Below the pieces are notes generated by a model. That model saw only the letters and a list, made by a program, of their open reading frames with translations, searched no databases and was not told the origin of the DNA. DNA of 64,000 nt from Owenia fusiformis (Eukaryota > Annelida > Polychaeta > Sabellida > Oweniidae), in NCBI GenBank assembly GCA_903813345.2, contig CAIIXF020000010.1, positions 9,044,349 through 9,108,348 of the forward strand, given 5' to 3'. Positions 1 through 64,000 of this stretch are shown in pieces; within the stretch, counting starts at the first letter, position 1, and the number at the start of each line of letters is the position of its first letter. A program made the translations under genes and the position numbers.

Positions 1-75
1 GTCTACGAATCTCTTCGACAGTGTGTCAAGGAGTTGACTGCAAGCAATCCCTATAAATATACCTTTAAATGTTGA
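1..75 (+). CDS. Possible Tctex1-type dynein light chain fragment (window edge)
   Basis: The frame open from base 1 reads VYESLRQCVKELTAS then NPYKYTFKC and meets a stop. The pattern of a helix, then L-T, then P-Y/F-K-Y-x-x-x-C resembles the second helix and first strand of Tctex1/DYNLT dynein light chains, where the family has KPFKYIVTC. The family normally continues for about 35 more residues, which are not seen here. A donor at 71-72 would be weak. This may therefore be the 3' edge of an exon, a truncated copy or a pseudogene. The similarity is short and recalled from memory, so the call is tentative. Confidence 0.28.
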   Translation, partial: VYESLRQCVKELTASNPYKYTFKC

Positions 76-144
76 AAATAAAGATAAACGGATTTTTTCA
101 ACATCTTGATTTTCAAGGGTTTCAGTTACTCCAACTTCAAGATG

Positions 145-696
145 TACAGAGTGGTCAAAAAAAGGAAACCCTTATACCATTTTCCTCATATATTTGTCAT
201 TTTATGAAATAACTCTCTGATATTTTGCACATTTGTACATCATTCAATTTCCTACCAGCTTACTTTATTTCATGACCATCAGATTGATAGTCACAATGTT
301 ACAGTACTTTACAGAACATGCCCTAGTGGCCACTATTGCGCTGTCGGGCCACCTGCACTCGTCGTCCAAAATGTCCCTACCTGTGGGGATATGGCAAGGA
401 AAAAGTGTAAGAGAATGACCTCAGGACAATCAAAAACCTCAAAAGTGAGATCAACTGTATCATTCAGGCCATACCTGCTGATGAATGTATTCGGCCCATT
501 GACAACTGTGAAGGTTTGCCTACAGCGCGATGATGGCCAAACTTGAAGCATGTTATTCGAAGTGCTGTAAAATTGTGACTATCAGGGCGGTAGAAAATTG
601 AATGATTTACAAATGTGTGAAATATCAGGGAGTAATTCTTCAAAATGACAAAGATATTAGGAAAATGCAGGGATTCCATCTTTTGACCACCCTGTA
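145..696. mobile_element. Mariner-type MITE, TA-flanked, TIR about 95 bp
   Basis: The left end TACAGAGTGGTCAAAA is matched in inverted orientation by the right end, which reads TACAGGGTGGTCAAAA on the other strand. The arms stay alignable for about 95 bp inward (191-236 against 611-672). The TA at each end fits a Tc1/mariner-style target site. No transposase frame is present, so it is a non-autonomous element of about 550 bp. Confidence 0.75.
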
Positions 697-898
697 GTTG
701 GAATCAGAGGACCATACGTTCACTTAACATTATTATTTGAAATCAAAATGTTTATTTCACAAATTTAATGATACAGTAAGTACATACCGGGGTACATACC
801 AGGTTAGGCCAAGTTGTCGTTTATTCAATTGTGAATCCCTTACTAAAATAAAATACAACACTAACAATTTTAATATCTTATTAATCAAGTTGAATTAT

Positions 899-3800
899 TC
901 AAAACTCCGGCCACCATTTTATTTGTTTACGTTTTGCTTCAAGAGATTTTACTCTGTCCTCCTGATAATCAATCATCATTTTCATCCTTCGATGATTCTT
1001 TGAGTTATTCTCAGATACCAATTTCTTCATTTCATCAGTCTGTTTCTGAAGTCGTTCTCGGGAACGTTCATACCGTTCCATAGTTTCATTCAGTTTGTCT
1101 TTCCAACTCTGTTGACAAGGTGAATAACCAAACGCTGCATTCCAAAGGTATGTATTGGTCCCAGCATCATGCCCTTTTGTATGGCTGTTCTCATTTTTGG
1201 TATATTTCGAGACGTAGAGATTTCTGAAAACGAAAAGGCACAAAGAAACATTATATTTGACTATTTTAATATATGTGGAATGGATCACAAGTTCAACTGT
1301 ATCCAAACATTTTCAATCAGTGCTATAAACTGATAGATGGCCAAACCTGACAAATAAAACATCAGGCAAGTTAGTTGTTAACTCAGTCCTCTGAAGACAG
1401 AACATTTGCGTTGAGAAAACATTTATTCAGATGAAAAGATGGTGTTGAAGACCTACAAGCGCATTACGATTCATCCATCAAGATAGGGTTTTACCATGCT
1501 GATACCCCGTCTACTCATCACATCTTTCTAGTGCTTTCAGCTAATAGAAGGCCATGATTTCTCATGATGGGGCTTTACTGCTGTAGCAGCTATAGTAGAA
1601 AGAATTACTATTCCCTTGGACCAATGATGATTACGATTTATTAGATTCCCTATTTATCTACTGATTGAGTATCGTGAGATATCACAGCCTCCTATCAGTT
1701 GGCAGAGATGGTCTGAGTATCAAAATGCTAATTGAGAGGGTCTTGATTTATCATGAGACAAATCATGTTCCCAACAAGTGCATTCTCCACCGTACTCGGT
1801 GCGAATGGGGGAATAAATCATTTCCTATAGCTAGGAAGATGCCATTTTATTATCTCCTTTGTAAACTACATTTCATAGTTGCGTATTTTTATTTTCTTGG
1901 TGTCTTTTTTTATTTTGAACGATTATGGCCAAATTCCTGTTTGCAGCAATCCCCTCATTATTTCTAATTTTAATATTGGTTACTCAACCTTGTCACACTC
2001 ATTAGATGATTTACGTCTCACCATGCTAATAGATCAACGAACAGTAATATCTGCGCGCCATTGATCAATTTACTTAAGCCAGGAAGAAACTTTTCTGCAG
2101 TTGCTATATCCAAGAACAATAATGAATCAGGCCACAGCAAAAGGGGTCTTATTACAGTTTTTTCAATATTGTTTTTTGTTTATCTTAAAAAGCACAACGA
2201 GACCTTTCAAATGATCCATGGCTTGTGCCTTAACAATTTTTCCTTGCATATAAAGACCAAAATGTCGGATTTGAATTTAGCACATTTTTTTTAATCTTGC
2301 TGAGATTGTGGGTCAAAATGCATCCAGCTTTTACCAAGGGGTTCACTTTTTAAGAAAAGACAGGGGGTGTAAAAGGGTAGGAGGTCCTATCAAATTATGG
2401 TCCTACTCTCCATTGATTTATATGGTGACCTAAATACAACGCTTTCCCTAATTACCTTATACGCAATCGGGGCCAGTAAGGGCCGTTAACAAAGGGGACC
2501 ATAATCTCTGGGGGACCATCATTTCTTTCACAGGGGTACACTTTTGACCATTTTGTCCCAAAACCACTTGAAAAGTGCTCAGAATGGTGAAAAATTGCAT
2601 GATTTTGAAAGAATTTCGACAGGGACGGTTCAATCGCATCCCCTGAACCCCCTTCAATAGTTCCCTGGTTTGGGCCTGGTTACAAACGACCTTTGTATCA
2701 TGTAGTACTCGATAGGGTACGGACAATTCTAACATTACTCGAGCCATTATAATCTTAAAATACTTTCAAGTACACCCTATGTAGACATATCCTGAAGAAA
2801 ACAGTCGCTTTGGAGTCCGGGCTTTGAACGATTTGGACTCCTGATAATTTTGAGCCAATATGTTAAATGTAAATTAAGAAAAATAATGACTAATAAAGAC
2901 AAAAATCCAGAAGTTTTACGCCCATTTTTATATTCAGCATCTCTTTGTCACATCGTATAAAATGCAACTATGAACGTAGTAAACTATAAAACAAATCCAA
3001 TTAAAGTTTGTATTCTTTTGTGAATGTTATGTACCCAAAAACCATACTTCTATACATTAAGCCACCTTACTACAATAAGGTGACTACGTGAGGACTTATA
3101 GTCTTGCTTAGAGGACTTATGGACATATTTTACACTCAGCAGGGAGGTCAAGAAACTTATAACACAATATTGAGATACGATTTCCATCTTTTATCAAAAT
3201 AGAATAAAAATGATTTCACAGTATTATGATTCATTTTCCATCTTTTATTACAATGATAAGAAACTTGCATTGACATATTTTCATATATTTTATGTGCCAA
3301 TTTATGTATAATTACATATTTCGTTAGATACTTCATTATTCATTCATGGGCTTTTCCAATCTACCAGAATAACCTTTTATGAAACTTCGATCTTGCCTCC
3401 TTTTTATTCATGAAAAATATTTTGAAATCAAAATGTATTTCACTTAATTAGCTCCTTGGTGATGAGATGGTTAATGAAGGATCAAATGCGTCATTTAATT
3501 TCAATGGGGCACTACTTCGAAGCTCTGTTTGCCATTTGCTCAACTTAACGATCAGTATTAGAGTACTTCTCAAATAAAGATGGTAGTTAAGCAGTTTTCT
3601 CGATAAATGAAATAGATATATCCAGAGATATTTCAAACATTTACATGGCTCTGTTTTATCTATCTTTCTTAAACTAACAATAAGATACTACTTAGTACAA
3701 TAGATCTATACATCACTATAGCCTATTAACAACAAGTGTATGTATAAAAAGAAAAGGTGGACGTTAACATCACAAGTAAGTAGCTTTCAGAAATTACAAA

Positions 3801-6206
3801 TGGTAAAATTGCACACATCAACTGTGAACTTAAACCTCTAAAGTAGTTTGTTTTGAGAAATGACAAATGGTAGAAAAGTGAGTATTTTTAAGAAATGACC
3901 AAAAATTGCATCGTCAATTGCGAACGTTAACCTCAAAAGTGAGTAGCTTTAAGGAATTACAAATGGTAAAATTGCATACATCAATGGTGAACTTTGACCT
4001 CCAAAGTAAGTAGTTTGTTTTAAGAAATGACAAATGGTAGAATAGTGAGTATCTTTAAGAAATGACAAAAATTGCATTGTCAATTGCGAACGTTAACCTC
4101 AAAAGTGAGTAGCTTTAAGGAATTACAAATGGTAAAATTGCATACAGCAATGGTGAACTTAGACCTCCAAAGTAAGTAGTTTGTTTAAGGAATGACAAAT
4201 GGTAAAATTACATTGTCAATGGTGAAAGTTAACCTCCAAAGTAAGTAGTTTGTTTAAGGAATGGCAAATGGTAAAATTACATTGTCAATGGTGAAAGTTA
4301 ACCTCACAAGTGAGTAACTTTAAGAAATGACAAATGGTAAAATTACATTGTCAATGGTGAAAGTTAACCTCACAAGTGAGTAAATTTAAGAAATTACAAA
4401 TGGTGAAATTACATTGTCAATTGTGAAAGTTAAGCTCACAAGTGAGTAACTTTAAGAAATGACAAATGGTAAAATTACATTGTCAATGGTGAAAGTTAAC
4501 CTCACAAGTGAGTAAATTTAAGAAATTACAAATGGTGAAATTACATTGTCAATTGTGAAAGTAAATCTCACAAGTGAGTAACTTTAAGAAATGACAAATG
4601 GTAAAATTACATTGTCAATGGTGAAAGTTAATCTCACAAGTGAGTAACTTTAAGAAATGACAAATGGTAAAATTACATTGTCAATGGTGAACGTTAATCT
4701 CACAAGTGAGTAACTTTAAGAAATAACAAATGGTAAAATTACATTGTCAATGGTGAAAGTTAACCTCACAAGTGAGTAACTTTAAGAAATGACAAATCAT
4801 AAAATTACATTGTCAATAGTGAAAGTTAACCTCACAAGTGAGTAGCTTTAAGAAATGACATATGGTAAAATTATATTGTCAATTGTGAAAGTTAACCTCA
4901 CAAGTGAGTAGCTTTAAGAAATGACAAATAGTGAAATTACATTGTCAATGGTGAAAGTTAATCTCACAAGTGAGTAACTTTAAGAAATGACAAATGGTAA
5001 AATTACATTGTCAATGGTGAAAGTTAATCTCACAAGTGAGTAACTTTAAGAAATGACAAATGGTAAAATTACATTGTCAATGGTGAAAGTTAACCTCACA
5101 AGTGAGTAACTTTAAGAAATGACAAATGGTAAAATTACATTGTCAATGGTGAAAGTTAATCTCACAAGTGAGTAACTTTAAGAAATGACAAATGGTAAAA
5201 TTACATTGTCAGTGGTGAAAGTTAACCTCACAAGTGAGTAGCTTTAAGAAATGACAAATGGTAAAATTACATTGTCAATGGTGAAAGTTAACCCCACAAG
5301 TGAGTAGCTTTAAGAAATGACAAATGGTAAAATTACATTGTCAATGGTGAAAGTTAACCTCACAATCAAATGAGTAGCTTTAAGAAATGACAAATGGTAA
5401 AAGTGCATTGTCAATGGTGAAAGTTAACCTCACAAATGAGTAACTTTAAGAAATGACAAATGGTAAAATTACATTGTCAATGGTGAAAGTTAATCTCATA
5501 TAAGTGAGTCGCTTTAAGAAATGACAAATGGTAAAATTGCATTGTCAATGCTGAACGTTAACCTCATAAGTGAGTAGCTTTAAGAAATGACAAATGGTAA
5601 AATTACATTGTCAATGGTGAAAGTTAACCTCATAAATGAGTAGCTTTAAGAAATGACAAATGGTAAAATTACATTGTCAATGGTGAAAGTTAACCTCATA
5701 AATGAGTAGCTTTAAGAAATGACAAATGATAAAATTACATTGTCAATGGTGAAAGTTATCCTCATAAGTGAGTAGCTTTAAGAAATGACAAATGGTAAAA
5801 TTATATTGTCAATTGTGAACTTAAACCTCATAAGTGAGTAGTTTTAAGAAGAAATAACAAATGGTAAAATTGCATTGTCAAAGGAACCTCAATTTACATT
5901 GTCAATGGTGAATTATGTTAACAAAACCAGTGAGTAGCTGTAAGACATGAGTAGCATTATTCTAGACACATGATCCCATAGGACTAATAAGAAGTAGCAC
6001 CTTTCTTTAATGAATCTTTCCGTTTGTCTGTTTAGATCATCTCGGTTAATTTGTCTACATCCTTTGTGTGTTCCTGGAATAATGTTACGTTTGATAGGAA
6101 TGTAGGTAACCCCTGATTTCCTTACAATTTTCCTCTTGTCTTTTGAACATAATGTACATGTATCTTCCTTGTGTGGATGGCTATTTATACTACAACAATG
6201 TCCCAT
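899..6206 (-). CDS. Small N-acylated coiled-coil protein, two coding exons (predicted)
   Basis: Exon A is 6226-6001 with its ATG at 6206; exon B is 1223-899. Exon A follows a clear acceptor (TTTTAATTTACAG) and ends GAAAG before GTGCTA, leaving two bases. Exon B follows the acceptor TTTTCGTTTTCAG and needs exactly those two bases, giving an AGA codon, so the phases agree. The product is 176 residues. It starts MGHCCS, a good N-myristoylation motif (Gly2, Ser6) with Cys4 and Cys5 as possible palmitoylation sites, which supports this start and suggests membrane attachment. Residues about 17-50 are basic and Cys-containing. Exon B contains NTYLWNAAFG and then a strongly charged helix of about 70 residues (a predicted coiled coil) ending KWWPEF. 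An AATAAA lies at 756-751. The LW-x-x-A-x-G plus helix pattern is loosely like ciliary CFAP141/C1orf189, but that is a guess. The donor is weak and a missed middle exon is possible. No firm family is recognised. Confidence 0.5.
1307..3760. other. Intron and intergenic DNA, nothing recognised
   Basis: This stretch lies inside the predicted long intron of the minus-strand acylated-protein gene. Only short frames with no recognisable similarity are present. The block at 2290-2760 is slightly richer in G+C but shows no splice-bounded coding pattern. Confidence 0.4.
3765..5930. repeat. 67-bp minisatellite, about 32 copies
   Basis: A unit of about 67 bp is repeated head to tail, with the core GACAAATGGTAAAATTACAT followed by TGTCAATGGTGAAAGTTAAC and a CACAAGTGAGTA segment. 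Units before 4200 and after 5780 are more divergent. The central units (about 4300-5700) differ at only a few positions, the usual picture of an array homogenised by unequal exchange. Single-base variants alternate, for example AACCTC/AATCTC and GTAACT/GTAGCT, so higher-order structure is likely. It lies within the intron of the acylated coiled-coil gene. Confidence 0.95.
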
Positions 6207-6369
6207 GATTTTTCTTTGGAATGTTCCTGTAAATTAAAACTGAAATGAATTTCAAGCTCAGAGTAAGACGATCAGTTTGTTTTCATAAACATTGTTGTCA
6301 AGAGAAATTCACAATGATGCAATTTAATTGTTACAAAGATGTTTTAATAGTTTACGTCATAATAAGTGT

Positions 6370-6630
6370 ATTTATTCCATAATACTACTGTACTACTGTT
6401 TTCCCAGGGAAATATGAAGGAATACAAATCGTATTGAATCGAAATCGTATTGTCCCCGGGAAAAATCGTATTGGAGCGTATTACATGAAAAAATCGTATT
6501 GTCCCCGGGAAAAATCGTATTGGAGCGTATTATTTAACCTATTTTTGGTTTCTCGGTTATTTTTAACCTTGGTCAATTGGTAAAAGCATTCCAAATGTAA
6601 CATTTTAGAGGAATGTATTATGGAATAAAT
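6370..6630. mobile_element. Small palindrome-ended element with internal 49-bp tandem duplication
   Basis: A perfect 16-bp inverted repeat, ATTTATTCCATAATAC at 6370-6385 and its complement at 6615-6630, bounds 261 bp. Inside, a 49-bp unit containing ATTGTCCCCGGGAAAAATCG starts at 6442 and again at 6491. No coding frame is present. It fits a MITE or foldback remnant. Confidence 0.55.
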
Positions 6631-6671
6631 AGGTTATTTCTGGTCGGGATTGATATGGGTTTTATTCCTCA

Positions 6672-6740
6672 GAAAATATGATATTGACCTAGGGAAATAT
6701 GATATTGACCTAGGGAAATATGATATTGACACAATATCAT
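6672..6740. repeat. 21-bp tandem repeat, three copies
   Basis: The unit AAATATGATATTGACCTAGGG is repeated three times, the last copy incomplete. It shares the GGGAAATATGA phrase with the element just to its left (about 6408), so it may derive from the same element family. Confidence 0.8.
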
Positions 6741-6744
6741 AGAT

Positions 6745-7570
6745 ATGAGTCACAGATCTAGATTTATTAACATAATAATAAATGATGTTCTTTATGGTCA
6801 ACTTACCCTCCTTTAAGCAGCTTTTTGCGTCAAAATGACAAGAATATGGCCTCAGAAATATGTCAAAAAGTTAATCTTCTTCGCTTTCCACTTGTTACAA
6901 AAAGGTTTTCACCACTTTCCTTGCACATCCCTTTTCTACACATCCACCCCTTTCCAGAAATTGGTTAAATTCTGTAAATATTGAGCCCCGATTCAGTTAC
7001 CAAACGCCAGATGGCGCTCTGATTGGGTAGGGGAAAAATGACTTTTTATACAGAAAACAAAATCACTATAACCACTAGCTAGTAACCATTAGTATCCTTA
7101 CACAGGGCAGCATTCAATGAGATAATATACAAAGCAAAATTGAAAACGGAAGGCCTATTTCTACCACACACAATATTTTATAAAAACTGATGCTTAAACA
7201 TATGAATGGTGACTGGGACACGCGTTTATTGTCAATATAATATAATATGTTATTATAAATAAATTCTGCTCTAATATCCTTATAAGTAAAACAATATTCG
7301 AAAAATAAGGAATCGTCCTCCTTGTCATAATTATGATGCTAACGAGGTGTCATTGTATTGTGATATTAAGACATATAGACGTAGGCTGGCATTCAATCGG
7401 ATGTAGCCTACAATCATCATCATCTTAGCCACACAGTACCTTGAGGCTCATATCATACTTACTTTCTAAATAGGACAGAAAAATATGGATACTACAGCTG
7501 TTTTGATTGTTATTAAATCTTAATGACCTCAAATGTAACTATTGTGGACTTTGGAATGTGTGAGTGAAGG
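6745..7570. other. Intergenic, nothing recognised
   Basis: AT-rich DNA with stops in all frames. No repeat, splice-bounded exon or element end was recognised. Confidence 0.4.
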
Positions 7571-7576
7571 CTACTA

Positions 7577-7922
7577 CCACCCCAGTCACATTTCCAACGG
7601 CCGCCGTGCGGCCTATCATTTCTGCGGCCAGTAGCTTTTCTACGCTCGCCGTAGAATTTCTGCGCTCTCATACTTTTGCAGTCACATTTCCCACGGCAGC
7701 CGCACGGTGAATTTTAAATTTCTATTGATAAATAATACTTTTTTCATTTTATTTACATCAGGACAATTTATAAATGTTATTTATAGTGCTAGGATGTAAT
7801 ATCAAATGAAAAGTGATCGTGAAACATTGACAAATAATGATTCAATCTTGTTGAGCCAGTTGATTTCTACGGGGACCTCAGAAGTGAACAAATATTATAA
7901 CTCCGAGTTATAATTTCTACGG
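7577..7922. mobile_element. GC-patched MITE (CACCCCAGTCACATTT family), right end missing
   Basis: From the end CACCCCAGTCACATTTCC this copy is nearly identical, over about 340 bp, to the complete element at 60697-61173, including the CTACGCTCGCCG blocks and the AT-rich middle. Similarity stops near 7922, so the right end is absent or replaced. High identity between two distant copies implies recent spread. Confidence 0.8.
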
Positions 7923-7929
7923 CAACCTC

Positions 7930-8710
7930 CATATAGATACCAATCCTTTGTAAATCGTTTGGTGAGTTATCGTAACCGGGTCAGGAAAAACTATTAAAAA
8001 GGGTTATATTCTTAATATGGCCATAATATTTATGAGTCTCTTTAGATAAGAAGAGAACAAATATGTAATCATCATTAGTATCGGTGCTAAGTGGCGCAAT
8101 CACTCTCTTGATTAGAAAGAGCTGAGGCTTAGAGGCTTGGGGCAACATTCGGATAGTTAATGTATAGTAACCAAATATGTGGTAACGAGCGCATCATAAG
8201 AAATCAAAACCTTCTATTAGTTCCTTTTTAGTTCAAAAACAGAAAGATGTGATGAGTATCAGAATGGGTTATGAAGACATGGTTAGTGCCCGTCGAGGAT
8301 ATTTGGTATATTACAGGCTGAGTCTAAAAGGCCAACCCAAACACATGTTAATAATTCCGTCATCCAGTATATATGGGTCTAAATCATAGTTGTTCAATGG
8401 TATTTATTAGTCTCCCAAGTTTCATCGGTCTATTTCAAATAGTCAAGATTTGTGGCTGTTTTACAAAAAGTGCTCCAAATGCCGAAATATGCTACACTCA
8501 GCCACTCGACATTAACCCCTAGATTTTCATCTTCGAGGCTATCTGAAAGATATCAGGGAGTCTAAGCTTGCAATGTTTTTCACAACCTAAACGTGAACGG
8601 AAAATATTTAAACGATTGGTCATAGGTTGGCGTTTCTATTTTTATGCAAGCTTAAACTCTCTAATGTCTACACCAACAACCCTTGAAACACAAGAGAGTT
8701 GAATTATAAG
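7930..8710. other. Intergenic, nothing recognised
   Basis: No coding pattern or element ends were seen between the MITE fragment and the giant palindrome. Confidence 0.4.
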
Positions 8711-8711
8711 A

Positions 8712-11700
8712 TAGCGCAGTCAGATGTCCCTTTGGTAGTTCGACTTTTTCAGGAAAGCAACAAACTTGGCACAGTTGTAGAAACATATGATCTGAATGAA
8801 AAATGATTTCGGGGCAAGTGATTCGGGGTGGTCTTCATGGATTGTAAGCCTCTGACCCCCACCCCTATCAGGCGGGGAGGGGGTACATTATAATAAAATA
8901 AATAAAAATAGTTGTAAAGTATATTTCTTTAAATGACTTCATTTGGTGATTGCTTTGAGCCTTGAAATTGAGAAAAACCTATTTTAGAAGTGGTGTTTAG
9001 GAAGGAAAATACATTTTAACCCAATTATCTAGTGTGAATTCATCTTTCAAAGGGTCAAATATGGGACATCAAGTACTGTATTTCAAGAATGTGATGTCTG
9101 ATCATCCTGAAAAAATTCATACTAATAGAGATATAGGTGTTAATCACTCAAATGATATATGGCTTGTGTAGCTCATGTAATTTTTGAGAAATAAATTATC
9201 GAAATATGGATATTTAAGCCCTTGCGGCCTAGGGGTGACCTTATTTTACCTTCATAATTTTTAAGATACGCAATGTTTGGGCCTCATATGAATTCTAAAT
9301 GTTGCATTAAGTATTGTTTTGTCATATTATTCCTAATTAAATGTAAAAAAAATTATTTGAAATTAAAAAAAATCAAATTTTCATTTTCAGTTCTAAAGGG
9401 CCAGGGGTAACCATATTTTACCCTAATAATTTCCCAGATATGTAATTTATGCATCTCAAAGTAGCTCAAGATGTTGCATATAGTTCTGTTTAATCATAAT
9501 ACCTCCAATAAGATGTAGAAAATGATCGGATATATCTAAAAAATCAAAATTTTCACTTAAGCTCTTGATGGCCCTGGGGTAACCTTATTTTACCTTAATA
9601 ATTTTCTAAATATGAGACATAGTAACCTCAAATGAGCTTAAGATGGTATATTTAGTCCTGTTTTATCATATCATTCCCAAGGAGTGAAAAAATGATTGGA
9701 AATTATAAGAAAATGACATTTTCATATTACACCCCCAATCTGCAACATCTTCTTGCAGCGCTGTAAACAGTACTGAACAGTGCAGTCAGAGTACTGCACT
9801 ATATAGCAATGCACAATGCTATTCTAACACCATCTGTTTTGGACAGCATAGTACAGTACTGTTTTTACAGCTCAGTACTGTAGAAAACAGCTGTGTTCAG
9901 TACTGTTTTTACAGCACTGTTTATGAAACCATGCTGTTTGATGCAGTTTGAGATTGGTAGTGTAGTTTATGATAGGTCAGGAATGACCTAATTTTACCTT
10001 AAAAATTTAAACAAAGATATATCATATTGTCTACTCAAATGAGCTCAAAATAGTGAATATAGTCTAGTTTTGTCATATTATTGCTACTGAGATATACAAT
10101 ACAAAAAATGTACAATAATGATTAACAATTATAAAAAATGAACCTCAACAGCCATTTATTCCTTTTTAGTACCAATGGCAATACTATCTAGTTTTATAGA
10201 ACATTTTCTAAGATATGAAAATGTTTGATAAGTCCAGTTCATACTCGCACGAGTAGTAGCATTGTTAAGATTCTGTATATTATCATTTGAGTATATAGTC
10301 CAAATCTATAAAACCTAATCAAACGAGTCACAATTTATGGATTCTGACAGTCTCTCCTACAGCTACATAGCTCAGAGCAAATCAGATCTGCTTTCAAACA
10401 TTTGCATCTGTTCTCTTGACACAGGTATCTACCCCATGACCTACATTTTATGTTGTGGCCTCAGTATCAGCAGTGGGAGTAGTCCAGCCACATTCATGTG
10501 GTGATAGAAACTGTGGGTAAGAATGCATCAGAATGAATAAGGACTCTCGTCTTCTAATTTTAAGGTATCAAAACAGATTTAAAGCTTAAGAACACTTGCG
10601 TAACCTCTGGGTACACCTTCTATTCCTGCAAATCAGTTGACTAAGAGTAGTAGCAGAATGCATCTAGCGATTGTATGAAAAATGGTAAGGGCTAAACTTC
10701 GTTCATGGCCAAGTGGCCTTGAAATATCTAAGGCAGGTCGTACATACTGGAGGAATTTCCCCTCACCATAGGCCATATGCAATCCAAATTGACATTTTCA
10801 GCACAAGTTACTGCCAGTTTAAACCACATCAAAATCAACTGTATTGACTATGATTCTTATTAGGTCATGACAGAAGCAGTCTTTGGCATGCTTCTTCATA
10901 TGAGCGAATGGTGATGGCAGATACTTCACTATCGGGCTAAGATATTGCATTACCTCATTGTGAGGTCACAATCTTCTTGCCATCTTCCTCCAGGGTTTCA
11001 GTTTTGATGCCTGGAAGGAAAACAGCTCCCTCTTGTTCCAACTATCTTAGGAAATCTTGCCAATTCCACAGAAGAAAATTAGTAGGATATACTTTCCTCA
11101 CTGTTCCAGTTTTGTGCTGTTTGTATCTATGCTCATTAACATCAAAGTTGAATGACTAAGCTACATAGTAGATGCCAAAATAATAGACAGGGCATGTATA
11201 GTTAAACATGCTAACAGTGAAATATAAATAAATTTGGTGATTATGGAAATATGATATTACCCACATAAAAGTCTGCAAATAGTTCATTGCCTTGATGTCA
11301 GCTGGGATATTTACAAGGACACTAGCTTAAAGGGGCAACAAGGTCTGTAGAAGATTCAATTTTTTTACTTTTTCTGAGCTATCAGGGCAATATTTGGCTT
11401 TGACATACCAATTTTCTTAAAATGTATGGATAAACTATCAATTTCAGCATTAAGAAGTGTAAATTCAGTTCAAAGCTTCTATAAAGGGAGTCCCACTTAT
11501 AGGTTTTTAAGATCCAAAACATTTCAAGAGGAATCAGCTGAAATAATGTTCATCCAGGGGGTTTCTTTGAAAAAAAATAAACATATATCATGTTAGTCTT
11601 GATGAAATATCAAAACTTGAATATATTTTGACACTGGTCCATGATCGTTGAATGGCCCCTTTGCACTAATTGTTGCACCTTTAAAACAGCACTAGAGAGA

Positions 11701-13756
11701 CTTGTGAAACTGGAACAAGGATAGTCTAAGGAGGAAACTGAAACCCTTGAAATGGATGGAAAAAAGATAGTGACCACATAAATTAAGGAGGCAATGCAAT
11801 GTTTTAGCCCAACAGTGAGGTTCTGCCATCACCCTTGCTCTTATAAGAAGAAGCAGATTCAAGGATATTTCTCAATATTTTCAGTTAGACTGCTTCAATC
11901 ATGGCCTTCAAGAGAAAGAATAATACTCCTTACATTTAATTCTGATGTGGTTATCCTGGCATATATGTGATGTTAAAAACTGAAAAAGTCAATTTGGATA
12001 GCATATGGTAAGGGAGAAAACATATCAATATCTACCTGCCCATGACCAAAGTTTAATCCTCCCTCCCCATTTCTCATACAATCATTGGATGTGATGTTAC
12101 ATCTGTATTCTACTGCTATGGAAAAATGGAATAAATGGATTGAGATTTAAATGTGTCACTGAATTTTCTAATTGTTGTTAATCATTATCTCAGTAGGAAT
12201 AAAGTGAAAAACAGACTATTTCCCCATTTTGAGATCATTTATCTTGAAAATTATTGTGATAACATTTGGCATTCTTGTGCCCAATCATTGACTGTCATTA
12301 TTCACTGACAGAATCCTTGACAGAAGCAGCTCACCTTAACCCCCCATCAGGCTAAGGTTACTGGACTTACTACCCTTTGCATTCATTCGACTTTCCTTCT
12401 CAAAAGAGAGCTTCGTCTTCACTCTATCAGTTTTCAATGAATCTCTGAACTCACTGCGCTAATCAGAGTTTGTTGTCGAAATAAGGACGGCTTTCTTTAT
12501 GGTCATTTTCTCTGACGAAATCGCATCATTGATGTGCACGCATTTACCACTTGTTCCTTCAAGCTCGCTGATTGGTTGAGAATAGGTCAGCATGGTTTAT
12601 TGCAGGTTGGGTCATAAATGCTTTAAGACCCAAGCTGCCAATGGCATCGGTCATGGGGACTGCTAAACTCACTCCATCCTTTGCTTCTATATTATGGTAA
12701 TATATGATAAAATCACCCCTGACCTGTCAAAAGCTAAAAATGTCATTTTTCAAATTTCCATTATATTTTACATCTCCTAAGGAATAATATGACAAAACAA
12801 GAGTATATGACACAATTCTAAACTCATTTGAGATGCATACGTCTCATAATTAAGAAAAGTTCAAGGTTAAATAAGCCCCCCCCCAGGCCATCATAAGCTA
12901 AAATGAAAATTTCAAATTTCAAGAAATGTCCAATCATTTTCTACATCTTATTGGAGGTATTATGATTAAACAGAACTATATGCATCATCTTGAGCTAATT
13001 TGGGATACATATATTACAAACCTTGAAAGTTATTAAGGTAAAATATGGTTACCCCTGGCCCTTCAGAAGCGATGATGAATTTTTTTTTTTTTTGGAAAAG
13101 TTCCAATCATTTTTCAATCCAATTAGGAATAATATGACAAAACAAGACTCAATGCACCATTTTGAGCTCATATGAGACCCATACATTGCATATCTTAAAA
13201 ATTATTAAGGTAGAATAAGGTTACCCCTATGCCACAAGGGCTTAAAAATTCAAATTTCGATAATTTTTATTTAAAAAAATACATGAGCTACCCAAGCCAT
13301 ATTCTATATTTGTGATGAACACTTATACCCCTATTAGTATGCATTTTTCCAAGATGATCAGACATCACATTCTTGAAATACAGTACTTGATGTCCCATAT
13401 TTGACCCTTTAAAAGATGAATTCACGCTAGATAATTGGGTCAAAATGCATTTTCCACACTTAACACCACATCTACAATCAGTTTGTCTCAATTTCAAGGC
13501 TCAGAGCAATCACCAAATGAAGTCATTTAAAAAAATTTACTTCACAACCATTTTTATTTATTTTTTATAATGTACCCCCTCCCCGCCTGATAGGGGTTGG
13601 GGTCAGAGACTAAAAAATCCATGAAGACCACTCCGGATCACTTGCCCCGAAATCATTTTCCACTCAGATCAAGTGTTTCTACAACTGTGCCAAGTTTGTT
13701 GCTTTCCTGAAAAAGTCGAACTATAAAGGGCTCATTTCTGGACATCTGACTGCGCT
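8712..13756. mobile_element. Giant palindromic (foldback) element, about 5 kb
   Basis: Both ends read TAGCGCAGTCAGATGTCC inward. The left arm (8712 to about 11070) and right arm (about 13756 to 11690) can be followed as inverted copies at many points. Examples are 8820-8890 against 13560-13640, 9050-9180 against 13290-13400, 10640-10790 against 11980-12110, and 10880-11060 against 11700-11880. Outer arms carry three or four tandem subunits of about 172 bp marked by GGGGTAACC and ATTTTACC. The arms are visibly diverged (by eye, roughly a fifth to a quarter). The centre at 11080-11690 is not clearly inverted. No long ORF is present, so it is either a non-autonomous foldback transposon or an inverted duplication of a 2.1-kb sequence. 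Confidence 0.85.
9728..9964. mobile_element. MITE inserted in the left arm of the giant palindrome
   Basis: About 237 bp with ends TACACCCCCAATCTGCAAC and, inverted, TACACTACCAATCTCAAAC. The interior is rich in CAGTACTG words that can pair with one another. The matching place in the right palindrome arm (about 12720-12750) is uninterrupted, which defines the insertion and shows it happened after the palindrome formed. Confidence 0.8.
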
Positions 13757-13759
13757 AAG

Positions 13760-14660
13760 AGAGTCGAAAAGGAAGATAAGAGCCATTACTCACGATGTCT
13801 ATTAGCGTGTAGTCATCACGACTACGCGTTCAAGTTTGCCTTTAGAGCACTTCCTTTTTCATATATCATTGAAATGTGCTGTCTACATGCTTCCGAAACC
13901 AGTTTACTGTCTTCGTTTCTCAGAGAAACTGTCTTCGTTTCCTAAGCAAGGGAATTGTTTTGTAGTTATCCAAACAATTACTGTATGTGTTTCTAAGGTA
14001 TAAGTCTATTCCGAAACCGGAATCTACGCACTTCATTCGGGCCAAATGTTTATATAATTAGTTGAAAGGATGAAGGTGATAAAATCGAAAAAACAACAAA
14101 TATTATCAACCGGAAGTTCGGCCATGTTGAAACAAAGACATCATGTCTTCGTTGATCCTCGGTGTAAAGACGAGGCTGGCATTTGGAGCATGTTTTTTGA
14201 AAGGTCATAAAATCGTGACCATTTTGAACAGTCCAATGAAACGTTTAACAAGGTTTAATTGTATTAAATATGACTTAATATGACCTAATGTATTTAGAAA
14301 AATAACATTCAAACATTAACACATGGGGAGACTGTCCCTGTATATTAGAATGTAAGAAATGTCAAGAACGGCGCCTTGTGTGAATAGCAGCATTAACTAT
14401 CCAGAATATTCATAAACAATATTAGTTTTCTTATTGATTGGTTGCATAATCGGATGGATGATTTACAAGCTACAGAAACAATATATTGGAGGTTGGGATT
14501 ATCTTAAGAGCAGGGACTGGTTCCATTGCACAACGCGATTTAAATATCTGATTTGTATGTTTTATGTAATTAGGTAAGGTCATTCTAGTCTCACGTCAGT
14601 CATTGTCAACTAAAAACATAAAAGCGAATGGAAATTATTGGGCAAAGCAACCTCTCTCCA
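13760..14660. other. Intergenic, nothing recognised
   Basis: No gene or repeat end was recognised. A short local inverted repeat occurs near 13800-13830 (the CGTGTAGTCATCACGACTACG hairpin is 21 bases in all). Confidence 0.35.
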
Positions 14661-14669
14661 TACAAGTCA

Positions 14670-14933
14670 GGGGCGGATCTGGGAACCAACAAGGGGAGGG
14701 GGCAAATTTCAGGTCAGGTCAGACAAAAAAAACGTTTTTGGGCCCCTAAAACCCAAAGCGGGCCCAAATTTTGAGGCCCATTTTCTTCAAAAGGCCTGAA
14801 ATTATAAAATAAGGCCTCATAAGGCCCAGTAATGACCAAACAGGCCCACTTCTTGGGACCTTGAGGCCTTTTTTGGGCCCAATTTTTTTCTGGGCCCACC
14901 CAATGGGGGGGGGGCAGCTCCCCCAGATCCGCC
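14670..14933. mobile_element. hAT-like MITE with GGGCCC-rich interior
   Basis: The ends GGGGCGGATCTGGG and CCCAGATCCGCC form a TIR, and AGTCA flanks both sides (14665-14669 and 14934-14938) as a likely target duplication. The inside is a run of GGGCCC/AGGCCT palindromic words. The GGGGCGGATCTGG end is of a type common among hAT-like non-autonomous elements; the superfamily is inferred from the end only. Confidence 0.65.
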
Positions 14934-14939
14934 AGTCAG

Positions 14940-16130
14940 TGCAAGTGAAACATTTTTTGCACTGTCAATCTTACCGACAGCATAAGTGAATAAGTATAAA
15001 GAAACCGAAGGATTCGAGATATAATAATAATCTAAGCCGCGCCATCGATTTGATTATAAAAGAGGGTGAAATCCATTTCATAATAGTTCTCAATAGTCTG
15101 CGATATAATTATATTAAGCGCAAAATTGATAGATTCTGAAATAATACAAAGTGAACGACTTCGTGGAGTCTTGAAGTGGGATGGATTGATTTATATTTCT
15201 AAAGGACATCTTGAAAGAAAACACGCAATGCAACTTGATTCGCACATTGAAACGATGTCAATCAGAAAAATAACCCAAAGAAATCTAATCTTGTTATAAT
15301 AGAAATTGAATCTTGTGTTTCGAACTTCAACGCCAATTACACTTTGATTTATCGTTGGGTCACGAGTACTATAAAGAACACCGTATGGTATCGGTTGATT
15401 CAATCATATTCTGTTCACAGAAGTGAACAAATGCATATTGTGTTTTTGTTTATGTAATGTTATGTTGTTCTTACGTTACTCTACGTTATGACATGACATG
15501 ACATATGTTATATTATTTTTTTTCCATAAAGAAGAGTAAGAAATATAACTGAATCTCAATCCGTCCGTTTGTCATCATATCATCCATATGCTAGCACCAA
15601 ATAGTCCCAACGGGACAACAAAAATAGAACATTTAATTTGTTTCCTTTAATTCAAGATTCCCGCTGTAAATCGCCAACCTTGCGGGACATAAATAGATTA
15701 TGCTTTTAAATTGTTTTTTTTATCAAGAGGCGCTAGTAGGCTTCATTGAACTATATATTAAGGTTATTTAATAAACCATCCAGGGTTTCAGTCATGATTT
15801 CTGCTTCTGGATTGAGCTTAAAGAAGTAAATTGAATTGTGTCGAACATGCCAACATCACCAAGGGAACGTACTCCACTGTGGTCACATTGAGCCAATGGG
15901 TCAACACTGACCAGTTCACATTTCGCGATTTTAGCATCACTTAAACAATATTCAATTAGATTATAACAAACTTATTTTGTATATGTTTTGAATTTTGTCC
16001 AAAAGCTAACAATGTTCACTAGAAGTCTTGAAGGGATACTGATCAGCATGCCTCTAATGTATAATAAAGTGTATTAGTATATGAAAACAGTGCCTTGAAC
16101 AGCTTTGCAACACTTGTTCCATTTTGTTTA
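14940..16130. other. Intergenic, nothing recognised
   Basis: Downstream of the DSL gene on its strand. A GACAT microrepeat lies near 15489-15505. An AATAAA on the minus strand at 16137-16132, about 115 bases past the DSL stop codon, is a plausible poly(A) signal. Confidence 0.4.
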
Positions 16131-16249
16131 ATTTATTCTATTCACGATTCCCTCATTATCGGGACTACATGCAATATAACTTAATATAAGTTCATTTTTT
16201 AAATTAAAAAATTCAACTGTTTTTTTTCGTTGAGGTCCAGTTATACGAA

Positions 16250-19200
16250 TCAAACGTTAGATGTTCTTTGGTCGCAGTTTTTTCCCGTCCAGCCAGGTGG
16301 GCAGGTACACGAATAATCGTCTTCCAAATTGCGACACGCACCTCCATTCTGACACGGTCTATCGTTGCAGTAAAGCTTCTTACAACTGCATAGAAGACCA
16401 TCCCAATGTTGGTTGCAGCAACATCGACCCTGAAATCGTTCAATCTATTAAGAATATCTCACAAGAGGATTCGCAATGTGACATTCAACATTTTGTCGAT
16501 CTGTAAGACAAATGTTGGTACTTCGTAGTTTCAAACTACCCCCTGGGGCAAATATAATTATATGAAGCTCTCTAATTAACAGTAAATGTGTTCTTAAAGT
16601 TGTAAAGCATAGCAATCTCTAGATATCTATCGCATATACCTGGAAGCACGATCCCTGTTGGCAGAATCCTTGTATCGGACACTCTGGGTCATTTGGTTGA
16701 GGGATAGTTCTGACGGTGCAATCTCGGGATGGATCTGTCCATCCAGGTAAGCACACCTTATTGTTCCCTACACACGTGTAATGTCCGCTACAGTCATCTC
16801 GTGGGGTACAGGGTGGCTGGAGGGGCGTCTCGCAGTATCTTCCGGTCCACTGAGGAGTACAGAAACAATTGAATCTTTCCACCCCCGATGTATGACGACA
16901 GGTACCGCCATTCAAACAAGGACCGGGAGCTGGTTCACATCCGAGAATCTGAATGTGGCAGAATCGTCCTCTCCAACCAGGGTTGCATACACACGTTTTT
17001 GCCCGACAAAAGCCTACAAAATATCCAATAGTAAATACGATATTGTTAAAATAAAGGCATATCCTAAGCATAGCATAGCATAAATGAGGTGAATTATACT
17101 GTAACTTTATCAATATTGCACCAATCCTAATATTAAGAAAGTTACATCTTTCACTTTGTCTATTTGGTACCCTGTAATAATGCCACAACTGCAAATATAC
17201 GTGTATGCGTTAACAATACATTACTCACCTTCATTCTTAAACACAAATTTCAATCCAGTCTCTCTTTTTAAGGCACATTTTCTGATGTGTATGTATGTAT
17301 GTATATATTTATTGCCCTTTGTAAAAAGGAGATACATTCATGCAATTATAAAAATATGATGCAGGTTTTAAAACAAGGGAGATATTTGGCAAAATTATAA
17401 AAAACGCAGTAACTTATTTTCTCACCGTTGATACAGTCCCCGTCATCCGGGCACTCTGGGTTAGGCGTTGTATCGAGCATACAGTCTTGTTCTGGGGCTT
17501 GGAATCCATTCCTGCATATTTTGGTACCATTCACGGAACATATATACCTCTCGTTTTCTTTGCAATAAATATCACAATTCTCCCCATAGTAATTCTTTGC
17601 ACAACCCTTGGTGGAGTTCGATCCATCTACACTCTCAATAACTACACCTGCTTGTACCTAAATAAAAAAAGTTGAAACTCAAATTAACAAATAGGGATTT
17701 TAGTGTTATCATTTATCTACTAGTGTAGTTATCGGGATATGTGTTATCCTATATGTAATAAAACTATAGATATATCCGAAATCTTTAGTGTGAATTTGTT
17801 GAAACCATAATGATTTTGTCTCGTTATCAAGAGTATACAAATATTTCGTTGCGGTTTTATCTTACATCGTAATTTCAATCACCGACACCATTTTTCACAA
17901 GTCACCGTGAAATATTGGGACGTCATGCTATTCTTATACTTGTAAAACTTAATGTGACTGTCATTTACCATTTATCACTGTTCCATAACTAGTTACGTTG
18001 ACGGAACGTCAATGTAACAAAATGGTTGAACTTTCTAGATACGAGTTTTTTGTTTTCTCGATTTAAACTTACGTATAAGTCATGTTGCAAATTGTACTTT
18101 GGCACAAAGTTAGACAATACAGTCTAGCTTTTAGAAATACTCTCGGTTTGGAGTTTGATTTTTTTCATGCATTTAGACCATCGCTTTTGCTACATTGACG
18201 TAAGTCGTCAAAGTAACATACATTGGTAATATAACGGACTTTCGTCGATGTAACAAAAGCGAGGGGCTAAATATATGAATTGCAACTTCATTTACAAAAC
18301 AAATTCCAAAGATAGAAACTTAAAGCAGATATGAAATGGTATTTTTAACCTAAAGGAATCAATATAATTTTTTGATAGATGTATTTGGACATGTTTTCTC
18401 ATCAGTAGTGTGAAAACTATATCACTCTAACGATCGTTATAGCTGCTTAATAAGCAATATTCGAATTGGTTGTGACGTTATTGGCCCCCACGTGATCTCT
18501 AACTGGTCCCCACGTGGCCCGTTTTGGTCCATTAGATCATGACGTCATAATGCCAAAATGTTTTGTTATTTGTTTACATAACAATCCTATGGTTGCCGTG
18601 ACGTTGTGATTACCAAGGAACTAATAAACCAAAGCTATATTTTGTATATGACGTTACTAATCACGTGGGGGCCAATTTGATTGATCAGTTAGTTTTATTT
18701 CGTTATCTATGACCGTTAGTAGTTATCTAACATTTATTTTATAATGGCTATCGCAAGAACTCTACGTTGGGCTTACAATGGAGAAAACCGCATTTTTATA
18801 GCTGCAAGTTGAGAAAGGGTTTTTCAGTTGTCCTTTAAAACAAGACTATATTTTCAAGCTTTGTTCCGTCAAAGTAACTAGTTGTGGAACAGTGATTTAT
18901 TAAGCAGAGAAAATAATTTGCTACATTGATGACAAAATGTTTCTATTTTCCTGCTGAACATCGAGTCTCGCATCATACGAATGTAATTTTAGGCGATCTG
19001 TCTACATGGGGTGTTATGGTAAGCCAGAGACATATCTCTGGGTAAGTTTAATTCTGTAGGTTTATGGATAACAACAAAACAATATTCGTACATGTATTTT
19101 GATGAAATGGTTGTAAAATCTATCTTTACCTGAACATATTTGTGAACAGTTTTAAAATTGATTCAAATAAACACATTGATTATTTTTCGAGAGATATATA

Positions 19201-19835
19201 ATTCTTCATGGTATTAAGTGGACATTGATTGTTAAGTTGTATGTCAGAATGAAAAGTTCAATAACTTTATACAGGGCACTTTAAATATCTCAATCATCAA
19301 TGTGTGAAAAGTTAGTATTGGTTTGTAATCAGTACTTACGTTTTGTAAAATAGACACATTGTCATAATAACAATATTATGGCGTGAAAGAGATTCAATGA
19401 TGTTCAACAATCTCTACTTTTCCATTCTTCAGTTTTGCAATATTCGATTTAATCTATAAGCGGGAGATATGGCGGGCGATGGAAACATCAAGATCAGGAT
19501 ACGTGATATAACTTATATCCCTAAGCTCTACTTGGCAATTTGATAAATCATTTTGTCAGATAACATAAAAACAACTACTTTTTTCATTGTTCAATGAAAT
19601 TCAATAAAATGTGAAAAACATCACTCCACTTATGTACAAAATCTATGATTTTAGAAAGTTAAAGCCAAATGATAATCATTGTCAAAAGAAAATTATGATT
19701 ATAAGATGATGACACGCATAACATTTTTGAACAGAATGCATATTAATTGCGACTTATACTTACGTGATAGGCAAAAGCTGCGAACAGCGAAACATACAGT
19801 AACGTCCACATACTGGCGTTTCGGGTCGATATCAT
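16250..19835 (-). CDS. Secreted protein with two DSL-EGF-EGF modules (four exons, 285 residues)
   Basis: Coding exons are 19835-19764, 17657-17426, 17013-16640 and 16429-16250. All junctions have GT donors (GTAAGT, GTGAGA, GTATAT) and AG acceptors, phases agree (0, 1, 0), and an in-frame stop lies upstream of the ATG. Residues 1-27 are a signal peptide with core [17 protein letters not shown] 1 spans 43-83 with Cys43, 52, 56, 64, 72, 83 and the YYG signature at 47-49; its middle loop is shorter than usual. EGF a is 93-120 and EGF b 127-162. DSL 2 is about 162-200, with [13 protein letters not shown] at 170-182 and a CLPGW at 189-193, its first Cys being shared with EGF b. EGF c is 213-240 and EGF d 247-278. 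The protein ends seven residues later with no membrane span, so it should be secreted. The DSL domain is the Notch-binding domain of Delta and Jagged ligands, so a soluble Notch modulator is likely but unproven. DSL, EGF, EGF is duplicated in tandem. Confidence 0.85.
17976..18894. mobile_element. CACTG-ended DNA element in intron 1 of the DSL gene
   Basis: Ends read CACTGTTCCATAACTAGTTAC and, inverted, CACTGTTCCACAACTAGTTAC, followed by shared GTTGACGGA/TTTGACGGA. ATTTAT flanks both sides (17970-17975 and 18895-18900), a likely 6-bp target duplication. The TGACG...GTAACA phrase recurs inside (18190-18260). No transposase frame was seen. CACTG ends suggest the CMC/Chapaev group, but the 6-bp duplication does not settle it. 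Confidence 0.7.
19459..19545. repeat. Fragment of the 50-52 kb hairpin family
   Basis: GCGGGAGATATGGCGGG, followed by a TCAGGATACG word and ending CTCTACTTGGCA, closely follows the sequence at 50913-51017. This is a single arm of that hairpin family located upstream of the DSL gene's second exon, inside intron 1. Confidence 0.7.
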
Positions 19836-19899
19836 GTAATGACGATATAACACATCAGCTATCCTTTGTCGATTAAGTTTTTACTATTTTAAAAACCTG

Positions 19900-20590
19900 T
19901 TTTTATCAATCCACTCGACAGATAGTAGACCCACCATTAATGTAAACAAAAAGCATAAGTGGACGCTTCAGATTATGGAAGTTACGTCCGCTTTTCGTTA
20001 GTATCAAAGGCAGATCTAGGACGGGGCAATTTTAAACATCAAACTCAAGTATGGGCTAGGTCATTTTAGATTGGTTTGAAAACATTCCGCCCTGTCAGGG
20101 TTGAATTCTATGAAAATCATTAGTTAATCAATAACCATCTTTCTATCATTCTTTTCTTCAACGTATATTGTTTTGAATGCCAAATATGATGGCCACGAAG
20201 TTATGTTAAGTCTAAATTTGATGCTTACATCATATGTGCACCTTTACTGTCGAATACGCGCTGACTCACAAATAAATATTTATCACGTTGTAAATATATC
20301 CACAGTTTACCTCAGATCATCAATGCTCCAAACGGTTTATCATCTAGCCTGGAGAGACTAAAGTTTCATTTTAATTTATAATTATGGTATCAGATTTGAT
20401 TATGATTTTCGATGAGGCTTAATTAACCCTAGTGTGTACGACGTATTTTTCATAACCATGATAACACTAATGGCCAGTGTGACCCCCTGGCGTTTCAAAA
20501 CTTGAAGTTACAGTAAAAAAGAAGGTTCCATATTATAGGTCATTCAAAACTCTCGAGGAAGGTAGTAGGTCAAAGTAGGTCAAATGGGGT
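19900..20590. other. Upstream region of the DSL gene, no gene seen
   Basis: This includes the probable 5' flank of the DSL gene. A TATA box or initiator could not be assigned with confidence. No other coding pattern is visible before the transposase relic. Confidence 0.35.
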
Positions 20591-20593
20591 TTT

Positions 20594-20815
20594 TCACCCC
20601 TTGACTTCTTCCTTTGGGGTTATCCTATAACGACTACGCAACATCACCAGGAAATTTAAATGATCTAAGGGCCAGGATTGTTGCAGCAGTGAAGGATCTA
20701 AGGGACAGAGAGACATCATCAGCGATGCAATACGTGCGATGAGATCTAGGGCAGACATTTGCATTGAAAGGAATGGGGGTCATGTTGAAGGACACTGGGG
20801 TTGAAACAACTTTGA
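20594..20815 (+). pseudogene. Relic of a Tc1/mariner-type transposase C-terminus
   Basis: SPLDFFLWGY (from 20594) is the signature segment around the last catalytic acidic residue's neighbourhood in Tc1/mariner-IS630 transposases. It is followed in a second frame by NLNDLRARIVAAVKDL and in a third by RADICIERNGGHVEGHW. Order and spacing match the family C-terminus, so at least two frameshifts and one stop separate the pieces. The rest of the transposase is not seen. Confidence 0.75.
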
Positions 20816-20869
20816 ATGGTCATTAGGAAAAGGGGTGTTAAATATGATATGTGTAATAAATGATTAAAA

Positions 20870-21330
20870 GAGTAATATCCTGATGTTTGTTGTTACTTAT
20901 CACCATGTTATGATGGTGAAATTGACTTGGCTGAAAGTGTCACAAACCCATTTTGGACATGGTTACTTAAATCCCTCCTTGCTCAGTCATCTGTGGAGAC
21001 ACAATGAGACAAATCATCGTGCCTGCCAATTTTCCCTAGCATTATTCATATTTGAGCAATTTGCAATTTAATATCAGTTTCCTTTTTGAGACACTGTCAT
21101 AAGCTAATAAAACATTGGCACGCTATTTAAAATATAGTTTCCGTAATTTTTCATTCTAAGAAATTTCAAATGACTTCTGTCAGCTCGCGCGTATGCACGT
21201 GAATGTTTAACGGTTGCCATCATAACCTGGGTATCATAACTTCTTGAATGAATCAATCAATTAAGCAAGCAAGCCATTAAGAGTCAAACCGAAACCACAT
21301 CAGATTCAGTTTCTCATTTCCCTCCGAGAT
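20870..21330. other. Intergenic, nothing recognised
   Basis: Sequence between the transposase relic and the Academ-like element. No gene or repeat was recognised. Confidence 0.35.
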
Positions 21331-21335
21331 TAATA

Positions 21336-21466
21336 GCTGGATGACAAATTGAGGTTTTTTTTCATAATGCTACCCACCTAGTATAACAAGTCGTGTGTGG
21401 TATCATATTGAAGCTAAGAATATGGGCAATACAGAAATGTATGTTGTGAAATTTGGTTCCGCGACC
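21336..21466 (+). repeat. Left TIR of the Academ-like element
   Basis: Inverted match to 29784-29925. The inner edge is GGTTCCGCGACCG, and similarity decays beyond it. Confidence 0.8.
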
Positions 21467-21714
21467 GGAGGTGATTATTTTCACTAATTAATTAGTGAAC
21501 AATAATATTGAAAAAAAAATTCGATTTTCATTGTTAATGGTAAAGTACTTTAAATAACATTTTCAAGTTCTTCATGTTTATAAATTATGATGATAATACT
21601 ATAGTGAGGTTAAACAGTGCTTATTATGATCAATAATATGTAAATTAGATACACATGTTATGTAATACAAGTTGAAAATGCCTTTTTATGTATCATTTTA
21701 TTTTATACTAAAAC

Positions 21715-22200
21715 TAGTCTATACAAAATGAACAAACAGAAAAAAATCTCATTTAGCATCCAAATAAAAGAGAAGTGCTCACAAGACCTTTTTTATGAAA
21801 GTTTAAATTGATTAAAGGCTACTAATTAATTGTTTGAACCCTTACAAATATACTAATTAACTTAATATTTCATTTGATTTCTTAAACTGTTCTTATACAA
21901 AATGAACAAGACCGTTTGAGATTCTCAATTAGCATTCAAATGAAGAAGTGCTCTCAGAGGGCTTTTTCAAAGTTTGAAATAAATAAAGGAAATTAATTAA
22001 TTTGTGTAACCCTTACAAATATACTAAACAACTTATTTTTAAATCTGTTAATTTATTTTTATAAACAGAACAAGCTTTTTTGAAATATTCATTTAACATT
22101 CAAATAAAAGTATAGCACTCACAAAGTAATTTTTATAAAATTTGACACAAATAATATGAACTAATTAGTGTAACCCTTACAAATGAACTTAATAGCATCT
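21715..22200. repeat. Subterminal tandem repeat, about 170 bp x 3
   Basis: Three units begin near 21720, 21894 and 22060. Each contains TATACAAAATGAACA (or a variant), a CATTYARCATYCAAAT block, GTGCTCWCA and the phrase ACCCTTACAAATATACTAA. They lie just inside the left TIR and downstream of the transposase stop codon. Subterminal repeats of this kind often bind transposase; here that is inference. Confidence 0.8.
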
Positions 22201-22426
22201 TTATGGATTTGCTTCAGTATCCGTTGAAGTAGCCATATAATTTGTTACCTCTATTTTACTGGTCAGTAGTCAATAAAGAGTTTCTAGGGGTAACTCCAGG
22301 TACAAACATAGGTTGATACAAAACCCTTATTATCAAACCCTATGTGAAGGAAACATAATAAGTACAGCCCTTACAAAATTAATCGTATAAATTTGTTGTA
22401 TACACCACTGTTACTCATGTAAAGGT

Positions 22427-25400
22427 TCACAAGACATCAACACTTGAATCATCTTCATCAGGATCATTCCCAATTGCCTGGATGTTGGAACAATCGCCCT
22501 GATCATGACAGGCACATATTGGAATGCAAGTAAGTCCTGCAGCCAGACAGGGGCACTTTCGTGCAACATTACAGTTTGCGTCCTTGCAATAAAGATGTGT
22601 AACATCCCTCAATTCAATTGGAGCGGGGTCTTTGGTGATCATTACAGGCATCATTTTCCCATTGACTATTTTCCATCCATTTCCAACTGGGTCCCACAAA
22701 TCTGGTTTGGCAATATGACTGGAAAGCCAAATCTGAAGTTGAATCTGACACCTTTGTACATGTTGCTTGAATGCATCTTCTGTTGGTGGAAGACTTGATG
22801 CTGGTTTATCTGTTGTAGAAGCCAACACAAAACGGAGGTCGTCTAATGTCATAGCTGCATTTGTTTTCTTTCCTGTCACACAATACATTGACAGAATGAA
22901 CTGCCTAGCGAAACTTTGGAATTTAATTTGGTCTTCAAATGCAGAAAGGCCAACCAGTGATGTGTGATTTTTCTGCAGTTTGGCAAAGGCAGTTCTCTTG
23001 CCAATTCTATGCAATGCGCAGGTTGTGTCCGATCCTGTGACCACGTGAACTGCAGGAAGTAGTCGACAAATACCTTCACCAAGTCCATTTGCAATTGTAT
23101 GAATAGGGATATATCGCTCCTTGTTTGCACGTCCAGTGTGCATAAAAACTTCAAGACTGTCTGTCAAATATGGAGTCTGAAAGTAATGCACTAGAAGGAC
23201 AAATACATCTGTGTCATCACACTTGACAATAATACGCTGGTGCTGTTTTGCATTTTCAATAGTGTGTAGAATGAGCATTGTATCAGCCTCTTCATGACTA
23301 CACGCAAGATGGGGGAGGTATTGATCACCGTTTTCTGTCAGCTTTAAAATTTTGTTTTTGTCTCGGAAACCACCGGCAAGAACTACACTCTGTCCCTTTT
23401 TGAGGTATTGAGGAGTTATGACCACTAGCATTTCACAAATGAAGTTAGCAAGATTTGCTTTATTCGCTGGATTCTTCAAGAATCTTCTAAAGTTAGGCAC
23501 ATTCCTTCCAGCAGCAATTATATGGGTAGTTGAGTCATCATTGTTGCCGCGTCTCTCACGTTCAGCAAATTTGATAGATTTGGTATTATCATATCTATCA
23601 AATACAACTGTTAGTGCATCAGTACTGCCTTTAAGAAACTTGAGGATTCTCCTTAAAACTGCATCCACCAGTTCCTCATAAGTCTTGAAAAGTTTTTCAT
23701 TCATCGACTGCAGCAGAGCCATCCCATCAAAGATGTAACTACTACTTCCTTCTTTAAGGTCTTCCAAAACTTCTGTCACTCCGGCATATGATTCCAGTCT
23801 CTTTGCTAATTCACACTTAGCAGTTTTTCTCATTGTTCCATCATCATTGAACAATGAGGGTGGCACTGTGGTGAGCTCATGCTTCAGCACTTGTTGTAAA
23901 TCTACATCACGATCCTTTGAAACCAAAAGCAATCTTCTAAATAAAACCTCAGATTCTATGGCAATCCTTTTTCCAGCAACAGTAATGGTAGTTTTCTTTG
24001 TGTCTGAAAAGGTTTTTATGCCAAGTCTTTTATCTGGATCCCAAAAGTGTGCTGTATCTTCCAAGAGCCGGTGTACTATGAACTTTTCTTGGTGTTTCTT
24101 GGCCCTGTCGAGACATTCAGTTAGATCCTTTTCAATCTCAAGGGGTGCTATTTGGCCCGTTCCTATGTTAATTAGATTTGGTGGAACAGTCTCCATGTCA
24201 AAGGGATTTTGAAAAATGTCAGTGATGGTTGACTTCATTTTTAGTAGGTCACTTTCATCTCTGGCCATTCTACTTTTTCCAATGTCACTGTGAATAGCCG
24301 TCGTGCTAACTGGTACTGTAAGATTTTTCACTCTCTCAGCATATTCAGCAGTTATATGCCTGGTGACAAGCCATCTGATAAGTGCACTCTTAGATCGTGT
24401 GAAACCTATGATTCCTCCTGAGCTTTTTGCTTCTTTGTTAATTGTTTGCTCGAGTGCCTGATCTGTTGGGACACAATTGAAACGGGTCGAGTCTGATCGT
24501 CTAACAACAAATCCACCTTCCCTCATATGTTTGTATGATTCAGGGTGAAGCTTTTCTAGTTGTTTCATTTCCAGGACATAAATAGGTGTATATCTTGCAT
24601 AATTTATTTTTCCTGCTGCAAAAAACCAGGGAATTGCTTCAGCAATCGAATCAAGATGGAGTTGAAAATTTGCCGAACGGTCAGCTCTGAGGATTCTAAA
24701 TAAGATTTCACACCCTTCGAGGAAAGTAGCCCAGTATTCAAATGTTTTTGATCTTTGTCTTCCTTCTCTTTTAAATAGTAAGAGCTTCTCATCAGTTGCT
24801 TTTATTTCCTGTTCCATATCTTCAATGAGCATTTTGACTCTGTCCAGTTGACTCTCATGAAAAGCTATCTCTAGACGTTGAAGAAGATCTTTCAGTTTTT
24901 CAGATAGCAGAGCTTCATCCTTTTCTGCATACCAGGCCTCTGCCGACTCTATATTTAGTCTAGAAAGTGCTTCGTAAGCTAGTTTGAGTCCCCTTATTCC
25001 TCTGTCTAAGTGTTTACCTTGTAGCATTTGTTTGGCACTTGCTGGTGCAAAAACATCTGATTCTGTTAAAATATGGAGTAGCCCACCATCAGCAAAAAGC
25101 TTTCCAATACTTGCAATAAGCGCCATTTGTAGGTGCATTACACCAAGTCTCATTGTAACCTTACCATTCAAAGCTTCTGGGTGACTCCACAATATTTGCT
25201 GGGCCTTACTGTAGATTGCCAGATCTGCAGTGACAAGTATCTGTTCTTGCTGAAGACTGAGAGCAATGTTGGCCAGTACTAAAAGTGCTGTATATATGGT
25301 TGATAAATCACTTGGTGATGCATTAATGAAAGGCAGGTACCTAATTATAGATGTTGGGATACTGTGCTCTTCTAAGGCTGCTATAAACCCAGCCCATGCT

Positions 25401-27286
25401 GGGATATTTTGTTCTTTGTCTTGGTTAATCATCCTTAGTAGTTTCCAAACTGAGTCAGATCTTTTTGCTTCCAATATTGCTGCTGTTGGTTTGTCTTGCA
25501 TAATATCAGCAACATCTGAGATAGGGGCAGGGTTTGATCTTTTGGGGGGTTTGATATATTTTGACAGTGTTTGATCCTCATATTTGTTAATATCTTGAGT
25601 GCTCAACGACTTGCTAGATTGACATGGTATGCTTGTTCCCTCACCTTTCATTTGGCATTTCTTTTGATAAAGTACCATTGCCATTGAGTGTGTACTGTTT
25701 TTGCCATCCAACGTATCTTCATTCTGGTCAAAGTTATCAATTGATGCGTCCACATGTCCAACTGTATCCTTATCTGGTATTTGGATGCCACTTGGTACAT
25801 AAATATCTGATCTTCCTATCTCTGTCTTTGCAGCTGATGTTGTAAAAGCTCTAATTTCATTGTAGGAAGTGCAAAACCCCAATGCATTCAGACAATCTAT
25901 GAGTTGTTTACTACCATGGTCATGTTGAAGCTTTATTCCAAGCGCCATTGATAATGGAGTCCAAGCATTTCTTGACAAAGCTATTATGCAATGGCAGATA
26001 CTGACAACCTTCATATCAAACTTCTTTGGATTTGTACCAGTACCCTCATTTATGCGACTTACATCTTTAAATGAACTTTCATTTGTACACCATGTCACAA
26101 AATCATAAAGCAACTCGGGAATAAATGTAGCACATGCTTCTTTATTGATACTCGTGCTAGAAGGATACACAGACTTTCCTTTTGGCAGCTCAATCTCGGC
26201 AATGGCCCCTCGCAGAATGCATGCAGCATAATGGAGCACATGATGTGGTTCCTCCATAGTTTGATCAAGAACTGGTTCTTCCTCAAGTAGGGCATCTTCA
26301 TCCTTTATTGCATTAGCTTTGAAGAGTGCTTCTCCTACAGTTAAATTGCCAGGGCAAATAATACCTGGCTGATTTGGTCTTTCAATGAATTCAATCCTGT
26401 CACCAAACCAATTTTTCAATCGATTCTTCAGTTTCAAAGTCCTATATTCTTCAGCATTTTTAATGCCTTTGTCTTTTAAAGCCTTCGTGAACATGTTATG
26501 TAGGTGCTTTGAACTGAGAACTTCAGCCTTCTTGGACAACACCGTCTTCTCAACATATGCAATTATTTCCTCAAAGGCCAAGTCATAATCAGAACCTGAG
26601 GATGTTGACTGTTTATTGATTGCTGCTTTTATATTACGTATATTTACATAACGTGAGTAACAAGTCCTATGATATTGGGCATCACATGCAAATAAATCAG
26701 TATGGGCAGTCAACCGCCCGACCAACAGGTTATCATTTCTTTCATTGGCAGCTGTGAGTATTCTTTGCCTTGTGCTCTCCCCCTCATTAGTTGTAATTTT
26801 TGTAAGTGGGTATTTACGTGTTGATGTTTTGCTACACCCACTGATACATTGGTAAAACATACAACAATTTTCATTTATTTTGAAATTCTTATGAACCCTA
26901 TCAGACTGACGAATTGAACTTGAGGTAGACGCCGTCTGATCTTCAGGCAAGGTATTTTGAAATACTGGGGGTATGTTACTTTTACTAGTATAGCGTGACC
27001 TGCACCCATAATGAAATGATACATATATTTTTTGACTTAAAATGTCATTTCTAAACGGAAGCAAATTGTCATATACTTCGTCTTTGTACAAAGTTGCATA
27101 GTTTATTATTGATGATAGGCCTTCTGTCTTAGGGGTTTTCACAAAGGGGCCCTTTATTTTATTTTTCAATGACTGCATGCATATAATACAGTTTTTAGGA
27201 TTAGGTGGAGCTGGCTTCATCTTTTTTGGAACTGGCTCTGTCTCAGGGTCACTCATTGTGCTAGAGTTGCCACACCCAAGATCCAT
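22427..27286 (-). CDS. Academ-like transposase: XPG/FEN-type nuclease with Cys8 tail, 1619 residues
   Basis: One unbroken frame from MDLGCGNSST to SSVDVL. The N-terminal part has zinc-ligand pairs: CIIC at 33-36 with HYGC at 92-95, and CDAQYHRTC at 201-209. Residues about 590-990 are helical and include a block (ARYTPIYVLEM at 897, DQALEQT at 942, GGIIGFTR at 957) recalled from large multicopy invertebrate and fish proteins. Residues 1180-1440 read as an XPG/FEN fold: Asp1187 in IFDGMALL, VVFDRYDNTK at 1227-1236, HEEADT at 1331-1336, CDDTDV at 1356-1361, then TGSDTT plus ALHRIGKRTAFAKL (1418-1437), an H3TH-like motif. The tail 1567-1599 has exactly eight Cys (1567, 1572, 1578, 1580, 1587, 1591, 1593, 1599). 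The role would be cutting and moving its own element; the nuclease step is inferred from the family. A host-domesticated gene is less likely given the flanking TIRs. Confidence 0.82.
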   Translation of the reverse strand: MDLGCGNSSTMSDPETEPVPKKMKPAPPNPKNCIICMQSLKNKIKGPFVKTPKTEGLSSIINYATLYKDEVYDNLLPFRNDILSQKIYVSFHYGCRSRYTSKSNIPPVFQNTLPEDQTASTSSSIRQSDRVHKNFKINENCCMFYQCISGCSKTSTRKYPLTKITTNEGESTRQRILTAANERNDNLLVGRLTAHTDLFACDAQYHRTCYSRYVNIRNIKAAINKQSTSSGSDYDLAFEEIIAYVEKTVLSKKAEVLSSKHLHNMFTKALKDKGIKNAEEYRTLKLKNRLKNWFGDRIEFIERPNQPGIICPGNLTVGEALFKANAIKDEDALLEEEPVLDQTMEEPHHVLHYAACILRGAIAEIELPKGKSVYPSSTSINKEACATFIPELLYDFVTWCTNESSFKDVSRINEGTGTNPKKFDMKVVSICHCIIALSRNAWTPLSMALGIKLQHDHGSKQLIDCLNALGFCTSYNEIRAFTTSAAKTEIGRSDIYVPSGIQIPDKDTVGHVDASIDNFDQNEDTLDGKNSTHSMAMVLYQKKCQMKGEGTSIPCQSSKSLSTQDINKYEDQTLSKYIKPPKRSNPAPISDVADIMQDKPTAAILEAKRSDSVWKLLRMINQDKEQNIPAWAGFIAALEEHSIPTSIIRYLPFINASPSDLSTIYTALLVLANIALSLQQEQILVTADLAIYSKAQQILWSHPEALNGKVTMRLGVMHLQMALIASIGKLFADGGLLHILTESDVFAPASAKQMLQGKHLDRGIRGLKLAYEALSRLNIESAEAWYAEKDEALLSEKLKDLLQRLEIAFHESQLDRVKMLIEDMEQEIKATDEKLLLFKREGRQRSKTFEYWATFLEGCEILFRILRADRSANFQLHLDSIAEAIPWFFAAGKINYARYTPIYVLEMKQLEKLHPESYKHMREGGFVVRRSDSTRFNCVPTDQALEQTINKEAKSSGGIIGFTRSKSALIRWLVTRHITAEYAERVKNLTVPVSTTAIHSDIGKSRMARDESDLLKMKSTITDIFQNPFDMETVPPNLINIGTGQIAPLEIEKDLTECLDRAKKHQEKFIVHRLLEDTAHFWDPDKRLGIKTFSDTKKTTITVAGKRIAIESEVLFRRLLLVSKDRDVDLQQVLKHELTTVPPSLFNDDGTMRKTAKCELAKRLESYAGVTEVLEDLKEGSSSYIFDGMALLQSMNEKLFKTYEELVDAVLRRILKFLKGSTDALTVVFDRYDNTKSIKFAERERRGNNDDSTTHIIAAGRNVPNFRRFLKNPANKANLANFICEMLVVITPQYLKKGQSVVLAGGFRDKNKILKLTENGDQYLPHLACSHEEADTMLILHTIENAKQHQRIIVKCDDTDVFVLLVHYFQTPYLTDSLEVFMHTGRANKERYIPIHTIANGLGEGICRLLPAVHVVTGSDTTCALHRIGKRTAFAKLQKNHTSLVGLSAFEDQIKFQSFARQFILSMYCVTGKKTNAAMTLDDLRFVLASTTDKPASSLPPTEDAFKQHVQRCQIQLQIWLSSHIAKPDLWDPVGNGWKIVNGKMMPVMITKDPAPIELRDVTHLYCKDANCNVARKCPCLAAGLTCIPICACHDQGDCSNIQAIGNDPDEDDSSVDVL

Positions 27287-27289
27287 TGT

Positions 27290-27700
27290 CTTTATTCATC
27301 CATCAGATCTGTGATAATAAATAAAGGACAATGTCTCAGCTTTGAATTGATTGAATATCTGACATAAAGATCTTCATATTTGATACTTTCTATTAAAGGA
27401 AATGCTTATTCAGTTAAACGAATTAGTATTACTATGGAGGAGATATATCATTTAGCTATATGGATAATAAATATCTACCTGTTACTAGTACTTTGATTGC
27501 ACACTTTGTCCATTGAAGTTCCCTATCAATCTTAATATGTATCACCCAATGGGTCGTTACCAAGTACCATCCTATTAAAAGAGAATTTAAATAGACTATA
27601 TACCTGCATGATTGATTATTAATGAGATTTTATCCACTTAATACAAAAACTGTTGATACATTAATTACTTAGTTTTAATGTCATATTAATATCTTTTCAT
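27290..27700. other. Element DNA upstream of the transposase start, nothing recognised
   Basis: AT-rich sequence 5' of the transposase ORF that would hold its promoter. A possible splice acceptor (TTATCACAG near 27310) could mark a 5'-UTR intron. No second ORF is present. Confidence 0.4.
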
Positions 27701-27705
27701 GTATA

Positions 27706-28348
27706 CAGGGTGTCCCGAAAGTATGGGGCCCCCCCTAGATGGACATATACCAGTGTCGTGATAGTATGTGTCATATATCATTTTAAAGCTTATCCAAAGT
27801 TACATTGATTCGCCAAGTATCATGGTTCAACTCTCAAATATTAAAAAATTACAGGCATTTAAAAAGTTAGTGTTTGGTCAAAATTAAGTTCAATTTTACA
27901 CCAAATCACTAGTCAATGTGTCCTCCCGGGCCATCTTTACAGCAGCAATTTTTTTCGGGTCGGAGAGATATTGAGTTGGAAAAAGATAACGGTGAGGGTA
28001 GAAACTCTAAGGAAACTCTTCTAAAGTCCCTGAACATGTTTTAAGAGGGTTATAAAATTCCAAACCCCTTTTTGAAGGGCTTTTAAGGTCATATCTGAAA
28101 ATAATTACTGCTGTTAACATGGCCAAAGGGGGACACATTGACTAGTAATGTGGTGTAAAATTGTAATTTATTTTGACAAAACATTAACTTTTAAAATGGC
28201 TGTAACTTTTTCCCATTCGGGAGTTAAACCATGATACTTGACAAATCAATGTAACTTTGGATAAGCTTTAAAATGATATATGACACATACTATCACGACA
28301 CTGGTATATGTCCACCTAGGGGGGGCCCCATACTTTCGGGACACCCTG
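27706..28348. mobile_element. Mariner-type MITE (CAGGGTGTCCCGAAA), TIR about 250 bp
   Basis: Both ends begin CAGGGTGTCCCGAAAGTATG with TA on each side (27704-27705 and 28349-28350). The first 110 bp of each arm are almost identical and alignment continues for about 250 bp, so the 643-bp element is a near-complete palindrome. It is nested in the right part of the Academ-like element. The high arm identity suggests a younger insertion than its host element. Confidence 0.92.
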
Positions 28349-28359
28349 TACATTTGGAT

Positions 28360-29780
28360 TTATATTAAATTTAGCCTGAGGTAACATAAACATAATTTAT
28401 ATCAATGAACATATTCACACTTACCTTTTCTTATGTTTTCATAAATCTTTTCACTGCTTTAGACAAATGAGCAACAACTCAGACATCATTTGGTCATTTG
28501 AAGATAAGGCAAGGTATTGCTTCCCAATTAGAATGTGATATACATAACAGGATGTACATATATGCTACAAAAGTTCCTATTCTTTGTTCTATGTCTAATC
28601 CAGGGGCACCATGCTTTTCCTAATAAATGTTCACTACCAAGAGGTAGTGAGATCATCTGAAAGGGCTTAGGATTAAGATTTCCCATAGCACAATTATGCA
28701 GTGACCACAATATAACAAAAGATTTGAATATCAAAGAGGTTCATCCTATTCAATGTAGATAGTAATCAGATCCGGGCTTTCATACAATGGGTTTCTAATG
28801 CTTTTGATCATTGAGTGTGTATTACAATAATCATTGTTATGTCACATACCTATAAAAGATGAATGAAACAATAAAAAAGTTATCTTAAATATATTTTATG
28901 AACATGTTAAAACATAGTTAATTGTTTCTAGATTGCTTCTATAAATAATCCGTATGACACCCTCAATTTAAACAGGTTCTGATAATTTGTATATGACCAG
29001 CAATTAAATTCTTAATCGTCTTTACAATAATATGAATATTAATTAATTCATTTATTGATCATCTTTATTGCCCTTGGCTACTTTCTAATTGGCAACTGAA
29101 ACCAAGAATCTTAACCATATTTTAATGCTGTGTCTTAACTGTCTTAACATACCTTATTATTAGCATTATTATTATTATTATTATTATATAATCGTCATTA
29201 TTATTACATAATATTTAATTGATATGCTGTAATTAGGGTATTAGCATAGTTGGCATGTAAAAATGTTACATAAAATCAAATCTGTTCTTCAGAATATGAT
29301 TATTTGCTCTGTGTTGTATGTTATTTTGTCAAATGCTGCATCAGAAACAAGATTTGCCACACCCACGTTTATACTCTTTTTTGGGGTTAGGGCACTAATG
29401 AGTGATAAAAAAATTATTTTAAGATGTTCAATGAGGGAAATAATCATATCAAAATATTAAACAGTCCTGTTAGATAATTTTAAAATACTAATATGTGTTA
29501 TATTATGGTGCAACTTATTTCTAACCCTAGCAATAAAAAAGGCATGGTAAAAAATAAAATATTTTTTTCCGTCATTCAGTATTCAGATGATAATTTCAAA
29601 AAAATACGAAGGATTTTTGTTCCCAGTTTGGTTTACAATTGTTAAACAAGCATTTCCTCATATAACATCAAAAGGGTAGGTATAGTCATGCAAACCATTT
29701 AATCTTATTAAGCCTCTGGTAGTGCTACTTCAATTAAAAGATAATTAATTACATGCTCATTAATTCGTTAATTTATTCAT
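28360..29780. other. Right non-coding part of the Academ-like element
   Basis: No ORF with recognisable similarity. An ATT microsatellite lies at about 29163-29190. Short frames here look random. Confidence 0.45.
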
Positions 29781-29783
29781 GTT

Positions 29784-29925
29784 CGGTCGCGGAACCAAAT
29801 TTCACAACATATATTTTCAGTTAGCTGACATATTTTCCTACAATATGGTACCAAACACCACTTGTTATACCAGGTGGGTAGCAAACTTTTTTTTTAACCC
29901 CCTTATATTCAATTTGTCATCCGGC
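29784..29925 (-). repeat. Right TIR of the Academ-like element
   Basis: Inverted copy of 21336-21466. It carries a poly-T stretch of about 12 bp, which accounts for the small length difference. Confidence 0.8.
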
Positions 29926-29929
29926 TATA

Positions 29930-31690
29930 TATAATGTCCCGCATTAGTTTTCAATTCTCTAATTTCAGCATTCTGCGGCGAATAAGTGTGGTTAAGCTAA
30001 TGATACAGAAACCGACTCAATACTCATCTAATATTCCCACAGGACGTCCATAAAGCAAAGTTACGAATGATTTACTAGTTTTGAGGTGAAATAATGAATA
30101 TTGCATTAAAACTGTAAAGTTTTAAAAAGTTATAAAATGCAGGTAGAATTGTGGTTACTAAGTAATATGATTTCATAATACCCGGGGCAACGTTTCCATT
30201 AAAACATGATAATATTTTTGGATGCTAAATAAAGTATCCAATTCACTTATTACAAAACAACATTTTTTTAATTGCTATGTTGTAATAATGTTGCTATATA
30301 ACTCCGATCAAAGTTTAAGTATTATATTTATTCAATTTCCTGGAATATCGCCATCTTTATCAATCTGTATAATTCAGCAGAGTTTTTACTTTGAAGCTGA
30401 TCAGTCACCTTGATAATGGCCCTACCTCCAAGTCAGCAATAAGCAATAATTGCTGCAGCTATACAGTAGCTAGGTATTGAGGTCCTAGACCATGCATCAT
30501 ATTTTCCTGATCATGCAATATCTGATTTTTACTTGTATAGAGAATACCATATCCTCAAATGGGTTCAAACATATGTTTTGAGTTATGACTCCAGTGTCAC
30601 TATACCTACACTGACCAAAGAGCTCGAGGAGGATAAAAATGATTTCAAAACACGGCAAGAAGAAGAAAACATTTAAGCAAAAAGATTTTCACTCATTTCT
30701 TCTTCGACATTATTTCAGGTTATTACCCGGGGGTTATTATCACATTTTCTGATGATAAGTCATGGTGGTTGTCTTATAAGCAACTAAGCGATATCTAACT
30801 ACAGGCAAATATATTTAATCGTAGCCACAATTTAGTCTAGGGAAAGCAATCAGTCCTCCTTAAACGATTATTGACACTTCATCATTTGCCTTTTTTTATA
30901 TTCCATTATAAGATAAACCGATGACAAATTATAAACACCTTCTCACAGCTATGAGCGATGATAAAACTGGTCAAGTGAACTTGTTTGCATTGAATTTTCT
31001 ATTCGCCGCGAAAATGTAACCGAATGTGCGTGTTTATAGGCCAGTTCGCTGTTCAATTGCACTTGCTATATATAACTTGTTAGGTATCAAAAATATATGT
31101 ATTAATGATAGGTCAAAGAAGTTGTACTTTGTATATAGTAAGTGCAATTCAAGGGTTTTATTGCCTTAACTGATTCTACTACTCCGTGGGAGAATAAAAG
31201 ACACAATACAATATCAGCAATTTGGGAAATTGCAAATATCAAGTATTTCACGTAATCCTGAAAGAACATGTTAGATTGACCCTCTCTCTAATTATATAAT
31301 GTCAGTTTCCTCAAAAACACCCATCATTTCTCTATTCCCTGGGTTGTACGACCTTAACGACAAAGAAAAATGCTCGAGCCGGTAATGAGATATTTAGAAG
31401 AAGTATGATTTGTCTCCATTAACCACAGTTTTCTTCTTAAGAAAGTAAGATAATGAGGTAAGAATTACATTTTTACAATTATTTTCAAAGGCATGTACAT
31501 TACAATTGTTATTCCATATAGGAAGTGCAGTAGCAACAACAGGAGTGTAGCTTCCACCTCAAACAAAAGACGCCGTGGAAAATGTGTTGGATTGAGGGCT
31601 ACATAGTCCTAGGCAGCCATTAGTAACATTACAACCAAATCTGTGAACTGCGGTAAACAGATCTCAATTGTAGTGGCATATTATACTGAA
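29930..31690. other. Intergenic, nothing recognised
   Basis: No gene, tRNA or element ends were recognised over this 1.8 kb. Confidence 0.35.
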
Positions 31691-31805
31691 AGATATATCA
31701 CAGGTAGGAATCAGACAGCACTCTCCCGCAAAATCCACACGATCCGGTAAAACTCGCGCTCTCGGGGTAAACATTAAATATACCGGTAGGTTATAAAATT
31801 GCATC

Positions 31806-32238
31806 TAACACCCCGGTCACATTTGTCGTAAGAAAACTACAGTCGCCTTGCGGTCTCCGTACGGCGTGAATTTTAGACCTACCCCATGTTTGAAAATCAA
31901 GGATTGTCTGATCCCGGGTGTCTGATACTGCACTGTTTTACATCAAACTTGTTCCATTCAAAGCCGAACGCCCATGCAGTGTCTCAGAATATGTTGAAGA
32001 CAAGCACTAATATAACAGAGCTATATACCAACAGAAAGGCGTTTTTGTTTTGCTTTGAATGGACCAAGTTTGAAGAAAAACGGTGCAGTATGAGACTCAC
32101 AATCCTTGATTCTCAAACATCTGGTAGGTCTAAATTAATAGTTTTTTGTGTATAGTTGGACCGTGTTTTTGTTATTGCGGTATTTTTCATGGCGGATGTC
32201 AAACAGGTATGAACTTAGGAAATGTGACTGGGGTGTTA
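31806..32238. mobile_element. GC-patched MITE (TAACACCCCGGTCACATTT family), middle of the nest
   Basis: Ends TAACACCCCGGTCACATTT and, inverted, TAACACCCCAGTCACATTT match the family at 60697 and 7577. GC blocks such as GTCGCCTTGCGGTC follow the left end. Its interior is interrupted by the palindromic element at 31875-32132. Confidence 0.8.
31875..32132. mobile_element. Innermost palindromic MITE (TAGACCTACC ends)
   Basis: TAGACCTACC opens it and GGTAGGTCTA closes it. Inverted pairs continue inward: GTTTGAAAATCAAGGATTG, CTGCACTGTTTT, AACTTGTTCCATTCAAAGC. An arm of the same family lies at 48257-48365, proving it is a separate mobile unit. Confidence 0.8.
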
Positions 32239-32939
32239 ATGACAAATTACTATAATTTACCTATCTGTTTATTGTCTATCAAGTCGAATTACATGTTTAC
32301 CTGTAGACCCTATTCAGCCATGGCTGACGTCAGCTTTTACAAGTTACTTCATAAACAGTTGACACATAGGTTAGTACACACCTTGACAATACGGTAAGTA
32401 CCCTAAGAAGACAGATAATGTGAAACTCATTCCGCTAGCTGAATATACTAACAAGAATAAGCAAGGCCGATGGCCTTAGAAGATGGAGCCTTCATATTGA
32501 AAAAATCAAAACAGCACCTTCTTTTAAAATCCGATCCGGGTAAAAATCGCAGTCTCGGAGTAAAAATCACATAATCAATGTCTATGATCTATTATAAGTC
32601 GAATCACATATTTGCATACCCTATTAATCCATGGCTGACGTCAGGTTACCTACAAATAAGTAAGTTTCTTCATAAACTGGCACACATTTGAGATTTCAAC
32701 CCGGGGATTTCAAGTTGTGTTCAGTCTCACGAACAACCTAGACTTATTTAAGTATCCTAAAACACAGATGATGTGAAACACATTCCGCTGGCTGAATATA
32801 CTAACAATTAAGCTAGGTCGATGAACTTACAAGAAAGAGCATTCGTATTAAAAAATCCAAAATCTTACTACTTTTTACCGGAATGTGCGGATTTTGCAGG
32901 AGAATGCTGTTTGATTACTACCTGTGATATAACATTACT

Positions 32940-33680
32940 CCGACATTGATTACTGTAATCTCAAATTTCTTAAACTAAACTGGGGCCTTAGATCTAAACA
33001 ATAAAATATCAACGTCAGTTAATAATTAAAAGATGTTTTTCTGTAATGTGTACAACACATCATTATTCTATTTGTCTGGCATAATTTAGGGCTTATAACA
33101 TTGGCTGTTATCACATTACAGAATTAGGGATAACGGAAATTATGTGTCACTTATTGACATGGTTAATTCGAAAAGAAGGGAGAATTTGTATTTAGATCAC
33201 AGGATACATTCTAGTCAAACAACATGAACTAGTGTTGCAATTACTTGTTCAGAAAATAGATTTTCAGGAAATATTTTAAGTCACGCGTTGTCTTAAACCT
33301 CTTCCTGTACTTCAAAAGATATACTGTCATGCTAGACTGTCAGTGTCAATTAAGTCGGACATCATTAGGGTTAAATTTACTACAATGTGACAACAAATGA
33401 AGCACACAAGTCAGTTCGTATTTGTACTATCTTCTCTTGCCACTATAAGTGCTTTCTGGATTAAGTCTAATTCTTAACATAGATTATCAATGGAAATCAT
33501 GAGAAAATACCGAGAATTATTCAAAAATTGGTGTCATTTTTGTGACACCTTGTCATGTATGTTACATGCTTTTGCATTGTGGATATTGCGTTCACATATT
33601 TGTTATGCAAAGTGTTGATTGATTCACTCACTTAACCAGTACCTGAGTACACCCTTTGCAAAATTGATAAACTATTGGTT
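32940..33680. other. Intergenic, nothing recognised
   Basis: No coding or element pattern was seen. Confidence 0.35.
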
Positions 33681-33689
33681 GGTCATTTA

Positions 33690-33809
33690 AAGCTAGCCGT
33701 ACACCAATGGGACATTGTCCAAACTTGTCCCGTCCCATGAAAATATTTTTATTCAATAACTCCCTTAATTGATGTCCCAACATGTCCCATTAGTGTACTA
33801 GGCTAGCTT
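33690..33809. mobile_element. 120-bp hairpin MITE
   Basis: AAGCTAGCCGTACACCAATG on the left pairs with the right end (AAGCTAGCCTAGTACACTAATG when inverted, 22 bases overall), followed inward by GGGACATGTT and its partner. It is short, has no coding capacity and forms one stem. Confidence 0.7.
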
Positions 33810-33814
33810 GTGAA

Positions 33815-34990
33815 AAAGTTGTTCCGATGTTCAATTTTTCCACGAAACCAGGTACGCGCTGACTTTATATCCCGTGACACATGCATTAGGTAGCATGGAT
33901 ATAAGGACAACTTTACGATAATTGATATTTTCAAATATATTCAAATTCTGTCATTCTACCAAAGCATGTGCCATGTATCTTAATATAATCGATATTTAAT
34001 GTGTCCTATTTTAATATCAACACAACTGGTTATCGCGACCATGTGATATATACTGAAAATATGCTTATTAATTCTTAAAAACAGCTTTAAGATGATTTTT
34101 AGACAAAAATAAAAGTTTGCTTCTGTAAACTCAGATAATATAACAAATAATTCGGAATCATGTGCTTTGATCATTTTCAACTTGTTAATGAAATTAATAT
34201 TTCATACTAATAAAACAGAATACGCTTATGATTTGTATCCTCCAACACACTGGTTAAATTAACGTTGTTGATATGTTGTTGATGTATAATTTGCTGAAAG
34301 CTTCGCCAAAAAGTGTCCTTAGGGGTCACCTTTTAAATGACAGACAACGTAAACATCAGACGAAATATTACTTTTTGTGGTGAATTTAGGTTTTGCTGTC
34401 CAATATTTTGTATCCTCTAAATATTATTTCAGCTATGTATCAAAACGATTTCAAATAACTATTTTGAGACATGAAACTAAGCCAATGTTGTATTTAAATT
34501 ATTATAATTCTCAATCATATACAGTTTCTTAAATTGAAAGTGTTAAGCATGTGTTGGAGAATACAAATCATATGGACCTAATAAAACGTGAGTATAAATA
34601 TCAAAATATTCCATTTTGAGACCTAGTTGCAAACATGGTGGCTCGATTTTCATGAAATAAATTAAAACATATTGGAAAGGGAATTGCTGCTAAATGGTTA
34701 TATATAATATATTCATCAAACAGAGCAATAATGATTACTTTGCATTTTCTACAGTATTAGAAACAAGATACTACCTAGTAACTATTTTATGAATTTCTTT
34801 TTTATTGGCACCAACTATCATAACTTTGTTCCTCTACCCCCAGTCACCTCCAATTACGCCAAAAACTGTGATTTATCTGTTTCTCAAGCTCAAAAATCAC
34901 AGAAAATCGAAGGGAGGGGTCAAACTGACCCCCACCCCTGTAGACATAAGGGTTGATACGTGTAGGCAAAAGCAAAATACCAAGATGTAC
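33815..34990. other. Intergenic, nothing recognised
   Basis: AT-rich. Short frames at 34805-35092 overlap the start of the LINE relic or have no similarity. Confidence 0.35.
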
Positions 34991-34997
34991 CCTCAGC

Positions 34998-35448
34998 CAC
35001 ATCCTATGCAGCTGCCAGACAACTCTAGGTGATGACCAGTTACCAGTACAGATGGTGGCATGACAGAGTCCTACAGTTCTTCCCCAGAACATAGCAGCAA
35101 CAACACGTACTACGTCCCGACATGCTACTCTTATCTAAAGGCACTAATTATAAGACAATACTAGGAATAGAACTAACAGTTCCATGGGAGGAAATAATAG
35201 ATATTTCCCACCAATTCAAGTACAACAAATACCAAGACCTGATCCACGAAGCAAAGAACAAAGGATGGCAAGCAAGACTTTACCCTGTAGAAGTAGGATG
35301 CAGGGGTTTCCCAGCTGTGTCTCTGCGATCAATGTTTAAAGACATTGGAGTACATCCTAGACAACTCAGACAAGCAATGCGTGAAATAGGAGCAGCTGCA
35401 TAATCATGCTCCAAATGGCTCTGGATGCGAAGAGGCGACAAATGGACC
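34998..35448 (+). pseudogene. Decayed LINE 3' end: zinc knuckle and restriction-like endonuclease
   Basis: Pieces in order are HILCSCQTTLG (34998), QYRWWHDRVLQFF, and then LRPDMLLLSKG leading to GIELTVPWEE, PVEVGCRGFP and, after a stop, SKWLWMRRGD. These follow the C-terminal part of R2/NeSL-type non-LTR retrotransposons: a CCHC-like knuckle, then a PD...E restriction-like endonuclease. At least one frameshift and two stops break it. The longest clean frame is 35122-35403 (93 codons). No reverse transcriptase was seen, as expected for a 5'-truncated copy. Confidence 0.65.
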
Positions 35449-35449
35449 C

Positions 35450-36420
35450 ACCAATAGCATGGCTATTATAACCAATGAAGAGGCTTTCCATCAATTCTTC
35501 AAGAGATAATCAGTGTCTTATGGCTCTAGTCCAGTAGCAAGCCTGACGACAGAGACAGCCAAGTCAACACTACCCAAAGCTCCATCCCACATCAATCCCT
35601 GAACAGTCCTATAGCTGTAGCAAGGCACTAGATGTTTAGACAATGAATGAGACTGTACATGATGATAATAAGAAGCTTTCGTTTAATTATAACACTCATT
35701 TATGAAAAAAGAGTTTTAATGAAAAAACAATCATTCCGAGTGTAGGACGTTCGCGCTTCATTCAATAACCGCCTTCCGAATCCCCACGGCCATGTACATG
35801 AAATAGCAATCGAACGGTTCGTTCCTTTATAGAAAAGACGCAATTTGTCCTAAGGTTCCATTTCCTGGATTTGTTCGATCCATAGTTTATTAGTTACATA
35901 GCTGATAGAGTGCCAGTTCCTGAATGTGACAAAGAGATGCTGATTAGAAAAATAGGCTTTTATTCAAAGGTTATGTGTTTAAACATTTTGTCTTTATTTC
36001 ACTATATATTTCTAACTATTTTATGTTCCATTGTACATTCCTGGGATCGTAGTGCTATAATTGACACAAAATAATTAAATACATGACGCATTTTTTCCTG
36101 AGGTCCCAATAAATCATAGAACATTTGAGGTTATCAGCTTTAAAGATCTGGCCTCCTTATTGAGGTTGATGGGGTATAAATGTGTCAAATCTTTCACATT
36201 ATCACCAAAGTTAGTATAGTTAATTGCAAATCTATAATGAAATATTTATTTTTGAAGATTAAAAAGGTATATTTTAGATTTTATCAATAGTAATATTCTA
36301 TTAAACATGCCGACTACATGCCTGGTATCTAAACCCTAAGACATTGTATATACCCCATGGAAAGTACATTAGGTCCTAGGGCATGATGGGCAGTTATTGT
36401 CGGCCCATCGCAACAGCTAC
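35450..36420. other. Intergenic, nothing recognised
   Basis: No gene recognised. The first 150 bases may still be LINE 3' tail. Confidence 0.35.
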
Positions 36421-36424
36421 GAGC

Positions 36425-36540
36425 AACGATGTTTGGTAAAGTCTAAATGATACAAACGATGTGAGTGACAATATTCGGTAGAATCGAAATTATATAAACG
36501 ATACGAACATCATATTTTGGTAGAAACAACGTGATACTAT
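36425..36540. repeat. Short array of the 43-bp GATACGA repeat
   Basis: About three degenerate units containing GATACAAACGAT, CAATATTCGGTAGAA and ACGATACGAAC. This is the same family and orientation as the longer array at 41060-41360. Confidence 0.65.
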
Positions 36541-37506
36541 GGCGAATTTAGTCTCCCTATCTCATCGCGAAACACGAAACCAAGTTTGTCCAAAATTCCA
36601 TTTATTTGTAATAATCCAAAGTTTCGAAAATATGCTACTTACAGTTTTTGTTTGACTCCAGTCCATGTAACGAGGTTCTGAAGATTTACTGTAAAATTGC
36701 CTCTTTTATTCCCAAATTTTGAGATGGGCAGAGCCGAAATAAGAGGTCTTGTCCAATATTAAATATCTGAATATTAAACATTTATAGAAATGGGCCGAAT
36801 ATGGTCGAAATAATGCTCTAGAATTAAGAATAGATATTATAAATTTCTGCCCACATTGTTTAGAAAAGATGGAAAGTTCCCAATTAATCCCAATTCCGTT
36901 GATGTTTTCTGATTCCAAGAATTTTTACATGGACCAGAGTCTGTCTGACATCATCCAAGTGAACTATTCAAGCTATTAAGTCACTAACTCCATATAATAA
37001 ACTTTTTACCATCATACAGACACTAAAAATTACAAAATAGTTTTCACAATTTCATTAAGGATTATATGATATAAATATGTAAAATGTATGTCCTCTAAAT
37101 ATTGATAATTGGGTTATAAGCACTAAAACACAGTATCAATAATTTCTTCGTCAATTTTGTTCTGTTAGAATTTAAAGTTGATTTCAGCTATCTTGCAATG
37201 TTGTTCTTAGAAATGCCTCAATGCTTACAAATCACCATGTTAATGTATTGCCAAGATGTCGATTGCAACCCAACTCACTGATATCATAACAAACCAAATG
37301 GTGCCAGAATCAACAACAATAAATCAAAACAATCCAATGTCAATGTTTCCTTACTTTTCAAAGCTGAACATAAAAATATATGATCATATACTCAGTATTA
37401 ATTAATAATTAAATATTATGAAAGCCATTTGTAACTTTGTCACAATAAGAACGATACGAGCAACAAAAGGTCTATGTGCAGTATGGCAAGTGATTTTAGA
37501 CTATAA

Positions 37507-37759
37507 GTTATTGAATGATTCGAAGTGCAATACAGGATATATTCTGCTAGAGTAAATTCCATATTGGCACGAGACGAAGTCGAGTGCCAATACAGAATAT
37601 CGAGACAGAATTTATCCTGTATTGCACTTCAAATCATTCTATAACGTTTTTATCGTGTGCTCCTCTGTATTGCTACTGAGAATGTCCCCTCCGTACCAAT
37701 ATTTTCTGTATTCCGACGGAGATGACCAATGCGGACGACAATCTCAGTAGCAATACAGA
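37507..37759. mobile_element. Twin-hairpin element
   Basis: Hairpin 1 (37507-37644) pairs GAAGTGCAATACAGGAT with its inverted copy and has an inner GGCACGAGACGAAGTCGAG stem-loop. Hairpin 2 (37664-37759) pairs TCTGTATTGCTACTGAG with its inverted copy. The two lie back to back, a layout typical of palindromic MITEs. Confidence 0.7.
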
Positions 37760-37934
37760 TTGGTACATCACAAGAACTGACCAATCAGAAGGCTTCATTT
37801 TACAGATCGTACGATAAAGTCATATCTTTCACCATGAGTACTTTCTGGCCATCAATACAGTGGTTCTTAACAACCGATGTTTTCTTTCAAGTAAAGTACC
37901 CATGGTGATAAAAATATCAATCAAACAAATCGAA

Positions 37935-38035
37935 AATGTATGAATAGAGACCGAGGTCAACCTTTTTTCAAAATGTTGAACCTATTTACTCAAAAGAGGA
38001 TCTTCCTTTTCTGATTTTTATTGCATGAAAAGATT
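37935..38035. repeat. Dispersed repeat, inverted copy at 54048-54150
   Basis: TGAACCTATTTACTCAAAAG, GGATCTTC and CTGATTTTTATTGCATGAA are found reversed at about 54052-54112. The repeat family is unknown. Confidence 0.7.
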
Positions 38036-38494
38036 ATTTAACAAGGGGTTTAAAACTTCTTCAAAGTAGATGGTATTGAAAGTCTAGTTTTCAAGTTTTC
38101 GATGACTAAAATCATGCTGAAAATAATGGATACCACCCTTTGGGAAAATAACATGGGTTGTGTGTTTTTAACTTTAACGCATTTCAATACCCATCCCCTT
38201 TTCAAAAATTGTTAATAAAGTATAGAAGAAACTTTCGATATGTTTAAATTGAGAAAAACAAGATCTTCTTTATAAAAAATGAGCTTAACATTTATAAAAA
38301 AGTGCCAAGGTGGGGTCCTAATCAAATTGATATTTTACTCTCATGATGACTTTACTTGAAAGAAAACATTGTTTTAATAAAAAAACATTGTATTGATGGA
38401 CCTTTGATAGAAACGAAGTGATACAAGCATAAGAGCAACAAGAAACAAGGTGATTCAAACCACAGGGGCTTGGCTGGAGTGTCGGGCCCTCCAA

Positions 38495-40725
38495 TATGTC
38501 GTCGCGTGAGAATAACTTTGTACTAACTGCCATTTTCAAAAAAATTGAGATAGACATGGAATTTTACTATTTGAAACACAGGCTTTCATCTCAGATACAT
38601 GCCCCATCTCAATTCCTTCTCATTAAGCTAGAATTCAGTGTGAAATTGTAGACAAATCTCCAGACAAACAGCTTATTTCTAATTTCAAATTGTCATATCT
38701 GATATCAACTGTTTCAAACAATCAACTCTCTAAGAATTGGTCATGTGACTTGCAAAACTTGGAGTTATAACAATCTTATATTAAAACGAAGTATGCCAAT
38801 ATACATGTTATTGTATCTAGAATGAAATAATGTTTTGTAACACAATACCATGCCAGTTTGCATGCCTGGCCTTTCATGTTTTAGTTTTAGAACTATTACA
38901 AGTAGATCAAAAAAATAAAATGATACAGTATGTGTAATCCCATGTATATTCAAATTATATGCCCTCAATTACTCTTTGTATTATGGATGCTCATTGGATT
39001 ATTCATGGCCACATGATATGAAATAGAATTACTAATTTCCTCGAAAACCCAAATCCTTGCTACCAGGGAAGATGAAAAGTACAAATGACCAGTTAATTAG
39101 ATCATGTGAGCAGTCAAAAGTACCCTTTATCTTCCCTGCTACCAGGTCTTATAGGGGTTTGAATGGCCAAATGCAATAGAAATGCATATACGAAGCTGTC
39201 ATCATTAGATGTTGAAACTGAAAGACTACTTATTTGTTTCTTCAAATAGAGTACATTTAGGTTATATACTAGATATAGTAATCAAAACAAATAGTAACTG
39301 TCATATTCTGCACTACATTGCTCAAAGGCAATTACTGTCTGTATACTATTGAAATCTCTTTCAAAATGATGTTTTATAGTTTGTGGAAAAAAGCTAAATC
39401 TATTTAAACTAGCTTTAACTTTTACTGACCATACACTATATCAATAAAGAGTTATCTTTATGTTAGTATAGTCCCTTAAAACACTTATTTTATTTTATTT
39501 TCATCTATGATTTACTTTGGGCTTTTCACTGAACATCTGGGATCTTTTTAGTTATTTTATTACTAGTATGTTTTTCAGATTTGTCCTTTCTTTTGCATTT
39601 TTGGGATCATTGTTTTTAGATCATCTACATTTTATTTTGGATAAGTAACAAATTGGTTCAATTTCTTTACAAAGAGCCACTCTAAGTCTCCACTTCTACA
39701 ATTGCTTCAATTCCCAATTGTACTCCACAGAGTAGCAAACAACAGAAAATGAATGGATAATGATAACTGCATCCCAATGAACAAAATGTGATTACCTAAA
39801 TCGAGGTTTCATCACTTTCATTAATCTAAAATGAATTAGAAATTATTTTTCTATTTTCAAATTTCTTCCATGTGCATGTAATAAAAATTGGTTTTGTCTT
39901 AGGCCCTAAGGATCTGAAACCTGCTGGTCAAAATGGAATTACGGACCAGTTGCATTGTTATTCTCCTATACCCAGTGAAAAAATCAACTGGTCTGTATCA
40001 AAAATAACCTGATAATGACCAGCGGACCGGCCCTTAGGGGCTACATTGTAATGTGCTGGGAGGTTTAGGCTACAGGGTTTATACTGAGGGAAATATGTGG
40101 GGGACCGTACTGGCATCATTGGTTTCAATGCATTGTATTTCTGCCTTAGTTTCAAAGGCAATAAATTCTTTTTGAAGGGTGTCCTGAGATTCCAAAATTA
40201 AGAAATAATTGTACTTATTTGAGAAATTGATTTTAAAGTTTTATAAATTGAATTTTCTTTATTTTATTAAATAATATTCTTTGGTTTTTGAAGATTTTTT
40301 TACAAAGCAAAACATTATTTTTCATTCTAGATACAATAACATGCATATTGGCATACTTCGTTTTAATCTAAGATTGTTATAACTCCAAGTTTTGCAAGTC
40401 ACATGACCAATTCTTAGAGAGTTGATTGGTTGAAACAGTTGATATCAGATATGACAATTTGAAATTAGAAATAAGCTGTTATTCCGGTGGGAAATTGTAT
40501 CAACTCCATTTCCATAGTTTTAAAAAAGGATCTTGTAAATTGTTTCAAGGTATGATATTTCATATAAGATATCTCTAGGGTGAGACCAGGTGACATACAA
40601 AAAATCAAGTTTCACATAGCAATACTAAGTAAGATACAGACCTCTAAACTTTCAACCCTTGATTTCTCAGTTCCGTAAAAATGTGAGATAGTACAAAGTT
40701 ATTCTCATGCGACGATGTGTACTTT
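38495..40725. mobile_element. Inverted-repeat element, arms about 370-420 bp
   Basis: The left arm (about 38495-38860) and right arm (about 40305-40725) are inverted copies. Markers are CGTGAGAATAACTTTGTACTA, AAATAAGCTGTT/AACAGCTTATTT, TGTCATATCTGATATCAACT, CAAGTTTTGCAAGTCACATG and ATGCCAATATACATGTTATTG. The 1.45-kb centre has no recognisable ORF. An inverted pair outside it (about 38450-38490 against 40990-41030) suggests the structure once extended further, with later insertions. Confidence 0.75.
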
Positions 40726-41059
40726 TATAAAGAGTTTAAGGGAGGTCGATGTTGATGCTTCCTGAAATTTGTAGAAAATGATTGTTAGATATATCCAGTA
40801 AAAATATATCGAATCCTATCAATAATCGACATGCTGATTCAAACAACACTACAGAGTAATGTTACCCAAAATGGTAGCAATCTATCCACTAGTTGCTGAG
40901 AAATCTGAAGAATATGTAAAGAAGTGATTAAAATAAAAAAAACTACAATTTTTACCTCAAAATTATTAGCTCCAGAGTCGATTTCTTCCTCAAGACACGA
41001 CCCTCCAGACAAGCCCCTGTGATTCAAACAATATGAGAGATAATATTTGGAAGAAGGCA

Positions 41060-41360
41060 AGTGGATAAATGATACGAGCAATACAAACGAAATGACCAAC
41101 AAAACTTGGTACAAATATTTGATAGAAACGAAGATATACAAGCGATACGAGCAACAATGTTCGGAACGAAGTGATACAAACGGTACGAACGACAAAGAAA
41201 GAGACGAAGTAATACAAAGTATAGGAACAACAAACGTTGGTAGAAACGAAATGATTCGAACGCAAGAAGCAAATATTTGAAAAAAACGAAATGATATGAA
41301 CGATTCTAGCAGCAGAATTTGGTTGAAAGAACTGATTCAAACGATTCGAGCAACAATATA
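41060..41360. repeat. 43-bp-type minisatellite (GATACAAACGATACGAGCAACAA)
   Basis: About seven diverged units containing GAAACGAARTGATACAA, ACGATACGAGCAACAA and a TTNGGTAG joint. Because the unit is nearly free of stops in several frames, it produces long but meaningless frames on the minus strand. Isolated units occur at 36425, 37450 and 38405. Confidence 0.8.
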
Positions 41361-41364
41361 GAGT

Positions 41365-42250
41365 AAAGACGTCCATGTATTGCATGCTTTTAACAGTCAA
41401 CCCTTGAGTACGAGCAAACTTCATGTTCAATTGTGAAAAACGAACTTTGTGTTGACTGCATTTGAAATGAATTTGAAGGAAGGATAGTGATCTTGGACCC
41501 GGATTCTGCTTTTGATAAAGTCAGACGACGTGTAAAATAATGGTACAATAATTGTACGCCATACAATAATGGGGTGGTAATAATTGCATAGATGCCGATT
41601 TATACGAACAATCTATTCTAATATTGTCAGCACGTCAATAGAATGATGACTCTTTGGTATCATTACAAAGTGATTGAGCACGAAGGTCGGGGGGTGCTAG
41701 AAATGATGATATGACACGATTTTATTTCACGATTATGTTGCATTCTATGCACGTGAATATTATGTGCTTCACAATTAGCGTATCATCTGATTTTGTGAAT
41801 TGAATTGAAATAATGAACAGCTAATAATGTATATTGTACTCTTCAATATGCAAAGGAATGGATGTTTTAAAATAAATGCAATGCAATACATACGAATAAT
41901 GCAAGCAAAACAATACAATATACTATTCGTAAAATACATTTACAATACGGTGCAATAATAAAATCGAATGTCACCTGATTTACTCAACTTACAATGGAAT
42001 GAAAGTTATACAATACAATGTAATACTTGATCAAGTGAACACCATCTTATACAGTTAACATTAATAGCACCGGTACAGGTTATTTTTCAAGGGTTCCCTT
42101 AACGGCGACTCCATTTCCTTTTTTTCTACCTTGATTTCAGCGCGCTCATCTTTAATTCTGAAAAACGAGAGGGTACAGTGAACTAGTACAATGAATTTGG
42201 CATAATTGTGATCCTTATTTGTACATTGACATTTTTATGACGCGTAACGT
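41365..42250. other. Intergenic, nothing recognised
   Basis: AT-rich with ATACAAT-like short periodicity at about 41880-42020. No gene seen. Confidence 0.35.
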
Positions 42251-42253
42251 TAA

Positions 42254-42410
42254 TGCCCCGATCACATTTTATTGCAACCATATGGTTTGATATTGCTACG
42301 GCCAATAGCAATCCTACGGACGCCGTTTAATTTCTACGGTCCCTTGCTACAGCAGTCACACATGCTACCTTAGCCGCGTGGCGTTTTTAGTTCTGCATAC
42401 ATTTAACAGG
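42254..42410. mobile_element. Diverged end of the GC-patched MITE family
   Basis: TAATGCCCCGATCACATTTT followed by CTACGG-rich blocks matches the left part of the family at 60697. The right end was not found. Confidence 0.5.
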
Positions 42411-42956
42411 CGAGTGTCGTCCGTTATATCTCAAAATAAAATAATTTCACCATTGAAGACATTTGGTATACGGTAATGGTATGGAAATATCTTTCAATGA
42501 AGATTGGAGAGCCATTGTGTATCGAATTCAATTAAGCCATCTTACGTTATTGAGTAGCTTGGTTCTCAATCAAAGTCAAGATCGAAATTTACGTATTCCA
42601 GGCCAAAAGTACGCTCAGAATTGAATTACAATTGCAGCTTTGCAAGTATCATAGAAATTAACAGAAATTGACATTTCTGCCCATCCTGCATAATTTGTCT
42701 TAAATGTTATGATACTCGCAAAACTGCAGTTCTTATTCATTCTCAGTCTTTCGTTTGAGAGGCTCTTTTACATAAACCTTACTTACCATAGTTGTATGTA
42801 TACATGCGTGGCTTGTACCGTCATATTGTTTAAAAAATCATTTCGAGACAAAATGGAAATATTTAATTATTCATGATCAATTAAAATCAATGATCATGTT
42901 TTTTCTGAGTTACCAATAAATTTCTCAGAATAAGTTTTATTAATCAATTACCAATA

Positions 42957-43392
42957 CCTCACTATCAACACGTAAACGGAATGGGTTAGCGTTAAGTGCA
43001 GATCCTTACCATTTTTTTGAATTTCCGTTTACGTAACAAAAGTGAGGTTGTCACAAATGAATATGCGCAGTACATGGCAAAATATGTTAGGTCATCTCGT
43101 ATTTTTTTGAACTGATGAAATTAATTTATTTCGATTATTTTTTGTATAACGCATGGAAACTGACTTTAAAAAGTGAGCAATGTCATTAGTATTGTGATAA
43201 TAACGTCCCTTATACCTATTTATTACAGGTCGTGTAGACCATTGTTGCCCGATTTATAGCAAAAACATTGACTTTTGCACGTTGGTGATGATGCTCCTTT
43301 TTTAATAGATCTCATATCTTAGAAGGGTATCAGTTCAAAAAAATACCAGATGACCTAACATATTTTGACATGCAGTGCGCCTATTTATTTGG
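42957..43392. repeat. Two adjacent inverted repeats
   Basis: At 42957-43051, CCTCACTATCAACACGTAAACGGA pairs (first 12 and last 8 bases matching well) with TCCGTTTACGTAACAAAAGTGAGG. At 43064-43125, CAAAATATGTTAGGTCATCT and TTTTTTTGAACTGAT are repeated inverted at 43325-43390. The pair may be the remains of one palindromic element. Confidence 0.65.
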
Positions 43393-43394
43393 CA

Positions 43395-44225
43395 ATTCAG
43401 TTGTGAATTTTCTCTTGAAAAAATGAATCTTCCAAATTTGTTGAGTTTTCTTGCAGAAATCGCCTAATCCCCCCCCCTCCATCATTTTTGTACGATCACC
43501 GGGCGTGAAATAGGGGTATGGCATTTTGTAATGCTCATAAAATCTTTTTAAGGCATTTTAGAAGAATTTCCTTGGAGTATCTACCCTCACTAACCTCTTT
43601 TTCACCTCAATAGCCATCCTCTCTTTGACGTGTTTTTCTCCAATTCGCATTTCCCCAACTTTACACCAAGCTGATTGTATGCAAAAAAATGCATTCAACA
43701 TGTTTAATATGATTGATATTTCGTTCATAACCACTGGACCAAATCTTATTGTTCTCTTGTCACATAAAACATTCCTTAATATCATTTCCCAATATCAGTA
43801 TTATTCGGTTAATTTTTTGCCAATTCGCAATTAAGAGTAGATGTTAAAAGTGGTTCTCACTGAAAATGCAGATATCAGATTCTTGTACAACACGCATAAA
43901 GATACTCATCTTTCGGCAAAATTCTTTTGAGCACTTTAAGTTAAAAATACGAGTTATGGCTCAAAATTACCCACTTTATTCATTGTATCCATAAGATGCC
44001 AATCTCGATTATTGAGATCCATATTAAGTTCATCATTTGACATTAAATATAACTTTTATCAAAATTAATCTTTGCTCAATATATTATTCTCTAGATCTTT
44101 TCAATAGATTATTCCAAAATATTTCTCCCATGATATCATAGGCATATTTACTATTTTTGTGTATTGTTATTATCATAAAATGATATATAAATATTTTTGT
44201 AACTTATATCGAAAAGTAGCAAGTG
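43395..44225. other. 3' flank of the GPCR gene, nothing recognised
   Basis: No gene. An AATAAA on the minus strand at 44235-44230, about 147 bases past the GPCR stop, is a plausible poly(A) signal. Confidence 0.4.
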
Positions 44226-44381
44226 TTCTTTTATTTTTATACTCGAGAAAAAGTACTATATCTAGTAATAGCAGTGGATACATGCAAGTCCGTTACCTTG
44301 CACATGTAGGTACTCATTATCTATTAATTTGTTAATTTCCTGTAAATTGCACTTTTGTCATCGATGTCTTGCTGAAGCCCG

Positions 44382-45590
44382 TCAGATATCGCCTCGTGCT
44401 TTGCGAAGTGGTATGATACAACTAGATTTCTTTGCAGAGGCGGAGCTCAACGATCCTGGAAGTTGCAGAAACGTATTTGAAAAGCACTTTCTAAATTCCC
44501 TATTCGTGCTTGCGTATAACACAAAGTTAAGAGCAAAATTGAGCACCAAGCACGTGTCAATACTGATTCTCATGAGCTGAAACTTGTCGCAGTAAAGTTC
44601 GTCCCTGTCAATGGTCAACATGAAGAAGAACCAAACGGCAGATGGTGACTGCGACAAAATAAAGAAAAAGTTGATCGTGAGTAGAGTAATCGTTATTCGC
44701 TCGTTTCTAATTGCCCGGGAACTTCTTCGTCGGTTATAGCCTGGGCAATGATTCTCATATGTTTTCAATGCCTTTCTCCTGAGTGTAAGAATCAAAGAAA
44801 TACTCAAGATGAAACACACAAGCCATGGAATGACGATGTTAAGAACAACCTTTGTCGGGTAATACGTTGTTTGAAAAACCCGACTGTAATATAGGTCTGT
44901 AGAGGATACATAGCTTATCGTTTTGTTTCCGTCGTTAAATGTCGCAATTCGTTTTTGAAGAAAATCTGGACTGTTTAGGAGAATAGCCCATATAAATATA
45001 ATGCAAGACACCTTTCTAGCCTTCCGTCTTGTGCAAATCCTTAACGCCATTGTTGGTAACTGCACTGCAATAAACCTAAATACGGTCACTGACATGGCGT
45101 GGGTATTAGATGCAGTGATAAAAATGTTGGTCGGAATAGAATAAAGAGCAAAGAAAATCCTCCATGGAATAAATGGAATATCTAACCACTTTGGTGATTG
45201 TTTTTCCAACAGTTGGAACCTTTCCGAGCTGTAAAAATAAGTGTAGTAACAGAGAAGCGTCAGTAATGTTGCGGTATCAGCCACCACCATTCCGATGTAA
45301 AATATCGATGTAACATTTACCATAACTGGCCGAGTGAAAATCACTAGATTTACGATATTCAGACATATCCCGATACAGCATACTATTGGAAGTAATATTC
45401 CTCGTATATAAAACTCAACTGTCAGTCGAATATGATGCAGTTCATAAGTACATCCATCATGCAAATCAGAGGGCTGTATAGTTGTAATATTCGAGTATTC
45501 TGTTGTTCCATTTGTTAAAACCCCAACTATTGTCACGCTTGTGTTGAATTCTTGGCTCGGCCAGTCAGTGGTGTTTGTTTGGAAGTTCAT
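44382..45590 (-). CDS. Divergent rhodopsin-family GPCR, neuropeptide (FMRFamide-like) receptor type
   Basis: An intronless coding frame of 402 residues. The extracellular N-terminus (1-60) has four N-glycosylation sites (Asn6, 16, 27, 34). Seven membrane spans lie near 62-86, 95-120, 144-170, 194-212, 246-270, 299-325 and 339-361. Family landmarks are Asp105 in span 2, Trp201 in span 4, Pro255 in span 5, Pro316 in span 6 and NFVLY (355-359) in place of NPxxY, followed by a short amphipathic helix. The DRY motif is FRF (171-173), and the usual Cys at the start of span 3 is missing. The shape and the NxxxNFxxY end recall invertebrate FMRFamide-type and orphan peptide receptors; the ligand is unknown. 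An acceptor (TTCTTTGCAG) at 45661 places a 5'-UTR exon at 45660-45591, so the promoter lies further upstream. It should signal at the cell surface through G proteins. Confidence 0.85.
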   Translation of the reverse strand: MNFQTNTTDWPSQEFNTSVTIVGVLTNGTTEYSNITTIQPSDLHDGCTYELHHIRLTVEFYIRGILLPIVCCIGICLNIVNLVIFTRPVMVNVTSIFYIGMVVADTATLLTLLCYYTYFYSSERFQLLEKQSPKWLDIPFIPWRIFFALYSIPTNIFITASNTHAMSVTVFRFIAVQLPTMALRICTRRKARKVSCIIFIWAILLNSPDFLQKRIATFNDGNKTISYVSSTDLYYSRVFQTTYYPTKVVLNIVIPWLVCFILSISLILTLRRKALKTYENHCPGYNRRRSSRAIRNERITITLLTINFFFILSQSPSAVWFFFMLTIDRDELYCDKFQLMRISIDTCLVLNFALNFVLYASTNREFRKCFSNTFLQLPGSLSSASAKKSSCIIPLRKARGDI

Positions 45591-45660
45591 ACCCCTGTTG
45601 TCAATATTGCGATAGAATGTAGAATAGACCGCCCGTCTTCGTTGTGTCTCTAGGCGGCAG
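45591..45660 (-). other. 5'-UTR segment and splice acceptor of the GPCR gene
   Basis: TTATTCTTTGCAG ends at 45661 on the minus strand, 70 bases before the ATG. This is the usual arrangement for intronless-CDS receptors with a non-coding first exon. The donor was not located. Confidence 0.6.
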
Positions 45661-45884
45661 CTGCAAAGAATAATGCAAATATTATGGCAAAGAATACATT
45701 TAACTCAGACAAGCATTACTTATAGTTATAAGTAACAGCGCGCTATGCGGCAATAAACTATCAAACTACACTAAAATAATATTAAGCCGATAAATAATGT
45801 ATGGCAGGCCAACTTGTATATTCATAGTTGCTGTTTCCATCGAAAACAAGGCATGATATATCACATTCCAGCCAATCAGAACAC

Positions 45885-46300
45885 AGGTTACAAGGAGTGT
45901 CCGATTCCAGCCAATCCAAACACAGTATTTCATATAACTGTACTGCATTATATAACCAACAAACCACCCAAAGTCATTTGTTGAATGGTTGTCAAGGTGA
46001 CAATTTGACCCTACATACAGATTGAAATTAATACTTTGCCAACTTGATCCTTCCAAAAAGTTTCATTGTAATCGTTTTTAGAATCACTGAATTTGACGAC
46101 TTTATCAATTTTAGTTGGGATTTGAAAAAACTATAAATAGTATCATAATGAATATCAAGGTGTGTAACTTATACAGATCAAAAGTAGTGTAAAAAGGTCA
46201 AACCTTGCTAAACCCATGCAAAAAGGATTCTGGTTGAATTTCAATATTTTCTGTGAATACTGTAAACATTTTTTGAAAGGTGTGAGAGTTTAAGCACATG
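45885..46300. repeat. Dispersed repeat, second copy at 49556-49820
   Basis: ATTCCAGCCAATCCAAACAC, AGTATTTCATAT, GGTTGTCAAGGTGA, GCCAACTTGATCCTT and a later GGTGTGAGAGTTTAAGC all recur in the same order at 49564-49805. The family is unknown; it may be a SINE or MITE body without visible ends. Confidence 0.7.
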
Positions 46301-46309
46301 GTCCAAAAA

Positions 46310-46935
46310 ACCGTGGGTGATTAAATGCATTCATGTTTTGTTTTTTGGCCATTGTATTCGGAACTTCCGCCCTCATTCAAACGCTGATACAAGACATTAA
46401 TCGTGCTTAAAGCCATACATCTTATTTCAGACCCAAAAATAGACATGAAAAACTCAGAATAACCTCTTGCTTATCATCAATAGACTCTCATTTAGACATT
46501 CCTTTCGGTAAATAGTATCGCTTTAGAAAATAGCTCGATTAAATTATTAGAAGATATACTGAATTATGTTTAAGCTAAGATGATAAATAATAGAATATTG
46601 CAAATTTGTTCTGGACATGACGTTTACTACGAGGAACAAGTGGGATATAAAACTAGATAAAGCACTATTGATTTTATTTCAACTTATCTGTAGTTAATCA
46701 GAAGTATTTATCTTAGGATAGGACGTTGCTATATTCTGTATAGACTTTAGGAGAGCATTTGACTGCATTCATTTAGTATTCACACCGGAATAGCCTGACT
46801 ACGGTAAAGTCAGATACAGTTGTCACAAATGGCGGACATAACCGTCGCTTCAATCAGATTTTCATGAATTGTATGTTTAATAGCACCTAGACTAAATTCC
46901 TTTAGAACAACAATCAATCAAAGTGTATTAATACT
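46310..46935. other. Intergenic, nothing recognised
   Basis: No gene or element ends seen. Confidence 0.35.
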
Positions 46936-46943
46936 CATTGACC

Positions 46944-47132
46944 CCTGTTACACAGGCCAGTTGAAATGCTTCGTTACGAAGCAATTTGACAAAAAGCTTC
47001 GTAACAAAGGAATTTTGGGCCAGTGTAACACCTCCGCCTTCGTTGGAAAAGCTTAGTTGATAACGAAGCAATTGAGTAGAAAATTCAACGAAGGTAAGCT
47101 CCCAACGAAGCTTTTTTGGCCTGTGTAACAGG
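46944..47132. mobile_element. MITE with CCTGTTACACAGGCC ends
   Basis: CCTGTTACACAGGCCAG at the left and GGCCTGTGTAACAGG at the right form a TIR around 189 bp. The inside repeats the near-palindromes GCTTCGTTACGAAGC, AACGAAGC and TTCGTTGG. Related words continue to about 47160, so an additional partial copy may abut. Confidence 0.8.
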
Positions 47133-47164
47133 TAGCTTCGTTAGAAAATGCTTAGTTGGCGGTT

Positions 47165-48250
47165 TGCGGCATGCGCGTAATAAAGAGCACATTCATCATT
47201 TTGTATTAAATGAGAGGAATCGCGAGGAAAATACATGTTTTTAAGTACGTATTATTATAATGCTACGTTTTGATTAAAATAATTACCTATTTGCGTCACT
47301 GATTGACGCTAACTCAAGCCCTAAACGCCACGTACAAATGTGATTTACCGTCTTTCGTAGCATTTCATTCGATTCCCTGCCTTTCCTCGCATTGATATGA
47401 CAAAAAGTATTAAATCTAAAAAACGCAGGTTTTACCGTATATGTATACGGTAGTTTTGAAACGTTTATCTGATCTATTAGAGAATAAACCTAGAATATTT
47501 AAATGTCCCTCTTTCGGCAAACTCCGTCTCAAGTGTGGAAGGGTAAACTTTTGAAATTACATAAGATATGCTTACTAAATAGAAAGTTGTGGCATACATG
47601 TTTAATATTAATTTTTTCTTGCGCCTCGAATAATTATACCTTGAATGTAATTCTAAAGCCCGTGTTCTAAAGGTGTTAATACCATGATACTGATACAATT
47701 GCTTCCCGGTGAATCACATCAGGGAATATAGCCGATTTGATTGATTCGAAAATGTCTCTCTTCAGAAATCGTATTCAACTGGCTATCGCCCCATTCTGCC
47801 ATTGCAATACATGTACTTGTACTAGATAGTCGTTCCATTATTTTATTCTTCGACGATTTTAAATTGTAATTGAATTTAAACTTCATGTTTAAATATATTG
47901 AATTAATTACGTTTCAAAACTTCCGTAAAACTTCCGTAAAACCTGCTGACAAGGAACGGTGGCCAAAACTGTTTCTTGTCGACAGATATTTGCCACAGAG
48001 AGGCTGCATGTTTTAGGCCAGCCCCAAACACTATTGATGTGTCGTAAGACGATGCTTACAACTGATATTCAAGTTTCTTCCTATTTGCGCCATTTTCGAA
48101 TTCAACGGACGGCTTATGGATTAACATACTAATTTATGTCAAACTCACTCAAATATGCATGGAGTATTGGCGAGACGGGTAATATTCATATTAAAATGAA
48201 TTGGTCATGAAATAGTAGTTACACGCGGTCTTAACTTCGACCGTTAATTT
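47165..48250. other. Intergenic, nothing recognised
   Basis: Contains a short AAAACTTCCGT tandem duplication near 47915. No gene. Confidence 0.35.
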
Positions 48251-48256
48251 GAATTT

Positions 48257-48365
48257 TTGACCTACCGGATGTTTGAAAATCAAGGATTACGAGTCTCATA
48301 CTGCACCGTTTTTCTTCAAACTTGTTCCATTCAAAGCATAACAAAAATCCCTTTCTGATGGTTTT
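48257..48365. mobile_element. Single arm of the TAGACCTACC palindromic MITE
   Basis: GACCTACCGGATGTTTGAAA, TCAAGGATTACGAGTCTCAT, CTGCACCGTTTTTCTTCAAA and CTTGTTCCATTCAAAGC follow the inverted right arm of the element at 31875-32132 almost base for base. The other arm is missing. Confidence 0.8.
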
Positions 48366-48369
48366 ATAA

Positions 48370-49395
48370 TATCGTATGTATTAACAATGGGTTAGGAGCA
48401 TCATAAAACACGAATCAATTGATATTTTAGGTGAAATAAATATATGTGTTGCTGTGTTTGAAAATAGGTGAATGGCGTAAATTCGCCCTTTTTTAATGAA
48501 TTTTGAAAACCTTTCGTCCTCCATTTTTCCACATACAACAGTAAACACATACGTTTGCGAACAAAATCAGCTATTTATTAATAAAAAACTAGAGTTTATG
48601 AGCAAAATAATCATGTATGATATATTAAAAATTGGTCTCGTATTTTTTGTTTAATGTACACTTAAAAAGTTGAAGGTAACAAAAAATGAGCAAAAAAGGT
48701 CGCTGTCGACAGATTCTATTTTTCAAACTATATGACGTCACAATATGGGACGCTTATTAGAATTCATCCTTTGAAAAAACACTTCCATTTACCTTTATCA
48801 AGACGAAAATAAAGTATAATAGTCAAATATTGTTCGAGTTATGTGCGTTTAAAGACGAAAAATTATTCAAAATGTAACGTGTCGACAGCGGATATTTGGC
48901 AGATTTTCGGGTAAAAAACTATTTTTTAAAAAAGAACGCGCAAGAATTATGAAAGAAGTGTACTTGATTTGAAAACTTCATTAAAGCAGCTTTAAAATGA
49001 TATATAATTTTGATTCAAATATTATCTTATATTCCGAAGAATTAAAGTTACATTCATTTGATACCCTGAAAACACAAGTGCGCCAGCTTTTTGCGACGTG
49101 TCATTATATTATCCAAGCCAAGAGCTCCTAAAAGTATACGTTAACATGTCATGTAATGTAAATGTCAAATCTCAGGTTTCATCATTTATATTATTCTTTA
49201 GTAAATTCATTCTGAGAATGGTATTGGTGGCCATTGATCTCATATATTTCCCCTAATAATGTACTGTGCGTGCAGAGTCTGGTTCGAAACTACACCGAAG
49301 ACCAGGCTCTCTTTTAAGAAGCGAACCCGAACGAATGCAAAGTGTACTAAATAATAATTTTATTTTATGAACCCATAAATCAATGAATTTATCAG
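48370..49395. other. Intergenic, nothing recognised
   Basis: GTCGACAG words recur (48707, 48889, and 47980 outside), but no ordered repeat unit could be established. No gene. Confidence 0.35.
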
Positions 49396-49399
49396 CTCA

Positions 49400-49960
49400 T
49401 TGAAAAGAATGAAGACTCAATGCATTGTTGCTGCTTCATTCCACTCAGGCGTTGTATTCTAAACTTTTGAAAACAACACCTTCATGGTATGATTCAGCAA
49501 ACAATGCACCGAGTCCAGGACTTAAATCCTTAATCCACACATAGCTAGGCGAAGTGTGTCTTATTCCAGCCAATCCGAACACAGTATTTCACATATAGAA
49601 CAATGTTTAAAATAATCAATAACATATTCAAGGTCACTAGTTAAACAGTTGTCATGGTGATAAATGGACTTTTCACATTGGATTTGATGACTTGCCAACT
49701 TGACTCTTGCAAACAATTTCATTGAAAATGTGTTCTTTTTGTGGTTTCGTTCATTGAAGATGATTTTGTAGAAAATATTTTGCAATGTGTGAAAAGAATT
49801 TAAGCCCGAGACTCAGTGCATTGTGGCTGCTTCATTTCATTCAGATGTTGGTTCCTAAACTTTACTTTTCCGCTGCGCGGTCATGCAAAGATTTGGAAAC
49901 ATCTTCATGGAATGGCTCAGCACCAATGTACCGAGTCCAAGGCTCAAATCCTTAAATATA
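49400..49960. repeat. Direct duplication about 395 bp apart, enclosing a dispersed repeat
   Basis: 49407-49535 and 49803-49955 share GACTCA(A/G)TGCATTGT, GCTGCTTCATT, CTTCATGG, CACCGAGTCCA and CTCAAATCCTTAA (or a variant). The dispersed repeat shared with 45885 lies between them. Confidence 0.7.
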
Positions 49961-50239
49961 GACCCTTGGGTCGTTCGGGGTAAAGAAAATGTTTGTGTCT
50001 CGCCCTAAGGTATGTATTCGTCGATATAACACCTTTCTCCTAGGTCTATTACGATTCGAACATAAAAACTCACCAAAATTTACTGTGCTGTGTCGACGAA
50101 TACACACCGGGTGAAATACTTTGTTCACAGTCTATAGAAGGCGTGAATATAGAGATTATCCTATATGAGGTTCAGGATATTGGGATTATCCCGAGGCCAA
50201 TATAATATATCTGCCCGAGGGCCGTAGGTCCGACTATAG

Positions 50240-52130
50240 GATGATCTGTTTATCCCATACCAATTACATTGTTCAATTGTTGCAACCAATCGTGGAATTA
50301 TTTTAAAATATTTCATGCCCAGTCTTTTATTCTTGTCCGTAACCGGATTTTCCTGTTCAAATATTTGATTATTAACGGGGCATACTGCTCCTTCCCTTCT
50401 CTAAAGCATCAAACAGATTGCCGTTGTTTGCGTTTTTCTCCATTGTCGTTTACAGTACATATGCGAACGTTACAAAAAAGAACCAATACGGGAACAGCGA
50501 TTATGACGTAGCGGGCAGGTATACTATATCTGCCCGCTCGGAGCGGGACGTAAAGCTATATCTGCCCGCTGATGAAAATATATAAGGGTTATGTACTGGG
50601 AGGTTTTGGATATGGGGTTTATCCAGAGGGAGATATGCATATCTACCTGAGGGACCGTACGGACCGAAGGTAGATGTGCATATCTCACGAGGGATGAACC
50701 CAATATCCAAACCGACCGTACATAACTGCTTTATCCTATACCAAGTAGAGATTTCTAATTTTCTTTCAATTTTTTCACATTTTTTTTTTATTTTTTTCGA
50801 TTTTTTCAATTTTTTTTCAATTTTTTATTTTATTCACATTTTTTCACATTTCTTTTTTTTCAATTTTTTCTTATTTTTTCAATTTTTTTTCGAAGCGGGA
50901 AGATATGCCCTGGAGCGGGAGATATGGCGGGAGATATGGAGGTTCAGGATATGGAAACCTCAAAATCAGGATACGGGATATATCTTACTAACTTATCTCC
51001 CTAAAACTCTACTTGGCATAGGATAAATAAGGGTTATGTACTGGGAGGTTTTGGATACAGGTTTTATCCCAAGGGAAATATGTGTATATCCCGAGGGACC
51101 GCAGGGACCGAGAGATATATAAGGGTTATGTACTGGGAGGTTTTGGATATAGGGTATATCCTGGGGGATATGTTTATATCTCCCCGAGGGACCGAAGGGA
51201 CCAAGGGGAGATATAAATATTTCCCGAGGGATATACCCTATATCCAAAACCGACCGTACATAACTGGTGTATCTCATACTTGAGTGGGTTTGGGGTAGAT
51301 ATAACCTTTACCATCTTTTTCAAATGACAAGATAGGCCTATACTGTAAAAGCACAATTTATATTTAACATTTTCATAATATTCCTTCAGCTCAATACAAT
51401 AGAATTGTAACATTTAAACTTTTTGAAAAATTTTAAATTTCTGAAATTTAAATTTTTAATTTTTTTTTAACTTTTTTAAACTTTTGAAAAAATTCCCAGG
51501 AGCGGGATGGATATATTATATCTGCCCGCATTTGGCCTAGAGCGGGACATATACAATATATCCTGCCCGCTCCTCAGATATGATATATATTCCCGGGTGA
51601 TATCTACCCCAAACCCACTCAAGTATGAAATACACACATATCTCCCGAGGGATAAACCCTGTATCCAAAACCGACCGTACATAACAGATGTATTTCATAC
51701 CTACTGATGTTCTAGGTACGTCATATACCTTATAAAGTTCCAAAATTCAAAAATATACTTAAGATACGCATTTTCTTGGTGTTATAAAGTGTTTTTTTAA
51801 GTTTCTGAGATTTTCAAACTCATATAACTCATATTTTGAAAAATAAAATTTGAAAAAAAAATTTTGGGAAAAAGAATGTGAAAAAGTCTTTTGGAAAAAA
51901 TGGGAAAAAACATTTTTGAAAAAAAGAATTTGAAAAAAATTCAAAATTGTGAAAAAAAATTCAGGAGCGGGACCGGGATGGATACAGCGTGTATCCATCC
52001 CGCCCCGGGCCTTGGCTAGATACAGTATATATTCCCGCTCGTTATGTACCTAGAACCTCAGTAGGTATGAAATACAAGTTTTTACAAACCGGCTTTATGT
52101 ACCCGTAACACGTCCAAGTATGGGATAAAC
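50240..52130. repeat. Chain of alternating hairpins, types A and B
   Basis: Type A hairpins are about 140 bp, starting GTTATGTACTGGGAGG and ending with the inverted CCGACCGTACATAAC: a full one at 50588-50726, a half at 51033-51118 followed by a full one at 51123-51264, and a single arm at 51620-51684. Type B hairpins lie between them: 50733-51028 (CCTATACCAAGTAGAG arms), 51266-51636 (CTCATACTTGAGTGGGTTTG arms) and 51688-52080 (CATACCTACTGATGTTCTAG arms). Type B cores carry T- or A-runs and inverted AGCGGG...CCCGCT blocks. One arm of type B also occurs at 19459. Confidence 0.8.
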
Positions 52131-52134
52131 AGTC

Positions 52135-53730
52135 ATATTCCAATGAATGATATATACGAACTGATCATATTAAACAAATATCGCATAAGCTGGCTGCATA
52201 ATTATTTACCATTTAGGGAGATGAAATGTAGACTTTCGTGGGCACAATGTATCCTTTGCCATTAATAAGTTATAACATAAAGCTGACATGATCCTGAAAT
52301 TAAATGGTTTTCCTTGAGTAAGGTCGAGTGCCTATGGATCAAATGAGGACATGTTTTAATGCCCGTCATAAAACTAAGTAATGAAATTGCTGTTACTCTT
52401 TAGATGTCCAACTCATTATTCGACTGTTAGTGTTAATCAGTGAGTAATGTGCTGATTTTTTAGTGTAAAAGTAGCAATTGTCTCAGTCTAAAAACACATC
52501 GCCATGATCATTGTTTGATTTCAGGATGATTAAGTATTTAAGAACCTCAACGCTTTGTTTGTAAGATAGATCAAACAAGTTAATTGTTGCTTGGCTTAAT
52601 ATAATGCACCGAAGGTCAAGGTTAAGGCTAGCACTCAAATTAAAGTGATTTATAGCACCCACAAAGTATTGAACCCGATGCTTAAATCTTTTCACAAATT
52701 TACAAAGCAGTTTTGTACAGGGCACCTACATGCAAAATGTCACCACATGGCATTTGTTACAGACGCCGAACACCAACCGCGGAAAAATGTAACGCATCCA
52801 CTTTTTACCTCGAATTCCATGCATATCAATTTTTACTAACGCTTCAAGTAAAGTTCCTGACCGTTTTTAAAAAATGAAAAACATTTTAGAAATATCGTCC
52901 TCGAGATCTTCTTACTCCGTGAATTTTACAAGGTTTGAATAAGGATAGAGCTATTTATCTTTAGTTTGACTAAACTTGACAAAATGTAACGCTTGTCGTT
53001 TTTGACTTTATACGTCTATTTGCGCCATATAGGCATTGTTTTGTTTCGACATTTTGACGCCATAATATTACGCTAATTGTCCCCAGTTTCGTGCGACGTG
53101 TACTTATATTCTCTTTTGACATTACTGCTGGATGTCATCACATTTTTGGTCAAAATCAAAACAATTTTTCCTCAAAGCCTTAAGAATTTGACCAGGTCTT
53201 GGCGATTCTTTTATAAAACAACTGAACAACATTTAACTAAGGGCAAAATAATCCTAGCCGCAGCCAAAGTTAGTCAAGGAAGAGCAACAAGTCCTACTTT
53301 ATTGATAGTTGACCCCTGACGATGACAGTCCATATCTCAAAACGTATTAAGACCCATTCTTAAAAACAGCCAAAATTTAAGCATATGTCATTCTTATATC
53401 AAAACGATTCATGGTTAGCATTCATATCACCAATATTGAAGAAACAAATCAAAAATGTTGATGGGCTGATTACGAAATTTGTTTGTATTTTTAAGAAAAA
53501 TAACGTCTTTGTAGTAAAACAAACAAACAATTAGTGAGGTCTTAAACCGACGATTCTGAGTGAACCATTCGTTCGCAAACATGCACATTTTCTTAAACAT
53601 ATGATACTGATACACGTTGTGATAAAAAATGTCGTGGGAATTCTGCCTACAACGCTTGAAAAGGGAAGAAAGAAAAATCGTACCTTCGAGCTTCCGACAT
53701 TTTGTTACCGAGGTTCGTTTCGGTAACCAG
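52135..53730. other. Intergenic, nothing recognised
   Basis: No gene, exon or element end recognised. Confidence 0.35.
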
Positions 53731-53737
53731 CCTAATG

Positions 53738-53960
53738 CCTAGGTCACATAGCCGCCGGGCGCCGGCCGATGAATAGTCATCACCGATGTCTCGATCTAAT
53801 CGTGAGTATGGTCACACTAGTACAGGCATCGTACGGCGCCCGCAATCAATTGAATCTGAAAGACATCGCACGGGTATCGCTAGGCTATCTGCCGATGGTC
53901 GTACGGCATCCGCCAGGCAATCGGTCGATCTACAGGCCTCTAGATTTATACTAAATTTTT
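53738..53960. mobile_element. Left end of a GC-rich MITE (TAATGCCTAGGTCACAT)
   Basis: TAATGCCTAGGTCACATAGC opens about 220 bp with a local base composition far richer in CG than the surroundings (GGCGCCGGCCGATG, CGTACGGCGCCC). The inverted partner end was not found before 54150. Similar to, but distinct from, the CACCCCAGTCACATTT family. Confidence 0.5.
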
Positions 53961-54047
53961 GTATGACCCAGTATGACTGTTCCACATGGCGTTAATGCAA
54001 GATTTGAAAACGAAATACTTCGATAGACAGGACTTCCAGGATAATAA

Positions 54048-54150
54048 TGTTTTCATGCAATAAAAATCAGAAAAAGAAGATCCTCTTTTGAGTAAATAGG
54101 TTCAATATTTAGAAAAAATGCTGACATGGGGTTCCTATTCATAATAGTAT
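54048..54150. repeat. Dispersed repeat, inverted copy of 37935-38035
   Basis: See the partner copy at 37935; the two agree over about 95 bp in opposite orientation. Confidence 0.7.
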
Positions 54151-54154
54151 AGTC

Positions 54155-54765
54155 AAACAATAGTATGTCAAAAGTAAAAATAGTCTTAGGGTCCTAAAAT
54201 GCAATTTGATTCTCATGTTTTTCTCCGGATTGCTAATGTTGCTATATTCTAAATTGCCATCAGCTTGTAATGAATAATTAAGCCGATAAAGGTGAAATTT
54301 ATATTGAACATCAATTTCATTCGATGCTAGAAAATGTTACTGTAACCTGATCTCAATAACTTCGTCCTTGAAACTTAGAATCGCACTTATCCCATACAAG
54401 ATACAGTGGCACTTTACCAATTAAACTAACCATAAAAATGATTATGTCTCGAGGTAATAGATATTTATTCAGACGATTTATTTAATCAGAAAATGTTTCA
54501 TCGATATCAAAACGATTACATTGATGATGACACAGCAGCGTTTCAATTTGAGTTATTCGGGAAAACGGGGTCTCATTGACATTATATTGCTAAGCAACAT
54601 GCCAGTTGCATACGCAGCTGTTCTGTCACCAACATGCTTCTATTACATATAAATACGGGTTACTTTGAACAATATGATCGCATCATAAAAATAACAAGGC
54701 ATTAATATGACAAAATGTCACCACCTACAGTTGCTCATTTTATCATTAGTTCAATCTTAAGTCTG
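54155..54765. other. Intergenic, nothing recognised
   Basis: No gene or repeat recognised. Confidence 0.35.
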
Positions 54766-54774
54766 TGATTTTGA

Positions 54775-55110
54775 AAAAATGGTCAATTTGAAGCAAGTTG
54801 GAAAGATACCTTTTTTTACCCTGAGAAGGTCATTGAAGGTAAAGTCTCATTGAAGGTCTAGACGATTTTGTAAAAAATTGGTAAATAGCAAGTTGAAAAA
54901 ATACTTTTTGACCTTTTTTGACCTTGAGAAGGTCAATGAAGGTCAGATTTGAACTTCTGACAAATTGTAGCTGATTTTGAAAAACAATTGGTCAATTTGA
55001 AGCAAGTTAAAAAATACCTTTAGTCCTTTTTTTGACTTCGATAAGGTCACTGAAGGTCAAATCTTAAATATAAAGTCAAATTTGCACTTCTGAAAATTGG
55101 TATCTAATTT
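54775..55110. repeat. Degenerate tandem repeat, about 110-120 bp x 3
   Basis: Each unit holds GGTCAATTTGAAGCAAGTT (or a shortened form), a run ending in TTTTTGACC and TGAGAAGGTCA(A/T)TGAAGGT. Units start near 54778, 54880 and 54985. Confidence 0.75.
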
Positions 55111-55185
55111 TGGAAAAAAACTGAAGTCAGTCTAAACAGTATTTTTTAAGTTATTGGAAGTATTAAGTATTTGTTAAAGACACAA

Positions 55186-55245
55186 ACCGCAAACCGCCGA
55201 TCGCTAAGCAAACCGCCGATCACCAACCGCCGATCGCCGTCACAA
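55186..55245. repeat. Short GC-rich tandem repeat (AACCGCCGATCGC)
   Basis: Four imperfect copies of (A)AACCGCCGATC(G/A)C within 60 bp, a marked GC island in AT-rich DNA. Confidence 0.8.
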
Positions 55246-55259
55246 AAAACGGAGACCAT

Positions 55260-55880
55260 TACAATATGTCACCACTTTTTGGTGGTGATATAAAAAAAAG
55301 ATTGTCTTCCGTCAGCCGCACCCTAATCATTCGCATTTAGTTGAAAATTGACCATCGCTTATATTATCTTAAAATCAATACTAGGCTCAATTGCTGGTTT
55401 TGTTCCACGAAGTCCACTGATCCTTTGGCGAGGAACTTTAACTTGTAAGTGCTCGTGTGAGTGTAACGTTTGGACTTTTAGACAAGATGACAGTAGAAAC
55501 AGTCTTGCTTTAAATTCTAAATTATAGTTTCTTCTTAATAAATCATAAAAATGAGCATAAAATTATAATTTAGCAACTACCATGGTCATTATATTTGATT
55601 TTACGTAGAGTTTTTTGAAACGCAGGGGTGAACTTTTTAGATCACCAAAATATCATTAACAAGCCGATGCCCATTTTCCACAGCAAGTAAAAATAAATAT
55701 GTAGCATATACTAGTAAGTGTTTCTTTCAAGAAACAGTTTAATATTATACAAGTTGTATAATGCTATGAAGTATATATTTCGAATGTGCATAGCTATACA
55801 CTTTATACTGTAACAGTTTCTAAAGTTGAGTGATCCGCTAGTATCTCAGACAACCTATCGAAAAATTCCGCTCAAAGCTC
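55260..55880. other. Intergenic, nothing recognised
   Basis: No gene recognised. Confidence 0.35.
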
Positions 55881-55891
55881 TGTGTACTTAA

Positions 55892-56492
55892 AGGAATATT
55901 CCTTGCCAAACCATCTCTCTCCTCATATGGTAGCTATAACTATATATATGCTTGCCATGTTTAGCAAAACACGCAAAAATGTTTTGATATGGTCAAATTT
56001 GATCACTTAGAAATGTGATGCTCAATTCCAGTAAGCTGCCATCTTTTAAAATTTCACACAGGAAGTGATGTCATCGACTCTCAACTTTGCATATAGCATT
56101 AGGTGAGGAGCTATTAAGAATTACAAAACCAGCTAATATTCTTTTTCAACTTTGTATCTTATTTAATCCTTCTGAAAATCTCTTCTTTTATTCTAAGTTG
56201 ACAAGCCCTGAAAATATTTTTGCACAGAAAGTAATGATCACTTGTCTAGAAGTGATTTTGTGCTACTTTCCTATACTGTTATGGGCAAGGTTATAGAAGT
56301 TGAGAGTTGATGACACCACTTCCTGCAAGATATCTTAAAAGATGGCAGCTCACTGGAAATAAGCACTAGATTTTTAAATGATCAATATTGACCATATTAA
56401 AACATTTTCCCATGTTTTGCTAAATATGGAAACTATATATATGATTATAGCTACCATATCAAGAGAGAAAGAGTCTGGCAAGGAATATTCCT
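55892..56492. mobile_element. TTAA-flanked MITE, TIR about 190 bp
   Basis: TTAA at 55888-55891 and 56493-56496 flanks ends AGGAATATTCCTTGCCA and, inverted, AGGAATATTCCTTGCCA. Arms align for about 190 bp through CATATGGTAGCTATAA/ATGATTATAGCTACCATAT, GCTGCCATCTTTTAA and GGAAGTGATGTCATC. TTAA target sites are used by piggyBac and Kolobok elements. There is no transposase frame, so it is non-autonomous. Confidence 0.9.
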
Positions 56493-56499
56493 TTAAGCA

Positions 56500-57615
56500 A
56501 ACATTGGATGGAAATGCTGACCTTAATATCAATGAAACAGGTCTGACCTTGTGGTCTTGTTCAAGTGCAAATGTTAGCAAGAAAAATCATCGGAAAGCTT
56601 AAGCTCGATTTACCTTGATTTCCTTCCGGAAAATAACCTGTCACCCCAATGATTGATACTGATCATTATTTTAATATCGGTAAAACACAAGTTATTATCA
56701 AGGGAACACAACTACGCTATTCTACATTATATATAATTAATGAATCGTATATCTTTACCCCATATTTACCTCAGTCTTGTCTGCTTTGCTTTGACTACAC
56801 TTAATCATCCAAATGATCCGTATCGAAAAATAGTGTGCATGTAATAATGACAATAGAGTAAGCATTTTACAATTACTATTTTCGTAAGCAATTGCCCTTT
56901 AAAGACAATTTTTAGTTAGAAACATGAACATTAAAATTTTAGTCTTATTAATGTTAACTCGAGATCATATGTAACGTAATTTAAACTATAAATAAATGAT
57001 TACACATTAACTTAATCAATCAATCATCTTTATGCTGACCCACGTGCCACCCTAGTGTAGTGGGTGACATCGGGAACACTGGGAATTACCGGAACTTAGC
57101 AAACCATTCAAAAATCCAAATACTTATACATGGCAGTGATGCCATATCCTTCAATGATAATTTAACTATTTTCACTCACATGCAGAAATTTCATCGAACA
57201 CACTCACAGATTCATCTGGCATATTAAGTTTATATGCTTTTTGTAATGTATATATTGTAGAACCCTAGAGGGTTATAATGGTACTTATTTACTTTTACCT
57301 TCTAGGTTAAATAAAATGATTAAAAACAACTTCATACCTTTGTAATCCAAGATGTAAGAGAGTATTGAATCGAGATTAACCAATAATTGCATGTTTTGTC
57401 TTCAGATATTTGAAAATCGCAAGTCTCTTTATCATCTGTTTGCATACCTAGACAATTCTAATCTGAGAATCGAGTGTATTTGTTGCATCCATTCTCTTAC
57501 CAAGTTGTCATACTGTGTCCGAAATCCAATGATACCCTACTGTATCTATGTTAACACGAGAAATACAATTACAAGTAAGGTTTCACTTAACCATGTTCAC
57601 AATTTCGTCATAATA
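56500..57615. other. Intergenic, nothing recognised
   Basis: Short frames only, no recognisable product. Confidence 0.35.
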
Positions 57616-57624
57616 GCCAAAGGC

Positions 57625-58588
57625 CAGTACCACAGGCGGGTATCGAAAAAAATGTCCGCTGTGACGGAGCATGCTATTTTTCATATAAACACAAAGTAAA
57701 CTCACAATTTATATTTTAACTCATATGTTTCGTTATAAGAAAATTACTTACTCCATGCATTGGACATACCATTTGCGGGTAACCTACACTTCTGTTTGAA
57801 GTCCAGTAACGCTCGGAGTAAATGCTATTGAAAACGGCGTCAGAGTATGATACGCTAAAATGTACCATTTCTTTCTTAACTTTCTTAAAGTGTCATGGAA
57901 ATATTTACACATGTTTTCAGCATAACTCTGACGGTACTAATGAGATCTGGATGTATTTGGTCTTTTTAATTTTTTTCAAAAAAATAATGTTTACATTTTT
58001 TGTCCGCTGTGACGGAGCAGTTTCAAATGTGAGATACATCGATTTATAAAATAAATTTTACAACATCACTTTAGAGGAATACTTGTCATAATTGGGAAAG
58101 CGGTTTGACACGTTCTCCCATCTAATGTGTAGTAAAAGATATATATAATGAAACTTAAATTCTGAATTTTTATCGTAGTTCACATTTGAAACTGCTCCAT
58201 CACAGCGGACAAAAAAATTAAACATTAATCTTTATTAAAAAGACCCAGTACATCCTGATCTTATTAATACCTTCGAATTTATACTGAAAACATATGTAAT
58301 ATTATTGTCACTTTATCGTGCCATTAAAAAGTTAAAAAGGAAATGAAACATTTTAGAGCATGGTGTTCTGGCGTCGTCTTCAATAGCTCTTACACCGAGT
58401 ATTATTGGACTTCATACAGAAGTGAAGGTTGCCCGCAAATGTTATACCCATTGCGTGGAGTAGGTAATCGTTTTTGGTATAACGAAATATAAGAAGAAAT
58501 ACATTGCGAAGTTTTCTTAGTGTTTTTATGAAAAATAGCATACTCCGTCACAGCGGACAACTCGTTCGATACCTGCCTGTGAGTACTG
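57625..58588. mobile_element. Foldback element with four TCCGCTGTGACGGA sites
   Basis: Ends CAGTACCACAGGCGGGTATCG and, inverted, CAGTACTCACAGGCAGGTATCG enclose 964 bp that is largely palindromic, with a centre near 58100. TCCGCTGTGACGGA, itself a near-palindrome, occurs at 57655 and 58003 forward and at 58197 (one change) and 58544 reversed, symmetrically placed. No ORF. Confidence 0.8.
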
Positions 58589-58589
58589 A

Positions 58590-59640
58590 ACGTGAATAAT
58601 AATATGATTTCCCTCCTTATTATAGGTCAATTTATTTTACACAGAACCAAATTCACAACGATAATATTTAATCGTCCATTCATCGTGTCTTTGACGTAAT
58701 CTGTGGGCACACTGGAAATGATATAGACGATTAGACGTGATTGTTACTCAGTCATAATTACAAAGTAGTGATGCGTTCTGTGAACGTCAGTGCCTAATTT
58801 GGGGTTATTAGGAGACGTATATATATAGGGATTAACCTTTTGATAAGTGCATTAAACAACGTTCTTATGACGACAAAATGGTAATAATAAACTCTTTTAA
58901 TAAGAAACTAGGATAATATTGGACATAGGAGGGGAGGGGACACCCCTTTTCTAAAAATCGTAATCAATTGCCATGACAAGAAAGGCTGACTCTCTCTAAA
59001 GAAGGCAAACGTTTTTAGCTTTTAGTTAGTGATAGGTTACATAGGTTACATAGGAACTGAAAAATAGTATTTCTTTAAATCTGCTTTATAAATTTCAAGC
59101 TTGGCTTAAACTTCTCAGAATCTTGCTCTAATCTTGACATAAAAATGCAATTATCTTGTTTGATATCGATGAGTCTCATGTTTTAGTCATGAATTCACCG
59201 AAGCGCTCATGGAGAAATTTTCCATTTTTATTAGGAAGGTCAACCTACACATTTTAAGAGAATATTATGACACGCAGGTATTACCCGCCACTCTCAATTA
59301 GGTTTTCACCGTCCTAATTCCAACTTTTCCTCTAATACCTTTATACTCCAGTCTCGCTATGAGCCTTTGTGACCCCCCCCTCTACTTTACGACTATTATA
59401 CTCAATCGGGCAAGCAAATGCTACAAAATGGAGAAGTAATCTTCAGACGACCATAAGTCACGTGAATTATCTATAAAAACGTATATAGCTAACCTCCCTA
59501 AGGATCGGGGATTATGTACGTATTCGGCAGAAGCAACGTTGTTTTTAAAGATATCATAGCTATCCTATCGCATTCTGATACTCATAGCATTTTTCTGTTC
59601 CACCTGAAACATCTCAGAGCTGAGAACAAATCAGATGTCA
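58590..59640. other. Intergenic, nothing recognised
   Basis: No gene or element recognised. Confidence 0.35.
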
Positions 59641-59651
59641 TGGTTTATGTA

Positions 59652-60533
59652 CACTCCCCTCCATAAGTTTGGCAACCTTTTTTCCCCATTGAACTACGTA
59701 TTACAGCCTCTTTACGTCTGAGTTTTTATTTACTTAACCGGCGATGAAATAACTTGTAATATTGATGGAAACGTAACTTGACTTTATTTCCAATACCTTC
59801 AAATTTTCTCAATTTTTTTCCTCAATTACAATAGGTCGACAATTGATGATAAATTTGATGAATTTTTGAAAATCGTCATTCCCATGTAATCGAATGGGAA
59901 ATGAAGGGTTCGGGGCAAATCAGAAATCAGGATATCTTTTCAGTAAAAGATTCAGCAAAAAAAATGTTTATATAGAAAATTGAATTGTCTAACTTTTTTT
60001 AACACTAAGTGTTTAGTTTATTTGATGAGTATTAAAGTTACAGCGCTTCAAACTCATGTTTGCAAATAATTTTTCGCCTCCTTTGTTATTTCAATGGGAG
60101 AGGTTTTTTGGAAAACAATTTCGACTTTAAAGCCCTATAACTTTGTTGAACCTGAATAAACAATTATCAATTTTTTGTTAAATAAAGTTAGCAAATTCAA
60201 TTGCCTGCCTAACTCGTATTTTTTGCAAGGACTCGGATGGATGGATATTCTGTCATACTCATGACTTGCGGTAAACCTACCATTTCCCATTGGTTAACAT
60301 GGGAATGTCGATTTTCAAAAGTTCATCAAATTCATCATCAATGTTCGACCTATTGTAATTGAGGAAGAAAATTGAGAAAATTTGGAGGTATTGGAATTAA
60401 AGTCAAATTACGTTTCCATCAATAGTATAAGTATTTTCATCGCAGGTTAAGTAAATAAAAATTCAAAGGTAAAGAGGCTTTAACACGTAGTTCAATGGGG
60501 GAAAAAAGGTTGCCAAACTTATGGAGGGAAGTG
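59652..60533. mobile_element. Tc1/mariner-type MITE, TIR about 270 bp
   Basis: TA on both sides (59650-59651 and 60534-60535) with ends CACTCCCCTCCATAAGTTTG and, inverted, CACTTCCCTCCATAAGTTTG. The arms align for roughly 270 bp (GGCAACCTTTTTTCCCC, TCAATTACAATAGGTCGA, CCATGT...GGGAAATG). The middle is AT-rich without an ORF. Confidence 0.9.
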
Positions 60534-60696
60534 TAGCTATCGAGGATTTGCAACTATTTTGATAGTGGCTGATAGTTCAAAAATCTCCAAATACCTTCCG
60601 TAAAGGTTTGATGCCCTGTTTTATTAATACTTTGAAACAGAAATATAGAAAGTCATTGATTTCTCATTCAAAAGCAGAATCCCTTGACGGTTTATT

Positions 60697-61173
60697 AACA
60701 CCCCAGTCACATTTCCTACGGCGACCTTGCGGTCTATCATTTCTACGCTCGCCGCAGAATTTCTGCGCTCTCATACTTTTGCAGTCACATTTCCCACGGC
60801 AGCCGCACGGTGAATTTTAAATTTATATTGATAAATAATAGTTTTTTTCATTTTATTTACATCAGGACAATTTATAAATGTTATTCAAAGTGCTAGGATG
60901 TAATATCAAATGAAAAGTGATCGTGAAACATTGACAAATAATGATTCAATCTTGTTGAGCCAGTTGATTTCTACGGGGACCTCAGAAATGAACAAATATT
61001 ATAACTCCGAGTTATAATTTCTACGCCTTCCCTGCGGCCTGTAAAAATCTGCATACGCCGTACGGAGGCCGCAAGGCGAGCGTAGTTTTTCTACGCTCGC
61101 CGCAGAAATTCACCGATTTAATTGTGCTGCGGTCGACTTGCGACCGCCGTGCGACAAATGTGACTGGGGTGTT
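60697..61173. mobile_element. Complete GC-patched MITE (AACACCCCAGTCACATTT)
   Basis: Ends AACACCCCAGTCACATTT and, inverted, AACACCCCAGTCACATTTGT. GC-rich end blocks (CTACGCTCGCCGCAGAA, GCCGTACGGAGGCCGCAAGG) bracket an AT-rich middle. TTA/TAG border the ends, so a TA or TTA target is possible. Relatives are at 7577, 31806 and 42254. Confidence 0.9.
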
Positions 61174-61179
61174 AGTTAT

Positions 61180-62050
61180 ACTCATATATAGTCATATCTA
61201 ATATATTCTAGATGAAATTTTTTTTTTTTAACCACCAAAAAGGTCATATTAACCGGTCGGAAGATCATAGAAAAGGAAAACAGGAAAAACTAAAATATAG
61301 AGCTTATCATCTTATCTGATAATAACAACATTTGACAATTGATGATATTTTGTCTGCCATTGTTAGGTTCTGAATGAATGATAAGGGAAAATTTGGTTCT
61401 TCTGGACTTATTCGAAACTTCGACAATACATATTTCTGGATTTTCTCACTTTCTGGGGTTTTGATTACGACTATAGAAGATAACAATTATAAACTACATG
61501 CATGTATCCATCTAAACCCAACCTTATGAATTATCTTTTACATTTTCTATTATATCACTCACCAAGATGATGTTATTTAAAACATTGAAAATAATACACT
61601 TCGAACAAAAAGTGTAGTTTCTGTCTAAATTAAGCAATATTATGATTTGTTATTAAAGAGAGAGATGCGTAGTATTGAAATAATAGATAGAAGAATAGAA
61701 GCTAGATGAAGATTGTGCACGAAATGAAAGATTGAAGAGGTAATTATATATTCATTTATAAACTATGACTTATCTCAAAACAAGATAAATGTTGCACTCT
61801 CGTGAAAACTCAATTAACACCGAGTGCGCCCTCTTTTGAGAGCCTCAAAATATTCTACTTAACATAGTTCTTTTTCAGAACATATTCAACAAGAATCTAA
61901 ACTTGTCTGAATATCTCATTCCTCGACCTCTTGGACTCAAATGTGTGTCATACCTACAAACTTCACAAGTGTCCCTTTTTGCCCAAGTAATGTTTGTGTG
62001 AAACAAATAAACACCCACCTAACGTTGCATAATTTTTTTGTCTATTAACA
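61180..62050. other. Intergenic, nothing recognised
   Basis: No gene recognised. Confidence 0.35.
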
Positions 62051-62056
62051 GACTTG

Positions 62057-63935
62057 TCCTTTCGCACATCTAAAGTAAACAGGTGACAGGTCATCTCAAC
62101 CCCAAGGCAACTCAACCCCAATTCAAGTCAACCCCAGTAAAACTCAACCCAAGGTCAACTCAACCCAGTGAAGGTGTCATGGAAGTTAACTGGAAATGAC
62201 GAAACAGGAAGTGATAAAACTTTTTGCATTTTTAGACATTTCTTGTACAAAGATAACAGAGTTTTGGTTTGACCTCCAGTCAATTTAACTATATTTCCAT
62301 GTATTACATACCTAGCGAAGCATTTGTATGGAAGTCAATGGGAAAGTTAGCGAGCTATATCCACCGATATTGCCCGATTACCCCGATATAGCCCGCTTAC
62401 CTCGTTTTGATATTAGATTTCTTTAATAACCATGATAATATCATGACGTCACGTCATTGATACAAAGTAACCATGGGAACAAAGGCATGTAATACATCAG
62501 TTATGTCACTATGACGTGAAATATGCCTTCGTTCTTGCCCAAATATAGAGCCTCCCAAGGTCGGCCTATATTGGGAGAACTCAGGCATATTTCACGTCAT
62601 AGTGACATAACCTCTAAATATATCATTTACATGACCAGGATCACAATGTGCATGGTCTGAATGACCCTAAAAAATGATGAAATAACCTTTTTAGCCCTTT
62701 GAAAGTGTGACTGAAAAAAAACTAAAAGTAGGAGCTAGGGAAGGTCACCGAACAGGACCTTTTGAATTTTTCAGAGAGTGTGCCCAATATAATGCTCTAA
62801 GTGATACAATCTTTGAAATTTTAGAAAATTGTCTTTAACAAAAATGGCGGTCATAAAAAGGAAAATAGATCACTTTTCAAATCATTTTTTTTCATTTTTT
62901 TCTTTGTCTATAAATGATATCAAATTTTCAAACATTGTATCATTTAGAGCAATATGTTGGGCACATTTTCTGAAAAACTCAAAAGATTCTGTTCAGTGAC
63001 CTTTCCTACCTTCTACTTTTAGCTATTTTTCAGTCACATTTTCAGAGGGCTGAAAAGGTTATTTTGTGATCCTGGACCTGATAATGGTATTTGGAACTAG
63101 TTGAATTGACTGGAGGTCAAAACAGAACTCGGTTATCTTTGTTCGAAAAATGTCTAAAAATGCAAAAAATTTTGTCACTTCCTGTTTTGTCATTTCCTGT
63201 TAACTTCCATGGCACCTTAAACTCAACCCTAGTGAAACCCAACCCTATTAACATTTCTTGGATGTCAAATTAAATTTTGCGATGAATAATTTAAGTCATT
63301 TATTTCTGAAAATCTAGCATTTTGCATAATACTTTGAATCGAATGTTGTTAAAATATTTAAAAAAAACAGTTTATAGCTCAAGGATAATTCAACAAGTTG
63401 TCACTATTCTCTAATTTTTAATCAAATTTTAGATAATTTAGAAATAATTAATAACACCGTAATTTAACTTTTTACTTACTTTTAACTTATGCATTATTAA
63501 AATCATTAAAATTTACTTATTAATGGACTGAAAGCGATGCTTCTTATCCAGTATTTCAAATGATCACAGGTGTCAACCTCAGGGGGATTACAACAGAACA
63601 AATGATTAGAAAGGTTAATAAAATGACCCATATTCTAATCGCATTAGAACCATGCTGATATTTTAGAGATAAACTCATTATTAACTATGAAAGGCAGGCC
63701 AGGCAGGGAATGAAAATGACAAACTGACTCAGAATTATAAAAAGCTTTTTTGATGAAATAAATTTTCATATCACGTGGAATATAAGTCTATCAATAAAAA
63801 GGGTTGATTTTACTGGGGTTGAGTTTCACAGGGTTGAGATGACTTTGGGTTGAGTTTTACTACGGTTGAGTTGACTTGGGGTTGAGTGTCACTGGGTTGA
63901 ATTGAGCTGGGTTGGGCAAGTAAACATAATTGCGA
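62057..63935. mobile_element. Nested palindrome bounded by inverted CAACCC minisatellites
   Basis: TTTCGCACATCTAAAGTAAAC at the left pairs with the right end (TTTCGCAATTATGTTTAC inverted). Next inside lie arrays of CTCAACCCC-type units (62095-62170) and, inverted, TGGGGTTGAG-type units (63803-63915). A second palindrome, 62170 to about 63225, has arms marked by CATGGAAGTTAACTGG, TGACCTCCAGTCAAT, GGTCACYGAACAGGA and GCCCAATATAATGCTCTAA, with its centre near 62880. The left arm contains an extra hairpin at 62501-62610. No ORF. Confidence 0.75.
62501..62610. mobile_element. 110-bp hairpin MITE inside the larger palindrome
   Basis: TTATGTCACTATGACGTGAA with AATATGCCT pairs with its exact inverted copy ending at 62610. 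A second stem, CCAATATAGGC, sits in the loop. It is absent from the opposite arm of the surrounding palindrome, so it came later. Confidence 0.75.
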
Positions 63936-64000
63936 AAGCACTTCAAAAAATGTTAGATGTATAGCTCAAGGGTTTTTTAAGAGCGTTGCAACAGTTACTC

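Follow-up and report, generated by a model that had tools for sequence, protein, structure and literature searches.

The window, the whole 64,000-nucleotide stretch of DNA that we analyzed, is C10:9044349-9108348 of the 498 Mb Owenia fusiformis genome. Four exons on its minus strand, located by homology and splice sites only, join with GT-AG borders and compatible phases into 858 nucleotides, and the joined exons translate into 285 residues and a stop. The gene and the features of its product are as follows.

Exon 1, 19764..19835, minus strand: residues 1-24; ATG at 19835, donor GTAAGTAT; hydrophobic, signal-peptide-like start
Exon 2, 17426..17657, minus strand: residues 25-101 and the first base of codon 102; acceptor TTTAG, donor GTGAGAAA; end of the signal peptide, DSL1 and start of EGFa1
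Exon 3, 16640..17013, minus strand: remainder of codon 102 through residue 226; acceptor TTGTAG, donor GTATATGC; end of EGFa1, EGFb1, DSL2 and start of EGFa2
Exon 4, 16250..16429, minus strand: residues 227-285 and the stop; acceptor TTTCAG; remaining EGFa2 (CCC at 229-231, odd Cys C242) and EGFb2
AATAAA, 16132..16137, minus strand: likely polyadenylation signal, 113 bases past the stop (pattern search in 15501-16252)
DSL1, 17481..17603, minus strand: residues 43-83; six Cys, YYG and a 7-residue C3-C4 loop; Pfam DSL 37.6 bits when the block was scanned alone
EGFb1, 16832..16939, minus strand: residues 127-162; Pfam EGF (PF00008) 28.4 bits alone
EGFb1 C5-C6 hairpin, 16861-16832, minus strand: C153-C162; occupies the expected place of DSL2 C1-C2 (hybrid pattern)
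DSL2, 16718..16810, minus strand: residues 170-200; truncated, covering profile positions 14-41 only; extra Cys C176; Pfam DSL 31.2 bits alone

By hydropathy, the N terminus is hydrophobic (KD19 maximum of 1.64 at residue 13) and resembles a signal peptide; beyond residue 30 the protein contains no hydrophobic span (top 19-residue hydropathy of 0.47), and the frame ends in the stop followed by AATAAA. The original prediction had proposed this four-exon, 285-residue model, with a signal-peptide-like start, no membrane span, a YYG at residues 47-49 and a 13-residue DSL stretch at 170-182, and all of these were recovered. The sequence identifies the locus as a real gene for a small protein, predicted to be secreted, with the order SP-DSL1-EGFa1-EGFb1/DSL2-EGFa2-EGFb2. 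Elsewhere in the window, an intact 1622-aa ORF at 22427-27295 (minus strand) gave no Pfam match at E up to 0.01 and 41 matches in a copy search, among them a full-length, 98% identical copy on C180 and several others that are broken or ∼30% identical; it looks like an uncharacterised mobile element. A 440-aa single-frame receptor of the rhodopsin class lies at 44382-45704 on the minus strand (Pfam 7tm_1 36.1 bits, Srw 35.2 bits).

The Pfam DSL profile (cut-off 24.2 bits) scored 39.9 bits against the entire window protein, and both Cys-rich blocks passed the cut-off when scanned separately. The DSL1 block matched positions 1-41 of the 46 in the profile and was also recovered by a six-frame genome search at C10:9061841-9061951 (36.6 bits). 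Of the two DSL-type domains that had been proposed, only DSL1 is therefore a full one, DSL2 being truncated at its N terminus. A structural search with the exon 3 model listed EGF-containing chains and returned no row placing DSL2 by itself on a solved DSL. Four EGF-type units are present, as predicted, and three of them score above a Pfam cut-off when scanned alone: EGFb1 and EGFb2 (45.7 bits) against PF00008 (cut-off 21.5) and EGFa1 (25.3 bits) against EGF_Teneurin (cut-off 24.3). EGFa2, which carries the CCC run, exceeded no Pfam cut-off. Identity as a Teneurin EGF domain (PF25024) was rejected at 63.7 bits, under the 65-bit cut-off.

When the genome was searched with the window protein, 131 matches were obtained, the leading ones being the gene itself and long open frames at five further loci. 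A chance match was rejected, since residues 41-280 are 53% identical to the largest of these frames, L029 (E 1.6e-68). Each of the five is open from stop to stop:

L029: 2592 aa, 19 DSL-EGFa modules
L030: 1370 aa, 10 DSL-EGFa modules
L031: 2193 aa, 16 DSL-EGFa modules
L032: 910 aa, 7 DSL-EGFa modules
L033: 1526 aa, 11 DSL-EGFa modules

Together with the two modules of the window gene and one each at L034, L035 and L036, a Cys-pattern parse yielded 68 DSL-EGFa modules; the initial orphan DSL of L033, DSL1 of L036 and the exon-split second DSLs of L034 and L035, recognized by eye, lie outside this count. Pfam, at E up to 1, likewise found 19 DSL stretches in L029. The family is defined by at least two DSL-EGFa-EGFb modules, which the window protein contains. 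An intron lies inside each EGFa unit of the window gene, and the arrays of the giant genes are single open frames. In modules 15, 7 and 5 of L029, L032 and L033, respectively, inspection by eye found a TCDC in the DSL and a CSCC or CNCC in the preceding EGFb, a further added Cys pair in three related modules.

The relationship between the window gene and the giants was resolved by FastTree analysis of 66 of the 68 modules, with the short L034 and L035 pieces left out. Module 1 of the window gene clustered with its counterparts in L029 and L030 (support 0.931), and its module 2 clustered with module 2 of L029 (support 0.955), indicating that modules 1 and 2 had diverged from each other by the time the window gene and its giant relative parted and that the first two modules of L029 are colinear with the window gene. 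Thus, the tandem duplication originally predicted is real, and it predates the split from the giant relative; a duplication private to the window gene is ruled out. As judged from sequence, the window gene is a short, predicted secreted, colinear relative of the giant poly-DSL genes. Within L029, modules 3-13 have highly similar protein sequences, and a dS of 0.561 between modules 5 and 6 shows that the array is not very recent. The family modules are under constraint, with dN/dS values of 0.127, 0.318, 0.068 and 0.039 in four module pairs (Nei-Gojobori, own script). Synonymous sites are saturated between the window gene and both L029 (pN 0.344, pS 0.949) and L030 (pS 0.809), so these constraint figures cover the family modules and not the window copy.

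The boundary between EGFb1 and DSL2 is unusual. Module 2 of L029 has a full DSL that starts with CPPNYYGPGC, and DSL2 of the window protein is without that first hairpin; EGFb1 ends in a C-x8-C hairpin (C153-C162), and the remaining DSL2 comes next. The earlier reading was that DSL2 merges with the preceding EGF by sharing one Cys at an evolving boundary. Sharing does occur, and it involves a Cys pair, that is, a hairpin, rather than a single Cys. We defined a hybrid as an EGF with its full Cys pattern in which the final two Cys double as the first pair of a DSL, and found 22 such units in the loci scanned: one in the window, two each in L030, L032 and L033, and 15 in a cluster at C1:31.835-31.935 Mb. 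The pattern scan found none in L029, L031, L034, L035, L036 or L037. Each of the 15 cluster hybrids corresponds to a different one of the 19 Pfam DSL matches in that region, the other four not being hybrids by pattern. Shuffling the residues of the Cys-rich frames of the cluster gave a mean of 0.005 hybrids compared with the 15 observed, a weak null that ignores EGF structure. Because hairpin sharing recurs in this number of units, the evolving-boundary reading is supported and sharpened. The window hybrid has seven residues ahead of the next Cys, compared with two to three in the other hybrids, and a plain truncation is an equally good reading of DSL2.

The cluster itself (C1:31835001-31935000, L039-L048) is a 100 kb minus-strand tandem array that contains 19 Pfam DSL matches. 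Many of its DSLs terminate EGF arrays, one of them in a frame of 1038 aa, and are followed by a W-x-G-E-P-x-x-C-like segment.

According to the review PMC3415683, the C1-C2 loop of the DSL superposes on the C5-C6 loop of an EGF, and both this review and PMC2725086 describe the DSL as possibly derived from truncated tandem EGFs, a question of origin for which PMC2725086, as far as it bears on the point, offers no strong evidence. The EGF/DSL sharing fits such an origin. We propose, tentatively, that the hybrids may be the intermediates that derivation from truncated EGFs predicts, and that this lineage may mass-produce DSLs, anchored and soluble, outside canonical Notch signaling. In either case, the hybrids provide concrete sequences for testing the origin of the DSL fold.

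The modules also share a second peculiarity. An extra Cys in the C3-C4 loop of the DSL and a CCC run in EGFa occurred together in 65 of the 68 modules, and neither was found in the other three, module 1 of the window gene, L029 and L030; no module was mixed. This co-occurrence fits an added DSL-EGFa disulfide. The three modules that lack the pair form one clade, so that the pairing rests on approximately one event, and the DSLs of the C1 cluster, examined by eye, carry the extra Cys with no CCC-type EGFa after it. In the window protein, such a disulfide would tie the DSL2 loop to EGFa2. The protein has 37 Cys in total, and the odd one, C242, which it has in common with module 2 of L029, could join two chains.

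We consider it probable that the window gene encodes a short secreted member of a poly-DSL family topped by the 19-module L029; its role would more likely lie in modulating adhesion or matrix contacts than in activating Notch. The evidence on Notch is as follows. The window protein gave no MNNL match at E up to 1, and no MNNL was found in the window; four MNNL matches lie elsewhere in the genome. The Notch-contact face of Jagged1 comprises F199, R201, R203, D205 and F207 (PMC3415683). Of this face, DSL1 retains only an aromatic residue and a Lys, and DSL2 only the Arg and the Asp; the 7-residue C3-C4 loop of DSL1 is the sole one below 11 residues among the 68 modules. All five residues (F, R, R, D and F) are retained in a DSL of the same genome, L001. 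These features make Notch binding by the window protein less likely. O-glucose and O-fucose consensus sites are present in 13 and 14, respectively, of the 15 EGFb-type units of L029 and in most such units of the giants, compared with 0 and 1 of the 2 in the window protein. Lacking both an MNNL/C2 site and an anchor with which to pull a receptor, and having a poor DSL contact face, the window protein is most likely not a Notch agonist. The sequence does not establish the bivalent or decoy Notch ligand that was originally suggested.

A soluble Notch modulator is a different matter. Weak binding of its DSL-EGF modules to Notch could let the protein compete with membrane ligands or act as a co-ligand, as its DSL fold and DSL-EGF-EGF order would allow; two NOD matches indicate that Notch-type receptors are encoded in the genome, and a secreted ligand, DSL-1, and a soluble Notch ligand, DOS-3, are described in C. 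elegans (PMC3415683, PMC11162419). A link to canonical ligands may exist at C1:52.303-52.310 Mb (L036 and L052), where an MNNL match, two DSLs, CCC-type EGFs and a Thr-rich stretch are found. The MNNL match (30 bits) lies ∼4.7 kb upstream of the first DSL, and the second DSL module is of the CCC type; if L036 and L052 form a single gene, it is a candidate for a ligand that connects the canonical ligands with the poly-DSL family. Against a Notch modulator stand the missing MNNL, the shortened contact loop of DSL1 and the family-wide loss of the contact residues, Phe207 being retained in none of the 68 DSLs and a basic residue at 203 in five. This last objection is weakened by L002, a DSL ∼3.2 kb from a strong MNNL match that also lacks Phe207, so that the Phe207 criterion is not decisive. 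On balance, we regard a soluble Notch modulator as unlikely.

The shortening of the DSL1 loop and the truncation of DSL2 could also be signs of decay. Under this reading, the gene is a truncated, no longer needed remnant of a giant poly-DSL gene, which would account for its having two modules only and for the loss of the first hairpin of DSL2. However, the four exons are free of stops and frameshifts, all splice sites are intact, the 37 Cys are kept, the gene has its own signal-peptide-like exon and AATAAA, and its pN relative to L029 is well below the saturated pS. We therefore judge a decaying copy to be improbable.

Membrane anchoring separates the window gene from its largest relative. Downstream of L029, splicing from a GTAAGT donor to a later AG acceptor would add, in phase, an exon that contains a strong hydrophobic span (hydropathy 3.25), so that L029 probably is a type I membrane protein; L031 and L033 are likewise followed by hydrophobic frames (up to 2.89, below the L029 span). 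Within the window, the best tblastn match to the span exon of L029 had an E of only 9.5, which suggests that the largest member is anchored and the window member secreted. That the model is incomplete, with further exons adding modules or a membrane span, is very improbable: the L029 span does sit in a separate downstream exon and the window exons are known from homology and splice sites only, but exon 4 ends in an in-frame stop with its AATAAA close behind, the span exon has no meaningful counterpart here, and same-strand frames from 16260 down to 8001 are less hydrophobic (2.2-2.3 compared with 3.25).

As a secreted modulator of adhesion or matrix, the window protein would be an extracellular rod, short, soluble and possibly dimeric. 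It would bind a partner via its DSL/EGF faces, and the adhesion or matrix contacts that it may modulate could be those made by its membrane-bound relatives. The gene is a compact secreted relative of the giants, small enough to express and test.

The DSL is regarded as a hallmark of Notch ligands, with one per protein. At least 63 DSL and at least four MNNL matches were found genome-wide (six-frame searches, lower bounds); a single genome with many DSLs, few MNNLs and arrays of up to 19 modules departs from the view of one DSL per ligand. Like Delta and Jagged, the window protein has a DSL followed by EGF repeats, and the modeled DSL1 of L029 superposes on the Serrate DSL. It differs from them in having two DSLs, no MNNL/C2, no membrane span and a contact face that is largely lost, and identity as a canonical Delta or Jagged was rejected on the absence of MNNL and span. 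C. elegans DSL-1 is, by description, a similarly soluble DSL-EGF protein (PMC3415683); it has one EGF after its DSL, in contrast to the two DSL-EGF-EGF modules here.

Several DSLs per chain have been reported elsewhere. PMC2770060 describes cnidarian DSL-only genes with 1-11 DSLs and one MNLL gene with three DSLs, with a warning of misassembly, and PMC8166818 describes bivalve DSL tandem repeats without EGF and mentions genes with more than one DSL. As described, these DSL-only proteins resemble the window protein in carrying multiple DSLs and differ in having no EGFs between them. In Owenia, a 650 aa frame at C1:48003001-48012000 (L038) has, by eye, DSL-like repeats without EGFs, like the cnidarian and bivalve proteins. 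A receptor tyrosine kinase of Capsaspora, a unicellular relative of animals, combines two DSLs with EGFs as the window protein does (PMC4810162); the window protein differs in having no kinase. The accessible parts of the literature on multi-DSL proteins, DSL expansion and EGF/DSL evolution yielded no description of DSL-EGF-EGF arrays or of EGF/DSL hybrids. To the extent of these sources, then, multi-DSL proteins without EGFs are already published, and it is the DSL-EGF-EGF arrays and the EGF/DSL hybrids that set the present family apart.
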